Below, in pieces: positions 1 to 62,856 of a DNA stretch of 62,856 bases. The stretch spans positions 1 to 62,856 of the forward strand of contig CALUQL010000002.1 of assembly GCA_944322895.1 (NCBI GenBank), given 5' to 3'. This DNA comes from Candidatus Gastranaerophilales bacterium. Lineage in GTDB: Bacteria > Cyanobacteriota > Vampirovibrionia > Gastranaerophilales > Gastranaerophilaceae. The position numbers and the translations under genes were made by a program. The notes under the pieces were generated by a model, which saw only the letters and a list, made by a program, of their open reading frames with translations, had not been told where the DNA came from and did not search any database. Positions within the stretch are counted from its first letter, which is position 1; every line of letters begins with the position of its first letter.

Positions 1-2031
1 ACAAAAGGTAAATTGTCTTTAAATTCAAATATATCAGGAGTTTTGAATAAATCATATAATCTAAAATCAGATATAAATATAAAGGATTTGTCTATAAAAG
101 ACAAGCAGTATAATATACCTGTTTTGGCAAATTCTGTAAATATTAATTTCTCGGGAAATGATAAAAAATATTCAGGAAATGTACTTTGTAATAATGTTTT
201 AGTAAGCTATAAAAATAGAAAACTTTCATCGACAGGATTTAAAGTTTTATTTGATGAAAATAAAATTTCAATACCTGAAAACATTCTTTCATCACCAAAT
301 GAACTGAAAATTTCAGGAATAATAAATAATTATAGAAATAAACCAATAGGGCAAATTAATTTGCAAGGAAATATCTTGGCTTCTGAATTAGCAGAATTTC
401 TTAAACTGGATGTTAAATTACCATATAAAGCTCAGGGGAAAATTAATACAACAGGGAATATTCAATTTCAAGGTGAGGTTGTAAATATAAAAGCAAATTT
501 AAAAGCTAATGAAAATAATTATATATCATATATGGTAATCAATGAGTTATTTAAAAAACCGTCTTTTGTAAATTTGGAATGCAGTTTAAATGGTGACTTG
601 TTAAATATTAAAGATTTATCACTAAATGAAGAAAATCCAAATAAAAATAGAAAAATACTTGGTATAAATGGAGATCTTTTACTTGATAAAGAACCTTCAT
701 TGAAAAATTTAAAGATAAATATTCCTGAGTCTCTAACTATTGCGACAAACTTTTTTGGTGGTGAAGAAATTTCTTTAAAGGCAAACTTGCTTCTAAATAA
801 AGAAATAAAATCTCCTGACATAAATGGTAATGTTAGAGTATTTAAGTATAACTTGAAAAAGTATCTTACTTCTTTAAAAAATGTGGATATTAGTTTAGCA
901 AATAATAATATTAGAGTTTTAGCTCCCAATGTAACTGTAAATGATTCAATCTTTAATTTGGTTGCTGATGTATCATCTAATATTGATTTAAATAATGTAA
1001 TTGTAAAAAATCTTCAATTGAATTCAATGAATTTAGATTTAAATTCAATGTTTTCTATGATACAAAGAGAAAGAAATCCTTTTGCTGAGTCAAAAATTAC
1101 TGTAGAAAAAGGGATTATTACTATAAATAATCTGAAAATGCTGGATTTAAAGGCAAGAGACATCAGTTCAGACTTTAAAATAGAGAAAAATATTCTAAAA
1201 ATGACAGATATTGCTGCAAATTCATATTCCGGTTTTATAAACGGTAAAGCAGCTTATGATTTGTCAAATGGACACTTAGACTTTGATATTTCAGGTAAAG
1301 GTATAGATATCAAAAACTCTTTGTATGATTTATGTAAAATAGAAGATAATTTGGCAGGAAGAGCTGATTTCAATGCTAAGCTTTCTATGAATACAGGTGA
1401 TTATAATACAGTGTTAAAATCACTAAATGGGAATCTTCAATTTAATGCTACTAATGGAAGAATGGGCACATTAGGAAAGTTTGAATATTATTTATATGCT
1501 CAAAATTTGTTATACCATGGCATTTTAAATGCAACTTTAAATAGAATTGCAAATATGATTGTTCATGATAATACTGCTCAGTATAGAATAGCTAAAGGTA
1601 ATATATTATTCCAAAATGGCTATATGCTCACAGATGGAATTCAAACAACTGGAACAAACATGAGTTTGTACTTAAAAGGAAGACATAATTTGATTACCAA
1701 TCAAGCAAATATAGATATATATGGGCGAATTTCAGATGAAATAAGAGAAAAATTAGGTTCTTTCGGTAATGTATCAATATCTGAAATGATGAACGGACAA
1801 AAAGGTAAAAAAGATGTTACTTACAGTGTTGTACCTCTAAATATAATGAATAAGATACCATATTTATATAATCAGGAAGGTAGTAAAACAAATACATTTA
1901 AAGTAAATATATACGGAAATATAAATTCAATAAGTGCAATAAATTCTTTTATGTGGATTATTTCTGATAATTATCAACCGGATGATACAGAAAAAATCCC
2001 TGATTTTTCAGATATGACTCCAAGTCTATAA
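1..2031 (+). CDS. AsmA-like protein, C-terminal part (5' end outside window)
   Basis: The reading frame is open to the left edge, so the N-terminus, where a signal anchor would lie, is missing. About 676 residues are visible. They are dominated by short alternating polar/hydrophobic stretches of the beta type, with many Asn, Lys and Ile. The C-terminal third carries the pattern typical of AsmA/YhdP-type proteins: a stretch around residues 460-490 with the Leu-Asn-Gly-x-Leu-x-Phe motif, then a Gly-rich segment and an amphipathic end. AsmA-like proteins sit in the inner membrane, span the periplasm and are linked to lipid transport to the outer membrane; that role is family knowledge. The next gene is convergent, with a 15-bp gap. 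A different repeat-rich periplasmic beta protein is possible, but the C-terminal motif favours AsmA. Confidence 0.7.
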   Translation, partial: TKGKLSLNSNISGVLNKSYNLKSDINIKDLSIKDKQYNIPVLANSVNINFSGNDKKYSGNVLCNNVLVSYKNRKLSSTGFKVLFDENKISIPENILSSPNELKISGIINNYRNKPIGQINLQGNILASELAEFLKLDVKLPYKAQGKINTTGNIQFQGEVVNIKANLKANENNYISYMVINELFKKPSFVNLECSLNGDLLNIKDLSLNEENPNKNRKILGINGDLLLDKEPSLKNLKINIPESLTIATNFFGGEEISLKANLLLNKEIKSPDINGNVRVFKYNLKKYLTSLKNVDISLANNNIRVLAPNVTVNDSIFNLVADVSSNIDLNNVIVKNLQLNSMNLDLNSMFSMIQRERNPFAESKITVEKGIITINNLKMLDLKARDISSDFKIEKNILKMTDIAANSYSGFINGKAAYDLSNGHLDFDISGKGIDIKNSLYDLCKIEDNLAGRADFNAKLSMNTGDYNTVLKSLNGNLQFNATNGRMGTLGKFEYYLYAQNLLYHGILNATLNRIANMIVHDNTAQYRIAKGNILFQNGYMLTDGIQTTGTNMSLYLKGRHNLITNQANIDIYGRISDEIREKLGSFGNVSISEMMNGQKGKKDVTYSVVPLNIMNKIPYLYNQEGSKTNTFKVNIYGNINSISAINSFMWIISDNYQPDDTEKIPDFSDMTPSL

Positions 2032-2046
2032 AAGAATAATTAATTT

Positions 2047-3393
2047 TTAATTTTCATTGTTATCAGAAACACCGCATTCCGAATGTTCTTCAATTGTAAC
2101 TTTTGATATTAATTCTTTTCCGAAAAGAGGAAATGTTCTTTCTTTTTGTGTTTCAAATTGTTTATTGAATTCTTCCATTTTTGTATAATTAAAAACATTC
2201 TCCCATCTTGCAATAACAATGGTAGCAACACAGTTACCTATTAGGTTTACGGTAGTTCTTCCCATATCTAAGATTTGATCGATTCCTAATAAAATAGCAA
2301 CACCAATTAATGGATAACCAAAGCTTGATAAGGTACCTGCTAAAATAACTAAAGCTACTCTTGGAACACCGGCAATTCCCTTACTTGTCAGCATTAAAGT
2401 TCCCATAACAAAAATTAATTGCATTGGTGAAATTTCTATTCCAACAATCTGCAAAGAGAATAACATTGCTAAAGCTAAATATAAAGTAGATCCGTCTAAA
2501 TTAAATGTGTAACCAGTAGGCATTACAAAACCTACTATATTTTTAGGAACTCCAAAACTTTCCATTATTTTCATTGCTTGAGGCAGTGCTGCTTCTGATG
2601 TTGCTGTAGTAAAAGCAAGCAAAGCAGGTTCTCTAATTGCTCTTATAACAGAGAACACAGATATACCTACAATTCTGCAAGCTACATTCAGTATTAAAAA
2701 TAAAAAAGCAAATAAAGCGAAATATAATGAACCAATAATTTTTGCATAATTCACCATTACGCCTAATCCACTTTCTGCAATAGTATATGCAATAGCACCA
2801 AAAACACCAATAGGAGCAAAATTCATTACAAAATGCGTAAACTTAAACATAACCTCTGATAACGAAGAGATACAGTCTAATACCGGTTTCGCTTTCTCTC
2901 CTACTGAACAAATGGCTAATGCAAAAAATATGGAAAATACAACAATTTGAAGTAAATCACCTTCAGCCATTGCTTTTATAATACTTGCAGGAACTATATT
3001 GACTATCATTTCTACAAATGAATTATGACTGTTCTCTGCTGCCATAACGGATGCTGTATCTAACATATTTTGCGATATTGCTGTAGAAAAACCATCTCCG
3101 GGTTTAAAGCAGAATCCAACTCCAAGACCTATTATTAATGCAAATGATGTTGCTATTGCAAAATATATTACTGTTTTGGCTCCTAATTTGCCTAAAGAAT
3201 TTATATTCCCGTGTGATGCTATTCCTGTAACAACTACAGAAAATAACAATGGAGCAATAATCATTTTAATCATATTTAAAAAAATATGAGCTAATGGATG
3301 CATTTGTTTTCCGATTTCTGGAAATTTCCATCCAACAAGTATTCCCAGTACTAAACTTAAAAAAATATATATAGTTAGCTTTGAAGTTTTCAT
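2047..3393 (-). CDS. dicarboxylate/acidic amino acid:cation symporter (GltP/DctA family)
   Basis: A 448-residue multi-pass membrane protein of the DAACS family, close to the usual 420-450 length. Family landmarks are in order: an ATSEAALPQ hairpin loop (SSSxTLP equivalent), a TM7 motif FNLDGS (NMDGT equivalent) and a TM8 segment DMGRTTVN. The Asp-x-x-Arg-Thr-x-x-Asn pattern in TM8 is the one that binds the amino group and side-chain carboxylate of aspartate or glutamate in known members. A Na+- or H+-coupled carrier for glutamate, aspartate or C4-dicarboxylates in the inner membrane is therefore likely; the exact substrate cannot be told. An AGGAACAA ribosome site lies upstream of the ATG. 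The gene stands alone. Confidence 0.9.
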   Translation of the reverse strand: MKTSKLTIYIFLSLVLGILVGWKFPEIGKQMHPLAHIFLNMIKMIIAPLLFSVVVTGIASHGNINSLGKLGAKTVIYFAIATSFALIIGLGVGFCFKPGDGFSTAISQNMLDTASVMAAENSHNSFVEMIVNIVPASIIKAMAEGDLLQIVVFSIFFALAICSVGEKAKPVLDCISSLSEVMFKFTHFVMNFAPIGVFGAIAYTIAESGLGVMVNYAKIIGSLYFALFAFLFLILNVACRIVGISVFSVIRAIREPALLAFTTATSEAALPQAMKIMESFGVPKNIVGFVMPTGYTFNLDGSTLYLALAMLFSLQIVGIEISPMQLIFVMGTLMLTSKGIAGVPRVALVILAGTLSSFGYPLIGVAILLGIDQILDMGRTTVNLIGNCVATIVIARWENVFNYTKMEEFNKQFETQKERTFPLFGKELISKVTIEEHSECGVSDNNEN

Positions 3394-3518
3394 TAATAAT
3401 TGTTCCTATGACAATTATAACAGAAAAGAAACCAAAAAATTTCCATTTTCTATTTATAAGGTATTATTTTTTTACAATGTAAAGTTATACGCAGATAATA
3501 AAAAGATTTTGTTAACGT

Positions 3519-4676
3519 TTAATTGTATATATTGTTATAGATTAATCTAGAAGCTTTTACAATAAATTCTTTCCCTTGATGATTATTATAAGGTCTCTTT
3601 GCAAGTATAACAACAATATATTTTTTACCATTTGCTGTTTTTACAATACCTGCGTCCCCTAACATAAAGCCTATATCACCTGTTTTATGAAGTAAAATAG
3701 CATCAGATGGCAAGCCGGCTTGTAATAATCTATTATTTTTAACATGCCCAAGATAATCAGCCATTTGTCTTTTTGAACTATTTGAAAGCATGTTTGTTGA
3801 GTCGATATTATAAAACATTTTAGCCATTTCTCTTGCTGTTGTGATATTTGTTCCATCTAAGTCAGGAAGCCAAGTATTAATGTGTGTTGTTTTTAATCCC
3901 CATCGGTTAATAGCTTTATTTACTTCTGACATTCCTCCCATTTTCGCCATAATCATATTTGTAGAAGAATTATCGGAATTTTCTATCATTATTCTGGCCA
4001 AATAGTCCATAGAATGAGCTATTCCTCCTTGAGAGTATTGCAGTTTTCCAGAGCCTGAAGCTCTATAGAAGTCTTCAAGAACCATTTTGTCATCTAAAGA
4101 AAATTTACCGTGTTCAATCTCTCTAAACATTTCGATTAATACAGGAATCTTAATTATACTTGCTGCAGGATATGGTACATCAGCATTTATATCAACGTAG
4201 CTTTTTCCATTGTATTCCCAGACATAAACTGCAGGTTTTATTCTTCTATATTCTTGGGCAAGTGCTAATAAATTATTTTTTAAACCTATTCTTTCATAAT
4301 TTTCTTGTATATCAACCATTATATGATTCTTATATGTTGCTTCCTTAACAACATATTTCCCCAAAAATAAATCCTTATATAAATAGTTGTGTGTTGGATA
4401 TAATAGTTTTTTATAATCGATGTTTAGTGCATTTGAAGTATTTATGGGAAATGTATCCACTATAAATGTTTTAAAAGAGAAAGGTAGAATATAGAATAAT
4501 AATAATGCGGCACAAATATAAGAAAATATCTTGCTTATTATTGATTTTTTCTTTTGTTTTTTTACTCTTTTTATTGGTTTGATTTTTTTTACAGGGGTAT
4601 TTTTAAAATAATATTGTTCATATACAGATGTATATAAATCCGATTGCATTCTATTATTATAATTTGGTTTCGGCAA
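3519..4676 (-). CDS. beta-lactamase-like serine hydrolase, membrane-anchored
   Basis: 385 residues starting at TTG behind a strong GGAGGGG site. A basic N-terminal tail (KKIKPIKRVKKQKKK) precedes one membrane helix at about residues 45-70, so the catalytic domain is extracytoplasmic. The penicillin-recognising fold is supported by Ser-Ile-Ile-Lys (SxxK, about residue 175), Ser-Asp-Asn (about 230) and Lys-Thr-Gly (about 331), in the right order and spacing. The omega-loop segment reads WLPDLDGTN and lacks the clear Glu-x-x-x-Asn of class A beta-lactamases. The protein may thus be a peptidoglycan-related hydrolase or carboxypeptidase, or a weak beta-lactamase. Resistance should not be assumed from homology alone. 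Confidence 0.8.
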   Translation of the reverse strand: MPKPNYNNRMQSDLYTSVYEQYYFKNTPVKKIKPIKRVKKQKKKSIISKIFSYICAALLLFYILPFSFKTFIVDTFPINTSNALNIDYKKLLYPTHNYLYKDLFLGKYVVKEATYKNHIMVDIQENYERIGLKNNLLALAQEYRRIKPAVYVWEYNGKSYVDINADVPYPAASIIKIPVLIEMFREIEHGKFSLDDKMVLEDFYRASGSGKLQYSQGGIAHSMDYLARIMIENSDNSSTNMIMAKMGGMSEVNKAINRWGLKTTHINTWLPDLDGTNITTAREMAKMFYNIDSTNMLSNSSKRQMADYLGHVKNNRLLQAGLPSDAILLHKTGDIGFMLGDAGIVKTANGKKYIVVILAKRPYNNHQGKEFIVKASRLIYNNIYN

Positions 4677-4814
4677 TTATTTCCCCTCCTATATTGATAT
4701 TATATTATATATAAAATTTTTTCTGCAATTTTGTTAAAATATGCAACAAATATATGCATATTTAACTTTTATAATAAATTTGATAGAATATAATCAAACA
4801 GAAAGGGTATTTTA

Positions 4815-5693
4815 ATGAGTAATCTAGTTATTTATACAGACGGAAATGCTTCAAATCTTGAGAATTTATGTAAAAAAACTGTAGAAATGGATATTATAGT
4901 TAAGGGTGCTGAAGATATTAAGAATATTGAAATGGAAAATGCAGATATTGCACTTATAGACATTTCATTAGATAAGTTAAAAGAAATCTCTATGGTAATG
5001 AAGTTTCCAATCCCAGTATTAGTTGTTTCTGATGAAGTTCCAAGTAATATTACAATAAGAGGAGAAGCATTTGATTACATAGTAAATCCTATTAGCGAAT
5101 ATGAACTTTCTGTAAGATTGAAAAATTTAATTAAAATAAAAGAATTAAAAGAAAAAATTTCATCAATTACAACTACTGATGAATTAACAGGTTTGCATAA
5201 TCGTAAATTTTTAATTGAAAGATTAGAATCAGAGATGTCAAGGGCAAAACGTTACAAATCAACAGTATCTTGTATCCTTTTTGATTTGGATTTCTTCAAA
5301 GTTGTTAATGATATGTATGGCTATGAATGGGGTGACGTTCTCCTTAAAAAAGTAGCAGAAATGTTGTTAAATTTAGCAAGAAAAGAAGATGTTGTTACCA
5401 GATATGGTGATGAAGAATTTATGGTAATTCTTCCTGATACAAGTGAAGAAAATGCCTTTATATTTGCTGAAAGATTCAGACGTGATGTAGAAAAAATGTC
5501 ATTTATTCCTGCCGGTGAAGATGAAAGGCATCCTGTAAAAATTTCAGGAGGTATAGCATCATTCCCTTATATGGAAAATGTAGAAGAAAATGCAAATTCC
5601 ATAATAAGATATGCAGAACACGCATTATATAATGCAAAAAAGCGTGGAAAAAACAGAATTATTCTATTCTCGCAAGTTAATTTGGATTATTAG
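4815..5693 (+). CDS. receiver-like + GGDEF-domain protein (diguanylate cyclase-like)
   Basis: 292 residues. Residues 1-115 look like a response-regulator receiver fold with alternating beta/alpha segments, an Asp in ALIDI and an IVNP loop where the conserved Lys-Pro normally lies; it is probably degenerate. Residues 122-290 form a GGDEF domain: a DELTGLHNRK start motif, the FDLDFFK metal-binding Asp segment and a GDEEF active loop at about residue 198. The usual loop is GG(D/E)EF, so the second Gly is Asp here. An RKED sequence five residues before the loop matches the RxxD inhibitory I-site that binds cyclic di-GMP. The AGAAAGGG site fits the ATG start. The stop is 2 bases from the next gene, so translation is probably coupled. 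Confidence 0.85.
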   Translation: MSNLVIYTDGNASNLENLCKKTVEMDIIVKGAEDIKNIEMENADIALIDISLDKLKEISMVMKFPIPVLVVSDEVPSNITIRGEAFDYIVNPISEYELSVRLKNLIKIKELKEKISSITTTDELTGLHNRKFLIERLESEMSRAKRYKSTVSCILFDLDFFKVVNDMYGYEWGDVLLKKVAEMLLNLARKEDVVTRYGDEEFMVILPDTSEENAFIFAERFRRDVEKMSFIPAGEDERHPVKISGGIASFPYMENVEENANSIIRYAEHALYNAKKRGKNRIILFSQVNLDY

Positions 5694-5695
5694 AA

Positions 5696-6670
5696 ATGGC
5701 AATAACCAAGGATAGAAAGCCTGTTTCTTTCTCATACAATAATACAGAAAGATGTCAATCTCGCTGTATTACTTGTAATGGTTGGAAAACTCCAGCTTCT
5801 GTTCAAGAGCAAGAATTGACTATTGAAGAATGGAAAAAAATTCTTTTAAATATTCATAACTGGATGGGAAATTATCAGTTTATAATTTCTGGTGGTGAAC
5901 CATTTATTCGTGATGATGTTTTTGAAATGGCAGAATATGCTGCTAACTTGGGAGATACGGTTAATATTGTGACTAATGGTTTGGCTTTGCCCGACAAATT
6001 AGATAAAGTTTTAAATTCTGCTTTTACAAATATAACTTTTTCTTTAAATGCAATACAAAATCCTGATATTCATAATGTATCAAGAGGAAGGAAAGATGCA
6101 TTTCAAAGAACAATAGAAGCAATTCAAAACTTGAATTATATGAATAAATATAGGGGAGGACATAAATGGAAGAATATTTTTCTTTCAACAGTTGTAATGC
6201 CCACTAATTTATCAGAAATTAAACCTATTGCAGAGTTCTGTAAGATAGAAGGTATTGGAGTAAGTTATCAGCTGATGGATAACGGGGATGCTTTTTCTAC
6301 TGCAGTAAATTCAAACAGTCAGATATACGGAAGAGATATAAAAAAAGCTGCACTTGATGTAATTGACGAAATGATAGAATTAAAAAATCAAGGTTATCCT
6401 ATATGTAATGGATTCAGTCAATTAAAAGCTTTTAAAATTTTAATAGATACTCCTGATGAAATACAAAATATAAAGTGTATGGTTGGCGAAAATAATTTTG
6501 CAATTGATCCATACGGCAATTGTAGAGTATGTTTTTGTATGAAACCAATCGGAAATTTGAAGGACAGTTTACCTCAAGATTTATGGTATAGTAAAGAAGC
6601 AGACGAAGTCCGTGAACATATATTAAATTGTACAAGAAATTGCAGGTTGTTAAATTGTAATTTTAAATAG
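5696..6670 (+). CDS. radical SAM protein with C-terminal SPASM-like Cys cluster
   Basis: 324 residues. The motif CQSRCITC (Cx3Cx2C) near residue 20 should hold the SAM-binding 4Fe-4S cluster. It is followed by SGGEP (the GGEP motif contacting SAM) and an IVTNG strand, the standard order of a radical SAM half-barrel. The C-terminal 60 residues hold many cysteines (CMVGENNF, CRVCFCMKP, CTRNCRLLNC), like the SPASM/twitch auxiliary-cluster domains of peptide- or protein-modifying enzymes. It starts 2 bases after the GGDEF gene and lies 7 bases before a second radical SAM gene, so the three are probably co-transcribed. The substrate is unknown, and no precursor peptide gene is visible between or next to them. 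Confidence 0.85.
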   Translation: MAITKDRKPVSFSYNNTERCQSRCITCNGWKTPASVQEQELTIEEWKKILLNIHNWMGNYQFIISGGEPFIRDDVFEMAEYAANLGDTVNIVTNGLALPDKLDKVLNSAFTNITFSLNAIQNPDIHNVSRGRKDAFQRTIEAIQNLNYMNKYRGGHKWKNIFLSTVVMPTNLSEIKPIAEFCKIEGIGVSYQLMDNGDAFSTAVNSNSQIYGRDIKKAALDVIDEMIELKNQGYPICNGFSQLKAFKILIDTPDEIQNIKCMVGENNFAIDPYGNCRVCFCMKPIGNLKDSLPQDLWYSKEADEVREHILNCTRNCRLLNCNFK

Positions 6671-6677
6671 GAAACAT

Positions 6678-7664
6678 ATGCAACAAGCAAAAAAAGAAAG
6701 ATATATAAGTTGTAAATGGTTAGAATCAGGCGTTTGTTTTGATAATGGCGTTTATGGTTCTAATGTGAAGTTGTGTTGTTATATGAGTGCCCCTGGTGGT
6801 GGTAATTCAATGATTTTTGAAGATTATCACGGTGAAAAAATTAATTGGGATGAGTTTTTTAGAATAAAGAATGAATATAGAAATATTCAAAAATCAGGAG
6901 AAACTGTCGAAGGATGTAAGGGATGTGTTTTTCTTGAAGAAAGAGAATGGTTGCAGGAAGATTATATAGATTGTATAATTTTTGATCATTTTACAAAATG
7001 TAACTGTAATTGCCGATATTGTTATACAGAAGAAGACAAAAAGATGTATAACAAATTAAAAACATACAATATATATCCAATAATAAAGGATATGTTTGAC
7101 AGGAAAATTATAAAAAGAGGCGGAGCAATTGGTTTTGGTGGTGGAGAGCCAACTATCTTGCCTGAGTTTGATAAATTAATTTCTTTATTCTTAAAAAATG
7201 ATTATTCTAATATACGCGTTCCATCTTCGGGAATTAAATATTCGAAAATTATAGAAAAAGGTATATCTTCAGGGCAATTATCCGTTGTTGTTTCAATAGA
7301 TTCATCTTGTAAAGAAACATATGAAAAAATTAAACAGACAGATGCTTTCAATACGGTTTGTAAAAACTTAAAAAAATATGCTAAAGCTCAGAAATTATCT
7401 TCTAATGTGATAAGTAAGTATATAATTATTCCGGGAATCAATGATAATATTTTAGAAATTGATAATTGGTTAAAATTCAACAAGGAAAATAATATAGGAA
7501 TTGTTGTAATAGATATAGAAAATAGTTGGCTTGAGAAATACAGAAAAGATAAGCCGGATGAAAGAATTATTGATTTGATTAAATATGTAATAAAAAAGGC
7601 TAAAGATATGGACTTTTATCGTTTAGAAATTTGTGATAGAGCTAAATATTTAATTGAAAATTAG
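6678..7664 (+). CDS. radical SAM protein (second of a tandem pair)
   Basis: 328 residues. The cluster motif CNCNCRYC (Cx3Cx2C) lies about residue 112, unusually far in, because about 100 residues with their own cysteines precede it (CKW, CFDNG, CCYMSAPGGG, CKGC). These could bind an extra iron-sulfur cluster or a metal. GFGGGEP follows at about residue 155, then a VSIDSS segment. The C-terminus holds only one Cys. The gene follows the first radical SAM gene by 7 bases. An RBS is weak (GGAAAC before the ATG). The pair may act on the same substrate or cell-envelope component. It overlaps the convergent gene downstream by 4 bases. Confidence 0.82.
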   Translation: MQQAKKERYISCKWLESGVCFDNGVYGSNVKLCCYMSAPGGGNSMIFEDYHGEKINWDEFFRIKNEYRNIQKSGETVEGCKGCVFLEEREWLQEDYIDCIIFDHFTKCNCNCRYCYTEEDKKMYNKLKTYNIYPIIKDMFDRKIIKRGGAIGFGGGEPTILPEFDKLISLFLKNDYSNIRVPSSGIKYSKIIEKGISSGQLSVVVSIDSSCKETYEKIKQTDAFNTVCKNLKKYAKAQKLSSNVISKYIIIPGINDNILEIDNWLKFNKENNIGIVVIDIENSWLEKYRKDKPDERIIDLIKYVIKKAKDMDFYRLEICDRAKYLIEN

Positions 7665-8656
7665 ATTTCAAAACCACTGAAGACTATTGCGTTGTTAAAT
7701 ATTTTGGATTCTTCTTTTACTGTTTTAAAAAAGTCTCTGACAAGTATTGCATTATTTTGTAGAAGTTCAAAACGGTTGTCTTTGAAGAATTTTTCAAGTA
7801 ATTCTCCACCTTGAAGATATTTTCTATTTTTAATATATAATTTAAAATTCTTGTTGCGTTTAATAATCTTTTTAATAGCAAAGGATAATAAGGAGGGATA
7901 AATATCGAAGAATTGTGGCGGTACTATTGCGTCAACAAAATAGTTTGTATTATCTATAGTCTTAATTTCAATAAAAGCTTTTAGATTTCCGGTATTTTCA
8001 TCTTCAATAATATATTTAAAATCAGAATCAGTATTTATTCCCTGAAAGAGTCTGTCATTAAATTCATCTTTTTCCTTAGAAAGAGAATATTTATAATGAG
8101 TAATTAAGTTATCATTAAATAAGTCAGCAGCTTTTTTTGCATCAGTACTTTTAAATTGTTTAAACTGTTTTTCGTCAATATTGTCTTCAATAAAATTAAT
8201 ATTTGAAACAGACCACAGAGCTTCTGTTGAACAGAATCTGAAACCGCAACCTTTTATAAATAAATCAATTAATTCATTTTGGTTATCGTCAACAGAAACA
8301 TAAAAAGTATCAACTCCTCTTGCGCCAAATTTTGCAATTATATATTCGACGAGTTGCTTACCTTCTTCGTGTGAGTTTTTATCAAGAAATAAACTTTTAA
8401 TTTGCCATTTATATGAATTTCCGTGCTGAGCTTTTACAGTGATTAATCCTTTTATATTGTTATTGTTATCAAAAGCTACATATGTTTCCGGCATTCTTCT
8501 AAAATGTACATTATATACAAAATTTTGTATATATGTTATTGGAACAGATAAAAAGAACAGACGTCTGTAGTTCATAATATTGTCGCTACAAACAACCGAA
8601 ATTAGCTTCTTTATATGCAGAATATCACCAAAACTTATTTTTTTTATTTTTGCCAT
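7661..8656 (-). CDS. GNAT-like acetyltransferase protein
   Basis: 331 residues. The first half (about 10-150) resembles a GNAT N-acetyltransferase fold: a strand with ETYVAFDNNNNIKGLITVKA, a strand leading to SLFLD and a helix rich in EEGKQLVEYII, then DTFYVSVDDNQNELIDLFIKGCGF, which fits the C-terminal GNAT helix and strand (LF.K.GF). The second half seems a related degenerate copy with an FIEIKTID strand. No clear Q/RxxGxG/A acetyl-CoA loop is seen, so activity is uncertain. A TATAAT-like box lies close upstream, before AGGAACAA. The gene faces the radical SAM genes and ends inside the last one. Confidence 0.55.
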   Translation of the reverse strand: MAKIKKISFGDILHIKKLISVVCSDNIMNYRRLFFLSVPITYIQNFVYNVHFRRMPETYVAFDNNNNIKGLITVKAQHGNSYKWQIKSLFLDKNSHEEGKQLVEYIIAKFGARGVDTFYVSVDDNQNELIDLFIKGCGFRFCSTEALWSVSNINFIEDNIDEKQFKQFKSTDAKKAADLFNDNLITHYKYSLSKEKDEFNDRLFQGINTDSDFKYIIEDENTGNLKAFIEIKTIDNTNYFVDAIVPPQFFDIYPSLLSFAIKKIIKRNKNFKLYIKNRKYLQGGELLEKFFKDNRFELLQNNAILVRDFFKTVKEESKIFNNAIVFSGFEI

Positions 8657-8746
8657 TAAAGTTTGTTCCTATATTATAATTATACCTTTTTTTTTATCAA
8701 GAACAAGCAATAATTATGCAAAAAGTTAAGAAAACATTAATAAGTA

Positions 8747-8774
8747 TTGAGTAAAGAAATTGATATTTTATAAT
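8747..8774 (+). promoter_or_regulatory. probable promoter of the grpE-dnaJ cluster
   Basis: A TTGAGT -35-like box (8747-8752) is separated by 16 bases from a perfect TATAAT (8769-8774), 28 bases before the first possible grpE start. No CIRCE inverted repeat for HrcA control was seen in the gap. Confidence 0.6.
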
Positions 8775-8802
8775 GTTATGAGAGGGAAGAGTCAGAGGTC
8801 GT

Positions 8803-9450
8803 ATGAAGAATTTTTTTGAAAAAAAAATAAACAAAGGAAATCCTTTTGTAGATGAAGAAAAAAACAAGGGAGAAGGTGTAAAAACAATGGCTGATGAAAT
8901 TAAAGAAAATGAACAAGATATAATTGAAGAACAAGAAGAAAATAATGAAGTTGAAGAAACTTCAAATGAAGCTGAAATAGCAGAAGAAAATACAGATAAA
9001 GAGTCTGAAAAATTAAAACAAGATTTTGAAAATTTGAATAATCAATATTTAAGACTTGCTGCCGATTTTGATAATTATAGAAAAAGACAGGCCCAAGAAA
9101 GAGAAGCATTATTAAAATATGGTGCTGAAGAGTGTATGAAAAAAATAATAGAAGTTGTAGATAATTTTGATAGAGCATTAACAATGGTAGAAAAGATTGA
9201 TAATGTTGAAAAAATGAAAGAAACATTCTATGTTTTAAATAAGCAGTTAACAGAATCATTATCGAAATTAGGTTTAGAACAAATAAAAAGCGTAGGCGAA
9301 GTTTTTGATCCGAATATGCATGAAGCTGTAATGCAAACACCTACTGATGAATATCCAGAAGATACAATTATAAATGAGTTGCAAAAAGGATATAAACTAG
9401 GAGAAAAAGTATTGAGACCAGCAATGGTATCAGTGGCAGTAAAACAATAA
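8803..9450 (+). CDS. grpE: nucleotide exchange factor GrpE
   Basis: 215 residues. GrpE releases ADP from DnaK and is a cytoplasmic co-chaperone. After an acidic low-complexity leader (poly-Glu/Asn, residues 30-70), a long coiled coil contains the family hallmark NQYLRLAADFDNYRKR. The C-terminal beta domain carries VGEVFDPNMHEAV and the end motif GYKLGEKVLRPAMVSV, both diagnostic. The Met at 8887 (MADEIKEN), with a GGAGAAGG site upstream, is a possible alternative start; the upstream ATG at 8803 also has AGAGG. First gene of the cluster, 24 bases before dnaJ; dnaK is not adjacent. Confidence 0.96.
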   Translation: MKNFFEKKINKGNPFVDEEKNKGEGVKTMADEIKENEQDIIEEQEENNEVEETSNEAEIAEENTDKESEKLKQDFENLNNQYLRLAADFDNYRKRQAQEREALLKYGAEECMKKIIEVVDNFDRALTMVEKIDNVEKMKETFYVLNKQLTESLSKLGLEQIKSVGEVFDPNMHEAVMQTPTDEYPEDTIINELQKGYKLGEKVLRPAMVSVAVKQ

Positions 9451-9474
9451 CATTAGTTGAAAGATTAGAAGAAA

Positions 9475-10596
9475 ATGAGTGATTTTTACGAAATATTAGG
9501 GATAGACAGGAATGCTACAAAAGAAGAAATAAAATCAGCATTCCGTAAAAAAGCGAGGCAATATCATCCGGATGTAAATAAGGCTCCGGATGCAGAGGAA
9601 AAGTTTAAAGAACTTGGAAAAGCCTATGAAACATTGATGGATGATAATAAGCGTGCAACATATGACCGATATGGAGAAGATGGTCTAAAAGATGCAGGTT
9701 TTAATACATCAGGACCTTTTGATGGTGGTTTTGGAGACTTAAATGATATATTTGAAAGCTTTTTTGGTGGCTTTGGATTTTCAGAACGTGCTACTAATCC
9801 GAATAGTCCTCAAAATGGAGCAGATTTAAGATTAAATTTACAAATAGAATTTGAAGAAGCTGTTTTCGGTGTAAAAAAAGAGGTAAAAATCTCACATTTA
9901 GAAACTTGTGATGAATGTAGCGGAACAGGTGCACAAAAAGGAACAAAACCTGAAACTTGTCCTACTTGTGGTGGAACTGGTAGAGTTCAACAAGTAACCC
10001 AGACACCATTAGGTAGTTTCAGACAAATAACTACCTGCCCCAAATGTAACGGTACAGGTAAAATAAATGCAAATCCTTGTCAAAAGTGCCATGGAGATGG
10101 AAGATTAGAAGTAGAACGAACTCTTCATATAAATATTCCTGCCGGTGTGGATAATGGTTCAAGAATAGGTCTTGCACAAGAAGGAAATTGCGGAAAAAAT
10201 GGTGGTAGAACCGGCGATTTAATAGTTGTGATTTATGTTAAAGAACATAAAAAGTTTAAGAGAGAAGGTTTTGATATATATTCTACTGTTGATATATCAT
10301 TTCCTCAGGCGGCATTGGGGGATACTATAGAAGTTGATACTATTGACGGGAAGAAAGAACTTGTTATACCAGCCGGCATAGAACAAGATAAGATATTACA
10401 AATAAAAGGAGCTGGAGTTCCTCATCTTGGTAATCCAAATAAAAGAGGAAATCATAACTTTGTTGTTAAAATAAAAACTCCTCAGACATTAAGTGCAGAA
10501 GAAAAACAATTATATAGAAAACTTTTTGAAATTAATTGTAACAAAAAGACTTCTTCAAAGTTCATTGATAAAATGAAAAATGTACTTCATAATTAA
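9475..10596 (+). CDS. dnaJ: chaperone DnaJ
   Basis: 373 residues, normal length for a type I DnaJ. A J domain (residues 3-68) has the DnaK-stimulating His-Pro-Asp in QYHPDVNK. A Gly/Phe-rich stretch (about 75-110) and the zinc domain follow, with four CxxCxGxG motifs: CDECSGTG, CPTCGGTG, CPKCNGTG and CQKCHGDG, the last with Asp for Thr. The C-terminal substrate-binding domains end with the usual beta motifs (GDLIVVIYV, ILQIKGAGVPHLG). It works with DnaK and the GrpE encoded just upstream. The start has only a weak purine-rich site (AGAAGAAA). Confidence 0.97.
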   Translation: MSDFYEILGIDRNATKEEIKSAFRKKARQYHPDVNKAPDAEEKFKELGKAYETLMDDNKRATYDRYGEDGLKDAGFNTSGPFDGGFGDLNDIFESFFGGFGFSERATNPNSPQNGADLRLNLQIEFEEAVFGVKKEVKISHLETCDECSGTGAQKGTKPETCPTCGGTGRVQQVTQTPLGSFRQITTCPKCNGTGKINANPCQKCHGDGRLEVERTLHINIPAGVDNGSRIGLAQEGNCGKNGGRTGDLIVVIYVKEHKKFKREGFDIYSTVDISFPQAALGDTIEVDTIDGKKELVIPAGIEQDKILQIKGAGVPHLGNPNKRGNHNFVVKIKTPQTLSAEEKQLYRKLFEINCNKKTSSKFIDKMKNVLHN

Positions 10597-10606
10597 TAGG
10601 GGTAGT

Positions 10607-12247
10607 ATGAAAATAAAATTATCTATTTTAGCATTAATAGTTGCTTTCATTTTCGCAGTTCCTGTCGAAGCTACCCAGTTACCAAAGGAAATGAAAGATT
10701 ATTTGTTGTCACAAAAGAAAGTGCCAACCATAAGATTTGACAGCATAATTGTTTATAGTAATGATGTTATGTATCTTCCTGTATTGCCTGCTTATCCTGA
10801 AAAAGTAGATAAGGTAAAAATCGTTAAAACATATCCAAGTAATCAGAGTATGGATGCTTTACCAGATTTGGTTGTTTTTAATAATAATTATTCGCTTTTG
10901 AAAATTATTCGTAAAGATGCCAATACCTTAACGGTAAGAAATATTCCAGAGTTGCCTACAGAGGTTAAAACAGGAACAATACCACAAGATATTATGGTTC
11001 CAAGAGGTTTGGTATTACCGGAAAATCTTGCAGGTATTTTAGGGGATGTTCATATACCTTTAATAGGAAGCGCAAAGACTGCTACTTTTGTTAGTACAAG
11101 AAAAACAGCACCTTTGCCATCCGGAAAAAGAGTTGTAGATAATAAGAAGTATAATGTGCCTTCTGCGTTAAAAAATAAATTATTTTTTGTTAATAATTTT
11201 CAGACAGAGTATTTACAGGTGTTTTCGTCTACGGTGACAGAACCTTTATATTCATTAAAAACATCAGGTGTAATGAGAGATGTCAAACCGGTATTGAACG
11301 GAAAATTTTTGCTTGCTGCTACAAAAGATAAAAAAAATTTAGATGTTATAGATATATATAATGAATATGTCGCAAAACATATAGATTTAACGGCTTTGCC
11401 ATCTGAAATTGCAGTTGATGATGCGAGAGGTAAAGCATATGTTGCCAGTATAACAGATGAATCGTTATTTGTTATTGATTTAGCAACAATGACAATGAAA
11501 GAAAAAATACAGTTGATCGGTGCACCCCAGCGTCTTTCAATATCAGATGATGGAAAGAAAATTGCATATTTGGATTTAAAAACATCAAATATATATGTAC
11601 TTGATTTAGAAAATGATTACGCAAATAAATTAATAACAAATTATCCGAATACCACAAAGCTAATACTTGAAAATAATGTGTTATATGTTATTTCCAGAAC
11701 AACACCTAAATTAAGGATAGTAAGTTTTGATTTGATTCAGGATAATGAGAAAACAAAAACAAAAAAAGACAAGAAAAAAGAAAAACAGAAGGCAGAAGAA
11801 GAAAAAGCAGAAGATGCTGAAATAGCTACAAATGATATATATACATCATTTGAAATAGATGATGGTTCGAATGAAGAAGAAAAAGAAGACGATCAACTTC
11901 TGCAAAATACTAAAACATACTCAACCAGCATAAAGGATATAAATATAGGTCAAAAACCAATAGACATGTATGAGGTAAATGGCCAGATATATGTGTTGTG
12001 TGCTGGAGATAATACTGTTTATAGATACAATATTGCAAATGGTGATGTAAAAAGTGATAAGTTGCCGGTAGATGGGTTCTCAAAAGCATTTAGTCCTGTG
12101 CCCAACTCTAATTTAGCAGTAATAACTAATATGGCAGATTTGAAGTATGTAGTATATGACATGGATAAAGAAAAATCAGTTCAAACATTACCTATTAGTG
12201 AATATATAAACACAATTATAATATTGGAAAGAAAAGATGGACGGTAA
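10607..12247 (+). CDS. exported beta-propeller-like protein
   Basis: About 546 residues from the ATG at 10607, chosen because AGGGGTAGT lies just before it and a classic signal peptide (MKIKLSILALIVAFIFA, cleavage near VEA-TQ) follows; an in-frame ATG 27 bases upstream would overlap dnaJ. Repeated units such as FLLAATKDKKNLDVIDIYN, AYVASITDESLFVIDLATM and IAYLDLKTSNIYVLDL look like YncE/surface-antigen type seven-bladed propeller blades. A Lys/Glu-rich linker (about residues 380-420) interrupts the repeats before two more blades. Probably periplasmic; ligand unknown. Overlaps the next gene by 11 bases. Confidence 0.65.
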   Translation: MKIKLSILALIVAFIFAVPVEATQLPKEMKDYLLSQKKVPTIRFDSIIVYSNDVMYLPVLPAYPEKVDKVKIVKTYPSNQSMDALPDLVVFNNNYSLLKIIRKDANTLTVRNIPELPTEVKTGTIPQDIMVPRGLVLPENLAGILGDVHIPLIGSAKTATFVSTRKTAPLPSGKRVVDNKKYNVPSALKNKLFFVNNFQTEYLQVFSSTVTEPLYSLKTSGVMRDVKPVLNGKFLLAATKDKKNLDVIDIYNEYVAKHIDLTALPSEIAVDDARGKAYVASITDESLFVIDLATMTMKEKIQLIGAPQRLSISDDGKKIAYLDLKTSNIYVLDLENDYANKLITNYPNTTKLILENNVLYVISRTTPKLRIVSFDLIQDNEKTKTKKDKKKEKQKAEEEKAEDAEIATNDIYTSFEIDDGSNEEEKEDDQLLQNTKTYSTSIKDINIGQKPIDMYEVNGQIYVLCAGDNTVYRYNIANGDVKSDKLPVDGFSKAFSPVPNSNLAVITNMADLKYVVYDMDKEKSVQTLPISEYINTIIILERKDGR

Positions 12248-12791
12248 AACTTCAGCGATATTGACAGATCTTGAAAAAACAGCAGAAGATTTTTGGAATG
12301 TTTCTCACCAAACAGGTAACTTCATAAGTATGCTGATAAAAGCAACAGGTGCTAAAAATGTGCTTGAGCTTGGTACATCAAACGGATATTCCGGCTTATG
12401 GATAGCAGATGCGCTTCAATATACAAATGGGCATCTTACAACTATTGAGTTTTGGGAAAAAAGACAATGTTTAGCCCGTGAATATATTAATCAATGCGGA
12501 CTTTCTGATTATGTTACTTTTAAAATAGGTCAAGCATACGATATTATTACGACTGAGCTTACTGAAGAAAAATATGATTTGGTATTTATAGATGCTAATA
12601 AACAAGAATATATTAAATTTTTTGAGGCTGTTCATCCTTTATTAAAAAAAGGTGGTATTATTCTTGCTGATAATATAACTTCTCATGCAAGTAAAGTAAA
12701 ACCTTTTGTTGATGCAATATCAAATCACAAAGAATATCAGGTACAGGTTTTAGATTTGCCGGATGGGCTTCTTATGGCATATAAATTATAG
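12237..12791 (+). CDS. class I SAM-dependent O-methyltransferase
   Basis: 184 residues, a compact member of the catechol/caffeoyl-CoA O-methyltransferase family (usual 200-220). SAM motif I is VLELGTSNGYSGLWIA at about residue 38; an acidic residue in TTIEFWE contacts the ribose; YDLVFIDANKQEY is the metal-binding Asp segment; GGIILADNI follows, giving the second metal Asp-Asn pair. Methyl transfer from SAM to a hydroxyl group of a small molecule is expected; the substrate is unknown. Overlaps the preceding gene by 11 bases and precedes nadK by 8, so it is part of the same transcript. Confidence 0.85.
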   Translation: MDGKTSAILTDLEKTAEDFWNVSHQTGNFISMLIKATGAKNVLELGTSNGYSGLWIADALQYTNGHLTTIEFWEKRQCLAREYINQCGLSDYVTFKIGQAYDIITTELTEEKYDLVFIDANKQEYIKFFEAVHPLLKKGGIILADNITSHASKVKPFVDAISNHKEYQVQVLDLPDGLLMAYKL

Positions 12792-12799
12792 GGTGTTTT

Positions 12800-13651
12800 A
12801 TGGGTATAAATATAAAGTCAGTAAATGGTGATATTGTAAACCTATCAAAAGTTGGTATCTTTTATAATAAAGAAAATCAAAAGGCTAATTATATTGCGAT
12901 TTCTGTAGAGAAAATATTGAAATCAAAAGATATTAATTGCTCTATAATAACAACGGACAATTTTTTGCCAGATGTAACATTTGCAATAGTTCTTGGTGGA
13001 GATGGAACTATTTTAAAAACTGCAAGATTTTATTCTAAATATGGAGTACCTATATTAGGTATAAACTTAGGACGTTTAGGATTTCTTTCTCAGGCAAAAG
13101 CAACTCAAGTAGAAGATGCGATAGATTATGTTTTAAAAGGCACATTTAAAGTAGAAGATAGAATAATGCTTACTGCATTAGACGGAAAAATGAATGCCTT
13201 AAATGATATTGTAATAAAAGGTGATGGTTTTTCAAGAACATCAAGGTTGTATGTTCATATAAATGACAATATAGTATGTGACTATTTGGCTGATGGTATA
13301 ATTATATCTACGCCTACAGGTTCCACTGCATATACGCTTTCAGCAGGCGGACCAATTCTTTTCCCTACACTTGACGCGATGGTTATAGTTCCAATATGCC
13401 CGCATACAATGAATGCCAGACCAATTGTTATTCCGTCTTGTGAAGTAATCAAAGTAACATCAAGCCAAAATAAACCTTTGTTAAAAATTTCTGCCGACGG
13501 TCAAAATACATTTGATCTGGGGCTGAATGAATCTATAGAAATAAAGAAAAGTGAGTTTTGTGCAAAATTGCTATTGTTAAACCTACAGAAAAATTCTTTT
13601 TATTCTGTACTAAAAGAGAAGTTGCATTGGGGATTATCTTGGAAAGGCTAA
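12800..13651 (+). CDS. nadK: NAD kinase
   Basis: 283 residues. Phosphorylates NAD+ to NADP+ in the cytoplasm. Diagnostic motifs are present: GGDGTILKTAR at about residue 71, LGINLGRLGFLS at about 94, the NDIVIKG segment and DGIIISTPTGSTAYTLSAGGP near 170. The start ATG follows GGGTGTTTT. Its stop is one base before recN, a nadK-recN pairing seen in many bacteria. Confidence 0.96.
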   Translation: MGINIKSVNGDIVNLSKVGIFYNKENQKANYIAISVEKILKSKDINCSIITTDNFLPDVTFAIVLGGDGTILKTARFYSKYGVPILGINLGRLGFLSQAKATQVEDAIDYVLKGTFKVEDRIMLTALDGKMNALNDIVIKGDGFSRTSRLYVHINDNIVCDYLADGIIISTPTGSTAYTLSAGGPILFPTLDAMVIVPICPHTMNARPIVIPSCEVIKVTSSQNKPLLKISADGQNTFDLGLNESIEIKKSEFCAKLLLLNLQKNSFYSVLKEKLHWGLSWKG

Positions 13652-13652
13652 G

Positions 13653-15305
13653 ATGATAAAGTCGATAACCGTAAAAAATTATATACTAATAGATGAGATA
13701 ACTCTTGAATTTGACAAGGGTTTCAATGTTTTTACGGGTGAAACAGGTGCAGGTAAAAGTATTATAATTGGTGCTATTGATGCTGTTCTTGGCGCAAAGG
13801 TAAATAAGGATGTAATCAAAACAGGTTCTGATAAAGCTTATATAGAGCTTCTTGTGGAATTGATACATGGATTTGATAGTTCTGCTTTTAATGCGAATGG
13901 TATTGATATAGATAATAATGAACTAATTATTTCTCGAGAAATAACTGCTTCTTCAAATCGATTTAGAATAAATGGTATTCAAGTTACTCAGGATTTTATA
14001 AAAGATATTAGAGAAAAACTATTGGATATTCATACTCAACATCAAAGTTATAATTATGTACAGCCCAAAAATCATATAGTACTCCTTGATAATTTTGCAC
14101 TTAAACCTCATAGAGAAAATGTTGAGAAATTCTCAGAAAAATATTCTTTATATTTATCAATGCAGAAACGTTTAGAAAATCTGCTAAATATAGTAAATAC
14201 TACGCAACAGCAAGAAGATTTTCTTAAATTTCAAATAAAAGAAATAGAAGATGCAAATATAGAAGATATTGATGAGTGTGAAAAATTAGAAAAAGAACTT
14301 GAACTTTTGGCTAATGTTGAAAAACTTAAAGAGCTTTCGTATTCTTCATATTGGACATTGTATGGTGATGATGCTAATATTTTAAATGCTTTAAGTAGTG
14401 TTAAATCAAATATTTCAAAGTTATCATCAATGGACGAGTCTGTATCATTATTAGAAGAAGATTTTATAAATACATATGAAACTCTTAAAGAAATAGCATC
14501 TCAACTGAGAAATTATTCCGAATCCAAAGAAAATGACAATGAAAGAATGGATTATATTGGAGAACGTTTAAGTCTTCTTGAAAAAATGAAGAGAAAATAT
14601 GGAAATACATTGGAAGATGTATTGAAAACATATGAAAATCTTTCTAATGAACTAAGTTCAATAGAATCTTCTCAAGATGAAGTTGTCAGTTTAGAAAAAG
14701 AAATAAAAAATATAAAAGAAGAACTTGAAAATCTAGCTCAAACAATAAGTGCTGCAAGAAAGGAATTAGCAAGAGTTCTTTCTATAGCAGTAACAGAGGA
14801 AATGGAAAAGTTAGAACTTCCTAAATCAAAATTTTATATAGATATCCAACCGACAGGAATGAATGAAAACGGAATTGATAAAGTAGAGTTTTTAATATCG
14901 ACTAATGTGTCAGAACCATTGAAGCCGCTAGCTAAAACAGCATCGGGTGGTGAAATATCAAGAGTAATGCTTGCTATAAAAACAATATTTGCTCAAGCAG
15001 ATAAGACAAATACGGTAATATTTGATGAGATAGATACAGGAATATCCGGAAAAGCATCCCAAGCTGTTGCTGATTCTATTGTAAATCTATCAAAAACACA
15101 TCAGGTAATATTGATAACTCATCAACCAATAATTGCTGCAAAAGCTACAGGGCATTTTTATGTAAAAAAACTTCAAGCTGAAACAACAAAAGTTAATGTA
15201 TATAATCTAAAAGATGAAAATAGAGTAAAAGCGATTGCACTTTTAGCAGCAGGTGAAATAAATGAAGAATCTACATCCTTTGCTAAAAAATTATTGGGAG
15301 TATAG
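13653..15305 (+). CDS. recN: DNA repair protein RecN
   Basis: 550 residues, normal for RecN, an SMC-like ATPase in double-strand break repair. The Walker A motif GETGAGKSIIIGA starts near residue 30; IHTQHQSY is the RecN-type Q-loop region; a long coiled coil spans about residues 170-360; the ABC signature is KTASGGEISRVMLAIK; Walker B is TVIFDEIDTGISGKA, followed by VILITHQP with the switch His. It follows nadK with a single-base gap and ends the forward cluster that starts at grpE. Confidence 0.97.
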   Translation: MIKSITVKNYILIDEITLEFDKGFNVFTGETGAGKSIIIGAIDAVLGAKVNKDVIKTGSDKAYIELLVELIHGFDSSAFNANGIDIDNNELIISREITASSNRFRINGIQVTQDFIKDIREKLLDIHTQHQSYNYVQPKNHIVLLDNFALKPHRENVEKFSEKYSLYLSMQKRLENLLNIVNTTQQQEDFLKFQIKEIEDANIEDIDECEKLEKELELLANVEKLKELSYSSYWTLYGDDANILNALSSVKSNISKLSSMDESVSLLEEDFINTYETLKEIASQLRNYSESKENDNERMDYIGERLSLLEKMKRKYGNTLEDVLKTYENLSNELSSIESSQDEVVSLEKEIKNIKEELENLAQTISAARKELARVLSIAVTEEMEKLELPKSKFYIDIQPTGMNENGIDKVEFLISTNVSEPLKPLAKTASGGEISRVMLAIKTIFAQADKTNTVIFDEIDTGISGKASQAVADSIVNLSKTHQVILITHQPIIAAKATGHFYVKKLQAETTKVNVYNLKDENRVKAIALLAAGEINEESTSFAKKLLGV

Positions 15306-15380
15306 TTAAATTTCTATTGTCTTATCGGCTAATTTGTTTTCCATTCTTATTTGCTAAATTTGTTTTGAATGGAGATTATT

Positions 15381-16382
15381 ATGCATAATATTATTTTTTA
15401 TGATACAAAACAGTACGAACGTGATTTTTTTGAACAAGAACTTTTTGGTAAATTTAATATAGAGTTTAAAAACTATGAGCTATTACCCGAAACCGAATTA
15501 TCATATATAGAAGAAAATGCAGAAATTATTTCTGTATTTACATCATCTAGACTAACAAAGGAAACTTTGGAAAAGTTTAGTAACTTAAAATTGATTTTAA
15601 CAAGATCTGTAGGTTTTAGCCATATAGATATAGAATATTGTAATTCTAAAAATATAATAGTTGCAAATACTCCGCATTATGGTGACTATACCGTAGCTGA
15701 ATTTTCATTTGGAATTTTGCTTAATTTGATAAGAAGAATTTGTTATGGAGTTAGTGAACTCAAGCAAGGTGATATGTATCCTGAAACATTTGGCATGGAA
15801 CTTTACGATAAAACAATCGGTGTAATTGGAACTGGCTCTATCGGTAGTAAAACCATCAAAATAGCCAAAGGCTTTTCGATGAATGTTATGTGCTACGATA
15901 TTTACAAAAATCCTGATATAGAAAATGAATTTAATGTAAAGTATGTAGATTTGGACACATTATGTAAATTGTCAGACGTGATTAGTATTCATGCGCCTTT
16001 AACCACGACAACATATCATCTTATAAATGCTGAAAACATAAAATTAATGAACGAAAATGTAATTATTGTTAATACAGCAAGAGGAGAACTTATTGATACA
16101 GAAGCATTGTACAATGCACTATTGGATGGTTCTGTAAGAGGTGCTGCTTTGGATGTCTTAGAATTTGAGGATACTATATCTAATAAGAGACCAGGATCAG
16201 ATTTAAATCTTAAAAATTTGAGAACATCATTGATAAATACGAAATTATTAAATTTGGACAATGTAATTGCAACTCCCCATATAGCATACGATACAAAAGA
16301 AGCTGTTAATCGAATTTTAAATACAACATTAAAAAATTTATTCGAATTTGTTGAAGGACTTAAAATTCAAAATAAAGTTTAA
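15381..16382 (+). CDS. D-isomer-specific 2-hydroxyacid dehydrogenase
   Basis: About 333 residues. The ATG at 15381 is preferred over the in-frame ATG at 15369 because GGAG sits 6 bases before it. The N-terminal substrate domain contains ILTRSVGFSHID. The Rossmann domain has the NAD-binding IGVIGTGSIGS with an acidic residue in CYDIYKN favouring NAD. The catalytic set is complete: Arg in NTARGELID, Glu in LDVLEFED and His in TPHIAYDT. Probably reduces a 2-keto acid such as pyruvate to the D-hydroxyacid (D-lactate dehydrogenase-like), which would suit fermentative NADH disposal; the substrate is inferred only. Preceded by about 75 bases of AT-rich spacer. Confidence 0.88.
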   Translation: MHNIIFYDTKQYERDFFEQELFGKFNIEFKNYELLPETELSYIEENAEIISVFTSSRLTKETLEKFSNLKLILTRSVGFSHIDIEYCNSKNIIVANTPHYGDYTVAEFSFGILLNLIRRICYGVSELKQGDMYPETFGMELYDKTIGVIGTGSIGSKTIKIAKGFSMNVMCYDIYKNPDIENEFNVKYVDLDTLCKLSDVISIHAPLTTTTYHLINAENIKLMNENVIIVNTARGELIDTEALYNALLDGSVRGAALDVLEFEDTISNKRPGSDLNLKNLRTSLINTKLLNLDNVIATPHIAYDTKEAVNRILNTTLKNLFEFVEGLKIQNKV

Positions 16383-16414
16383 AATAATAAAAATCAAAAA
16401 ACGACAAAAAAAAT

Positions 16415-16445
16415 GCAAGTTTTTAAGTAAGATTTAAGAACTTGC
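16415..16445 (+). terminator. probable terminator after the hydroxyacid dehydrogenase gene
   Basis: GCAAGTTTTTA pairs with TAAGAACTTGC around a 9-base loop (11 pairs, one G-U). The downstream tract is only moderately T-rich (AATATTTAC), so efficiency is uncertain. Confidence 0.45.
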
Positions 16446-16591
16446 AATATTTACACTAGCCGAAACATTAATAACAAGATTATTATACTACTAAATTGTG
16501 AGTTCGTAAAGTATACTGTTGGACTTTTTTTTAAATAAAGATAAAAAGTTAATAATTATTTACATTGTTATGCTAAGAATAGTTCATAAAC

Positions 16592-16620
16592 TTGTAATAA
16601 TCATAAATTTATCAGATAAT
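16592..16620 (+). promoter_or_regulatory. probable promoter of asd-dapA
   Basis: TTGTAA (16592-16597), a 17-base spacer and GATAAT (16615-16620). The expected start point is near 16627, after the in-frame ATG at 16625, which supports the ATG at 16649 as the asd start. Confidence 0.5.
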
Positions 16621-16648
16621 TTCAATGAGAGTTATAGAGGTAGTTATT

Positions 16649-17665
16649 ATGAGAAACCCAGTTTTAGGTGTATTAGGTGCAACAGGTGTAGTTGGCAGAA
16701 ACATTTTAGAAATTTTGAAAGAAAATAATGTAGAATTTGAAGATATAAAGTTCCTTGCAAGTAAAAAAAGTGCAGGAAAGAAAATAGAGTTTAAAGGAAA
16801 AGAATATACAGTTATAGAGGCTACTCCGGAAGCATTTGAAGGAATAAATATAGTATTAGCTTCAGCAGGCGGTTCAACAAGTTTGGCTTTAGCACAAGAA
16901 GCTGTTAAAAGAGGTTGTGTATACATAGATAATTCAAGTGCGTTTAGAATGGAAAAGGATGTTCCATTAGTAATAGTTGGTGTTAATGATGAGGATATCA
17001 GAAAACATAACGGAATTATTGCAAATCCAAATTGTTCAACATCTCAATTAATGTTGGCATTAAAACCATTGCATGATTATGCAGGTATAAAAAGAATGGT
17101 AGTAAGTACATATCAGTCGGTTTCAGGTGCTGGTTTAGATGCTATAAATGAATTAAGAGAAAATACAATCGCTGCAAATGAGAATAGACCTTTTGAAAAT
17201 GTAAAATTTAAAAAACCGATAGCGTACAATTGTATACCGCAGATAGATTCGTTCTGCGAAAATGGATACACAAAAGAAGAAATGAAGGTTACTAATGAAA
17301 CAAGAAAAATACTTCATTTGGCTCCAAATACTCCGATTTCTTGTACGGCAGTAAGAGTCCCAGTTTTTGTAGGACATTCAGAAGCTGTTACAGTTGAATT
17401 TGAAAAAGAGATTACTCCTGAAAAAGCAAGAGAATTATTAGAAAATGCTTGGGGAGTAAAAGTAGTAGATGATGTAGAAAATTATGAGTTTCCAACAGCT
17501 ATAGAAGCCGCAGGAACAAACCCTGTATATGTAGGAAGAATTAGAAAAGATATAGCTTTTGACAATGCAATTTCGTTCTGGTGTGTAGCCGATAACCTAA
17601 GAATAGGTGCAGCATTGAATACAGTGAGAATAGCTGAACAAGTTATTGAAATGCAAGTATTTTAA
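16649..17665 (+). CDS. asd: aspartate-semialdehyde dehydrogenase
   Basis: 338 residues from the ATG at 16649, which has AGAGG upstream; an in-frame ATG 24 bases earlier has no site and would lie at the predicted transcript start. Makes aspartate semialdehyde from aspartyl phosphate for lysine, diaminopimelate, threonine and methionine. The NADP loop is GVLGATGVVGRNILE. The catalytic Cys is in NPNCSTSQL (about residue 130), and SGAGLDAINEL and the substrate-binding Arg in SCTAVRVPVFVGHSE are present. dapA follows 22 bases later, giving two steps of the diaminopimelate branch in one transcript. Confidence 0.95.
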   Translation: MRNPVLGVLGATGVVGRNILEILKENNVEFEDIKFLASKKSAGKKIEFKGKEYTVIEATPEAFEGINIVLASAGGSTSLALAQEAVKRGCVYIDNSSAFRMEKDVPLVIVGVNDEDIRKHNGIIANPNCSTSQLMLALKPLHDYAGIKRMVVSTYQSVSGAGLDAINELRENTIAANENRPFENVKFKKPIAYNCIPQIDSFCENGYTKEEMKVTNETRKILHLAPNTPISCTAVRVPVFVGHSEAVTVEFEKEITPEKARELLENAWGVKVVDDVENYEFPTAIEAAGTNPVYVGRIRKDIAFDNAISFWCVADNLRIGAALNTVRIAEQVIEMQVF

Positions 17666-17687
17666 AAGAATAGAAGGATATTAAGAA

Positions 17688-18572
17688 ATGAGATATAATG
17701 CCGGTGAAATTATTACTGCAATGATAACTCCTTTTAATGAAGATTTGAGCATAGATTATATAGCATTGGAAAAATTAATTAACAGGTTGATTTCAACTGG
17801 TTCAGATGCAATTTTAGTTGCAGGAACAACTGGGGAAACTCCGACATTGTTACATGAAGAAGAAGATGAATTATTTGCTTTTGTAAAAAAAGTGGTTAAT
17901 GGCAGAGTAAAAATTATAATGGGTGCAGGCTCAAATTCGACACAAACAGCTGTTCAATCATCAGTAAATGCGCAAAAAGCAGGAGCAGATGCAATTTTAT
18001 CTGTAGTTCCTTATTATAATAAACCATCTCAAAAAGGAATGTATACTCATTTCTCTGCTATAGCAAAAGCTGTTGATATACCGATAATTTTATATAATAT
18101 ACCGGGAAGAACAGGGGTAAATATGTTACCTGCAACAATTGCTAAACTTGCAAATGAATATAAAAATATTGTGGCAGTTAAACAAAGTAATTCTGATTTG
18201 GATTTAATTAGTGATATAAAATCTCATTGTCCAGAAGATTTTGCTATATATTCTGGTGATGACAGTTTAACACTTCCAATGATGTCATTGGGTGCTCATG
18301 GAGTTATTAGTGTTGCTTCTCATCTTGTTGGGAATGATATGAGAAAAATGATTGATGAATTTAAAAAAGGAAATAATGAAAGTGCGTTGAAAATTCATTT
18401 GCATTTGTATCCGCTATTTAGAAAGTTATTTATGGCTCCAAATCCGGTTCCTGTTAAGTCAGCTTTGGCAGAACTGGGCATAATAAAAGAATATGTTAGA
18501 CAGCCGCTTGTAGTTCTTGATGATGAAGAGAAAAAGGAATTAACGGCAATTATGGATAGGTATTCTTTTTAA
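17688..18572 (+). CDS. dapA: 4-hydroxy-tetrahydrodipicolinate synthase
   Basis: 294 residues, the usual length. Condenses pyruvate with aspartate semialdehyde, the first committed step to diaminopimelate and lysine. Family motifs: AGTTGETPTLLHEE, a Tyr in VVPYYNKPSQKGMYTHF, YNIPGRTGVNM with the catalytic Tyr, and the Schiff-base Lys in IVAVKQSN. GAHGVISVASH follows. The ATG is preceded by AGAAGGA. Co-transcribed with asd. Confidence 0.96.
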   Translation: MRYNAGEIITAMITPFNEDLSIDYIALEKLINRLISTGSDAILVAGTTGETPTLLHEEEDELFAFVKKVVNGRVKIIMGAGSNSTQTAVQSSVNAQKAGADAILSVVPYYNKPSQKGMYTHFSAIAKAVDIPIILYNIPGRTGVNMLPATIAKLANEYKNIVAVKQSNSDLDLISDIKSHCPEDFAIYSGDDSLTLPMMSLGAHGVISVASHLVGNDMRKMIDEFKKGNNESALKIHLHLYPLFRKLFMAPNPVPVKSALAELGIIKEYVRQPLVVLDDEEKKELTAIMDRYSF

Positions 18573-18599
18573 ATATAATATAACCAGTTGAGGCTTTAT

Positions 18600-19346
18600 T
18601 TGATTAAACGGTTTAAAAATATATTAAAATCATATAAAAAAGGTAATACGTTGTCTGAGACACTTATTGCCTTGGTTATTGTTGGTGTCGTTTTTACAAT
18701 AAGTATGGGAACTATTGTAGCAGATTATAATAAAAATCAAACTGTTGTCAGATTAAAAAAAATGTACTCAATTCTCAATCAAGCTTTTGATAGGGCTGTT
18801 GCTCAGAATGGGGTATCGGAAGCTTGGGATTTTCCTGATGGCTTGAGTGAAAGAGGTTCTTATTATTTCTTTGAAAATTATTTGAAACCGTATTTAATCT
18901 TGGCGAGAGATTGTAAAAACTCAACAGAAGGTAGTTGTGCATATACATTTAAGGAGTTGGATGCTACAGAAAAAGCCTTAAATTCAACTTGGACAAGATT
19001 TTTCTTGAATGATGGAGCATTCATTGCATTGCAGACAAATTCAAATGATACATATAAAGTTGTTTATTTTTACATTGATACTAATGGAAAAAAAAGATTA
19101 AATGTCGTAGCAAGAGATATTTTTTTGTTTGAATATTGGATACAGAATGATGCACACCCTGATTATGTTGGAAAACTTTTACCATTTGGACACGAATATT
19201 CACGTTCTGAATTAATTTCGACAACAAATCCTAATAATTGTAATAATACAAAAAATGGTAATTATTGTGCTTCTCTTATATTTAAAGATAATTGGCAAAT
19301 AATAAGAGGATATCCTTGGGCGCAAGCAAGATATGTTGTCCAATAG
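18600..19346 (+). CDS. type IV pilin-like (pseudopilin) protein
   Basis: About 248 residues from a TTG at 18600, which has GAGG six bases upstream; a TTG at 18588 is in frame but lacks a site. The N-terminus has a short basic leader and the prepilin-peptidase motif KKG-NTLSETLIALVIVGV. The usual Phe+1 is Asn, while Glu+5 is kept, followed by a hydrophobic helix. The rest is a globular domain with four cysteines in two pairs (DCKNSTEGSC, NNCNNTKNGNYC), likely disulfides. A minor pilin or type II secretion-like pseudopilin is the best reading. No other pilus gene is in the window. It ends 5 bases before the convergent kdsA. Confidence 0.75.
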   Translation: MIKRFKNILKSYKKGNTLSETLIALVIVGVVFTISMGTIVADYNKNQTVVRLKKMYSILNQAFDRAVAQNGVSEAWDFPDGLSERGSYYFFENYLKPYLILARDCKNSTEGSCAYTFKELDATEKALNSTWTRFFLNDGAFIALQTNSNDTYKVVYFYIDTNGKKRLNVVARDIFLFEYWIQNDAHPDYVGKLLPFGHEYSRSELISTTNPNNCNNTKNGNYCASLIFKDNWQIIRGYPWAQARYVVQ

Positions 19347-19351
19347 TTATA

Positions 19352-20173
19352 TTATTTATTATTTACAAGATTAAAAATCTCATTACAAATAGTGAAAATT
19401 TCTTTTGCTTGATTAAAGTTAATCATATTTGGACCATCACAAAGAGCACTATCAGGTTCAGGATGTACTTCAAAAAATAATCCGTTAACCCCTGAAGCAA
19501 CAGCAGCCTTCGCTAAAATTGGAACGAATTTTCTTTCTCCACCTGAAGATTCTCCGCATCCACCCGGTAATTGAACACTATGTGTTGCATCAAAAATAAC
19601 AGGATATCCCATTTCTTGAATAATTGGTATTGCTCTCATATCTGATACAAGGTTATTATAACCAAATGAAACGCCTCTATCTGTAATTGTTACCTTATTA
19701 TTTCCTGATTCAATTACTTTGTTTGCAATAGATTTCATTTGAGAAGGTGCTAAAAATTGTCCTTTCTTGATGTTAATTATTTTGTTCGTTTTTGCTGCAG
19801 CTATCAGTAAATCTGTTTGTCTGCACAAAAATGCAGGAATTTGAATAATATCAGCCACTTCTGCAGCTATTGCTGCTTCATTAGGGTTATGTATGTCTGT
19901 TACAATTGGTACATTAAATTCTTTTTTTACTTCATTTAGGAGTGAAAGGCCGGTTTCTATTCCTAGGCCTCTATAGGAATTGATTGAACTTCTGTTTGCT
20001 TTGTCATATGAAGCTTTAAAGATATAGTTTATATCTAATTCTAAAGTTAATTTTTTTAAGTATTCTGCGGTTTTGAATAATATATCTTTAGATTCTATAG
20101 CGCAAGGACCAGCAAGTATTGTTAATTTATCTCCACCAATTTCAAATTTATTTAGATTGATTTTATTTATCAT
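19352..20173 (-). CDS. kdsA: 3-deoxy-8-phosphooctulonate synthase
   Basis: 273 residues. Joins phosphoenolpyruvate and arabinose 5-phosphate to make KDO 8-phosphate for lipopolysaccharide, so its presence indicates an LPS-type outer membrane. Motifs: LAGPCAIES at the start, KASYDKANRSSINSYRGLG, a VTDIH segment, an IPAFLCRQTDL stretch, FDATHSVQLPGG and FFEVHPEPDSALCDGP. KdsA enzymes exist in metal-dependent and metal-independent forms; the Cys in LAGPCAIES suggests the metal-dependent type, an inference. Downstream of the small coiled-coil gene. Confidence 0.95.
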   Translation of the reverse strand: MINKINLNKFEIGGDKLTILAGPCAIESKDILFKTAEYLKKLTLELDINYIFKASYDKANRSSINSYRGLGIETGLSLLNEVKKEFNVPIVTDIHNPNEAAIAAEVADIIQIPAFLCRQTDLLIAAAKTNKIINIKKGQFLAPSQMKSIANKVIESGNNKVTITDRGVSFGYNNLVSDMRAIPIIQEMGYPVIFDATHSVQLPGGCGESSGGERKFVPILAKAAVASGVNGLFFEVHPEPDSALCDGPNMINFNQAKEIFTICNEIFNLVNNK

Positions 20174-20243
20174 TTTTATATTCCATTTTATTATGTTGGT
20201 ATATCTATTTTATATTAAATCATTTTATAAAACAATTTATATA

Positions 20244-20624
20244 TTATTGTAGGTATGGATTTTTTTTATTTAATTCTTCCATTGTTTTTTTCGCTTTTTC
20301 GTATTTAGTTTTAATTGTTTTGTTGAGTTTTTCGTCGAAATCTTTCTTCATCTTTTTTTGTATATCTATAAGCTTATTTTGAAATTTTACAAGATCCATT
20401 TCTGTATATTTTCTAGCATTGAATTTTCTCTTTACCTGTTCCATTTCAATTTCCGCTTTTATTATTATTTGGAATAAATCATCAATCTCATTGTCCGTCA
20501 AATAATATTTCTTTAGTCTTATTTTAAGTGCTTTTAACTTTTCTTGCCTTTTGAATACAAGTTCATTAAATCCACTATCATCATCGGGATCAAAATATTT
20601 CTCTATAAACTTATCGTATTCCAT
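20244..20624 (-). CDS. small coiled-coil protein, unknown function
   Basis: 126 residues, highly charged (Lys/Glu), predicted mostly helical with heptad-like spacing from about residue 20 to the end. An acidic DPDDDSGF stretch lies near the N-terminus, and there is no Cys, signal peptide or membrane segment. The start ATG has TTTGGAGAA upstream. It begins 5 bases after the stop of the radical SAM gene on the same strand, so the two are likely co-translated and perhaps partner proteins. Not recognised as a known family. Confidence 0.6.
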   Translation of the reverse strand: MEYDKFIEKYFDPDDDSGFNELVFKRQEKLKALKIRLKKYYLTDNEIDDLFQIIIKAEIEMEQVKRKFNARKYTEMDLVKFQNKLIDIQKKMKKDFDEKLNKTIKTKYEKAKKTMEELNKKNPYLQ

Positions 20625-20629
20625 TAAAA

Positions 20630-22435
20630 CTATTCTCCAAACTTGTAGTTACATACTTGATCTATACCAAAAGTACATAAGTAAAGAAATAAAATTTCCC
20701 TACTAATAAGGTGGAAAGATAATGCATTTCCATATGCTTCATGAGCACGTTTTGTACAAAGGTTTATAACTTCATCTAATTCTTTTTTTGTCATACCTTT
20801 TGCTGTGTATTCATATGTTGGAGAAAATTCTGAAACTTGTTTTGTTTCTCCCACTACACCATATTTTTCAGGGGTAGCTCTTAGTTTTGTATGTTTTCCC
20901 ATCGTAAATACACTTTTTCCATACGAGTTTATAATATCAGTATTTTTACATATTATATTAATCGTTTTAAGTGCACTTCTTTTTGTTTCAGCAGGAAAAC
21001 CAAAGAATATAAATGCAAAATTATATATTCCTGCATCTCTTGCTGTTTTTAATATTTTTAGTCTGTTATCAACATTTATTCCTTTATTGATAAGTTTCAT
21101 TATTTTTTTTGAACCAGATTCAAATCCCCAAAGAACCATTCTTAGCCCTGCTTTATATGCAAGTTCACAGACTTCTTTTGTAAAACCATCTTCTAATCTT
21201 GCATCACAGAAAAATTCTATATTTAAATTTTCTTCTATAAATCTTTTTGACATTGCTTCCATATAAGCAGGACTTATAGCTTCATCTATAAATTCAAATT
21301 TTGTGATATTGTATTTTTCTTTTATTGTTTTTATTTCATTTATAAGTTTGTCTATATCCTTGATGTTATAGTACATGCCAAAATCGTGATCACAAAAACT
21401 GCACTTTCTCCAGTAACAACCTCTGGAAGATGGAAATGGCATAACAATTTCTGGCGCGAAGTACTGTGATAAATTGTATCCATCAAGACTTGGGGTTTTT
21501 AATTCATTTAGTTTTCTTGGTTCTACAATTTTATTATAACGGACTTTTCCATCTTTTAAATAAACTAAATTCGGAACTTCTTCTATAGGTATTTTGCCAT
21601 CAACGTGCTTTGCTAGTTCTATTACAGGAATTTCTCCTTCTTCAACCAATACTGAATTGCAAAAAAGTTCAAAAAATTCAGGATGTTTCTCCAATGCATC
21701 TGCAACTCTTCCAAAGTGATTGCCACCTATATTTATATATGCTTTTGTATGCTGTTTTAAAATGTTTGCAAGAGTCAACCCTGCTACAATTTGACTTGAT
21801 GAATTAATAGATATACCAATATAATCTGCATTTTCTGCTTTAATTCTTTCTAATATTGAATAGAAGTAATCTTTAAAAATATTTGTAGTTTCATCAAAAA
21901 CATAATATTTTATATTTTCATAGTCGAGAGTTAATAATTCATTAATATAGGAAGTAAAGCCTATTTTTGTAGGGTAATAAGGCATTGAACATATATCAAG
22001 TGCCAAATTTATATTCTTAATTGCAGATACAAACATTCTTGGATTATAGAAGTGTTGCTTTGATTTTACTATCTCGACTGATTTGTCAATAAACAATGCA
22101 ACTTTATCAAGTTCTTTACCATGTTGTCTCAGAAGATTATCAATCATTGATGCTTTGGCAATTTCATTTTTTTGTTTGAAAGTATAATCTTCGAATTTTT
22201 TACCTTTTACAAAATATTGTTTTATATTATTCTTAATAATAGGATGAATTTTTCTGCCAAATTCTAGCGATTTTAGGACGTGTTCTTTTGTTAGTAATTT
22301 GTTATAAAAATCAACATTCAAATCTAAGACAGAAGCCTCATATCCGCTACCTTCGAATTGTCCAAGCAATGTAGGTAATGCGAAATGAGGACTTACTGGC
22401 ATCCATTGTGGTGGAAATATTAATAACGTTTTCAT
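20630..22435 (-). CDS. B12-binding-type radical SAM protein
   Basis: 601 residues. The start MKTLLIFPPQWMP followed by FALPTLLG, and a later DYIGISINSSSQIVAGLTLANIL and INIGGNHF, follow the Rossmann-like cobalamin-binding domain of B12-radical SAM enzymes; no DxHxxG is seen, so B12 may bind base-off without His or not at all. The SAM cluster motif is SSRGCYWRKCSFCDH, spaced Cx4Cx2C instead of Cx3Cx2C. Then come KFEFIDEAISP, FFCDARLEDGF and LWGFESGSKKIMKLINKG, the usual half-barrel strands. Likely reactions are methylation or ring rearrangement on an unknown substrate. The ribosome site AAGGA lies in a small hairpin. Confidence 0.8.
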   Translation of the reverse strand: MKTLLIFPPQWMPVSPHFALPTLLGQFEGSGYEASVLDLNVDFYNKLLTKEHVLKSLEFGRKIHPIIKNNIKQYFVKGKKFEDYTFKQKNEIAKASMIDNLLRQHGKELDKVALFIDKSVEIVKSKQHFYNPRMFVSAIKNINLALDICSMPYYPTKIGFTSYINELLTLDYENIKYYVFDETTNIFKDYFYSILERIKAENADYIGISINSSSQIVAGLTLANILKQHTKAYINIGGNHFGRVADALEKHPEFFELFCNSVLVEEGEIPVIELAKHVDGKIPIEEVPNLVYLKDGKVRYNKIVEPRKLNELKTPSLDGYNLSQYFAPEIVMPFPSSRGCYWRKCSFCDHDFGMYYNIKDIDKLINEIKTIKEKYNITKFEFIDEAISPAYMEAMSKRFIEENLNIEFFCDARLEDGFTKEVCELAYKAGLRMVLWGFESGSKKIMKLINKGINVDNRLKILKTARDAGIYNFAFIFFGFPAETKRSALKTINIICKNTDIINSYGKSVFTMGKHTKLRATPEKYGVVGETKQVSEFSPTYEYTAKGMTKKELDEVINLCTKRAHEAYGNALSFHLISREILFLYLCTFGIDQVCNYKFGE

Positions 22436-22480
22436 ATAGAATCCTTCTCTAAAAGGATTTTATCATATTTTTTGTTATTT

Positions 22481-23698
22481 TTAAATTTTGTTACCAAATT
22501 TGGATTTTACCTGCATATCTACTTTGTTTTCAATGCTTTGCATTTCTATTGCATCAGGTGTTTCACCATTATTTTCCTGTTTGTATTCATCAACAGCTTT
22601 TTCAATTAATTCTTTTCTATAGTTTTCAACTTCTTGTTCTTCTTGTTTTTCTGCAAGTAGTTTTTCACCTTCTGTAAGTGTTCCAGAACCACCAATTCCA
22701 AATTGTCCTGGTGCTGAACCACTTCCGCCCCATAAGTTTTTAACTGATAGACCTATTTCTTTTGTATTTCCATATAATTCATCTATTGTAATTGAACCTT
22801 TTGCTGCTCCACTTTGTACGTAATTTTCAATTTCTCCCATTAGTGTCATATATTCATCTTCTCTGCCAATGAAATCTGCTTTTGAAATACAGTCATATCC
22901 CATTTGGTCTAAGATGCTAGATAAATGCACTTCTGCGCCTTGTGCAAATCCGTCAGGAATTAAGCAGTCTGCAAATAAATAATTTGCTTTTTTACCATTT
23001 GCATCTTCTACTATTTTTGCATCATCGCTGTATACTGCTTCATATAGTTCATCAATGGACATTTCATCAGCATTTTCAGGTAGTTCGACTAAAGAGAAAG
23101 AATAAACTCTATTTGTTATTGAACCATCTTCTTCTGTGCCGTCACCCACGGAGTCAACTCTTATTCCTTTTGCGGCAAGTTCTTTTCTTGCTTCTTCACC
23201 TAAGTAAGATTTTGAGCATGAACCATATTTTGCCATTACTTCGCTAACAATATCTTGTATGTATAAATCTAATTCGCTATCAAAAGAAGCTGCAATAGCG
23301 TCTGCAAGTGCTACACTTTCAATGGAACCATCACCATCTGTATCCATACTAATTCGCCAGTCTTCATTTTTGACAAGTTTTTCAGCTGCACAGACCATTC
23401 TGTCGAAGTATGCAGTTACATTTTCACCTTCAAAAAGACTGCTATTTGCCATATTGTTTATAGCCGTTCTTGCATCGACATTTTTTGTGTCATCGCATTT
23501 ATTCAATATTTCTTGAACTTTTTCAAAATACGATTTTTCTTCTTCTGTTTTATTATCCCAAATACTGGTCGAAGTTTTTGAAGAACCACTATTTGTACTG
23601 CCAGTACTTCTTGTGCTGGATGTTGAATTTCCTGATGAGTTTGTTTTATTTGATTGGTATGCTGCCGCATATTTTTCTTTAATGTCTGCGTAACTCAT
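22481..23698 (-). CDS. hypothetical protein with EF-hand-like calcium loop
   Basis: 405 residues. After a short helix (ADIKEKYAAAYQ) there is a Ser/Thr/Asn-rich low-complexity linker (about residues 17-45), then a mainly acidic helical protein. The segment MDTDGDGSIESVALA (about residue 119) fits an EF-hand calcium loop (D-x-D-x-D-G-S-I-x-x-x). A Gly-rich patch (WGGSGSAPGQFGIGGSG) precedes a C-terminal Glu/Lys coiled coil. No signal peptide. AGAGGAAGAG lies before the ATG. Not a recognised family; composition and low-complexity head resemble the other lineage-type proteins in this window. Confidence 0.6.
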   Translation of the reverse strand: MSYADIKEKYAAAYQSNKTNSSGNSTSSTRSTGSTNSGSSKTSTSIWDNKTEEEKSYFEKVQEILNKCDDTKNVDARTAINNMANSSLFEGENVTAYFDRMVCAAEKLVKNEDWRISMDTDGDGSIESVALADAIAASFDSELDLYIQDIVSEVMAKYGSCSKSYLGEEARKELAAKGIRVDSVGDGTEEDGSITNRVYSFSLVELPENADEMSIDELYEAVYSDDAKIVEDANGKKANYLFADCLIPDGFAQGAEVHLSSILDQMGYDCISKADFIGREDEYMTLMGEIENYVQSGAAKGSITIDELYGNTKEIGLSVKNLWGGSGSAPGQFGIGGSGTLTEGEKLLAEKQEEQEVENYRKELIEKAVDEYKQENNGETPDAIEMQSIENKVDMQVKSKFGNKI

Positions 23699-23921
23699 AT
23701 CTCTTCCTCTGCTATTATTCCTCGATATATAATATAAAAATTTTTAGCGAAAAAAATTAGCAAGAAAACAATAAATGTAACAAAAATTTAACACAAATAT
23801 ATAAATAATATATATGTGTGCCTTCGTTTTCTTTGTTTATGCATTTATATTATTTGAAAGATTTTCTTATTAATTGAGAAATGTCTTAAACAGTAAAAAC
23901 ATAATAAATAGCAAAAAAAAA

Positions 23922-23993
<72 letters not shown>

Positions 23994-24150
23994 ATATCTA
24001 TATCTCTATATTATCAAAAAAAAATTCATTGTAAAGAACTTTTTTATTGATTTGTTTTTTTTTTAAATATTTTTTTTATAAAAATACAAAATCTAATAGA
24101 CTAAAGAAAAAGTTCTGTTCTTTTATGCAACTCAATTAATAAAAATAGAA
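23994..24150. other. AT-rich spacer between two tRNA genes
   Basis: 157 bases, strongly AT-rich with long T and A runs; no ORF and no convincing stable structure. The 223 bases between the EF-hand-like gene and tRNA-Asn (23699-23921) are likewise empty, apart from the tRNA trailing T run. Confidence 0.6.
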
Positions 24151-24223
24151 AGCTGATGAAGGGAATCGAACCCTTGACCTATTGATTACGAATCAATTGC
24201 TCTACCGACTGAGCTACATCAGC
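24151..24223 (-). tRNA. tRNA-Thr (CGT)
   Basis: Cloverleaf on the minus strand: acceptor GCTGATG/CATCAGC, D arm TAGCTCAGTCGGTAGAGC, anticodon stem ATTGA/TCAAT with loop TTCGTAA (anticodon CGT, reading ACG), and T arm AAGGG-TTCGATT-CCCTT. Discriminator T; CCA not encoded. Confidence 0.96.
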
Positions 24224-24255
24224 ATATTAACATTCTACAACAAAATAAAATTATA

Positions 24256-24285
24256 AAAAGAGGATAGTTTGTTCTATCCTCTTTT
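24256..24285 (-). terminator. rho-independent terminator of the 973-residue protein gene
   Basis: Perfect 12-bp stem AAAAGAGGATAG / CTATCCTCTTTT with a 6-base loop, 3 bases beyond the stop at 24289. On the minus strand it ends in a TTTT run. The symmetric A/T flanks mean it could act in both directions. Confidence 0.85.
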
Positions 24286-24288
24286 CTA

Positions 24289-27210
24289 TTATTTTGAAAA
24301 TCTTTCAAGTAAGTTTGTTGATGTAGAAGTATTTGATGTTTTTGTTTCTACTGATTTAAGGTTTATATCAGATTTTTTAGTTGTGTTAGAAGTTGATTCA
24401 GCTTTATCTTTAGGTAATCGGTCTTTTAATGGTTTTTTACCTGTAAGTAGTCTCATAAACTTAAAGTATTTACCAATAAGACCTGTTCTTTTTTCATTTT
24501 TCTCATCTAATGCTTGTAATTCTTCATAAGATTTCTTTCCAACAGGCATACCGATAGATGTTCTTGTTAATAATTCTGTTGTTAGTGTATTTGGTATTGC
24601 AACTGCAGTCATACCTTTTAATGAACTGTTATATGTAGATCTGAATGTTGAATTGAACCAGTTAATTAACATTGTTTGGTAGAATAGTGCACTTAGTCTT
24701 TGTATAATACGTTCATTTGCTTTTTCTTTAGCACCTTCTTTATCTTCACCGTTTGATTTTATCATTACCATATTATAGTTATCAGCAACTAAAAAGGCAG
24801 ATGTTACGGCCGATGAAGCAAGTTTTGTCATCATTGCAAGTTCTGTATTCTTGTTACTTGATTGAGTAACACCATTGAATGATTTCTCAACTGCTGTATT
24901 TACATAAACCATTAATTTGTGTTTTGCATTATTTGCAATTTCTTGTAACTTCCTAACTTCGTCTTGTGAAGCCCCATTAGCAATAGCATTTTTAAGTGCA
25001 GCTTCAGCTTTTCTGTATGGCATTGTATGTTTATTTAGTTGTTCCATTGCATTTGCAAAAATAACTTGAGAAATTTTTCCTTCTTTTGATGCTTTTTCCC
25101 CAAATATCTCTGTTACTGCTTTATGTATTCCTTGTTCTACTTTTGAAAGTTCAGCTTTACCTAATGCAGCTTGAGCAGCTTTCTTCTCTACTGGTGAAAC
25201 AATCATTTTTATTAAAGTGCTTGTTATCTTAAATGGTAATCTTGCTGCTGACATTATGAATTTGAATGGTTGAGTAACAATATCAACGAATGGTTTTAGT
25301 TTTGTTTCAACTTGTATAGGCATTTCTTTTGCTCTTGTTGAAATTGATTCTGTAATTGATTTTGCAAGATCATCCATTTGCTCTGAACTTAGGTTGACTT
25401 TCTTATTTTTAATTATCTCAGCTGCTTTTTTCGCAACATTAGAATATTTCTTTTCAGCAATAGCTGTTCTTTCAAGTCCTACCGCCGTTTTTATTGAATC
25501 ACTTATTTGGGCAATTTCTTTTTCAGATAATGTTGTACCGGATGATTTTATTTTATCTATAGCTGATTTTATTATTTCAGGGATTTGAGATGAAGATAAT
25601 GCTGCTTTGTACATTTTTATTGTGCCTTGAGCTGTTTGTACTCCATACTTCCCTTTAATGAATTCATGACCTTCTGCAATTTCTTTGCATCCAGCATCTT
25701 TTAGACTTTGTGCCATTTTTTCAAAATCTTTTTGTGAGATTTCAAAGTCTTTAAATGCTAACGGATTATATAACTTTTTGGTTATTTTATCTCCAATGCT
25801 TTTTATACCCTTTACCAACTTTGTGTTTTTTGTATAGGAGCTGTTTTTTATAAAGCTCATTGCAAAACCTGCAGTTACAAGTAACAGGACACCTTTTTTA
25901 AATGTATTGTAGTTTATCAGGGCTTTTTTGGGTTCTTTTGAGTCTGTGGTTTTATTTATTTCTTTGCTAGTTTCTTTATTCTCTACATTATTTTTATTTG
26001 TTGTGGATGCCTTGAAGCTTGTAAAAACTTTCGGTTCATTTTCATTAAAAGTAAATGATAAATCCTTTATTTGTGTTGGTTTTTTTTCAGATTGTGAAGT
26101 TTCAGTTTTATTTGAATTATTGTCTTTTAATGATTCTGTTGTTGAGGTTCCTGCTTCCTTATCTTTCTCTGCTTCTTTTTTATTGTATTCTTTTGCCTTT
26201 TCTTTAGATAAGAAAAAGATTGGTTTTCCTAAACGTTTTCTTGAAGATGTTTCAGAGAATAATACGGTTGCTGCAGATGTTAATGGTGTGAACCAAGGAA
26301 TTGTATTTACTTGTTTTGTGAATGCACCAAATGTTAATAGTTGTATATATGCAGTTGTTAATACTCTTGAAATCTCTTGTTTAGATCTTGCTTTTGCTTC
26401 TTTTGCCGAATCTTCTTTTTTATCTCCGCATAATACAGACAAGTTATATGCATCATTAGCTAAGAATGCAACAGGAATCAGACCTGTAACTATTCTGTTT
26501 AAAGGTCTTTCATAAGCTGTATTAAAGTTACCTGTATGTTTATCAAAGAATTTATTACTTACTTTATATAAGCTTTCTTTTATATATTCTGTCGCTTCTT
26601 TTTTTAATGCTGAATTATCATCTGCATTATTTAATATTTTTAGCAAGTCATCAGCATCTATTCCTTTTTCCTTTGCAAACTTTTTAACAACATCTTGTGT
26701 TTTTTCAAAAATACCTTTTAACATATCTGTTTTAGAATCAAGTTCATTTAATTTTCTTGGTATTCTTAATAAAGGTTTGTTATATAGTCTTCTAGCACCT
26801 TCTTTTAAAGATGGAACGTTTTGTGCTTTTTTTAACACCCAGCTTACTGCGTATAAGGGTAAGTTTACAAATGGGAATAAAACATTTTCTAAAAGTGCTT
26901 GAGGGATTTTCTTATCACGAATAGAACGAGCTCCCTCTTCTAATGAAAATCTGGAGCTCCTTTTTAATATTTCTGAAGATGTAACTAGTTTCCCTACTTT
27001 TTGTCCTAATCTTTCACCAATATTTCCGTAATGTTGAGAGAACACATTCATTATTTCTTTATCTGCTGCAGAAATTAATGTTGCAGGTCCGCCTTTAAAA
27101 CTTATATTTGATTGGTTTGGCGGATAATTGGGGGAAAGAGTTTTCTTTTTATTTATCCTTTGTTCATATTTTGGTGATATATTCCCTAATCGAGGTGTAA
27201 TAGTATTCAT
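24289..27210 (-). CDS. large lineage-type hypothetical protein with internal duplication
   Basis: 973 residues with an AAGGAATTAAG site before the ATG. An unstructured head ends in SNISFKGG (residues 34-41), a short motif I associate with Gastranaerophilales proteins. Two related regions follow, at about 245-340 and 805-903. Each has a hydrophobic AFL(A/V)-x-D-x-YN start, a Lys/Asp/Glu patch (GDKKEDSAKEAKARS; GEDKEGAKEKANER), an aromatic helix, then T-x-L-(F/L)-(S/T)-(E/R)-T with GKP/GMPVGKK and a charged tail. Between them lie a Ser/Thr/Lys-rich linker (345-440), a hydrophobic helix (about 445-465) and long Lys-rich helices. Probably membrane-associated; function unknown. Confidence 0.65.
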   Translation of the reverse strand: MNTITPRLGNISPKYEQRINKKKTLSPNYPPNQSNISFKGGPATLISAADKEIMNVFSQHYGNIGERLGQKVGKLVTSSEILKRSSRFSLEEGARSIRDKKIPQALLENVLFPFVNLPLYAVSWVLKKAQNVPSLKEGARRLYNKPLLRIPRKLNELDSKTDMLKGIFEKTQDVVKKFAKEKGIDADDLLKILNNADDNSALKKEATEYIKESLYKVSNKFFDKHTGNFNTAYERPLNRIVTGLIPVAFLANDAYNLSVLCGDKKEDSAKEAKARSKQEISRVLTTAYIQLLTFGAFTKQVNTIPWFTPLTSAATVLFSETSSRKRLGKPIFFLSKEKAKEYNKKEAEKDKEAGTSTTESLKDNNSNKTETSQSEKKPTQIKDLSFTFNENEPKVFTSFKASTTNKNNVENKETSKEINKTTDSKEPKKALINYNTFKKGVLLLVTAGFAMSFIKNSSYTKNTKLVKGIKSIGDKITKKLYNPLAFKDFEISQKDFEKMAQSLKDAGCKEIAEGHEFIKGKYGVQTAQGTIKMYKAALSSSQIPEIIKSAIDKIKSSGTTLSEKEIAQISDSIKTAVGLERTAIAEKKYSNVAKKAAEIIKNKKVNLSSEQMDDLAKSITESISTRAKEMPIQVETKLKPFVDIVTQPFKFIMSAARLPFKITSTLIKMIVSPVEKKAAQAALGKAELSKVEQGIHKAVTEIFGEKASKEGKISQVIFANAMEQLNKHTMPYRKAEAALKNAIANGASQDEVRKLQEIANNAKHKLMVYVNTAVEKSFNGVTQSSNKNTELAMMTKLASSAVTSAFLVADNYNMVMIKSNGEDKEGAKEKANERIIQRLSALFYQTMLINWFNSTFRSTYNSSLKGMTAVAIPNTLTTELLTRTSIGMPVGKKSYEELQALDEKNEKRTGLIGKYFKFMRLLTGKKPLKDRLPKDKAESTSNTTKKSDINLKSVETKTSNTSTSTNLLERFSK

Positions 27211-27305
27211 CTTAATTCCTTTTTTTATATTGGACTTTGTATCCGCATGGTTTAAAAAATCAAAAACTTTTTTTTGCCATTATTTTATTTAAATGTAACA
27301 ATTTG

Positions 27306-28058
27306 TTATTCAGGGTATCTGGATGTTGCTTTTAAAAGCATTTTTGCAAGTTTTTCACATCCTTCGAATTTTCTGGCTAATATTTTTTCACTTGCTGATT
27401 GTACATTGTACTTTGTAAATTTATGTTTTATCGTATATGTTGAGTTTTTTTCATTAATATCCATAATTACATAGCAAGAATCAGGTTTTTCAGCAAAGGG
27501 TCTGCCAATACTTCCTACGTTTACAACTGTTTGTTCTGTATTTGTTTGATATCCGCAAGGCATATGAGTGTGTCCGCAAAATATTATATTGGCATTTGTA
27601 CCTGCTATCATTTCTTCAACTTCTTCTAGTTTAAGATTTGGATATATATTCTCGTTATTTTTTCTTGGTGAGCCGTGTACCATTAGTATTTTTATTCCAA
27701 ATAATTCCAGTTCTTCTTGAGCAGGTAGATTTTTTAGAAAAGCCTTGTCTTCATCACTCAGTAATTTACTGTCTGCAAGATAAGCACTAGCCATAACAGC
27801 ATTTGTATTTAGAATTTCATTATATGTATCAAAAGAAAATACAGACAACATCTTGTCTGTATTACCTTGAATTATATGAAAATCTTTTGACTGCATAAGG
27901 GCATGTATTTTGTTTAGTGTTACTTTAGGCGCAGGACCCGCCATTACCAAATCACCTAAACATAATATTTTAGAACAATTTTCTTTTTTTATATCCTGAA
28001 GAACACTTTCCAAAGCATCAATATTGCCGTGTATATCTGATATTATTGCAATTTTCAT
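27306..28058 (-). CDS. metallophosphoesterase (YfcE/MJ0936-type)
   Basis: 250 residues. Calcineurin-like dinuclear metal site motifs are in order: IISDIHGNIDALE (D-x-H), LGDLVMAGP (GD), IQGNTD (GN-x-D, where many members have GNHE/D), MVHGSP (H) and FCGHTHMP (GHTH). This matches the YfcE-like cytoplasmic phosphodiesterases, which act on unknown physiological phosphodiesters or nucleotides. Faces ispG across a 55-base divergent gap. Confidence 0.88.
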   Translation of the reverse strand: MKIAIISDIHGNIDALESVLQDIKKENCSKILCLGDLVMAGPAPKVTLNKIHALMQSKDFHIIQGNTDKMLSVFSFDTYNEILNTNAVMASAYLADSKLLSDEDKAFLKNLPAQEELELFGIKILMVHGSPRKNNENIYPNLKLEEVEEMIAGTNANIIFCGHTHMPCGYQTNTEQTVVNVGSIGRPFAEKPDSCYVIMDINEKNSTYTIKHKFTKYNVQSASEKILARKFEGCEKLAKMLLKATSRYPE

Positions 28059-28113
28059 TTTATATCCCTAACTTTATTTATGCTAAGATAATCATAACAG
28101 GAATAGTAAAATC

Positions 28114-29169
28114 ATGATACAGAGAAGAATTTCAAAACAAATACAAATTGGTAATATTAAAATAGGTGGAGATGCTCCTATATCAGTACAGTCAATGACT
28201 AATACAGATACAAGAGATGTTGAAGCTACCTTAAAACAAATTTACAATTTAAGTGAACAAGGCTGTGAATTGGTTCGCCTTGCAATACTTAATCCTGATG
28301 CAGCTGAAGCTGTTAAGGAAATAAAAAAGAAATCACCTTTGCCTTTAATTGCAGATATACATTTTGATTATAGACTTGCAATACGTTGTATTGAAAATGG
28401 TATTGATGCATTAAGAATTAATCCCGGAAATATAGGTAAAGAAGAACATACAAAGAAAGTTGTTGAACTTGCAAAAATAAATAATGTTCCTATAAGAATT
28501 GGTATTAATGGTGGTTCTTTAGAAAAAGAATTTGAACAAATGGATATACCGCTTGCTGAAAAGATGGTTATGAGTGCTATGAGGCACGTCAAAATTTTGG
28601 AAGATAATAATTTTGATAAAATTAAAATTTCTTTAAAATCTAGTGATGTATTAACAACCATTGAAGCATATAGGTTAATTGCAAATAAAGTTGATTATCC
28701 GCTTCATCTTGGAGTTACTGAAGCCGGTACTTATACAGGTGGTATAATTAAATCGGCTGTTGGCTTGGGAACTCTGCTTGCTGAGGGTATTGGTGATACT
28801 ATTAGGGTTTCACTTACTGATTCTCCTATAGAAGAAGTTAAAGCTGGATTTCTAATTCTAAAATCTTTAGGATTGAGAAAAAGAGGTATAAATTTTGTTT
28901 CTTGTCCTACTTGCGGTAGAACACAAATTGATTTAATTTCATTAGCGAAAGAAGTTGAAAAAAAATTAGAAAATTTTGATAAACCTCTTACTATTGCGGT
29001 TATGGGGTGTGCTGTAAATGGTCCAGGTGAAGCTAAACACGCTGATTACGGTATTGCTGGTGGAATAAAAGAAGGTTATATATTTAAAAAAGGTGAAATT
29101 ATTAAACGTTTGCCTGAAGAAAAACTTGTTGATGAATTTATAAATCTCATACAAACGGAGAATGTTTAA
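28114..29169 (+). CDS. ispG: 4-hydroxy-3-methylbut-2-enyl diphosphate synthase (flavodoxin/ferredoxin)
   Basis: 351 residues, the compact bacterial form. Converts methylerythritol cyclodiphosphate to HMBPP, the penultimate step of the MEP isoprenoid pathway. The TIM-barrel start is recognised by GDAPISVQSMTNTDTRDVEAT, followed by PLIADIHFDYRLA and ALRINPGNIG. The 4Fe-4S ligands are the Cys in FVSCPTCGRTQIDL and in VMGCAVNGPGEAKHADYGIAGG. It needs reduced flavodoxin or ferredoxin. Followed by a small exported protein gene on the same strand. Confidence 0.96.
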   Translation: MIQRRISKQIQIGNIKIGGDAPISVQSMTNTDTRDVEATLKQIYNLSEQGCELVRLAILNPDAAEAVKEIKKKSPLPLIADIHFDYRLAIRCIENGIDALRINPGNIGKEEHTKKVVELAKINNVPIRIGINGGSLEKEFEQMDIPLAEKMVMSAMRHVKILEDNNFDKIKISLKSSDVLTTIEAYRLIANKVDYPLHLGVTEAGTYTGGIIKSAVGLGTLLAEGIGDTIRVSLTDSPIEEVKAGFLILKSLGLRKRGINFVSCPTCGRTQIDLISLAKEVEKKLENFDKPLTIAVMGCAVNGPGEAKHADYGIAGGIKEGYIFKKGEIIKRLPEEKLVDEFINLIQTENV

Positions 29170-29227
29170 ATATTGCATTCTCTAAAAAAATAGGCTATCA
29201 TGTTAGTATAATAAAGGGGATTTATTA

Positions 29228-29530
29228 ATGAGAAAAATATCTTTAATTTTTGCAATTTTTTTAGTAAGTTCTATGTCTTCAAATGCTTTTGTTGATAATA
29301 CTTATATGACTACAGATCAGTATCTGGTAAATACGGGTTATTCTGCGGAAATGGCTAAAATGATAAAAGTGACAAATCAAGATCCTTACAGAGACCCTTA
29401 TGTTGAACCAAATACACCTAAAGATGTTTTAAAGAGAGTTTATAACTATATTGTTCCTGGAGCTTATACTGATTTAGACTTTTATAATCATAGTATTAAT
29501 TATAAGTATCCAAACTGGAAAGATTACTAA
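29228..29530 (+). CDS. small exported protein, unknown function
   Basis: 100 residues with a clear AAAGGGGA site. Signal peptide MRKISLIFAIFLVSSMSSNA, so the mature protein of about 80 residues is periplasmic or surface-exposed. It is rich in Tyr, Pro and Asp (DPYRDPYVEPNTP, YNYIVPGAYTDLDFYNHS, KYPNW) with no Cys. The middle has a helical NTGYSAEMAKMIKVT stretch. Not a recognised family. A strong terminator follows. Confidence 0.65.
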   Translation: MRKISLIFAIFLVSSMSSNAFVDNTYMTTDQYLVNTGYSAEMAKMIKVTNQDPYRDPYVEPNTPKDVLKRVYNYIVPGAYTDLDFYNHSINYKYPNWKDY

Positions 29531-29550
29531 AAAGAAGAAGATAAAAGTTT

Positions 29551-29580
29551 AAAAAAGAGGTCATTTATGACCTCTTTTTT
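29551..29580. terminator. bidirectional rho-independent terminator
   Basis: AAAAAAGAGGTCA and TGACCTCTTTTTT form a 13-bp stem around TTTA. With A and T runs on both sides it can end the forward small-protein transcript and the reverse nuo operon, whose last stop codon lies at 29579. Confidence 0.88.
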
Positions 29581-31015
29581 ATATGTAATATGCTATTATT
29601 TGAGATAATTTAATGAATTCATTTGGATATATACAGATTAATATTGTTATGATACTGCATACATAAAGAATAATTTTTCCAATGGTAATATTTTTTATTA
29701 TTTTTGTATCTTGTGAATTTTTTTCATAAATTACTTTAATAATTTTAAAATATAAAAATAGGCTTATTACTGTTGCGCAAAGGGTTAAAAATAATATTAT
29801 CAGATAGGTAAAATCTTCTCTGGATAGAGCTGAAAATAAATATAACTTTGATAAAAATCCGCTTGTTGGTGGTAAACCTGCTAAAGATATCAAGCATATT
29901 GTAAAGGCTATTGAAAAATATGGGTTTTTATAAAATATTCCTTTATAATCTATTATTTCATCGCTTTGATAATTTGTTGTATAAATAATTGAAGCATTCC
30001 ATATTCCAATATTCATAAAAATATATGTAAAAATATAGAATATTAAACAAGAAAATCCATATACACTTACGCAACTTGCAGCTAATAATAAAAAACCGGA
30101 GTGTAAGATAGAACTATATGCATAGAGTCTTTTTATATTTGTTTGCTTAATACCCCCTATTGCAGAATATATTATTGAACATAGCGCAATAATTGCTGTT
30201 AGTATTTGTATTATTGGACTATATGAAAATATAAACACAAATAATCTTGAAATTAGTCCAATTGCCGCAATTTTTGGAATTATCGATAAATATGTTCCTA
30301 CACCATATGTTGAACCTTCATATATATCAATTATCCAGTTATTGAATGGAATGCATCCAAGTTTAAAAGTTAGAGCACTTATTATTAATATACAAGAAAT
30401 TATAAACATTATGTTTATTCCATATGTGGATATTACGTCAGAAATATCTGAAAAATTTATGTTTCCTGTTATTCCGTATAAGTATGAAATTCCAAGAAGA
30501 AATATTGCAGAAGAACTTGCTCCGGTTATTAAATATTTTAATGCGGCTTCTTTTGATTTGTGATTTCTTCGAAATGATGTTAAAAAGTAGCAACAAACGC
30601 TTAATAGTTCAATTGATATAAATGCGCTTATAAAATCATTAGATGAGATTATTGAAAATGCACTTAATATTCCTGTTAAAAATATAGAGAAAAATTCATA
30701 TGATTTTTGTCTTTTTTCTCTTATGAAACTTTGAGATGAAAGAATTATTAATAATCCTGATATCAATATCATTATTTTGAATGCTGTTGTGTAAATATTA
30801 GATATATATACATCATTAAAAGCTTTATATGTTGGATTGATTTGTATGAAAAATATTGATAAGCCAGATAGAGCTATTGCTAATATGGTTGTTATTTTAG
30901 ATATTTTATATGTATTCTTTTTTATAAAAAGTGGAAAAATAATATTTAAAATTATAAATATAAATAATATTAGTTCCGGTAAAAAAGTGCTTTGTATATC
31001 TTTTATTATTTCCAT
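29579..31015 (-). CDS. nuoN: NADH-quinone oxidoreductase subunit N (complex I membrane arm)
   Basis: 478 residues, 13-14 predicted membrane helices. An antiporter-like proton-pumping subunit (NdhB in cyanobacteria). Landmarks: ISIELLSVCCYFL with the conserved helix-5 Glu, YLITGASSSAIFLLGISYLYG, a Lys in LTFKLGCIPFNNWIIDIYEGST and YAYSSILHSGFLLLA. Last gene of the operon; its start overlaps the nuoM stop by one base. Confidence 0.92.
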   Translation of the reverse strand: MEIIKDIQSTFLPELILFIFIILNIIFPLFIKKNTYKISKITTILAIALSGLSIFFIQINPTYKAFNDVYISNIYTTAFKIMILISGLLIILSSQSFIREKRQKSYEFFSIFLTGILSAFSIISSNDFISAFISIELLSVCCYFLTSFRRNHKSKEAALKYLITGASSSAIFLLGISYLYGITGNINFSDISDVISTYGINIMFIISCILIISALTFKLGCIPFNNWIIDIYEGSTYGVGTYLSIIPKIAAIGLISRLFVFIFSYSPIIQILTAIIALCSIIYSAIGGIKQTNIKRLYAYSSILHSGFLLLAASCVSVYGFSCLIFYIFTYIFMNIGIWNASIIYTTNYQSDEIIDYKGIFYKNPYFSIAFTICLISLAGLPPTSGFLSKLYLFSALSREDFTYLIILFLTLCATVISLFLYFKIIKVIYEKNSQDTKIIKNITIGKIILYVCSIITILICIYPNEFIKLSQIIAYYI

Positions 31016-32520
31016 TAAAAAACTCCTTGCGGATTATATGTAATATTTGTGTATTCTCTTATTATGTCTGTCAATAAGAATGGGAATATGCCGAAAATTA
31101 TTATGCATATTGTCAACAAACATAAAATTGTAAGTTGTTTTGTGTTTATATCAGATATTTTTCTGTTTTTTACTTTTATAGTGTTAAAAAATACTCCGTG
31201 GAAGATTTTTAGTATGTATATACTTGAAAAGATTAGGACGCTTAGTGCTGCTAACGATAATGTTTTTGCGTCAAATATTCTTTCTGTTTGCATTAAAAAA
31301 GCACCGGTAAAACTTAAAAACTCAGCTATAAAACCACATAATAATGGTGTGCCGATTGAAGCTAATAATATTGGTATAGAGATAAACATAAGTCTTGGCA
31401 TTTTTTCACCGAGTCCTGTTATTCTGGTTATATTTTTTGTTCCGCATTTTATGTATATTAATCCTGCTATTGTGAATAAACCCGCACTTATAAAAGCATG
31501 TGAGAACAGTTGAAATATTCCGCCTGTTATTCCTATTGAATTTAGTGAGGATATGCCAAGTAAAAATATTCCCATATTTGCAATTCCTGAAAAAGCAATA
31601 ATTCTTTTTATATCTTTTTGCATAATTGCACAGAAGCTGGCATATATTATGTTTATTAAAGCAAAAAGCATTATAAATATTGCAAAAACTTGAAACTCAT
31701 AATTAAACATTTGCAGGTTAAATCTTAAAATACCGTATGCTCCAAGTTTTAAAAGTATAGATGACAATATAATACTAACCGGAGTTGGTGCTTGTGAATG
31801 CACATCGCTTAACCAGCCGTGTAATGGTATTATAGGAAGTTTAACTCCAAAACCTATTAATAAAAGGAAGAAGATTAAATTTCTTAGAACTTCAGGTGCT
31901 GATATTATATCTATATCGTTTATATCGCTGCTTAAAGCACCTGTAAGTTTAAAATTTAAATAGTATAAGATTAAAAATCCTAATAGTATAAAAATACTTC
32001 CGAAGAATGTATATAGTAGAAATTTCAAGGCTGTTTTTTGTTTATTTCCGCTGCCCCATTTTTGTATAAGAAGATACATCGGAATTAGTTCAAGTTCCCA
32101 AAACAAGAAAAATAAAAAGATATCTTTTGCACTAAATACTCCGAGGATTGCTGTTAACAATATAAATATGAGTGAGTAATATAATCTGTATGATTTTTTT
32201 ATCATACTTTTACTTAAATAGATTGCTATTAGAAATATAAATGAAGTAAGAATAACAAATAGCATAGTTAAAGAATCAAATGCAAAATTGGCATTTATAC
32301 CTAATATATCAATCCATTGGTAGTCTGTTTCAATTATAAAGTCAGGATTTGAGAAATTAAAGAAAATACTGCATAGTACGGTCAAGGCAAAATGAATAGT
32401 TATGAAACCTTTTGATACTCTTCTGATTATTTTTTCTTCATCCGCTACAAACGGACTATATAAAATTAAGCTCATTATTAATGGTGTAAAGACTATTAAA
32501 GGAATAAAATTATCTATCAT
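31015..32520 (-). CDS. nuoM: NADH-quinone oxidoreductase subunit M
   Basis: 501 residues, 14 membrane helices. Antiporter-like proton channel subunit (NdhD). Characteristic segments: LFLFFWELELIPMYLLI with the essential Glu, KFLLYTFFGSIFILLG with the helix Lys, KLPIIPLHGWLSDVHSQAPTP and a following IILSSILLKLGAYG, which distinguishes M from L and N. The gene lies 1 base after the nuoL stop. Confidence 0.94.
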   Translation of the reverse strand: MIDNFIPLIVFTPLIMSLILYSPFVADEEKIIRRVSKGFITIHFALTVLCSIFFNFSNPDFIIETDYQWIDILGINANFAFDSLTMLFVILTSFIFLIAIYLSKSMIKKSYRLYYSLIFILLTAILGVFSAKDIFLFFLFWELELIPMYLLIQKWGSGNKQKTALKFLLYTFFGSIFILLGFLILYYLNFKLTGALSSDINDIDIISAPEVLRNLIFFLLLIGFGVKLPIIPLHGWLSDVHSQAPTPVSIILSSILLKLGAYGILRFNLQMFNYEFQVFAIFIMLFALINIIYASFCAIMQKDIKRIIAFSGIANMGIFLLGISSLNSIGITGGIFQLFSHAFISAGLFTIAGLIYIKCGTKNITRITGLGEKMPRLMFISIPILLASIGTPLLCGFIAEFLSFTGAFLMQTERIFDAKTLSLAALSVLIFSSIYILKIFHGVFFNTIKVKNRKISDINTKQLTILCLLTICIIIFGIFPFLLTDIIREYTNITYNPQGVF

Positions 32521-32521
32521 A

Positions 32522-34348
32522 TTAACTCCTCAATGCCATAAAATATAAGTATAAAATAATTAACAGTATTATTCCGATTGAAAAAATCGAATATGAAACA
32601 TAAGTTTGAATGTTACCATTTTGAAGTTTAGAAATTATATTTGAGATGAATTTTGTTATTTTTACTGTTATATTAATAAATCCTTCAATAACATATTTAT
32701 CAATTATATTTACTGCAAAGTATATTAAATTAAACAATCTGCCTATGAAATTATATAAGTTAGGGATAAAAAGCTCATTTTGAGATAATTTATATAGCAA
32801 TGGCGGAATCATAATCTTATTACATTTATTACTGAAATATGCTGAAAATATAGCTGTTATTCCAACTCCGAATGTGAGTAGACACAACATATTTATTTGT
32901 GAAACTTTGAACAAAAATCCTGGAAATATTACAAATATAACCATTGTCATTAACGCAAACGACATTGATTTTTCATTTGTTATTTTATATTCTTCTTTTT
33001 TATTTCCTTCAAAGATATTGAAATAAGTTCTAAAAATATAGAAAGTACTCATAAAAGATGTTAACAGAATTAAAAATAATATTGATTTATTGTTCTCTGC
33101 TATATTTAATAGCATTTCTTTAGATGTGAAGCCTCCAAAGAAAAGTCCTGAGAGTGACAATGCTCCAATTATCCAATAAATTGCAAGATAAAAATCGATT
33201 TTTCTTAATCCAGATATATCTTTTGTTTCTATTGAATTTGAAATTTGTGAAATATTCCCTGTACATAAGAATAGTAAAGCTTTTGTAAAAGAATGTATTA
33301 CTAAATATATTATTGCAACGGGGATAGATTGTAAGCCAATTGCTGTGAACATTAGTCCTAATTGAGAAGATGTTGAATATGCAAGCATTTTTTTTATATT
33401 ATTTTGAGAAATAGCTATAAATGCACATAAAACAGCAGTTATAAGTCCAAGTGATAATATTATTTTTAATAATTCGTCAGATAATAAAGGATATATTCTA
33501 ATTATTAAAAATACACCTGCACACACCATCGTAGCCGAATGAATTAATGCACTTACAGGCGTAGGCGCTTTCATTGCATCTATCAGCCATTGTTGAAACG
33601 GAAATTGAGCTGATTTTACAAATGCTCCGATTATAAATAAAGATAGAACTAAATTGTATACATTTGGATATGTCAAACTTTGAAGTTGGTTATGAAAATA
33701 GTCTAAATAACTAAATGCTAAGAATTCATTTGGTTGTTGATTCATATATGTTATCGAAAAATATGCAAAAAATATGATTCCTGCTAAAAGAGCAGTATCG
33801 CCAAATCTATTAATGATAAAGACTTTTTTTGCAGATAGTGATACATCTTCTTTTTTATGAAAAAATCCTATTAAAAGATAACTTGCAACACCTACTAGTT
33901 CCCAAAAGATATATAATTGTATTAAGTTTGGAGAAAGAATTAATCCGGTCATTGCAAAGTTGAAAAAATTCAGATATATAAAATACTTATTAAATTCTTC
34001 TTTATTTTTCATATATCCATATGAATAGATTTGGATTAATAAACTTATTAACATTAAAATAACAAGGAATATAGCCGAAGTTGAATCAAGTAAAACTCCA
34101 AGGTTAATATTAAGTTTATCAATATTAATCCAAGAAAAAGAATCCTCTATAATTATTGGTTGAGGACTTTTTATATGATTAAAAAGAGCAATTGCGAATA
34201 TCAAGCCTGTTAAAGTTGAAATTGATGTCAAAAAGGCTGTCATTTTTCTGTTTTCAGTTAATCTGATAAAGGCACCTGAAATGATTATCAGGCAAATCCA
34301 TAATGGAAGAAACATTATTAGGAATATATTATTAGCAAAAAAATCCAT
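32522..34348 (-). CDS. nuoL: NADH-quinone oxidoreductase subunit L
   Basis: 608 residues, the largest membrane subunit (NdhF). Its length fits the 16-helix form with the C-terminal lateral helix. Landmarks: LYIFWELVGVASYLLIGFF, a Lys pair in FHKKEDVSLSAKKVFI, AFVKSAQFPFQQWLIDAMKAPTP, ALIHSATMVCAGVFLI and AYSTSSQLGLMF. Proton translocation at the distal end of the arm is expected. Overlaps the nuoK stop by one base. Confidence 0.95.
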   Translation of the reverse strand: MDFFANNIFLIMFLPLWICLIIISGAFIRLTENRKMTAFLTSISTLTGLIFAIALFNHIKSPQPIIIEDSFSWINIDKLNINLGVLLDSTSAIFLVILMLISLLIQIYSYGYMKNKEEFNKYFIYLNFFNFAMTGLILSPNLIQLYIFWELVGVASYLLIGFFHKKEDVSLSAKKVFIINRFGDTALLAGIIFFAYFSITYMNQQPNEFLAFSYLDYFHNQLQSLTYPNVYNLVLSLFIIGAFVKSAQFPFQQWLIDAMKAPTPVSALIHSATMVCAGVFLIIRIYPLLSDELLKIILSLGLITAVLCAFIAISQNNIKKMLAYSTSSQLGLMFTAIGLQSIPVAIIYLVIHSFTKALLFLCTGNISQISNSIETKDISGLRKIDFYLAIYWIIGALSLSGLFFGGFTSKEMLLNIAENNKSILFLILLTSFMSTFYIFRTYFNIFEGNKKEEYKITNEKSMSFALMTMVIFVIFPGFLFKVSQINMLCLLTFGVGITAIFSAYFSNKCNKIMIPPLLYKLSQNELFIPNLYNFIGRLFNLIYFAVNIIDKYVIEGFINITVKITKFISNIISKLQNGNIQTYVSYSIFSIGIILLIILYLYFMALRS

Positions 34349-34662
34349 TAGCCTTTTAGCTCCTCAATCTCTTCTGATGTAATTTTCTCTTTATTTTTAT
34401 ATATTTGATATATTAATACGAGTCCTATTGCTGTTTGTAGTGCTGAAATTGCAGTTATAAATAAAGCAAATATCATACCGGATAGGAAAAGATAGTTTTT
34501 GTATGCTGTAAATGCTATGAAATTTAAGTTTATTGCTGACATTACTATCTCTATGCATATTAGAACTTTTATAATATTTTTTGAAATTATTATTCCAATA
34601 AAACCTATTGCAAAAAGAATTAAAGATAAAACTAAATAATGATATAAGGTGATTTCAAACAT
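34348..34662 (-). CDS. nuoK: NADH-quinone oxidoreductase subunit K
   Basis: 104 residues with three membrane helices (NdhE). The two functionally important membrane glutamates are visible: the Glu in VLICIEIVMSAINLNFIAF, and a second acidic position is absent or moved, since the third helix reads ALFITAISALQTAIGLVLIYQIYK without the usual Glu. The N-terminal LSLILFAIGFIGIIISKN is typical. Overlaps both neighbours by a single base. Confidence 0.92.
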   Translation of the reverse strand: MFEITLYHYLVLSLILFAIGFIGIIISKNIIKVLICIEIVMSAINLNFIAFTAYKNYLFLSGMIFALFITAISALQTAIGLVLIYQIYKNKEKITSEEIEELKG

Positions 34663-35198
34663 TATTTTGATTCTCCTTTAAAAGTTAATAATACTAGAAT
34701 ACCGATGAGAACGATTAAAAGATAAAGGCCTAAAAGTTCAAATGAGTATAAATTGTGTGTTAAAAGTTCTGAAGATAATTGTTTAGTATTATCAAGACTT
34801 GTTAATATATGCGATGAGTTAATGTATGTTTTAAAAACGGAATCATACAGCATTGTTTCTTTTAGAAAAATTAAAATGGATGAAAGAATCATTATAACAC
34901 CTAAAAAAGCAAAGATAATTGCAGGTGAAAACTTTATTTTATGCGTTTCTTCTTCATTATTATTAGTAAGCATAACCGCTATAGCAAAAAGAATACATAG
35001 GGCTATTCCATATATTGAAATTTGAATTACTCCGTTAAAAAGAGCATTTAAGAAGAAAAATAGAAGTCCGAAACAAATAAATGTTACTAATGCAAAAAAT
35101 ACACTTTTCATTATTTTTTTTGTAAAAATTACCGCTATACTTGAAAATATAATAATTGCGGAAATTATATAAAATATAATTACATTTAATTGTTCCAT
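34662..35198 (-). CDS. nuoJ: NADH-quinone oxidoreductase subunit J
   Basis: 178 residues, five membrane helices (NdhG). The conserved helix with KSVFFALVTFICFGLLFFFLNA and the Tyr-containing QISIYGIALCILFAIAVMLT (family: VQ.LVY.GAI..L..F.IML) identify it. Where many members have a Tyr-Val-Gly-Ala stretch, this one has Tyr-Gly-Ile-Ala. One-base overlaps with nuoI and nuoK. Confidence 0.9.
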   Translation of the reverse strand: MEQLNVIIFYIISAIIIFSSIAVIFTKKIMKSVFFALVTFICFGLLFFFLNALFNGVIQISIYGIALCILFAIAVMLTNNNEEETHKIKFSPAIIFAFLGVIMILSSILIFLKETMLYDSVFKTYINSSHILTSLDNTKQLSSELLTHNLYSFELLGLYLLIVLIGILVLLTFKGESK

Positions 35199-35563
35199 TA
35201 ATTTATTCCCTCATTGAATATTAATTCATTTTTATTGTTTGTTGCTAATTCGTATTCTTTTGTTATTTTTAATGCACCTTTCGGGCAAAATTCAACACAA
35301 TTAGCACAGAATATACATTGACTATAGTTTATTTTAAATGTTTCGTTTATTTCTATGGTTCCTTTTGCGGGGCAAACTCTTTGACAAATTTTGCATTTGA
35401 TACATTTTGTTTTATCGTATTTAATTTTACCTCTAAAATTGTTATTAAGAATTTTTTTCTTTTCGGGGTATTCAAGTGTTACTTTCTCTTTAAAACCATT
35501 TTTTAATACGGTTAAAAGTCCTTTTATCAATTCTTTTATAGGGTAAATAAAACTTTTTATCAT
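35198..35563 (-). CDS. nuoI: NADH-quinone oxidoreductase subunit I (2x 4Fe-4S)
   Basis: 121 residues, shorter than the usual 160-180. Two complete ferredoxin motifs, CIKCKICQRVCP and CIFCANCVEFCP, hold clusters N6a and N6b that pass electrons towards NuoB. The N-terminal amphipathic stretch (SFIYPIKELIKGLLTVLKN) packs on the membrane arm. The shortening is at the linker and C-terminus. Start overlaps the nuoH stop by 4 bases (ATGA). Confidence 0.94.
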   Translation of the reverse strand: MIKSFIYPIKELIKGLLTVLKNGFKEKVTLEYPEKKKILNNNFRGKIKYDKTKCIKCKICQRVCPAKGTIEINETFKINYSQCIFCANCVEFCPKGALKITKEYELATNNKNELIFNEGIN

Positions 35564-36645
35564 AAACTCCCCCTAAAATATTGAACAATACACAAAACAA
35601 ACAGATTAAAAATAGCTAAGGGTATAAAAATATACCAGCAAAGTTCAAGGGTTTTATCTGTCTTAAACCTTGGATAGGCTGCTCTTATCCACATTATTAT
35701 TAATATTAACAAGAAAGTTTTTAGTATTAACCAGAAAAATTGTTCAATATTTCTTATAAGTTCTCCCGTGATTAATGGTAAATCAAACAAATCTGCTATA
35801 TAAAATCCCAAAGGCGAATTGTATCCGCCTAAAAATAAAGTAGCTATGTATGTACTAAAAATAAAGGTTAAGGCGTATTCGCCAAGAAAGAACATTGCAA
35901 ATTTCATGCCTGAATATTCGCAGTGATAGCCTGCTACAAGCTCACTTTCAGCTTCCGGAAAATCAAACGGAATTCTGTTTAATGTTATTAATGAGCAAAT
36001 GAAAAATATTATGAAACCCAATATTGCAGGAAAAATATTCCATTGTAAAAATGAATACTGAGCTTTTACTATTTCATTTAAGTTCATAGAACCTGTTAAT
36101 ATAACTATGCCTGCAAGCACAAGAAATATTGGAATTTCAGAACTTATTGCCTGAATACAAGAACGCAGGCCTCCAATTAAAGAATATTTATTTCCGCTTG
36201 AATATCCTGCAAATAATATGCCGGCTATAGGGAGTGATAATATTGCCATAAATAATAAAATACCAATATCTGATTTGTAAGAATTAATGTCTGATGAAAA
36301 AGGAATTAGCGAATATACTGTTAAAATGGGTGCAAAAACTATAATTGGTGCAACAAAATAAATAAATTTATCTGCATTTTTTGGCATTATATTTTCTTTG
36401 AATAATATTTTTATTCCATCTGCTACTGTTTGCAGACATCCATAAAATCCGACTCTATTTGGACCTTTTCTTCTTGTGAAAAAAGCAAGGTATTTTCTTT
36501 CAAATAGAACTAAAAATAATACGGCTAAAATCATTAATAAACTTATAAAAATGAAATAAATGATTTGCCATAACATAAAAATTAACCATTCAGGAATGTT
36601 TAATTTTAAAAGATATTCGATAAAAATAAGATGAAATATACTCAT
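35560..36645 (-). CDS. nuoH: NADH-quinone oxidoreductase subunit H
   Basis: 361 residues, eight membrane helices (NdhA). Forms the quinone chamber with NuoB and NuoD. Diagnostic: LFERKYLAFFTRRKGPNRVGFYGCLQTVADGIKIL, a charged FDFPEAESELVAGYHCEYSG loop and FWLILKTFLLILIIMWIRAAYPRFK. All quinone-cavity Glu/Arg positions that I can align by eye are present. Overlaps neighbours by 4 and 1 bases. Confidence 0.95.
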   Translation of the reverse strand: MSIFHLIFIEYLLKLNIPEWLIFMLWQIIYFIFISLLMILAVLFLVLFERKYLAFFTRRKGPNRVGFYGCLQTVADGIKILFKENIMPKNADKFIYFVAPIIVFAPILTVYSLIPFSSDINSYKSDIGILLFMAILSLPIAGILFAGYSSGNKYSLIGGLRSCIQAISSEIPIFLVLAGIVILTGSMNLNEIVKAQYSFLQWNIFPAILGFIIFFICSLITLNRIPFDFPEAESELVAGYHCEYSGMKFAMFFLGEYALTFIFSTYIATLFLGGYNSPLGFYIADLFDLPLITGELIRNIEQFFWLILKTFLLILIIMWIRAAYPRFKTDKTLELCWYIFIPLAIFNLFVLCIVQYFRGSL

Positions 36646-37760
36646 TATCTGTCTACCTCCGGCATGATTATATCTAAGCTGCCAAAGATTGCCATCAAAT
36701 CAGGAAGCATAAATCCTTTTGCAATTGTATTGATTGCTTGCGTTGCATAGAATGACGGTGTCCTCCACTTGATTCGGTTTGGAAATTCAGTTCCGTTTGC
36801 TTCTATATAGCATTGTAAAAGTCCTCTTGTTGATTCAACTTCGCCCAAAGAAGTCCCGTTTGGTTTTATTGTTAACGGATTTATTTTCGTATTTATTTCG
36901 TTGTCTTCTATATTTGATAAAAGCCAATCTGTACATTGATTTATTATTTTATTACTTTCTTTCATTTCCTTTATTCTCATAATGTATCGTGAATGAGAAT
37001 CGGAAATTGTTCCTATTGGAACAGAAAATTCTAAATTATTGTATATAAGATAAGGAGAATCTTTTCTTAAATCTTTTTGAATTCCGCAGGCTCTTAAATT
37101 TGCACCTGTTATTGAATATTCTGTTGCATCTTCTTTAGATAATATTCCTATGTTTTTTGTTCTTGTAATAAAGATAGGGTTGTTTGTTATTAAGTCTTCG
37201 TATTCTTGAACTGCTTTTAAAAATTCATTGGAAAACTTTTTAATTCTTATTAAAAGTTCTTTCTCTATATCCCTTTTAACACCGCCAAAAGTATAGTAGT
37301 TATACATCATTCTTGAACCTGTTAAATCTTCAAAAATATTTAATATTTTTTCTCTTTCAATAAATGTGTAAAATAATGGAGATGTGGCTCCTAAATCAAG
37401 CAGATAGCAGCCTAGCCACAGAAGGTGCGATGAAATTCTATTCATTTCCATTGTAAGTGTTCTTATATATTTTGCTTTTATCGGAATATCTGTATTAATT
37501 AAATTTTCAATTGCTGAAATGTAAGCATATGAACAGAAAAATCCTGAAAGATAATCAACCCTGTCAACAATAGGTAAGTATTGCAGATATGTTCTTGTTT
37601 CTGCCATTTTTTCCATACCGCGGTGCAGGTATCCGATTATGGGTTCTATTTGTATAATTTGTTCACCACTTAACGTCACAAGCATTCTCAACACTCCATG
37701 TGTTGATGGGTGTTGCGGTCCTACGTTTATTTGCATTGTATGTTCAGAAGTTTTAGTCAT
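36645..37760 (-). CDS. nuoD: NADH-quinone oxidoreductase subunit D
   Basis: About 371 residues from the ATG at 37760, which gives an 8-base ATGACTAA overlap with nuoC; an in-frame ATG at 37790 is the alternative, with a larger overlap. Quinone-binding 49-kDa-type subunit (NdhH). Motifs: [15 protein letters not shown] with the quinone His, [46 protein letters not shown] and near the C-terminus an Asp in [12 protein letters not shown], the normal family end. Like other NuoD it derives from a NiFe-hydrogenase large subunit but lacks the NiFe-ligand cysteines. Confidence 0.95.
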
Positions 37761-38205
37761 TATTCCATTTGAGTCTTTCATCATTTGCAATGTAGTCTTT
37801 TCTTAAAGGATTCCCTTTAAATGAATCTGGCAGCAGAATTCGTTTTAGGTTTGGGTGATTATTAAATTTAATTCCATATAGGTCATAAATTTCTCTCTCA
37901 TCCCAAGTTGCATTTTTATATATATCGGAAATGCTTACAGTCTCAGCTTCTTCGTAGTCCAAATAATAACTTATTGCACATTTTGTATTATATGTATCAG
38001 AGTTTAAAATGTAGCTGACAGTAAAGTTTTTAGAATTATCTTTTGCAATAATGCAATCTAGCCTAGAAAATATTGTCTCCGGAGAATTCTTCAAGTACCT
38101 TAATGCTTCTTTTATATTCTCTTTTTTAATATAAAATTCTTGAATATTTGGTAGAATTATAGTCTTATTTAATATATCAAATTTTGTTTCAAATTCTTTA
38201 AACAC
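37753..38205 (-). CDS. nuoC: NADH-quinone oxidoreductase subunit C
   Basis: 150 residues (NdhJ). The conserved C-terminal signature is seen: [39 protein letters not shown]. The N-terminal domain has the expected [10 protein letters not shown] strand. It is a separate gene, not a NuoCD fusion. Stops within the nuoD start and begins 3 bases after nuoB. Confidence 0.93.
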
Positions 38206-38208
38206 AAA

Positions 38209-38763
38209 CTATATCCCCATTTTAAAAATATTAACATCTTCTTGTATTAAAATATCAAGGTCATCTTGAATCTTTAACTTAGACTTATGTTTTGCTATAA
38301 GTTCTTTTCTTGTAGTTAAGGATTCCTTTTTTATTTCTGATTGAAGCTTTCTTATAGCATCAATAAGAGCTTCAGGTTTTGGTGGGCACATGGGTAGATA
38401 AATATCAACGGGAATAATCTTATCTGCCCCGTAAACAACAGAATAAGAATCATTTTTAAACATTCCGCCAGAGCAAGCACAAGCGCCCATTGCAATAACA
38501 TACTTCGGTTCCGGCATTTGTTCGTATAACTTTAATAGTAAAGGAGCCATTTTATGAGTTATGGTTCCTGCTATAATTAAAAGATCTGCTTGTCTTGGAG
38601 AAGCTCTGAAAACTTCAGATCCAAATCTTGCTATATCATAGTCAGAAGCTGATACTGACATCATTTCTATGCCACAGCAAGATGTAGCAAACGTTAATGG
38701 CCATAATGAGTTTGACCTTGCCCAGTTAGATATTGCATCTATCGTTGAAAAAATAATATTCAT
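38209..38763 (-). CDS. nuoB: NADH-quinone oxidoreductase subunit B
   Basis: 184 residues (NdhK). Holds cluster N2, the terminal donor to quinone. The four ligand cysteines are present: adjacent Cys-Cys in [11 protein letters not shown], one in [12 protein letters not shown] and one in [16 protein letters not shown]. The arginine-containing [21 protein letters not shown] is conserved. The C-terminus has an extra charged tail. Starts at the nuoA stop with one-base overlap. Confidence 0.96.
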
Positions 38764-39116
38764 TATTTAAACCTTAACATTCTTGTTCTTATTGCATAAA
38801 TTAAGCCTAATAGCAGTAATCCTAAAAATATAACTATTTCAATTAAAGCAAATACCCCGAGAAAACTATAGCTTAGTGCAAAAGGAAATATAAATATTGT
38901 TTCAACATCGAAAATTAAAAATAATATTGCATAAATAAGAAATTGTATTTTAAATTTACAATTAAACTTTTCTTTTATATTTAATCCGCATTCATAAATA
39001 CTTTCTTTATTCTCATTATTTGCTTTAGGTGCTGCAATAATTGAACATATCAACATAAAAATAGCAAATAATAGTGCAAAAAAAATAAACGTAAATAAAA
39101 TCCCGATTTCTTGCAT
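38763..39116 (-). CDS. nuoA: NADH-quinone oxidoreductase subunit A
   Basis: 117 residues with three membrane helices (NdhC). The family loop is recognised as [10 protein letters not shown], with the Glu-Cys-Gly at residues 40-45, then [20 protein letters not shown] with the conserved Asp-Val-Glu. First gene of the 11-gene operon. AAGGATAGTAATAA precedes the ATG. A TATAAA-like box lies about 25 bases further upstream. Confidence 0.95.
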
Positions 39117-39208
39117 TTATTACTATCCTTGTTGCTAACCTTGAAATATTTATAACATATAGTTATTATTAAGATAAATAGCTAGATTGGATATTATTAA
39201 GTTTGATT

Positions 39209-39892
39209 ATGAAAAGTTTACGAAATAAACTAATATATACTTTATTGATAATTTTTTTATCTTTAAATTGTGCGTTTGCGGATAATTTTTCTCAAGCTGA
39301 AAAATTGTTAAGGAAAGCTCAAACAACATCTAATCAAGAAGAAGGCTATGAATATATTCATAAAGCAAGAATCTTATATGAAGAAGAATATGAAAAAAAT
39401 CCGATAAATACGAAAGCATTATTGGGATTATCTAAAGTAAATCAACTTCTTCAAGATAGAGCAGAGGCAAAATTATATGTTTTAAAAGCTTATAATATGA
39501 ATCCTGCTGATCCTAAGTTGCAAAGAGCAATGGGAGATTTCTTTTACAGTTTTCAAGAATATTCAACAGCTATAGAATATTATAAATTAGCATTAGCTTC
39601 CGGTTTATTAAGGGATTTTGATACTAATCTTCAGAGTGCAAAATGCTATGAGAAACTAGGTGATTTGAAAAATGCTGAATTGTATTATCAGATTTGTTTT
39701 CATTTGAATGCCAAATCAAAAGAAGTAATGAATAAATTAAATGAATATACATCGGCAAAACATCCTGATCATTCACAAGAATTGGAAGAAGCTAAATATA
39801 AATATCTATTTAAAGATAAAAAAATTCCACAAGAACAGCAGATAGAAGAAGAAGCTTCAGATATTATTGAAAATATAAATAGTTTCTATTGA
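39209..39892 (+). CDS. exported tetratricopeptide-repeat protein
   Basis: About 227 residues from the ATG at 39209 (a TTG two codons earlier is in frame); no strong ribosome site. Signal peptide MKSLRNKLIYTLLIIFLSLNCAFA. Then TPR-like helical pairs: a first repeat about residues 30-60, then ALLGLSKVNQLLQDRAEAKLYVLKAYNMNP, AMGDFFYSFQEYSTAIEYYKLAL and SAKCYEKLGDLKNAELYYQICFHLN, with Gly8/Ala20-like positions. A periplasmic adaptor or scaffold is likely. Its end overlaps the convergent hypothetical gene by 7 bases. Confidence 0.75.
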   Translation: MKSLRNKLIYTLLIIFLSLNCAFADNFSQAEKLLRKAQTTSNQEEGYEYIHKARILYEEEYEKNPINTKALLGLSKVNQLLQDRAEAKLYVLKAYNMNPADPKLQRAMGDFFYSFQEYSTAIEYYKLALASGLLRDFDTNLQSAKCYEKLGDLKNAELYYQICFHLNAKSKEVMNKLNEYTSAKHPDHSQELEEAKYKYLFKDKKIPQEQQIEEEASDIIENINSFY

Positions 39893-40380
39893 TGTTTTAT
39901 GACTGAAGAAGAATTAATATTAGATTGATTTTTTAAATATTCCATAATTGCACCGCCTATTTCTTCTGTAGGATCAAAATAAGGAGAGTTTGGTGTTAAA
40001 GTTTGCCTTATCATCATTTTGTTCAAAGGACCAAAGGCATCCGGAACAAGTGTTTTTCTGTAAATTCCAGCTAACATAACTTGTACATTCGGAGATGTTA
40101 CATCATTAAACCTTGCAATTGTCGGATACATTTTATCTATTCCTTTTACTCCTTTATCAAGCATTTTATCAAGTACTTGAAGCCCATCTAATACTTGTTC
40201 TTCACTCCAGGCGGATTTTAAAAATGTATCAATATATGGTAGAGCCTCTTCTTTTGCATTAACAAGTTCTTCTGTTCTTTTTTCATTGAAAGTACAGTAA
40301 TTTCTTTGATGATTTGGAAAAGTTACTCCTTGACCAAGTTGTGAAATATTATTCTGAATATTTATGTTTGCTATTTTCAT
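39886..40380 (-). CDS. lineage-type hypothetical protein
   Basis: 164 residues; third gene of a three-gene operon. The N-terminus MKIANINIQNNISQLGQGVTFPNHQ has an amphipathic Asn/Ile pattern reminiscent of the short leader motifs of the neighbouring genes. The rest is soluble, with helices around LVNAKEEALPYIDTFLKSAW, DGLQVLDKMLDKG, YPTIARFND and AGIYRKTLVPDAFG. No signal peptide or membrane span. AAGGAAAAATT precedes the ATG. Not a recognised family; no enzyme motif seen. Confidence 0.6.
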   Translation of the reverse strand: MKIANINIQNNISQLGQGVTFPNHQRNYCTFNEKRTEELVNAKEEALPYIDTFLKSAWSEEQVLDGLQVLDKMLDKGVKGIDKMYPTIARFNDVTSPNVQVMLAGIYRKTLVPDAFGPLNKMMIRQTLTPNSPYFDPTEEIGGAIMEYLKNQSNINSSSVIKHQ

Positions 40381-40389
40381 AATTTTTCC

Positions 40390-41922
40390 TTAGTTATATA
40401 CGTATGGCGGACCATTTTTTGTTTCCATTAATATATTGTCTGCTAATTGCTTTAATTCATCTTTTGTTTTAGAACCGTCATTTGCGTGTTTTGCAAAATT
40501 TTCAATAAGCGGATTGATTGCACTTTCTTTTTTTGCTTTAAAGTTGGCGATTTCAACATCTACAAGTCTTTTTCTTAAATCAAGTTCAGTTTTGGCGTTT
40601 TCTTTCATAACTGTTACTTCTTTTATTGCATCCATTCCTTGTTTGAAAAGATAGCCTATAGCACTTGAAATTGTAAATGCGCCAAATATTAGTTTTGTAA
40701 ATTTATTTTGAGGATTTAAAATCCAGTTGTATAAGTGACCTCTATTTTCATCTATATAGCAATAATATTGAACTTTTTGAGGAATACCACCAAGTGCTGT
40801 CGGGGCATCTGCAAATATGGTCTTCTTTGATTCTTCAACAGCATGAATTATTGATTGAACTTCATTGTCTGAAAGGTTATATTTCTTTGCAACCTCTTTT
40901 ATGTAATCAGGTTTAGCACAAATAGATTTCAGAAATTCTATAACCTTTGGTAAGTCATTTTTATCTGCTTTATTACTAATTCCGTTAATTGCATCTATAG
41001 TTTTTTCTGTATAATTGTTTGCATATTTGTTTGTGTATTCGAGGGTTTTCTTAAGATTTGAAATGCTCAATTTCCCTAAAATAACAGCGCCTGCAATTAC
41101 CCCTCCAATTAGTGCTGCATATTTTAGGTTCTTGTTAATTATTGTATTGTCTTTTGGAGAGGTTTCTTTGTCTTTATTTTCACCTTTAAAAGATAAAAAA
41201 CCGGAGAAAACTTCAGGCGTAGAAGCTTTCTCTTTTCTGTTATTTATGACATCGTCAAAATATTTTACATTGTTTTGCATTAAATCATTTACAACTTTGA
41301 GCTTCCCTGAAAAGGCATTTGTCTCAACTTCAATTAGATTTTCTTGAAGATTTTTTTCAATATCTGCTGATTGTTTCTTTGTCCAAACTTCTTTTGCACC
41401 TTCTATAAAATTTTTGCACGCAATGGTGATTCCACTCATCAGAAAAACAGCTGCAGCTCCAAATAAATTTTTAAAATTTGGATCTCTTATTGCTCGATAT
41501 ATAGCAAACTGAGGCTCTTCTTTGATATTCATATTTATAGCTAAATCAGGTAAATGTTCAAAATTAGCTGTTGTCAATAAAGCTTTTGATGATTTTTTTA
41601 AAATAGCACTTATTGCAAAACATCCGCCAACAATTAAGCTTGTACCTATTAATAGTGGTTTAATTGCTTTTTTGGTATCAAAAGAACTTTCGTTTTCGCT
41701 CTTTTTTATAGTTCCGTTTGTAGAATAGTAATTTGTTGAATCACTAATTAATAAAGAATCTTTTATGTCATTAAAAGAGAAGCAGTTGTCTTGAGTATTT
41801 TTAACATGACTATTTATTAAAACTCCTTGCAGCGTTTTATTCATTGTCTTATCAGGTTTTTCTTCCTTCTTTTTCTTTTTCTTTATATCTACTTGTTTAG
41901 TCTTTATAGTTTCTATTATCAT
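40390..41922 (-). CDS. lineage-type hypothetical membrane protein
   Basis: About 510 residues from the ATG at 41922, which has ACGGA six bases before it; an ATG two codons earlier is in frame. Lys-rich head (residues 12-25), then hydrophobic spans near 95 (LLIGTSLIVGGCFAISAIL), 155 (FGAAAVFLMSGITIA), 275 (YAALIGGVIAGAVILG) and 420 (LIFGAFTISSAIGYLF), with charged coiled coils between. GFLSFKGE at about residue 245 repeats the SFKG motif of the 973-residue protein. Probably in the inner membrane; function unknown. It overlaps the upstream gene of the operon by about 26 bases. Confidence 0.6.
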   Translation of the reverse strand: MIIETIKTKQVDIKKKKKKEEKPDKTMNKTLQGVLINSHVKNTQDNCFSFNDIKDSLLISDSTNYYSTNGTIKKSENESSFDTKKAIKPLLIGTSLIVGGCFAISAILKKSSKALLTTANFEHLPDLAINMNIKEEPQFAIYRAIRDPNFKNLFGAAAVFLMSGITIACKNFIEGAKEVWTKKQSADIEKNLQENLIEVETNAFSGKLKVVNDLMQNNVKYFDDVINNRKEKASTPEVFSGFLSFKGENKDKETSPKDNTIINKNLKYAALIGGVIAGAVILGKLSISNLKKTLEYTNKYANNYTEKTIDAINGISNKADKNDLPKVIEFLKSICAKPDYIKEVAKKYNLSDNEVQSIIHAVEESKKTIFADAPTALGGIPQKVQYYCYIDENRGHLYNWILNPQNKFTKLIFGAFTISSAIGYLFKQGMDAIKEVTVMKENAKTELDLRKRLVDVEIANFKAKKESAINPLIENFAKHANDGSKTKDELKQLADNILMETKNGPPYVYN

Positions 41923-42616
41923 TTTCATTCCGTTTCTTAATCTTAGTTATTATATTAACTAAATACTTTTTCATTTCTCTTGCTTTGAATACTTCTAAAG
42001 CATCGTCATTTTTGTAATTTTCATCTTCTAAATCTGTTGTAAACCATAAGAAAAATTTCTTAATTTGTTTTTTTATGTTATCGATAACTTTTCTGTCTAT
42101 GAAGTTTTTAATATCACCAAGTAAAGCTGTGAGCTTTTCCCCAGCTTGTTGAAGCATTTCTCCAAGCTTTTTTTGAAGTTCAGCTATATTTTCAATTAAT
42201 TTAGGTATTTGAGATATTAGGTTTAATATAGGATTAATTATTGAATTATTGATTACTTGTAAGATATTTTGGATAATAACAGGCGAACTGTTTTGTAAAT
42301 TCTGAATGGCATTTTGGATTTTATCCGCAATATTTTGTATGTTTTTTCCAAGTTGTTGAGCAAACTCAATTTGACGTTCAAACGCAGTTTTTGCATTTTC
42401 AACTCTTGCCTCTTGCGCACGCATAGCAAGTCCTGCTGCGTAACATTTCATAAACGACCATTCACCTGAGTTTATTGGTTTTGAAGTTACAGCTTCTTTT
42501 ACTCTTCCACCACCAGCCATGCCTCCACCACTACAAATTGGGCAAGCGGAAGGCGGTAGTCCATGCGGACATAATCCTGCTCTGTTATTAGATTGTAATG
42601 AAATTGGTGTCGGCAA
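41897..42616 (-). CDS. lineage-type protein with CPHG..SACPIC zinc-like motif
   Basis: 239 residues starting at TTG, with AAGGAG 8 bases before it. Residues 15-35 read LCPHGLPPSACPICSGGGM, a Cys/His set (C-P-H-G-x4-A-C-P-I-C) that could bind zinc. A Gly patch, then a long amphipathic Gln/Asn/Ile helix (about 75-190) with many Ile-Gln-Asn repeats follow, and a basic C-terminus. I recall similar N-terminal motifs in other Gastranaerophilales proteins (memory, not checked). First gene of the operon. The ribosome site forms the 3' arm of a hairpin in the structured leader. Confidence 0.65.
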   Translation of the reverse strand: MPTPISLQSNNRAGLCPHGLPPSACPICSGGGMAGGGRVKEAVTSKPINSGEWSFMKCYAAGLAMRAQEARVENAKTAFERQIEFAQQLGKNIQNIADKIQNAIQNLQNSSPVIIQNILQVINNSIINPILNLISQIPKLIENIAELQKKLGEMLQQAGEKLTALLGDIKNFIDRKVIDNIKKQIKKFFLWFTTDLEDENYKNDDALEVFKAREMKKYLVNIITKIKKRNENDNRNYKD

Positions 42617-42624
42617 AATAAAAA

Positions 42625-42780
42625 CTCCTTATACGTTTAACGTAAGGAGCTCTTCTTCACTATATAGGTAGGATACACGCAACCCACATAAGAATATAGA
42701 GCATTCCGACTATACGGCCGCGGTCCGGTTCAAGAATTCCACTCGATTTCCTCGTTATTAACTTTCTAGATTCTATCATG
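42625..42780 (-). ncRNA. structured 5' leader or small RNA with RBS-hiding hairpin
   Basis: On the minus strand this 156-base stretch is unusually GC-rich for the region. It can fold into: CTATAT (42694-42699) with ATATAG (42660-42665), enclosing GTGGG/CCTAC (42683-42687 with 42668-42672); a CCG/CGG mini-hairpin; and GCTC with GAGC below. A final hairpin (42625-42649, CTCCTTACG with CGTATAAGGAG) covers the AAGGAG site of the next gene. No match to a riboswitch class that I know by eye. Alternatively it is a free-standing small RNA whose last hairpin plus T run (TTTTTATTTT) is its terminator. Confidence 0.5.
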
Positions 42781-42787
42781 CATCAAA

Positions 42788-42793
42788 ATTATA
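42788..42793 (-). promoter_or_regulatory. -10 box for the structured leader
   Basis: Perfect TATAAT on the minus strand, about 8 bases before the predicted RNA start near 42780. No convincing -35 box. Confidence 0.4.
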
Positions 42794-42875
42794 GTAAATT
42801 TTTTAAAATGATTAACTTAACTATTTTTAATATTTTAGTCAATTATTATAATGTTAATTTTTTATATAAATTATG

Positions 42876-42903
42876 TTGACAAAAATTTAAAAAATGTTAA
42901 TCT
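42876..42903 (+). promoter_or_regulatory. probable promoter for the B12 operon
   Basis: Perfect TTGACA (42876-42881) followed 16 bases later by a weak TAATCT. The start point would be near 42910, right at the riboswitch start. Confidence 0.4.
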
Positions 42904-42907
42904 AAAA

Positions 42908-43025
42908 GAGATACTATAGGGAAACTACTCGTACGAGTGACTATGCCGTAGCTGTAAGGAAAGGTTTATCCTTTTGAAGTCAGAATACCTATTTTGTCTG
43001 GAATTACTTGCGAGCACGAGGTTAA
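42908..43025 (+). promoter_or_regulatory. cobalamin riboswitch
   Basis: Core elements in order: TATAGGGAA at 42915, a 12-base self-complementary ACTCGTACGAGT (L5 arm), GCCGTAGCTGTAAGGAAAGG (42945-42964, the conserved CGC-ACTGTAA and AAGGAAAGG part), a small hairpin AAAGG/CCTTT, and GAAGTCAGAATACC (42976-42989, the near-invariant 3' core). The tail TTGCGAGCACGAGGTT holds the ribosome site and can pair with the CTCGTACGAG loop, the kissing interaction by which cobalamin blocks translation. Its location before a B12 receptor operon agrees. Confidence 0.88.
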
Positions 43026-43031
43026 AATTAT

Positions 43032-45125
43032 ATGAAAAAGATGTTTTATGCGATGCTTGCTATGGCATTTATATCTGTTATGCCAATGCAAGCAGTGGAA
43101 GAAGTAGTAGAGTTGGATTTGGATACTCCTAAAGAAAAAACGTCAGAAAAGATACTTCTTTATGGCGATGTAAAGGAAAAGGAAATCTATTCATACAGCA
43201 ATTATGCAGAATCAATCGAGTCTGCTGGTGCCAGTGTTGATATTATTACAAGAAAAGAAATTGCTAGGCAAAATTCACCATTATTAACTGAACTCTTAAA
43301 TCAGACAGGAAGTCTTTTTGTTCAGAATGCAAATGGTTCAGATGGGTCAGTGTCTTCCGTAAGGTTGCGAGGTACAGATAGAGTCAGGATGACAATAGAT
43401 GGTATAAGAGCTGATAGAACATCTATGACTAGCCCTGGAGTTGAACCTCAATTTATATTAACTGACGATTTAGAGAGAATAGAAATAATAAGAGGTCCTC
43501 AAGGTAATTTGGCTGGTACTAATGCCTCTGGTGGATTAATTGCAATGCAAACAAGAAGAGGTCGCGGTCCTTTCTCTGTTGAAATGGGTAGCGAAATGGG
43601 AAATCTTGGGACTTTTAAAGAACGATTAGCGCTTATGGGTGGCAATCATTCTATAGATTATTATATGGGCTTGACTTGGTTTAAAACTGATGGCGGTATG
43701 AGTGCTACCGGTTTGGGAGATATCCGTAATGATGATTATAATAATTTGAATATAGTTACAAATATAGGTAAAAGAATTCTTGATGAAAAAGCTGAAGTAC
43801 GTAACATATTTAGATTTTCAAGAGCAAGAAAAGGTTTGGGAGTTGGTTATCAACAATCATATCCATACGGAATATATCAATCGCCTAATAATTATGGTCT
43901 TAATTATGATATAATGAATGTTCTTTCTTATTCACATAGTCCGAATGAAAAATACAATTATGATGCAAAATTTGGGGTATATCATAATGAAAGTAATAGT
44001 TATGTATTGCCGGATAATTTAAGTGGTGATCCATTTTATGAATCAATTTCAAAAATAAATAGCACCAGACTTAATTTTGTAACTCAACATAATTATAATG
44101 TTACAGATTGGAATACCTTATCTGTTGGTTATAATTTTGAAACGGAGTTTATAGATGGGCATACTCGTGATGTTGCTATGTGGACAGGTACAGTTCTTAA
44201 CGGATATTCTGGTAACACTATACAAAATGATGTTTTTGTTAATGACTTAATAAATATTAAAGATAAATTATTTATAAGAGGTGGAGCCAGAATCATAAAT
44301 AATTCGGATTTTGGAACATATGTTACACCAAACGTATCTGCAGCATTAGTTCTTCCTACATTTAATTTGGAAGGTTCAAAAACTAAGTTTAGATCTTCTT
44401 GGGGACAAAGTGTTAATAACCCTACTTTATATCAACGTTTTGGAACAATGAATTCTTCTTATATGCAATCACTTGCTAATCCAAATTTGAAAGCGGAAAA
44501 AATGGAAAGTTGGGATGTAGGTGTCACTCAGTCCTTCTTTGATGAAAAATTAACAATTGATTTCGGATATTTCAATAGTGATTATAAAGATTATATAGGT
44601 TATAGAGGAGAAACAGACCCGATTACTTGGGTTTATGTCGGACAATATGTAAATGTTGATAGTGCTAGAATTCAAGGTTATGAAGGAAAAATTACTTGGG
44701 AACCCAAACCTTGGTTGAAAGCTATAGCAAGTTATACTTATACAGATTCAGAAGATAAAACTACCCATGCGGATTTGCCGGGTTGTCCAAGAAACTCAAT
44801 TAAAGGTACGATTTACTGGATTCCTAATGAAATAGTTAATTTATATGCAGGTGTAGAGGCCAATTCAGGTCGTTATATGTCTGCAACGCAAAATTCGGAT
44901 AAAACAAACGGTTACGTTGATGTTAAATTAGGAGGTAAAGTTAGATTACTTAAAACAGAAAATACGGAAATATCTCTAAATGGTACTGTGTATAACCTTC
45001 TTGATCAAGATATTTCAATGTATAAAACAGGTCCGACTTCTTATTATGCTCCGGGAATTCATTTTAGAGCGGGGTTATTTATGAAATATACTCTGCCACA
45101 AAAAGAAAAAGTAGAAACTCTGTGA
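43032..45125 (+). CDS. btuB: TonB-dependent cobalamin receptor (BtuB-like)
   Basis: 697 residues, somewhat longer than the 614 of E. coli BtuB. Signal peptide MKKMFYAMLAMAFISVMPMQA. Plug domain (about 65-180): SAGASVDIITRKEI, VSSVRLRGTDRVRMTIDGIRAD and LERIEIIRGPQGNLAGTNASGGLIAM, all standard. The rest is a barrel with alternating strands, and IQGYEGKITWEPKPWLKAIASYTYT is typical of the BtuB/CirA group. It ends in a barrel-type strand FRAGLFMKYTL plus an extra charged tail of about 10 residues. Cobalamin is assigned from the riboswitch and the downstream importer, not from the protein alone. TonB and ExbBD lie outside the window. Confidence 0.9.
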   Translation: MKKMFYAMLAMAFISVMPMQAVEEVVELDLDTPKEKTSEKILLYGDVKEKEIYSYSNYAESIESAGASVDIITRKEIARQNSPLLTELLNQTGSLFVQNANGSDGSVSSVRLRGTDRVRMTIDGIRADRTSMTSPGVEPQFILTDDLERIEIIRGPQGNLAGTNASGGLIAMQTRRGRGPFSVEMGSEMGNLGTFKERLALMGGNHSIDYYMGLTWFKTDGGMSATGLGDIRNDDYNNLNIVTNIGKRILDEKAEVRNIFRFSRARKGLGVGYQQSYPYGIYQSPNNYGLNYDIMNVLSYSHSPNEKYNYDAKFGVYHNESNSYVLPDNLSGDPFYESISKINSTRLNFVTQHNYNVTDWNTLSVGYNFETEFIDGHTRDVAMWTGTVLNGYSGNTIQNDVFVNDLINIKDKLFIRGGARIINNSDFGTYVTPNVSAALVLPTFNLEGSKTKFRSSWGQSVNNPTLYQRFGTMNSSYMQSLANPNLKAEKMESWDVGVTQSFFDEKLTIDFGYFNSDYKDYIGYRGETDPITWVYVGQYVNVDSARIQGYEGKITWEPKPWLKAIASYTYTDSEDKTTHADLPGCPRNSIKGTIYWIPNEIVNLYAGVEANSGRYMSATQNSDKTNGYVDVKLGGKVRLLKTENTEISLNGTVYNLLDQDISMYKTGPTSYYAPGIHFRAGLFMKYTLPQKEKVETL

Positions 45126-45137
45126 TATAGTTAATCT

Positions 45138-46121
45138 ATGAATAAATATAGAAAAATATTAATAATAATAGTTTTATTCTTAATACTTATTTTATCTTTG
45201 TATCTTGCTATGTATGCTGGATACAAAGATTTTGGTATTAATATGTTGTGTAAGGCATTTAATATTTCAGAAGATACTGACAGTGTAATATTGACTGTAC
45301 TAAGATATCCAAGAGCATTAAAAGCATTAATTGCAGGATGTTGTTTGGCTTTGGCAGGCATGTTTATGCAATCTGTTTCAAAGAATCCCCTCGCTGAGCC
45401 TTATATTACCGGAATATCTTCAGGTGCAGGTCTTGGAATAGTTCTTTCTATTTTGTTTTTTAATAGTTCTAATTATTCTATTTTTGGTTTTATTGGTGCT
45501 TTGCTATCTTCTGCTATAGTTATTATTTTCTCAGGATTAAGTAAGTTTTCAATTACAAAATTAATATTAATCGGTTTATCTATAAATATTTTTGTGAGTT
45601 CTTTAATTTCTTTAATAATACTTGTAAATCCTTTAAAATCATACTTGATGATGTTAATTCTATCGGGTGGTGTTACAAACAATGAAGTAATTTCTAATAA
45701 AGCATTAATAATATTGTTTTTGATTTTAATGTTTATAACTGCTTTTTTTATTCCTAAATTAAACTATTTGAGATTAGATTCGGATTTATTATCTACAGAT
45801 AAAAAAAGAAGATATTTTTATACATTAGTAATAATAATTTTGGCTTCATTATTAACCTCTTTAAGTGTATTTTCAGCAGGAATACTTGGATTCGTAGGTA
45901 TTATTGCGCCACAAATATCCAGAATGTTATTAGGGCAAGATTACAGATGGCTATTTATATCTAATATATTAGTAGGTAGTAGCTTAATACTTATAGCTGA
46001 TTATATTGCAAGAACCGTAATATACCCGCTTCAAGTTCCTTTGGGACTTGTTATCGCATTTATTGGTGCACCTGTTTTTGTATTTTTCTTAATTAAGAAA
46101 GGGGATATTTTTAGTGATTAA
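45138..46121 (+). CDS. btuC: cobalamin ABC transporter permease (FecCD family)
   Basis: 327 residues, nine to ten membrane helices, typical FecCD size. Family motifs: VLRYPRALKALIAGCCLALAGMFMQ, NPLAEPYITGISSGAGLG and near the end GILGFVGIIAPQISRMLLGQDYRW, followed by ARTVIYPLQVPLGLVIAFIGAPVFVFFL. The L-loop that meets the ATPase is the APQISRMLLG stretch. Starts 12 bases after the receptor and overlaps the ATPase gene by 8. Works as a dimer in the inner membrane. Confidence 0.92.
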   Translation: MNKYRKILIIIVLFLILILSLYLAMYAGYKDFGINMLCKAFNISEDTDSVILTVLRYPRALKALIAGCCLALAGMFMQSVSKNPLAEPYITGISSGAGLGIVLSILFFNSSNYSIFGFIGALLSSAIVIIFSGLSKFSITKLILIGLSINIFVSSLISLIILVNPLKSYLMMLILSGGVTNNEVISNKALIILFLILMFITAFFIPKLNYLRLDSDLLSTDKKRRYFYTLVIIILASLLTSLSVFSAGILGFVGIIAPQISRMLLGQDYRWLFISNILVGSSLILIADYIARTVIYPLQVPLGLVIAFIGAPVFVFFLIKKGDIFSD

Positions 46122-46836
46122 TATTAATAACCTTTCTTATTCAGTTGATAATATAAAACTTTTTGAAAATGCAAATATACAAATTCCTCAGAATAAAATT
46201 ACTATGTTAGTTGGTACTAATGGGGTTGGAAAAACTACTTTGTTAAAAATAATAGCAGGTATTATAAAACCTCAAATGGGTGAAGTATCAGTAAATAATA
46301 AAGATTTATTTTATCTTCCGCAAAGGATAAAATATCCTAATGGTATTACTTTGCAAGAATATATTGAATCCTCTTTTTATAAACAAAACTGGAAGTGGTT
46401 TTTGACAAAAGAAGAAAAAGATAAAGTGAATGAAGTGCTTAGTATACTGGAACTTACAGATAAGAAATATACACTAATAGATAATTTAAGTTCAGGTGAA
46501 TTACAAAAAGCAAATATAGCATTAGGCTTAATTTCAGAAGCGCATATTCTATTACTTGATGAACCTACTGCTAATATGGATTTAATTAACCAAATAAAAA
46601 TCCTAAATATGATAAAAAAACTTACACAAGCAGGAATTACTTGTATTATTGTTCTTCATGATATTAACTTGGCTTCTAATTATGGAGATTATTTTGTTGG
46701 TTTAACAAGAAAAAATGAAATATTATACGGTGAAAAGAAAGATTTTATTTCTTCTGACATATTAAAAAAAATATTTGGAATTGACTTTAAGGTTATAAAT
46801 AATGAAGAAGATATTCATATACAGATATGTAATTAG
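46114..46836 (+). CDS. btuD: cobalamin ABC transporter ATP-binding protein
   Basis: 240 residues from a GTG start with GAAAGGGGA upstream. Walker A GTNGVGKTTLLKII (about residue 33), Q-loop in YLPQRIKYP, signature NLSSGELQKANIALGL, Walker B HILLLDEPTANMD and the switch His in IIVLHDINLA. The signature is LSSGE, a normal variant. Energises BtuC. Its stop lies about 35 bases inside the next gene. Confidence 0.92.
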   Translation: MININNLSYSVDNIKLFENANIQIPQNKITMLVGTNGVGKTTLLKIIAGIIKPQMGEVSVNNKDLFYLPQRIKYPNGITLQEYIESSFYKQNWKWFLTKEEKDKVNEVLSILELTDKKYTLIDNLSSGELQKANIALGLISEAHILLLDEPTANMDLINQIKILNMIKKLTQAGITCIIVLHDINLASNYGDYFVGLTRKNEILYGEKKDFISSDILKKIFGIDFKVINNEEDIHIQICN

Positions 46837-47599
46837 TTTTATATTATTTTTTATAGGAAATATAACATTTGCTTCAACTTATGTTAGTTTGTCACCTGTT
46901 ATAACGGAAATTATATATTCACTTGGTGCTGAAAATAATCTGCTTGCTGTTTCTTCAACTTGTAATTACCCTGAAAAAGTTAAAGAAAAACCAATTATTG
47001 GTGATACATATTTTGTAAATATGGAAATGATTGTTAGTTTACAACCTGATTATTTATTTGCAATGACATCCGCCAAGCCTAAACTTGGAGAACTTTCTTT
47101 AACAAAAACTAAGCCTGTCTATTTTGAGTTTACAAACATAGAAGAAATATATTCAACTATAAATAATATTGCTAGAATTACAAATAGTGAAAAAAATGCA
47201 CAAAGACTTATAAAAAACATAAGACAAGAAATTCAAGAAAACAGGACTAATAATTCTAAAAAAATTTTATATGTAGTACAAACAAATCCTCTTGTTACAA
47301 TAGGAAGCGAGAGTTTTATAACAGATATTATAAAAAAATCAGGTCATATTTCTATTACATCCGAAATTCCATATTATTATCCAAATATAACTTTAGAATA
47401 TGTTCTTGAAAAAAATCCTGATGTTATTATTATTTGTTTCCCTTCTGATGTTGAGAAAATAAAAAAATTATTCCCGAAAACTAGAATATTATATTTAAGT
47501 TCAAAGCAAAGAGATATAATAAACCGCCCGGGACCTAGAGTAGCCGAAGCGGTTAAATTATTCTCTACATTAAATTTTAGTGAAAAGCCTACACATTAA
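46802..47599 (+). CDS. btuF: cobalamin-binding periplasmic protein (BtuF-like)
   Basis: 265 residues, with AAGG before the ATG. Signal peptide MKKIFIYRYVISFILFFIGNITFAS. Class III binding-protein fold: SLSPVITEIIYSLGAENNLLAVSSTCNYPEKVKEKPIIGD is the typical BtuF/FepB start. A Glu in VKEKPIIGD and an acidic patch near residue 190 could form salt bridges with BtuC arginines. NRPGPRVAEAVKLF is the standard C-terminal motif. Last gene of the B12 operon; it overlaps the convergent ychF by 11 bases. Confidence 0.9.
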   Translation: MKKIFIYRYVISFILFFIGNITFASTYVSLSPVITEIIYSLGAENNLLAVSSTCNYPEKVKEKPIIGDTYFVNMEMIVSLQPDYLFAMTSAKPKLGELSLTKTKPVYFEFTNIEEIYSTINNIARITNSEKNAQRLIKNIRQEIQENRTNNSKKILYVVQTNPLVTIGSESFITDIIKKSGHISITSEIPYYYPNITLEYVLEKNPDVIIICFPSDVEKIKKLFPKTRILYLSSKQRDIINRPGPRVAEAVKLFSTLNFSEKPTH

Positions 47600-48686
47600 A
47601 TCTAAAGTGGACTATGTCTCCATCTTGAATAATGTAATCTTTTCCTTCAAGTCTAGTAACACCTCTTTCTCTGGCTACAACGTAAGAACCTGCATCTACA
47701 AAGTCTTTATAACTCGTTACTTCTGCTCTTATGAAACCTTTTTCGAAGTCTGTGTGAATAACACCGGCTGCTTTTGGAGCCTTAGAACCTTTCTTTACAG
47801 TCCAAGCTCTTACTTCTTTTTCGCCAGCTGTTATAAATGTTGTTAAATCAAGCAGCTTATATACAGATTGAACCATTCTTTCAATACCAGAGCTTGTTAC
47901 GCCTAAATCTGATAAATATGCTTTTGCTTCTTCTTGCGATAAATCTACAAGTTCTGCTTCTATTTTCGCTGAAATTACAACAACATCAGCACCATGTTTA
48001 GATGCATATTCTCTTACTTGTTCAACATAATTATTACCGGTTGCTAAATCTGTTTCGCTAACATTAGCAGCATATATAACAGGTTTTATACACATTAATT
48101 GCGAACTTTTAGCAAATTCGAGTTCTTCATCTTCAAAATATTTTTCGAGATTTATAAATGTTGCATCTGCTAATAATTCATTTATTTTTGATAGAACTTT
48201 ATATTCAAGAGCAGCTTGTTTGTCGCCTGTTTTAACTATTTTAGTTAATCTTTCAAGCCTTTTTTCTATTGATGCCATATCCGCTAATGCTAATTCTGTA
48301 TTAATGGTTTCTATGTCATCAATAGGATTAACTTTTCCCGCAACATGGATTGTATTTATATCATCAAAACATCTTACAACTTGAATAATTGCATCAACTT
48401 CTCTTATATTGTGTAAAAATTGGTTGCCAAGTCCTTCTCCTTTACTTGCACCTTTTACAAGTCCTGCTATATCCACAAACTCAATAGCAGTAGGAATTAT
48501 TGTTTGAGTTTTAACAAGTTTGCCTAAAATCTGAAGTCTTTCATCAGGAACATTAACAACGCCGACATTTGGTTCTATAGTACAAAACGGAAAGTTTGCG
48601 CTCTGTGCATTATTTGAAGAAGTTAATGCGTTAAATAATGTTGATTTCCCTACGTTTGGTAATCCTACAATTCCTGCTCGTAACAT
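47589..48686 (-). CDS. ychF: redox-regulated ATPase YchF (Obg-like)
   Basis: 365 residues, the invariant family size. P-loop GIVGLPNVGKSTLFNALT, an FPFCTIEPNVGVV switch I, VDIAGLVKGASKGEGLGNQFLHNIREVDA as the G3 region, the NxxE-type nucleotide loop YAANVSETD in place of NKxD (explaining ATP preference), and the C-terminal TGS domain ending IQDGDIVHFRFNV. A ribosome-associated translation factor. Start ATG follows GAAAGGAAATATTT. Confidence 0.97.
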   Translation of the reverse strand: MLRAGIVGLPNVGKSTLFNALTSSNNAQSANFPFCTIEPNVGVVNVPDERLQILGKLVKTQTIIPTAIEFVDIAGLVKGASKGEGLGNQFLHNIREVDAIIQVVRCFDDINTIHVAGKVNPIDDIETINTELALADMASIEKRLERLTKIVKTGDKQAALEYKVLSKINELLADATFINLEKYFEDEELEFAKSSQLMCIKPVIYAANVSETDLATGNNYVEQVREYASKHGADVVVISAKIEAELVDLSQEEAKAYLSDLGVTSSGIERMVQSVYKLLDLTTFITAGEKEVRAWTVKKGSKAPKAAGVIHTDFEKGFIRAEVTSYKDFVDAGSYVVARERGVTRLEGKDYIIQDGDIVHFRFNV

Positions 48687-48750
48687 AAATATTTCCTTTC
48701 AAACTGTCTCTAGCGTAATATAAAAATATATGCTAATCAACAATTTAAAA

Positions 48751-49542
48751 TTAACCTTTAATTTTTACTTCATCTGTGATTTTAATTTGAAATTGTGTAC
48801 CGGCAGGTAAGGATAAAGAACCCCCCTTTGTAAATATTGTAATAACAGGTGCTGTTACTAAATTTAATGTATAAACAACAGCTCCGCCTGCTAAAGGAAT
48901 TATTGAAAATAGGTTAACAAAAGGGATTGGCATCATAGCCATAGCGCAAGTATGTGTTGCTGAAAATACTTTTTTCCCGGGTGTCATTACTTTAGAAAAA
49001 TTCTTCCAGTATGTACGTTTACCCTTTATATTGCTTAAAAATATTCTTTTAGAATTTGCCATACTTACTTTTGTATCTATTTTAGACATTATTCCGTTAA
49101 AGTATATTTCATCAATTTTAAGTTCAACAAGACCACCATTTCCTGTTATTTGTGGTCTGTGAGCATCTGTTACTGTTCCTTTAAAAAGTGTTCCTGCAGG
49201 AATTATAGTACCTTCTTTTGTATATATATTGTCGTTGGAACTAAATGTTACTTGACTTCCTTTGTGCATCCAATCAGATATTTTGTTTGTTGATGTAAGA
49301 TTGATTTTTGTCCCGCGTTTAAGAGTATAAATTTTCCCCGTGGGATTGTATTTGGTTTGTGTTGAAATTTCTGCCTTGACCGGATTTGTTGTTGGTGCAG
49401 TATTGGGAAGAGCAGGTAATTCATTAGTCGCAACATTAAAATCTTTTCTTATACTGGCATCAATTGAAGAATCAAACTCAACTGCAACAGCTGTTAAATT
49501 TACAATACAAAATATTAAAAATATAGTTAGAAATTTCTTCAT
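48751..49542 (-). CDS. exported hypothetical protein
   Basis: 263 residues. Signal peptide MKKFLTIFLIFCIVNLTAVA. A Thr/Pro/Asn linker (about 45-70), then a beta-rich region with GTKINLTS, GSQVTFSSN, GTIIPAGTLFKGTVTDAHRPQ, GGLVELKIDEIYFN, and a closing GGSLSLPAGTQFQIKITDEVKIKG. The Ile/Leu-Pro-Ala-Gly-Thr-x-Phe motif appears twice, as in envelope proteins with VirB10/TrbI-like or related beta domains; no such machinery is nearby, so that remains a hint. Two hydrophobic segments at about residues 195-235 could be membrane-embedded. Function unknown. Confidence 0.6.
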   Translation of the reverse strand: MKKFLTIFLIFCIVNLTAVAVEFDSSIDASIRKDFNVATNELPALPNTAPTTNPVKAEISTQTKYNPTGKIYTLKRGTKINLTSTNKISDWMHKGSQVTFSSNDNIYTKEGTIIPAGTLFKGTVTDAHRPQITGNGGLVELKIDEIYFNGIMSKIDTKVSMANSKRIFLSNIKGKRTYWKNFSKVMTPGKKVFSATHTCAMAMMPIPFVNLFSIIPLAGGAVVYTLNLVTAPVITIFTKGGSLSLPAGTQFQIKITDEVKIKG

Positions 49543-49592
49543 AACTATATTTTATAATTAAAGAATAAAAAATTACTCAATTAAATGAGTGA

Positions 49593-51431
49593 TTATTTAG
49601 ATTGTTTATCTTTGTTATTTGTTTTTTCGTTATTTTTTAAAGGTTGAGCATATTTAGGTGTTAAATCTGTCCAGAAATTATCATATTCTTCTTTTGCTAC
49701 TTTTGCTACAGAGCCTGATTCTTTATATTTTTTGTATAATTTATCACAATAGTTTCCAAGCTTACCTAACGCAATACCTGATATTAGAGAGAACATAAGG
49801 TTTTTAGCTCCAGAGAACATCTTTGTTGTACCGTAGATAAAAGTAGCAAAACTGCCAGCCAATGGAATACAGGTTGTTAATGTTGCTGAAACTTTTTCTT
49901 CTTTATCATCACCTTTCGCTATGGCAATAGCACCTGCTCCTATAGGGAAAAGTAATGATAATACATCTGTTGCAGCTGAACCAACTTCAAGTTCTGCTTG
50001 TTTTAAGAAATATTCACCCATTTCAAGTTCTGTAGCACTATCAAGTCCTTTGCTTATTTTAGATGATAATTTTGAAAAATCTTTAAATTCCGCATCAGTT
50101 ATGATTTTCGTATTTGTGCCTTGTAGTGTTTTACTGTTTAATCCTTTTAGGATTGTCATTATTTCCTCAAGTGCACCTTTTGATTTTCCGCTTGTAGATT
50201 TAGCTGAAGCTTTTATTGAATTCAAAATATCAAATATGTTTGCTTTTTCGATATCTGAATAATCTGATTTTTTAATTAATGCAATGAAGTCATCAACACT
50301 TGATGATATTTCTTCTACAATTTTTCTTCTTGAAGTGGCTTCACTTGCACCTGAGCATTTTTTAAATGCATCAAGTTGTTGGTTTAATTTTGTTATGAAT
50401 TCTAGAGAAGCTGTGTCTTGAATTTTTATTGAATTAGAGAATTGATTAACTTTCCCTTTTATATCATCATATATTGCAGGAATATTGTTAGTAACCCTTT
50501 TTCTTGCATTTAAGATTTCTTCTCTTAGTTCTTGTTGGGCAGCACTAGAAACATCTTGTGTTACATAAGTTCTATAATTATTTGTATCAACTTTATTTCC
50601 TTTTGTACCAAATAATTTTTCTTTTATTTTCTCAGAAATTCCGGACAATAATTTAGTGCGTTTTTGTCCTCTTAGTTTTCTTGCTCCTAAACTAAAACCA
50701 TCATCATAAGCACTTTCAAGACGTTTTATTTCATAGGAAAGTTTTTCTACCCATTCTGCTAATGTTTTTGTCTCACCTTTTATGGTTACTGGCATTATTT
50801 TTTGAGCTTCGTCTAAATTTTCTAAATTTGTAATGTTGTAGTGCTTTAGAAGTGAGGTTAAATCTTTTACTTTTACTTCAACTTTGTCATATTTTTTTCC
50901 GAGTGTTTTGTCTACGACTTTCTTAAATAAGTGTTTGGTCTTGTCTGCAAATTTAGCTGTCGCTTTGTTTAATCTTAGAATTCTATCACAGGTCCAGTCT
51001 TTAATCGCAGCAAAGTTTGATGTGGCTTCAAGTCCGTCTATTGCTTTTTTAGTTCCTTTTTTTGCATACAAAATTGTTTTGGAAGTTATTCCTTCAGCTT
51101 TTTTACTTCCGCTTTCTGAAATTTCTCTTGTTAATTTATCTTTTAATTTTGTTAGTTTTTTTAAGGAACTTCCGTGAAAACCTTTTGCAAAAAACATACT
51201 TGCGATTCCTGCAGTTATTATTGTTGAGGCAAGAGTTGACCCGAAAATAATTTTTTTTGCTTTGCTTGATTTTTTCTTTGTAAGTTCAATTGAATCTTTT
51301 TTCTCTTCTTCAGAAGAATTTACAGACACTTTTGAAACTGGTTTTTGCACTACATTAGCTTGTTCCAGTGTATATTGTGGGAACAAGCTAAATATATTAT
51401 TTGATGTCTGTATATTATTGTTTTGTATCAT
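49593..51431 (-). CDS. lineage-type hypothetical protein, coiled coil with membrane segments
   Basis: 612 residues. Asn/Gln-rich head, then a Lys/Ser stretch (about 45-60) and a hydrophobic span (IIFGSTLASTIITAGIASMFFAKG, about 60-83) followed by SSLKKLTKLKDKLTREIS, similar in layout to the middle of the 973-residue protein. Residues 180-420 are charged coiled coil. The end has hydrophobic stretches (AATDVLSLLFPIGAGAIAI; CIPLAGSFATFIYGTT; FSLISGIALGKLG) and a basic tail. Starts with a one-base overlap (TAATG) with the gene before it, so they are translationally coupled. Function unknown. Confidence 0.6.
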   Translation of the reverse strand: MIQNNNIQTSNNIFSLFPQYTLEQANVVQKPVSKVSVNSSEEEKKDSIELTKKKSSKAKKIIFGSTLASTIITAGIASMFFAKGFHGSSLKKLTKLKDKLTREISESGSKKAEGITSKTILYAKKGTKKAIDGLEATSNFAAIKDWTCDRILRLNKATAKFADKTKHLFKKVVDKTLGKKYDKVEVKVKDLTSLLKHYNITNLENLDEAQKIMPVTIKGETKTLAEWVEKLSYEIKRLESAYDDGFSLGARKLRGQKRTKLLSGISEKIKEKLFGTKGNKVDTNNYRTYVTQDVSSAAQQELREEILNARKRVTNNIPAIYDDIKGKVNQFSNSIKIQDTASLEFITKLNQQLDAFKKCSGASEATSRRKIVEEISSSVDDFIALIKKSDYSDIEKANIFDILNSIKASAKSTSGKSKGALEEIMTILKGLNSKTLQGTNTKIITDAEFKDFSKLSSKISKGLDSATELEMGEYFLKQAELEVGSAATDVLSLLFPIGAGAIAIAKGDDKEEKVSATLTTCIPLAGSFATFIYGTTKMFSGAKNLMFSLISGIALGKLGNYCDKLYKKYKESGSVAKVAKEEYDNFWTDLTPKYAQPLKNNEKTNNKDKQSK

Positions 51432-51883
51432 TAGTTAGTCTTTTTCGTAAATAAATTTTTTGCTCCGTTATATATTGCTTGGAAAGGTTTTGCAATTAGT
51501 TTTACACCTTTTTTTATAAATTCAGTTGGTTTTGCACAAGCAGCTTTTAAATGTTTACCGGTTTCTTTTAATGATTTACCTGCTTGTCCTAAATTAGGAT
51601 GTTTTATACCGAAATTTTTTATTGCATTAGTTATTCCGGCACTAGTGTTCTTTATAATTTGTTGGATTTTACCTTTTCCTTTATAAGCAGCAACACCTGT
51701 TGCAATCATTAGTGCGATTGTACCTAAAACACCAGCTGCTTTCTTGTTTCCTTTAGATTTGTATTTGGGGTTGAATGAATCTTTGGGTATTTCTTGATTT
51801 ACACTTTGTTCTGTTTTTGTACGGAGTCCATCTTTACCATATTTAGAACTGTAATTTATTTCTCCAAATTTTATCGGATTCAT
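51431..51883 (-). CDS. lineage-type small membrane protein
   Basis: 150 residues, with AAGGAGG 5-8 bases before the ATG. Head MNPIKFGEINYSSKYG, again a short KFG-type N-terminal motif. A Lys-rich segment (42-50) precedes a hydrophobic span (AAGVLGTIALMIATGVAAY, about 50-68). Basic amphipathic helices follow (KGKIQQIIKNTSAGITNAIKNFG; PTEFIKKGVKLIAKPFQAIYNGAKN). Very basic overall (many Lys). Probably anchored in the membrane, with nucleic-acid or acidic-partner binding possible. Co-transcribed with the 612-residue gene. Confidence 0.6.
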   Translation of the reverse strand: MNPIKFGEINYSSKYGKDGLRTKTEQSVNQEIPKDSFNPKYKSKGNKKAAGVLGTIALMIATGVAAYKGKGKIQQIIKNTSAGITNAIKNFGIKHPNLGQAGKSLKETGKHLKAACAKPTEFIKKGVKLIAKPFQAIYNGAKNLFTKKTN

Positions 51884-52068
51884 AAAAACCTCCTTATGTA
51901 TAACTACCTATTTCTATAAAAACAAAATAGTTTGAAAAATTGTCTTTTCTTATTACTTCCGTAAATTAATATTATAGTGGCTACTCCAAACGCAGTATTT
52001 TAGAAGCAAAATATTCCTTTTTTTTAAATTTTATCGGATGATATATATTGTAGAGGAATAGATGGTCG

Positions 52069-53736
52069 ATGTCTAAAAAAAGCATAAGTAATTCTATAGA
52101 AACTGAAGAATTTGATTTTGATTCTATGGCTCAAGATTACATGGAATTTGCTCGTAAATATCATGAACAGTATTTAATAAAGGGTAAAAAATCAGATTTG
52201 GATAATGCTGTCGATAATTATATCGACGCAATTAAATTTAATCCTAATATTGCGGAAGCTTACTACAGACTTGCAACATTATTGTGGGATAGAGGTGAAA
52301 TAAATCTTTCTTCTGCAATTGAACAATGTAAATCAGCAATCAATATTTCTCCAGCTAATCCAAATGCTCATATTTATGCTGCATATTTTCTTGAAATGGC
52401 AAAAAAATATGATGAGGCTGAAAAAGAACTAAAAGAAGCAATTAAATTGAGTCCATTTAAGTCAGCACGCTCAAGATTATCGTTGGCTTCAATGTACATA
52501 GATAAAATGCACGATACAAACTTGAATGCCAAAGATTTGTCTCAATCTCTATATTATATGTTATCTGGTAGTTTGAGTATTCCACTTGATAATTCTTCAA
52601 TGAAAATGTTATACAAAAACATAACAAAGAATTTTTCATTAATTTTTTATGATTTCTTAGGTAAGGTTTTAGAAAAAACTAAAAATTATTCTATGGCTGT
52701 AAAAGCATATGATGTTGCAGCTAATTCTACCGGTAGGAATGAGGTATATTATCAAAAAATTGGTGATATTAATATACAAGAAGAAGATATAGAAACAGCT
52801 AGAAGAGCCTATATTAAAGCATTAGAGACGAATCCTTATAATAAAGAATTGTTGTTGAAAGTAGCAACAATTACTCAAGTCTATTATGATAGTGATATTG
52901 ATACAGCAATTGATTGTTATACGAAACTTTTAGAGGTAGAGGAAAATAGTTCTAATATTTATTATGAACTTGGACATCTTTATTTAAAAAAAGAGGATGT
53001 TATAAATTCTGTAAGTGCTTTTAAACTTGCTCTAACAAAAGATGAGGGAAATCCTTTCTATCATAATGCACTTGCATATGCTCTTGTTAAGGCAGAACAA
53101 TATGATGATGCTTGTGAACATTATAAAGTTGCTATAGATAAGAATCCTGATCCTGAGTGGACGGCTATTGTATGTCAAGCTTTAGCTTCTTTGTATCATA
53201 ATGTTTTCGATGATATAGATACTGCTGTAGATTTGTTAAAAACGGCTATCATTTTGGATGAAAATAATGATGAAATTTTTGTAGAGCTTGGCGATATTTA
53301 CCTTCAAACGGATGATATTGATAGTTCAATTAAAGCTTATTGCGAAGCAATTAAATTAAATCCTAAGAATGCAGTTTCTTATAATAAATGTGCGATGGCA
53401 TTGTGGAAAAAAGATTATTTGGAAGAAGCAATTATAGCCTACCACAAAGCCATTGCATTAGAACCAGAGTATTCTTCTGCATATAACAATTTAGGTGTTA
53501 TATATTTGGATGGAATAAGAAATCTAAGAGAAGCAAAAAAGCTTTTTGAAACGGCAATATCAATAAAAGCAGATTATGTTATGGCTCATTTTAATTTGGG
53601 TAGAGTTCTACAAGAACAAGGTAAAAACATAGATGCAGCGAAGTCTTACCAAAAAGCTCTTGAGTTGAATGAAATCGAAAAAGAACTTGATTCTGAAGAA
53701 ATAAGAACTAGATTATTCTCTTTATTTGAAGTCTAA
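52069..53736 (+). CDS. tetratricopeptide-repeat protein
   Basis: 555 residues, cytoplasmic (no signal peptide). At least ten TPR units by eye, beginning about residue 35, with canonical spacing, for example AEAYYRLATLLWDRGEINLSSAIEQCKSAINISPANP, NAHIYAAYFLEMAKKYDEAEKELKEAIKLSP, IYYELGHLYLKKEDVINSVSAFKLAL and SAYNNLGVIYLDGIRNLREAKKLFETAISI. An acidic head (IETEEFDFDSM) precedes them. AGAGGAATAGATG lies before the start. A protein-protein scaffold; partner unknown. Converges on the sigma factor gene with a 9-base gap. Confidence 0.85.
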   Translation: MSKKSISNSIETEEFDFDSMAQDYMEFARKYHEQYLIKGKKSDLDNAVDNYIDAIKFNPNIAEAYYRLATLLWDRGEINLSSAIEQCKSAINISPANPNAHIYAAYFLEMAKKYDEAEKELKEAIKLSPFKSARSRLSLASMYIDKMHDTNLNAKDLSQSLYYMLSGSLSIPLDNSSMKMLYKNITKNFSLIFYDFLGKVLEKTKNYSMAVKAYDVAANSTGRNEVYYQKIGDINIQEEDIETARRAYIKALETNPYNKELLLKVATITQVYYDSDIDTAIDCYTKLLEVEENSSNIYYELGHLYLKKEDVINSVSAFKLALTKDEGNPFYHNALAYALVKAEQYDDACEHYKVAIDKNPDPEWTAIVCQALASLYHNVFDDIDTAVDLLKTAIILDENNDEIFVELGDIYLQTDDIDSSIKAYCEAIKLNPKNAVSYNKCAMALWKKDYLEEAIIAYHKAIALEPEYSSAYNNLGVIYLDGIRNLREAKKLFETAISIKADYVMAHFNLGRVLQEQGKNIDAAKSYQKALELNEIEKELDSEEIRTRLFSLFEV

Positions 53737-53745
53737 AATAAAAAA

Positions 53746-54405
53746 TTAATAGCCATAATGGTCTTTTTTATTAAGATATTCTCTAACTGTATTTAATGCG
53801 GCTTGAATAATTCTTGTTATTCTTGATGAAGAAAGCCCAACTTGTTCTGCTATTTCTTTTACCTGCATATTACGATAAAATCTGTATTCGATAATAATTC
53901 TTTCTTTTTGCGGCAATTTTGCAATAGCTTCTCTAATAACTCTTCCAAGTTCAGAAATTTCAGCTTTTTCATCAGGAAGAGCTGATGGGTCTTTTATAAA
54001 ATCAAAAGGAGAATCATTATCAGATGCAGCGGCTGCTAAACTGTCAATAGATAATATTGTTTCATAAATAGCTTCTCTTACTTTACCGGGGGTGATTGTT
54101 GATTCTTCATCAGCGCCATTTTGGTTTTGTTCTTCTTGTAAATCTACATTCGTATGTTTTAGAGAATACCATTTGTATCTGTTTCTAAGCTCATTTCTTA
54201 TAGCCCATCTTACAGCTGTAGCTATATAAGCATTATTATATTTTGCCAGTTGTTCATCAGTTTTGTCTTTTATAAGTACCTGTATGGCAATAATACCAAT
54301 GCTAACAAGTTCATCATAATCCACCATGTGCGACGGAATACGTTTATGTTCTACCTTAGCTACCTTTTCGATTATTTCAATGTAATCTTTTATTTTTGTG
54401 TGCAT
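53746..54405 (-). CDS. sigma-70 family sigma factor, FliA/sigma-28-like
   Basis: 219 residues. Region 2 starts with VAKVEHKRIPSHMVDYDELVSIGIIA, the DYDELxSxG pattern of FliA/SigF/WhiG-type sigma factors, and continues with AYIATAVRWAIRNELRNRYKW for -10 recognition. An acidic low-complexity linker (about 90-150) replaces a normal region 3. Region 4 is KLPQKERIIIEYRFYRNMQVKEIAEQVGLSSSRITRIIQAALNTVR, a clear helix-turn-helix for -35 recognition. Directly behind flhB on the same strand, which supports a role in flagellar or export-gene transcription; this is inference. No good ribosome site. Confidence 0.85.
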   Translation of the reverse strand: MHTKIKDYIEIIEKVAKVEHKRIPSHMVDYDELVSIGIIAIQVLIKDKTDEQLAKYNNAYIATAVRWAIRNELRNRYKWYSLKHTNVDLQEEQNQNGADEESTITPGKVREAIYETILSIDSLAAAASDNDSPFDFIKDPSALPDEKAEISELGRVIREAIAKLPQKERIIIEYRFYRNMQVKEIAEQVGLSSSRITRIIQAALNTVREYLNKKDHYGY

Positions 54406-54430
54406 CGTTTAATCTATTAGTCTTTTTCTT

Positions 54431-55504
54431 TTATATATTACTACCTTTTTTAGTATTTCGCAAATTGTATACAAAAATCAATATTTCAGCGACTGCTTTA
54501 TATAATTCAGGTGGAATAGATGCATTAATTTCTACCATTCTAAATAAGGCTCTTGCAACAGGTGGATTTTCAATAACTGGAATTGAATGTTCTCTTGCAA
54601 TTTCTATAATTTTTTTTGCAAATAATTCTGTACCTTTTGCAAGCATTTTGGGTGATTCCATTTGCTGTGCATCATATTTTAACGCACAAGCAATGTGTGT
54701 TGGGTTAGTTACAACGAAATCAGCATCTGGTACAGAATCCATCATTTTCTTTTGTAACATTTGTTGTCTTCTTTGTCTTAATGCAGCTTTTACATGGGGA
54801 TCTCCTTCGGAGTTCTTATATTCATCTTTTACTTCTTTAAAAGACATCTTTTGGTCTTGTAAAAATTTCCATCGTACCATACCATAATCTGCAGCAGCAA
54901 TTATTAAAAATGCTAAGCCTGCTTTCATTACGAAATCTATAATAAGAGAACCGAATTCGTTCATAATTGCAAAACTGTTATCAATAGTTGCCAATGCTAA
55001 TATTGCTTCTAAATGTGAATTATAAACCATCCATCCTATAAGTCCCAGAAGTGCAACTTTTACAATGTTTTTTACTAATTCAAATGCCGTTTTGGGAGAC
55101 ATCAAATTTTTAAAGTATTTAGATGGGTTAAGTTTATCTAGTTTTGGTTCAAGAGGTTTTGTTGTAACTAGTGGGCCTACTTGTATAAAATCACCAAGTA
55201 TTGCTATAAATGCTGACATTATTAATATGGGACCTATTATTAACATGGTTGGAATCGCTATTGCAGTAAATAGATGTACATATCCTATATCTTCCAAATG
55301 CTTTTCCGGAATTTTATCATATAAATATACAAACAATATAGATATTTGATCCCATATAAATGGTGATAGTTTTAATATGATAATGAACATAACAAGTAAT
55401 GCCAAAGCCATTGAAAAATCTTTTGATTTTACAACTTGTCCTTCTTTTCTTGCTTTTTGAAGCTTTTGTTGGCTTGCTTCAAATTGTTTATTTTCATCAC
55501 CCAT
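54431..55504 (-). CDS. flhB: FlhB-family flagellar/type III export protein
   Basis: 357 residues. Four membrane helices (about residues 28-50, 82-105, 140-165, 185-210) and a cytoplasmic C-terminal domain with the autocleavage motif VTNPTHIACALKYD, cut between Asn and Pro to switch export specificity. The start MGDENKQFEASQQKLQKARKEGQVVKSKD is the standard FlhB N-terminus. After NPTH come RALFRMVEINASIPPELYKAVAEILIFVY, the usual end. Sits between apt and the sigma factor; no other flagellar genes are in the window, so whether a full flagellum or another type III system is encoded cannot be said. Confidence 0.92.
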   Translation of the reverse strand: MGDENKQFEASQQKLQKARKEGQVVKSKDFSMALALLVMFIIILKLSPFIWDQISILFVYLYDKIPEKHLEDIGYVHLFTAIAIPTMLIIGPILIMSAFIAILGDFIQVGPLVTTKPLEPKLDKLNPSKYFKNLMSPKTAFELVKNIVKVALLGLIGWMVYNSHLEAILALATIDNSFAIMNEFGSLIIDFVMKAGLAFLIIAAADYGMVRWKFLQDQKMSFKEVKDEYKNSEGDPHVKAALRQRRQQMLQKKMMDSVPDADFVVTNPTHIACALKYDAQQMESPKMLAKGTELFAKKIIEIAREHSIPVIENPPVARALFRMVEINASIPPELYKAVAEILIFVYNLRNTKKGSNI

Positions 55505-55521
55505 TAAATTTTACCGATATT

Positions 55522-56049
55522 TTAATAAGTAACCATAGAAACAACTTCTATATCTTGAGGTAAATTTTGTCTTCCTTTTAAATCTGAAAGTTCAATTACA
55601 AAAGCAGCTGCTTTTACATTTGCTCCTGCTTTTCTCAGTAACTTGCAAGCTGCGGATACTGTTCCTCCTGTTGCTAATAAATCATCAATAACTATTACGT
55701 TTTTACCTTCTTCAATAGCATCTTTATGAATTTCCAGTTTATCAGTTCCATATTCAAGAGCATATTCTTCACTTATTGTTTCAGCAGGAAGTTTTCCGGG
55801 TTTTCTTATTAAAATACAACCAGCATTTATATTGTACGCAAGTGCTGACCCAAATATAAATCCTCTTGATTCAATAACTGCAACATAATCTATACCTTTA
55901 TTAATGAATTTTTCTGTTAAGAAGTTAATCATTTCTCTAAGTGCTTCTTTATCCTTTATTGCAGTTGTAATATCTCTAAAAATAATTCCATCTATTGGAA
56001 AATCTTTAATACTTCTTATTCTTTCTTTTACAAGCTGCACGCTATTCAT
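55522..56049 (-). CDS. apt: adenine phosphoribosyltransferase
   Basis: 175 residues, the usual size. Salvages adenine to AMP using PRPP. FPIDGIIFRDITTAIKD at the N-terminus is typical, as are the base-binding ESRGFIFGSALAY, the flexible loop IRKPGKLPAETISEEYALEYGTD and the PRPP motif VIVIDDLLATGGTVSAA. Sits 17 bases before flhB on the same strand and 33 bases after maf. Confidence 0.96.
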   Translation of the reverse strand: MNSVQLVKERIRSIKDFPIDGIIFRDITTAIKDKEALREMINFLTEKFINKGIDYVAVIESRGFIFGSALAYNINAGCILIRKPGKLPAETISEEYALEYGTDKLEIHKDAIEEGKNVIVIDDLLATGGTVSAACKLLRKAGANVKAAAFVIELSDLKGRQNLPQDIEVVSMVTY

Positions 56050-56082
56050 ATTTATCTCCTTCTTAACTCCTTTAATTATATT

Positions 56083-56667
56083 TTACTTTATATTTTGTGT
56101 TTGGTTTATCTCAGAAAGGATATTTATTAATAATTTTGTTGGCAATCCTACTATATTATCGTATTCTCCTTTTATTTCTTTTATGAAATGGTCGGGGAGT
56201 TCTTGAATGCCGTATGAACCAGCTTTGTCATATGGCTTAAAATCATATATATAATTTTTTATTTCACTTTCTGAAATTTTGTTGAATGTTACTTCACTTG
56301 TTTCTGATTTAATGATTTTTTTATCATATTCACTGTCTATTACGCATATAGATGTGACAACTGTATGAGTTTGTCCATTAAGCATTAATAACATTTTGAA
56401 AGCATCATCAAAATCTTTAGGTTTTCCAAGTACTACATTGTTGTATACAACTACTGTATCAGCACTTATTATAATTGCCGGAAATTTTATTTGTTTTAAA
56501 ACTGAAATTCCTTTGTTTTCTGCAAGAGATTCAATTAATTTGTATGAAAAAGCTTTATTTAAAATATCTTCATTGTAATTTGGCGTTATAACTTGAAATA
56601 AAATTCCAATATTTTCTAATAATTCTTGTCGACGTGGGGATGATGATGCTAATATAACTTGTTTCAT
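56083..56667 (-). CDS. maf: Maf-like nucleoside triphosphate pyrophosphatase
   Basis: 194 residues. Hydrolyses non-canonical or specific dNTP/NTP to monophosphates (septum-formation-inhibitor family). Motifs: ILASSSPRRQELL at the start, the acidic/Lys set ISADTVVVYNNVVLGKPKD, GQTHTVVTSICV, and the conserved YDFKPYDKAGSYGIQ with IKGEYDNIVGLPTKLL. The nucleotide preference (dTTP/UTP versus m7GTP) cannot be told by eye. Confidence 0.93.
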   Translation of the reverse strand: MKQVILASSSPRRQELLENIGILFQVITPNYNEDILNKAFSYKLIESLAENKGISVLKQIKFPAIIISADTVVVYNNVVLGKPKDFDDAFKMLLMLNGQTHTVVTSICVIDSEYDKKIIKSETSEVTFNKISESEIKNYIYDFKPYDKAGSYGIQELPDHFIKEIKGEYDNIVGLPTKLLINILSEINQTQNIK

Positions 56668-56767
56668 TTTTATTCCATACTATAATGATTAACTTCCATA
56701 TTACATTGTAATTAAAAGTTAATCATTTTGATATATTACTTGGCTTTGTTTTCAAATTGTTTACAAT

Positions 56768-57064
56768 TTATTGTTTTCTTGCTCTTGGTGGATTGAAATT
56801 AAGTTTCAAATAAACAACTGATTTGGATGTTACATTTGAACAAATATCTTTTAATTTAGAATTCATATCAAGCATATTTCTTTGCATTGCAGCGTAATCA
56901 TTCATTGCAGATAACATCTTTTGAGAATCAACTAATTTTGTTGTTTCAGGATTATCCATTTTTAATTTTGCATATTTTTTGACTAATTCCCTGTCAATCT
57001 TATCTTTTGCTCCGACAGCCATAAGCTTCATCCCCTGTGTATTAACTAATTTCCCTTTATACAT
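56768..57064 (-). CDS. small hypothetical protein
   Basis: 98 residues, basic, helical. KLVNTQGMKLMAVGAKDKIDRELVKKYAKLKMDN at the front, and a Met/Asn-rich DYAAMQRNMLDMNSKLKDICSN in the middle, ending in the basic NPPRARKQ. One Cys. No signal peptide or membrane helix. No strong ribosome site (AAAGGGAAA lies 8 codons in). Isolated between maf and a divergent radical SAM gene. Family not recognised; real coding potential is moderate. Confidence 0.5.
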   Translation of the reverse strand: MYKGKLVNTQGMKLMAVGAKDKIDRELVKKYAKLKMDNPETTKLVDSQKMLSAMNDYAAMQRNMLDMNSKLKDICSNVTSKSVVYLKLNFNPPRARKQ

Positions 57065-57165
57065 ATATAAAAAGTTTTTATTTTTGAAAATTGCGTTATT
57101 ATTTTTTGAAGTTACATTTTGTTAACAAAATGTTTTTTTTGTATTATTAGTTTGGAGGTAAAATA

Positions 57166-58245
57166 ATGGATTATAGCTATTTGTTTGATTTAGTCCGACA
57201 AATATATGCAAACGTTGTATATTCTGATAAAAAAGGAAATATCTTAATTCCTCCAATGAGATATATTCTGGAGTTAACATATAATTGTAATTTGAAGTGT
57301 CCATTTTGTTATATTACTGAAGATAGACATAAGAACGAATTAACAACAGAAGAATGGTTTTATATAATAAAACAAATACCTCCCTTTGCTTTAATTTCTT
57401 TTGTTGCAGGTGAGGTTATTTTAAAAAAAGATTTCCTGAAAATTTATGAAAAAGCTTCTCAAAAATTTAGAAAAGTTTCTTTGATTTCTAACGGTTTAGC
57501 TTTAAATGAAGAAATTATAGATTCTTTTATAAAAAATAAATTATTGCTTCTTTCTGTTTCATTGGATGGTTATGGAAAAAATCATGATAAAAATAGAAAT
57601 TTTTCTGGTTTATGGGATAAAGTTATAAATAATATTGAGCTTTTTAATTCTAAACGAGAAAATAAAATTAAGCCGATGTTGGATATAAAAACTTGTATTC
57701 TGAATGATAATCTTGATGATTTGCCTAAATTATATAAAGAAGCAATAAATTTAAATGCTCAATTTTTTTCTTTAACATTTTTAAGAAAACAACCATTGAG
57801 ACAAAATTCCAAATTATGGGTTGAATTTAACGAAGATTTCTATTTAAAAGAGTATCCTATTAATTTGTATTTTGATCTGGATCATTTTATCGAGATATAT
57901 AAAGAACTTGAATGTTTATCAAAAAAATCAAAAACTATACTAAGATATGCTCCAAGATTTAATGCAGTTGGTGATTCTGAAAATATAAAAAAATTCTTTA
58001 ATTCCGATAATAAAAAAATCACTGATTTATATAATCCTTGCAAAATACCAATGACAAGCATATATATTAACCCTGAAGGGGATATTTATCCTTGTCTTTC
58101 ATACAAAGTGGCAAGTCTTCGTGAAATGACATTAAGAGAAGCTATTAATACAACTAAGTTTAAGTGTTTTAGACAGAATCTATATAGGACTAAAGTCTTT
58201 AATTCTTGTCAAATGTGTTGTGATTTGATTCCTAAAAACCAATAA
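57166..58245 (+). CDS. radical SAM/SPASM-type protein
   Basis: 359 residues, with GGAGG before the ATG. YNCNLKCPFCY gives a Cx3Cx2C cluster motif near residue 42. Where most family members have GGEP, this one has VAGEVILKKD. An ISNGLALNEE strand and a LSVSLDGYGKNHDKNR segment follow, so the barrel is intact. The C-terminal SPASM-like part has Cys at CKIPMTSIYINPEGDIYPCLSY and FNSCQMCCDL, enough for one or two auxiliary clusters. Such proteins mature peptides or protein cofactors; no precursor gene is adjacent. Overlaps the convergent ald gene by 14 bases. Confidence 0.82.
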   Translation: MDYSYLFDLVRQIYANVVYSDKKGNILIPPMRYILELTYNCNLKCPFCYITEDRHKNELTTEEWFYIIKQIPPFALISFVAGEVILKKDFLKIYEKASQKFRKVSLISNGLALNEEIIDSFIKNKLLLLSVSLDGYGKNHDKNRNFSGLWDKVINNIELFNSKRENKIKPMLDIKTCILNDNLDDLPKLYKEAINLNAQFFSLTFLRKQPLRQNSKLWVEFNEDFYLKEYPINLYFDLDHFIEIYKELECLSKKSKTILRYAPRFNAVGDSENIKKFFNSDNKKITDLYNPCKIPMTSIYINPEGDIYPCLSYKVASLREMTLREAINTTKFKCFRQNLYRTKVFNSCQMCCDLIPKNQ

Positions 58246-59353
58246 TACTCGGCAACTCTGTAAACTCAAGATTGAGAGCTTCTGCAACGCCTTTGTTTGT
58301 GAGTTTTCCGTTAAAGGTGTTAACTCCTCTTGCAAGAGCTTTATCTCTTTTTAAAGCCTCGACAATTCCATCAGTTGCAACTTCTCTTATATACTTAATG
58401 CTTTCATTTGTTAGTGCAATTGTTGATGTTCTTGCTACGCTTCCCGGAATATTCGCAACACTATAATGAATTACTCCATATTTTTCATAAGTTGGATTGT
58501 CTAAAGTCGTTATTCTGTCCATTGTTTCTACAATGCCGCCTTGGTCAATGGATACATCAACAATAACGGAACCTTTATGCATGCTTTTAACCATTTCTTC
58601 CGTTATTATGCAAGGGGCTTTATATCCCGGAATTAAAACAGCTCCTATTAAAACATCAGTATCTTTAACTAATTCTTTTAAATTTGCTTCTGTTGATACA
58701 TATGTTTTTACTTTAGAACCAAATAAATCATCAACATATCTTAGTCTATTTATGTCAATATCAGCAATGCTTACGTTTGCGCCCATTCCTATAGCAATTT
58801 TTGCTGCATTTAAACCAACATTACCAGTACCAACTATAAGTACTTTACCTGCCGGGACTCCTGCAATACCGCCTAAAAGAATGCCTGCTCCATTGTTTCT
58901 ATTTTCAAGAAGATTTGCAGCTATTTGAATTGACATTTTGCCTGCGACTTCACTCATTGGAGTTAATAAAGGTAATTTCCCGTCTTCATTTTGTATTGTT
59001 TCATATGCAATACTTGTTATTTTTTTATTAATAAGCTCTTTTGTAAGCGCTTTTTCTACAGCAAGGTGCAAATAAGCTAATAAAATTTGATTCTTTTTAA
59101 GTAAACGATATTCTGAAGGCTGTGGCTCTTTCACTTTTACTATTATATCTGATTTGTTGTAGACATCTTCTGATGAATTCAGTATTATGGCACCTGCGCT
59201 TTTATATTCTTCATCCGAAAAACCACTTCCTATTCCAGCCGATCTCTCAATTAATACCGTGTGACCATCATTACATAAAAAGCTAACTCCTTGCGGTGCA
59301 ATTGCAATTCTGTCTTCTCTTACTTTTATTTCTTTAGGTACACCAATAATCAT
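58232..59353 (-). CDS. ald: alanine dehydrogenase
   Basis: 373 residues, the normal length. NAD-dependent interconversion of L-alanine with pyruvate and ammonia. Motifs: MIIGVPKEIKVREDRIAI at the start with the substrate Arg, a Lys in DIIVKVKEPQPSEY, a His in LLAYLHLAVEKALT, the NAD loop KVLIVGTGNVGLNAAKIAIGMGA, and AVLIPGYKAPCIITEEMV with VIVDVSIDQGGIVET. C-terminal ANIPGSVARTSTIALTN is standard. Overlaps pyrF by 4 bases. Confidence 0.95.
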   Translation of the reverse strand: MIIGVPKEIKVREDRIAIAPQGVSFLCNDGHTVLIERSAGIGSGFSDEEYKSAGAIILNSSEDVYNKSDIIVKVKEPQPSEYRLLKKNQILLAYLHLAVEKALTKELINKKITSIAYETIQNEDGKLPLLTPMSEVAGKMSIQIAANLLENRNNGAGILLGGIAGVPAGKVLIVGTGNVGLNAAKIAIGMGANVSIADIDINRLRYVDDLFGSKVKTYVSTEANLKELVKDTDVLIGAVLIPGYKAPCIITEEMVKSMHKGSVIVDVSIDQGGIVETMDRITTLDNPTYEKYGVIHYSVANIPGSVARTSTIALTNESIKYIREVATDGIVEALKRDKALARGVNTFNGKLTNKGVAEALNLEFTELPSIIGF

Positions 59354-60111
59354 ATATTATTCCTTTTTTCTTTAAGCGCTTCTTCGATTTCTGCTATAAT
59401 TAGTTTTGCTGCTGCAGTTGGATCAGCTGCCTTAGTTATTGGTCTTCCGATTATTATGTAATCGGCACCTGCTCTAATTGCATCTGTTGGTGAAACTATT
59501 CTTATTTGGTCGTTTACAATTGCCCAAGTTGGTCTGACAGCTGGACACACAACTATAAAATCTTCACCTAACTCTTTCTTTATTTGGGCTGCATCTGTAT
59601 CTGGGGCTACAACACCAGATAAACCAGCTTCTTTTGCAATTTGTGAAAGCTTTAGGACATAAGATGAAATATTCATTTCTATGCCGAGTTCATTTGTAAG
59701 CGTTTTTTGTCCGAAACTAGATAGTAGTGTAACTGCTAATATAATTGGCGGATTCATATTGTTCTTTTTTGCATAATTATTACATTCTGTAATTGTGCTA
59801 GTTAACATCTTTGAACCGCCAGTAGAACTAATATTGAAAAAATCAATTCCTTTTTTCATTAAGTTTATACTTGCTTTAGCAGTCGTATTTGGTATATCTT
59901 GAAACTTTCCGTCAAAATATACTCTGCCGCCGTGTTCCTTTATAACATCTATTGCTTCAAATCCACAAGATACAAATAAAGGAAGACCGACTTTAAAAAA
60001 TCCGACGTATTCCTTTAATAAATCAACATATTTTATTACTTCTTCAATAGTGTCAACATCAAGTGCTAAGATTATTCTATCTTTTGCTTCAATAGGTTTT
60101 ATTCGTTCCAT
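59350..60111 (-). CDS. pyrF: orotidine 5'-phosphate decarboxylase
   Basis: 253 residues. Last step of UMP synthesis. ILALDVDTIEEV gives the first Asp; the catalytic Asp-Lys-Asp set is in VYFDGKFQDIPNTTAKAS (DxKxxDIPNT), with VCPAVRPTWAIVNDQIRIVSPTDAIRAGADYIIIGRPITKA at the phosphate-binding end. Upstream of ald with a 4-base overlap, so the two share a transcript. Confidence 0.96.
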   Translation of the reverse strand: MERIKPIEAKDRIILALDVDTIEEVIKYVDLLKEYVGFFKVGLPLFVSCGFEAIDVIKEHGGRVYFDGKFQDIPNTTAKASINLMKKGIDFFNISSTGGSKMLTSTITECNNYAKKNNMNPPIILAVTLLSSFGQKTLTNELGIEMNISSYVLKLSQIAKEAGLSGVVAPDTDAAQIKKELGEDFIVVCPAVRPTWAIVNDQIRIVSPTDAIRAGADYIIIGRPITKAADPTAAAKLIIAEIEEALKEKRNNI

Positions 60112-60165
60112 ATATCTCTTTCAAAAAAATCGAACAATGAATACATGTTAACACTATTAAATTAA

Positions 60166-60552
60166 CTAATCAAGGTTTTTACTTAATTGCGCTTTACCAA
60201 TCTCAACGAATTCTTCCATTGCTAAAGAAGCTTTTGTATATGCTTCAGAAGCATCCATTCCGTCTGCTAAAAATTGTTCGTATAATGTATCAAAAAGTTC
60301 ATCTCCGCATTCCATTATTTGCGGATATTTTTCACATAAAGCAATAGTTTCATCTACGCTTCTTGTTACATCAGATCCTTTTGGATTTTTTATTTGTGAA
60401 CGTCCAAGAATGCCTGTATCTGGAACATATTGAATTTCTTCTGCTCCTGTCTGCATATCAGTAGGTGTTGCGTCTTGTATTTTGTTTTTATTATTATCTA
60501 TTTTTTCTATGTTATATCCAAATTTAGTGATATTATTATTTATTTCAGCCAT
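60166..60552 (-). CDS. small lineage-type hypothetical protein
   Basis: 128 residues from the ATG at 60552, chosen because GGAG is 6 bases upstream; the in-frame ATG at 60576 has none. Start MAEINNNITKFGYNIEK has a KFG motif like the small membrane protein at 51.4-51.9 kb. A PxxG-rich middle (YVPDTGILGRSQIKNPKG) and an acidic, helical C-terminus (DELFDTLYEQFLADGMDASEAYTKASLAMEEF) follow. Two Cys, no membrane segment. Unknown function. Confidence 0.55.
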   Translation of the reverse strand: MAEINNNITKFGYNIEKIDNNKNKIQDATPTDMQTGAEEIQYVPDTGILGRSQIKNPKGSDVTRSVDETIALCEKYPQIMECGDELFDTLYEQFLADGMDASEAYTKASLAMEEFVEIGKAQLSKNLD

Positions 60553-60851
60553 TTTTATCTCCGTGTTCATTCGCAATTTATTTTAAACCGTGTTATTAAA
60601 ATTTTTTGCTAGTCAATTAAAAAATATATATTTTTTTTTATAAAAAATGAATTTGTTTGTGCCCGAAAGCCTTACTGCATATAGAAAACATTGTTGAAAT
60701 ATTTGTATTTACAAAACTTAATATATTATATACTTCGTAGGTATATATTATTCATGTTTGCATATATTATTCAAATACTTTTTTGTTTTGATGTCAAATA
60801 TTATTTATTTGGTTGATTGAACAAATATTATTTTTAATTCAAAATTGTATT

Positions 60852-61925
60852 ATGAAGAAGATATTGCTTTTATTTATTTTATTGAATTTTATTATTCCTG
60901 CATATGCGAAAGAAAATGAAAAACTTGATGTTAATTCTCAAAGTTTTATAGATTTAGGGCGCTATGTTGAAACTTTAGAAATAAATGAAAATGTAAATGA
61001 TAATGAATTAGAAGAAACAATTCAAGATGATAATTTTGAAGATGAGGCAATAATTGATGTAGCCAAAAGATATGAAGAAAATTCTGTTGAGTTAAATCTT
61101 AATGATGTTGATGATACTGTATTGGAAGAAGTAAATAGTGATAGAGTTTTTAAGTTAAAAGTAAATGAAACTCAATATAAAATTGAGCAGCAAATTAAAG
61201 CTGAAAATATGATTTGGGATGGTTCTAAATCATTTTCACAAGCATTTCTAAATGATTCAAAACATATGGCTCCAATTCCCAGCGTTGTAAATTCTTCTAA
61301 AATATCTGCAAATGTTGGGGATTCTCTATATGCACAGTTAGGACAGACATTTTTATTTGATGCAAACGGACCTTCAGTTCTATTCGTTAGAGCCAATGAA
61401 TCTACTTATAATACTGGCTCTATAATCTCTTATAGAGGAGATTCTTTAAATTTGTCTGTTGGTTCATTTTCGTCTTCATATAACCATGAAGCTTCAGGCG
61501 GAGCTATTTTATCTTCTAATTCTATTTCCTTGCCAAATAATGCAGGAAGTTTTGTTATTGGAGGTGCGTATTATTCTAATGAAGCGCATGCTGATAATAA
61601 AATTACAGGAGGCGGATTTGTAGAATATACATATAAACGTCTAAAATTAAATGCTCAAGTTGGACAAAGTAAGTTCTCAAATAATCAAGATTATGATACA
61701 AGCTTATATTTTATACCTGAGTTTAAAATTTCAGATTCTTTGTATTTAAAAACAAGATTTATTAGAAATGTTTCTCAACATAATATGCAAGATGAAATAG
61801 TACTTACATATAAGCCAATAAAAAATAAAAATAATTTGGAAATAGAACTTTATGCAACCAATCAGTATACTAATAATTCTTCTATAAAGCAAAGATTAAA
61901 ATTGTCCACATCTTTCAGAATATGA
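60852..61925 (+). CDS. outer-membrane beta-barrel-like protein
   Basis: About 357 residues from the ATG at 60852, which begins a signal peptide MKKILLLFILLNFIIPAYA; an in-frame ATT/ATG 13 codons earlier would extend it. No clear ribosome site. An acidic region (about 30-110, with many Glu/Asp/Asn) leads to a beta-rich C-terminal half: SLYAQLGQTFLFDANG, VLFVRANESTYNTGSIISYRGDSLNLSVGSF, SFVIGGAYYSNEA, GGFVEYTYKRLKLNAQVGQSKF, SLYFIPEFKI and IVLTYKPIKNKNNLEIELYATN. The last strand, RLKLSTSFRI, has a barrel-like alternation, although the final residue is Ile and not Phe. Porin or adhesin-like; not a recognised family. Confidence 0.6.
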   Translation: MKKILLLFILLNFIIPAYAKENEKLDVNSQSFIDLGRYVETLEINENVNDNELEETIQDDNFEDEAIIDVAKRYEENSVELNLNDVDDTVLEEVNSDRVFKLKVNETQYKIEQQIKAENMIWDGSKSFSQAFLNDSKHMAPIPSVVNSSKISANVGDSLYAQLGQTFLFDANGPSVLFVRANESTYNTGSIISYRGDSLNLSVGSFSSSYNHEASGGAILSSNSISLPNNAGSFVIGGAYYSNEAHADNKITGGGFVEYTYKRLKLNAQVGQSKFSNNQDYDTSLYFIPEFKISDSLYLKTRFIRNVSQHNMQDEIVLTYKPIKNKNNLEIELYATNQYTNNSSIKQRLKLSTSFRI

Positions 61926-61960
61926 AAATATTTATTAAAGAAAGTAAAAATAAGCATAAA

Positions 61961-61989
61961 AAAAGACTCTTAAATTTTAAGAGTCTTTT
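61961..61989. terminator. bidirectional rho-independent terminator
   Basis: AAAAGACTCTTAA / TTAAGAGTCTTTT stem of 13 pairs with a 3-base loop, flanked by A and T runs, between two convergent genes (the barrel-like protein and tpiA). Confidence 0.85.
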
Positions 61990-62005
61990 CTTGAATTAAC
62001 TATAA

Positions 62006-62782
62006 TTACATAGCACCTTTTACAATTTGAGCAAAACTGTCAGCTGTTAAACTTGCACCGCCAACTAAAGCTCCATCTATATCTGATTGTGCCATTTGTT
62101 CTTTAATTGTTGCTGGTTTAACGCTGCCGCCATATAAAATTCTTATAGCATCTGCTGTATTTGCATCATATAAACCTTTTACAACATTTCTAATCATAGC
62201 AATAACTCTGTTTGCTTCTGTTGAATCACAAGTTTTACCTGTTCCGATAGCCCATATTGGTTCATATGCAATAATTGATTTTGCAACTTCTTCTGCAGTT
62301 AAATCTCTTAATGCTTTAGTAATTTGAGATGCAATATGGTAATCTGTAACACCTGCTTCTCTTTGTTCTAAAGATTCACCACAACAAATAATTGGAACTA
62401 AACCGTTAGCTAAAATTGCTTTGGCTTTTTTATTAACCATTTCATCTGTTTCACCAAAATATTCTCTTCTTTCTGAGTGTCCGATGATAATATATTCACA
62501 TCCTGCGTCTTTTAACATTTCAACAGAACATTCTCCGGTAAAAGCCCCTTTTGTTTCATAATAACAATTTTGAGCAGCTAATTTGACTTTTCCGCAGCCA
62601 CAGTCTGTTAATGCTTTATTTGCGGCATATAATGCTGTAAATGTTGGAGCAATAATAACTTCAGGAAGTGCAGCTTTATCTTCTGATTTTAATTCTTGCA
62701 TAATTCCGTTTGTTAAATCTGTTGCTTCTTTTTGTAAATTGTGCATTTTCCAGTTACCGGCAATTACAGGTTTTCTTGACAT
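62006..62782 (-). CDS. tpiA: triose-phosphate isomerase
   Basis: 258 residues. Interconverts dihydroxyacetone phosphate and glyceraldehyde 3-phosphate in glycolysis. AGNWKMHN holds the substrate Asn and Lys; the general acid His is in IIGHSERREYFGE; the catalytic Glu is in IIAYEPIWAIGTGKT (loop 6 after it), and YGGSVKPATIKE and GALVGGASL are at the end. GAAAGAAGG lies 8 bases before the ATG. A complete gene, with 74 bases of spacer to the window edge. Confidence 0.97.
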   Translation of the reverse strand: MSRKPVIAGNWKMHNLQKEATDLTNGIMQELKSEDKAALPEVIIAPTFTALYAANKALTDCGCGKVKLAAQNCYYETKGAFTGECSVEMLKDAGCEYIIIGHSERREYFGETDEMVNKKAKAILANGLVPIICCGESLEQREAGVTDYHIASQITKALRDLTAEEVAKSIIAYEPIWAIGTGKTCDSTEANRVIAMIRNVVKGLYDANTADAIRILYGGSVKPATIKEQMAQSDIDGALVGGASLTADSFAQIVKGAM

Positions 62783-62856
62783 AATTCTACCTTCTTTCCT
62801 TTGTAATTAACATGTAGATATTAGTTAAAACAAGTTTTTTTATCAAGTTATATACT

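Follow-up and report, generated by a model that had tools for sequence, protein, structure and literature searches.

An eleven-subunit complex I operon with an altered NuoK, and its reduced relatives, in the Gastranaerophilales

Gene set and conserved residues of the operon

The window, a stretch of 62,856 nucleotides, comes from a Candidatus Gastranaerophilales bacterium whose draft genome has 159 contigs and a completeness of 93%. From 39116 down to 29579, on the minus strand, it carries 11 in-frame open reading frames in the order nuoA-B-C-D-H-I-J-K-L-M-N. All of them were assigned to Nuo families by NCBIfam and Pfam profile matches, and together they make up the full A, B, C, D, H, I, J, K, L, M, N set of the NDH-1-type respiratory complex I core. 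The features of the locus are:

28114..29169, plus strand: gcpE (ispG), locus border on the nuoN side
29228..29530, plus strand: small ORF at the nuoN end
29579..31015, minus strand: nuoN, 478 aa
31015..32520, minus strand: nuoM, 501 aa
32522..34348, minus strand: nuoL, 608 aa
34348..34662, minus strand: nuoK, 104 aa
34437-34435, minus strand: codon CAA of NuoK Gln76
34662..35198, minus strand: nuoJ, 178 aa
35198..35563, minus strand: nuoI, 121 aa, short
35560..36645, minus strand: nuoH, 361 aa
36645..37790, minus strand: nuoD, listed from a TTG start
37753..38205, minus strand: nuoC, 150 aa
38209..38763, minus strand: nuoB, 184 aa
38763..39116, minus strand: nuoA, 117 aa
39203..39892, plus strand: TPR-repeat gene, divergent from nuoA

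The original prediction described a single block with tight junctions, and the ORF coordinates and family matches agree. There are 1-base overlaps at A/B, D/H, I/J, J/K, K/L and M/N and a 4-base overlap at H/I, with gaps of 3 bases at B/C and 1 base at L/M. When read from the TTG in the ORF list, nuoD shares 38 bases with nuoC; alternative ATGs at residues 11 or 19 give overlaps of 8 or 0 bases, and the true start is probably an ATG inside the listed ORF. Frameshifts, which had been named as a possible refutation, are not seen in the operon, since genome G020 has the same operon with 94–99% protein identity per gene. The small ORF is found in the same place in the g1, g41, g47 and g51 loci read, and gcpE forms the same border in six of the seven g35 loci.

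The listed residues of the redox arm are retained. NuoB has all four N2-cluster cysteines, NuoI has 8/8 cluster cysteines, and NuoD has the equivalents of Thermus His38, Tyr87 and Asp139 of the quinone site. The acidic path is also present, with the equivalents of E. coli E51, D79 and E81 in NuoA and of E36, E157, D213, E216, E218, E220 and E228 in NuoH. The central Lys and Glu residues are found in all three large membrane subunits: six listed Glu/Lys/His in NuoL, the E144, K234, K265 and E407 equivalents in NuoM and the E133, K217, K247 and K395 equivalents in NuoN. NuoJ retains its Tyr59 equivalent. A few positions differ. The NuoL His334 equivalent is Tyr across the window's genus, and NuoB has Met125 (38391-38389) beside its last cysteine, where Gly is found in E. 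coli and in the genera read outside the window's family. A change at NuoJ Gly61 was dropped as a genus-specific feature because it is shared by all 14 aligned relatives. NuoI had been noted as short, and it is: 121 aa against 144–167 aa in four other families of the order that were read, the loop between the two cluster motifs being reduced. Within the window's own family the length ranges from 120 to 163 aa. All 11 genes are under purifying selection, with dN/dS against G020 of 0.04–0.16 for the genes taken singly, and nuoK has the lowest value.

Ancestry, electron donor and quinones

The original prediction assigned the operon to the cyanobacterial subunit set, and this is borne out by the 11 subunits and by the NuoD tree. 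NuoD groups with relatives from the order and class, beside four cyanobacterial NdhH rows, and a quick tree unites cyanobacteria and the window's class with an SH-aLRT of 97. Against solved structures, the best matches of NuoB, D, H, I, J and K are to chains from chloroplasts or cyanobacteria. An Mbh/Ech-type [NiFe] hydrogenase is not indicated: the NuoD translation has no CxxC pair, and its best family matches are NuoD rather than [NiFe] hydrogenase.

No NuoE, F or G is found within the window, as predicted, and a nuoF elsewhere in the genome was considered and rejected. The genome-wide search with the NuoF family (PF01512) gave a single match, HydB of a HydABC [FeFe] hydrogenase, and the NuoE/F-like genes found are HydC and HydB, homologues of NuoE and NuoF. 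On the basis of the window and of this PF01512 search, the 14-subunit NADH-oxidising form of complex I is not what is encoded. The HydABC cluster also answers the suggestion that an [FeFe] hydrogenase be sought. HydA contains TSCCPAW, MPCTAKK and ACPGGCVNGGGQP, which we take to be the three H-cluster motifs. With these putative motifs it is unlike the gut Melainabacteria hydrogenase that, in the consulted part of PMC3787301, is said to be without L2 and L3.

Among the families searched in the genome, no terminal oxidase and no SdhB/FrdB was found. MqnA is absent from the window's genome, and late menaquinone-type genes are the only quinone genes found there. MenD above the cut-off of 244 bits occurs in 0/58 genomes, and the best MenD-like match in the window's genome reaches 48 bits. 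Five genomes of the genus (G004, G005, G007, G013 and G018) have MenD-like matches of 140–168 bits, below the cut-off, and these count against reading the genus as having no menaquinone pathway. By reading, the one in G005 is flanked by sugar-epimerase/reductase-like and flippase-like genes, outside any menaquinone cluster. The MqnA/D family is present in 14/58 genomes, none of them in the window's genus, and in 13 of the 30 nuoK-bearing genomes. UbiA does not track complex I, as it is found in 55 of the 58; the match in the window's genome is MenA-like and weak, scoring 57.5 bits where the cut-off is 264. A strong UbiE match occurs in only five of the 11 nuoK-bearing genus genomes in the 58-genome set. 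Matches to PF00890 were examined as candidate fumarate reductases. Among the matches listed, the large one and a contig-edge fragment are both L-aspartate oxidase and nearly duplicate each other, each lying at a contig end; a long PF00890 protein in G036 looks, by reading, like an AprA-type flavoprotein and adjoins an apparent sulfate-assimilation gene.

The question of donor and acceptor raised in the original prediction therefore stands, as the families searched gave neither a full quinone pathway nor a terminal reductase, and for the same reason the label quinone reductase may be wrong. The donor is most likely reduced ferredoxin. The acceptor would be a quinone, which enzymes of the UbiA and UbiE types may complete from precursors that are scavenged.

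Loss of a NuoK glutamate and reduced loci in sister genera

NuoK retains Glu38, equivalent to E. coli E36, and has Gln at residue 76 in the place of E. coli E72, so that one of the two membrane glutamates of the complex I core is missing by a single residue. The E72 position is Gln in 12 of the 13 nuoK-bearing genomes of the window's genus, including 12/12 with the window's operon type, where the codon is CAA each time. It is Glu in 63/63 NuoK read from a wide scan of 80 loci. The remaining nuoK-bearing genome of the genus, G015, is included in these counts and has Glu72. Its operon clusters with g31 in the NuoM+N tree and its genome contamination is listed as 9%, so the operon probably came by transfer or lies on a foreign contig. 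The original prediction had remarked that NuoK lacks an obvious Glu in its last helix. The absence is confirmed, but its importance was underrated: it is the main anomaly of the locus, nearly genus-wide and part of a family series. Judged on sequence, the loss is a true anomaly and appears new as far as the literature was searched.

The complex is dispensable, since 28 of the 41 genomes of the genus have no nuoK match above the cut-off. In related genera the locus itself is reduced. The g33 locus is A-H-J-K-L-M-N, the redox arm B, C, D and I being missing there. The g30, g39 and g48 loci consist of J-K-L'-M-N, in which NuoL is internally deleted to its first half and final helix, both NuoK glutamates are lost and the central lysines of NuoM and NuoN are substituted. 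These reduced proteins are nonetheless strongly conserved. Among six g30 species, NuoM has an identity of 78–99% and a dN of 0.00–0.16, while dS exceeds 1.4 for all but one of the 15 pairs; dN is low in the g39 form too. At the g30 locus L259, NuoM (355.9 bits) and NuoN (283 bits) match NDH-1 families better than Mrp, and its ORF list, when read, has no MrpE, F or G; this locus does not read as an Mrp antiporter. Elsewhere in other genera the operons are eroded or shortened, and those of g35, g42 and g43 are strongly diverged.

A divergent TPR gene lies 86–90 bases from nuoA in the window's genus and 79–155 bases from nuoJ in 11/11 g30, g39 and g48 loci. This conserved border indicates that A-B-C-D-H-I have gone from between the TPR gene and nuoJ, although in the reduced loci the TPR gene matches at only 26–33% identity and the border gene may therefore be another TPR gene. 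In the NuoM+N tree, the window's genus, g47, g41, g51, g33, g30, g39 and g48 form a single clade (100/98), and g33, g30, g39 and g48 form a clade nested within it (100/97). A quick NuoM+N tree of 61 rows joined long rows, g35 with g43, and came with a warning. The careful tree of 42 rows excluded g35 (six rows), G184, G188, E. coli, the near copies G204 and G215 and most loci of the 80-locus scan; G227, G261, G005 and G059 are absent from both. One member of the window's family in the trees, L079, is titled Goat_Duodenum.

Interpretation and comparison with known systems

We lean, if only modestly, towards reading the window as encoding a working 11-subunit complex I, altered in its coupling at one point and standing early in a family series that leads to a redox-independent membrane role. 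The enzyme would pass electrons from its donor to quinone and pump protons through a full membrane arm, with no NADH module of its own, and would come from an operon inherited along the line shared with cyanobacterial NDH-1. With E36 kept and E72 replaced by Gln, protonation could no longer change at one of the two carboxylate positions that lie between the E-channel and NuoN. In the window's family the proton path, and next the redox arm, may have become dispensable, while J-K-L-M-N would have been retained for a second role, most likely ion exchange or leak.

Could complex I have become a redox-free membrane machine in this way? We propose the full series tentatively, at a little short of an even chance. 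The window, with E72Q and 11 subunits, would stand near the first step; B, C, D and I would then be lost, as in g33, and later A and H, with NuoL cut, leaving the conserved J-K-L'-M-N of g30, g39 and g48 to move ions without electrons. The steps do not follow a strict order, because G151 of g33 has both NuoK glutamates and a locus without B, C, D and I.

Three other readings were weighed. The operon might be a relic under relaxed selection, in which E72Q would be the earliest sign of decay on the way to loss. Its patchy presence in the genus and the eroded, shortened or diverged operons elsewhere would fit, but the low dN/dS in the window and the low dN of the g30 and g39 forms do not; the other listed residues are intact and the replacement is always Gln with the same codon rather than a random residue, and we consider a relic unlikely. 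Working in reverse, with proton-motive force and reduced quinol driving ferredoxin reduction for hydrogenase and biosynthesis, was considered for gut Melainabacteria in the consulted part of PMC3787301, and would suit a genome with HydABC and no terminal acceptor among the families searched. It requires a quinol source, none of which was found, and related genera drop the redox arm from the locus yet retain the membrane genes; we regard it as quite improbable.

A further reading has the NuoE/F-like HydBC docking on the complex to deliver electrons from NADH or hydrogen, as has been suggested for HoxEFU and cyanobacterial NDH-1; the consulted part of PMC9414918 argues that electrons pass from the Hox hydrogenase to NDH-1. 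HydC and HydB are homologous to NuoE and NuoF. However, PF01512 occurs in 49 of the 58 genomes and nuoK in 30, so the family does not track complex I, and no genetic link to the complex was seen; docking is thus given a slim chance.

The two NuoK glutamates are at the core of competing models of complex I coupling; in one of them, according to the consulted part of PMC9802314, their protonation controls both waves. Natural enzymes lacking one or both, with or without a redox arm, would make such models testable by evolution, beyond single mutants. A further suggestion from the series is that the membrane arm may have a function by itself, and this has a bearing on the way complex I first came together.

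NdhS, NdhM, NdhN, NdhO and others are accessory subunits of cyanobacterial NDH-1, and none was seen within the operon. Like the NDH-1 of cyanobacteria and chloroplasts (e.g. 6hum, 9grx and 7eu3), the window's complex has no NADH module; unlike them, it has a single operon, a short NuoI and Gln in NuoK. The subunit set, the lack of an NADH module and the NDH-1 ancestry put forward in the original prediction thus stand, but the 11-subunit enzyme of gut Melainabacteria is not new. It was published in 2013 with a proposed ferredoxin link (PMC3787301) and taken up in later work (PMC6349859 and PMC8235220). These papers describe the same NuoEFG-less set in the wider lineage, with fermentative gut members, and in their consulted parts neither NuoK residues nor loci lacking B, C, D and I are mentioned.

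The 11-subunit enzyme of Desulfitobacterium hafniense, for which the consulted part of PMC11238625 gives rotenone data, likewise has no NADH module and belongs to a strict anaerobe, with ferredoxins as the proposed shuttle. That organism respires organohalides, whereas the window's genome has no terminal reductase among the families searched. Another gut bacterium, the bee-gut Gilliamella, keeps by gene content the same five membrane genes as g30, g39 and g48. In the consulted part of PMC11325843, nuoJKLMN are kept in 95/95 of its genomes and regarded by the authors as possible remnants. Gilliamella would be a parallel to the series proposed here, and the g30, g39 and g48 lineage differs from that report in its internal deletion of NuoL, its residue changes, its synteny and its evidence of selection.

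The eleven-gene operon and the NADH module

The complex I genes of the window lie in one block:

39116 down to 29579, minus strand, nuoA-B-C-D-H-I-J-K-L-M-N, eleven ORFs

ORF coordinates and Nuo family matches for 11/11 genes bear out the original prediction of a single operon with few-base junctions, most of which are overlaps or gaps of 1–4 bases. Is the operon intact? Its proteins are 94–99% identical to those of G020, a genome of the same genus carrying the same operon, and dN/dS between the two is 0.04–0.16 over the eleven genes, with the minimum, 0.037, in nuoK. On this evidence both a frameshift artefact and a decaying copy were rejected; no frameshift was found. The alignment retains the listed equivalents of NuoA E51, D79 and E81, seven listed acidic residues of NuoH, NuoJ Tyr59, the listed Glu, Lys and His of NuoL, NuoM and NuoN, the Cys of NuoB and NuoI, and the His, Arg, Tyr and Asp of NuoD. 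Genus-specific charge changes are found in NuoK, with a Lys and an Asn in the loop preceding its last helix; in NuoL, where His334 is Tyr; and at one NuoH position, where the order members read from outside the genus have Glu. Additionally, the NuoB residue adjoining the last N2-cluster Cys is Met (38391–38389); it is Gly in E. coli and in the genera read from outside the family.

NuoE, NuoF and NuoG are absent from the window, as predicted. The window's genome is a draft of 2.15 Mb in 159 contigs, 93% complete. The start of an L-aspartate oxidase gene is duplicated, with small differences, at the ends of two of its contigs (L058:2–355 and L177:15230–16837), a sign of strain mixture. The proposed search for the module elsewhere in the genome was answered for NuoF, whose only match in the draft is the 620-residue HydB of a hydrogenase cluster:

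L047:6390–10513 (contig C21, window's own genome), HydABC

HydB is preceded by a NuoE-like HydC and followed by the [FeFe] hydrogenase HydA, for which the best model is group A6 (748 bits, slightly below the cut-off of 765). HydA has all three of what we take to be the expected H-cluster motifs. In this it differs from the gut Melainabacteria hydrogenase, which is said, in the accessible part of PMC3787301, to be without two of them.

The NuoK glutamates across the order

NuoK was predicted to have no Glu in its last helix, and indeed residue 76, aligned to E. coli E72, is Gln (codon CAA). Residue 38, equivalent to E36, is Glu. In one proposed mechanism two waves are governed by the two ND4L/NuoK glutamates (PMC9802314, available text). 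A wide scan of 80 loci gave 63 readable NuoK sequences, all 63 with both glutamates; three of these (L079, L080 and L082) belong, by the trees, to the window's own family. Within the genus (g1), 13 of 41 genomes have nuoK above the cut-off, and the E72 position is Gln in 12. The exception is G015, the operon of which groups with genus g31.

Among 286 order genomes nuoK was above the cut-off in 109, and with four more 113 NuoK sequences were read. At the E72 position 64 have Glu and 35 have Gln, and the remaining 14 carry other residues. All 19 genomes read from outside the family retain both glutamates, as do g31 (32/32), g32 (5/5), g36 (4/4), single genomes of g46 and g50, and G151 of g33. 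E72 alone is lost in g1 (12/13), g44 (3/3, Val or Ile) and single genomes of g41, g47 and g51 (His in the last). Both are lost in g30 (16/16; Phe or Cys, and Gln), g39 (4/4), single genomes of g48 and g42, and G128 of g33, and also in g35 (7/7), at scores so low that the alignment is unsure. The single g43 NuoK is too diverged for safe alignment. G008:C174, G021:C43, G015:C31 and many g31 genomes have a further weak PF00420 match, in a frame of 235–268 residues; it is perhaps a separate antiporter locus.

Loci without the redox arm

Locus stretches of up to 19 kb were read for 40 genomes (G040 in part). Eleven subunits are present in g1, g31, g36, g41, g43, g44, g46, g47 and g51. The g50 locus is truncated by a contig end, and in g32 NuoC is not listed separately from a long NuoB frame. 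The g43 locus (L278, genome G188) keeps the NuoB and NuoI Cys intact; at the NuoD quinone site Arg replaces His and Val replaces Asp, and most listed proton-path residues are changed. Other genera have reduced forms, in which gene absence is judged at the locus, most relatives being draft genomes:

L271 and L272 (g33, 2/2) and L270 (g42, 1/1), A-H-J-K-L-M-N, without the redox-arm genes B, C, D and I
L259–L261, L288, L294 and L295 (g30, 6/6), J-K-L'-M-N only
L262–L264 and L289 (g39, 4/4), J-K-L'-M-N only
L265 (g48, 1/1), J-K-L'-M-N only

The nuoJ of one J-K-L'-M-N locus (G142) was recognised by position, not by profile. In the g35 loci (7/7) K-L-M-N has diverged strongly; J was recognised in five, and gcpE lies at the nuoN border in six. 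Profiles for A, B, C, D, H and I matched no ORF at E 0.001 in the g30, g39, g48 and g35 loci. A divergent TPR gene lies 79–155 bases from nuoJ in 11/11 g30, g39 and g48 loci, and in three g1 loci the distance from a TPR gene to nuoA is 86–90 bases; at 26–33% identity between the two sets, common ancestry of this border gene is likely but not certain. Most likely the six genes were lost from this place.

L', of 385–387 aa, spans E. coli NuoL 1–285 and 555–613 with two short scraps between (four loci mapped). Coverage of the two ends only indicates an internal deletion. NuoM and NuoN are changed in all 11 g30, g39 and g48 loci. In NuoM, Arg replaces K234, Lys replaces E407, and K265 is Asn, Ala, Ser or Cys; in NuoN, Gln replaces E154, and K247 is Val or Pro. 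An E. coli NuoM variant with E407 changed to Lys is said, in the part of the source available, to retain about 80% of activity. NuoL Lys229 and the first Glu of both NuoL and NuoM are retained in 11/11, and NuoN Glu133 and NuoN Lys217 in 10/11 each. In g33, most of the listed acidic residues of NuoH and NuoA are gone. Among six g30 species NuoM is 78–99% identical, with dN of 0.00–0.16 and dS above 1.4, and so saturated, in 14 of 15 pairs; NuoJ is far looser (47–96%). NuoM and NuoN are under strong selection in the reduced forms. The reduced forms cannot perform redox work alone; in our reading they are membrane complexes that move ions or have a structural role.

A careful NuoM+NuoN tree of 42 rows, omitting the long-branched g35 and g42, recovers the family as monophyletic (100/99). 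Within it, 21 rows form the window's clade (100/98), made up of g1, g47, g41, g51, g33, g30, g39 and g48, in which the genera without the redox arm are one clade (100/97). On this tree the loss of E72 requires three changes (G151 coded as Glu) and the architecture two. E72 was probably lost early in the window's half of the family; the tree thus places the window in the half with this loss and with a sister branch in which the redox arm has gone from the locus. Both g35 and g42 would be further losses.

Donor, acceptor and known systems

Marker families for electron donors and acceptors were searched in 58 genomes (own, 34 genus, 22 order and one class). Cytochrome bd (above cut-off), heme-copper oxidase and SdhB/FrdB were each found in one genome, the same-class G057. 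MqnA/D matches occur in 14/58 genomes, none in the genus, and 17 of the 30 nuoK-bearing genomes in this set have none. MenD is above the cut-off in 0/58; the window's genome reaches 48 bits. Sub-threshold MenD-like proteins (140–168 bits) occur in five genus genomes, G004, G007, G013, G018 and G005 (L059:1051–2730), the last beside a flippase-like gene. UbiA is present in 55/58 and the UbiE family in 40/58, with strong UbiE (E < 1e-30) in the genus only in G000, G001, G003, G005, G010, G017 and G020. The window's genome has a weak MenA-like UbiA and a UbiE/MenG protein that is truncated at a contig end and scores 172 bits (cut-off 158). Among the families searched these are the last menaquinone steps, with neither MenD above the cut-off nor MqnA; a naphthoate precursor may be scavenged. 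In the close relative G005 a pyruvate:ferredoxin oxidoreductase was recognised by reading the sequence.

Most likely, the window's complex is a ferredoxin-to-quinone pump with an altered NuoK step, the redox part being judged from residues. It would oxidise reduced ferredoxin, reduce quinone and pump through NuoL, NuoM and NuoN, with donor, acceptor and stoichiometry inferred.

An 11-subunit complex I in gut Melainabacteria is already known. The available part of PMC3787301 describes one in gut and aquifer members, with other electron-transport parts absent, and considers a reverse, ferredoxin-making role. That of PMC6349859 reports, for Saganbacteria and Melainabacteria, a partial complex I that lacks NuoEFG and may take electrons from ferredoxin. 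The proposed comparison with cyanobacterial NDH-1 grouped NuoD with NdhH: a quick tree of 93 rows places class relatives next to the order's sequences, and four cyanobacterial NdhH rows next outside these (SH-aLRT 97). This agrees with the placement beside Cyanobacteria in PMC8235220, in the accessible text of which the nuoK tree does not show Melainabacteria as one clade and no discussion of NuoK residues was found. In open-licence literature, mostly at abstract level, we found no publication that describes the NuoK change, or loci free of the redox arm, in Melainabacteria. The five genes kept in g30, g39 and g48 are the same five retained by bee-gut Gilliamella, where, in the available part of PMC11325843, nuoJKLMN is present in 95/95 genomes and is called a possible remnant by the authors.
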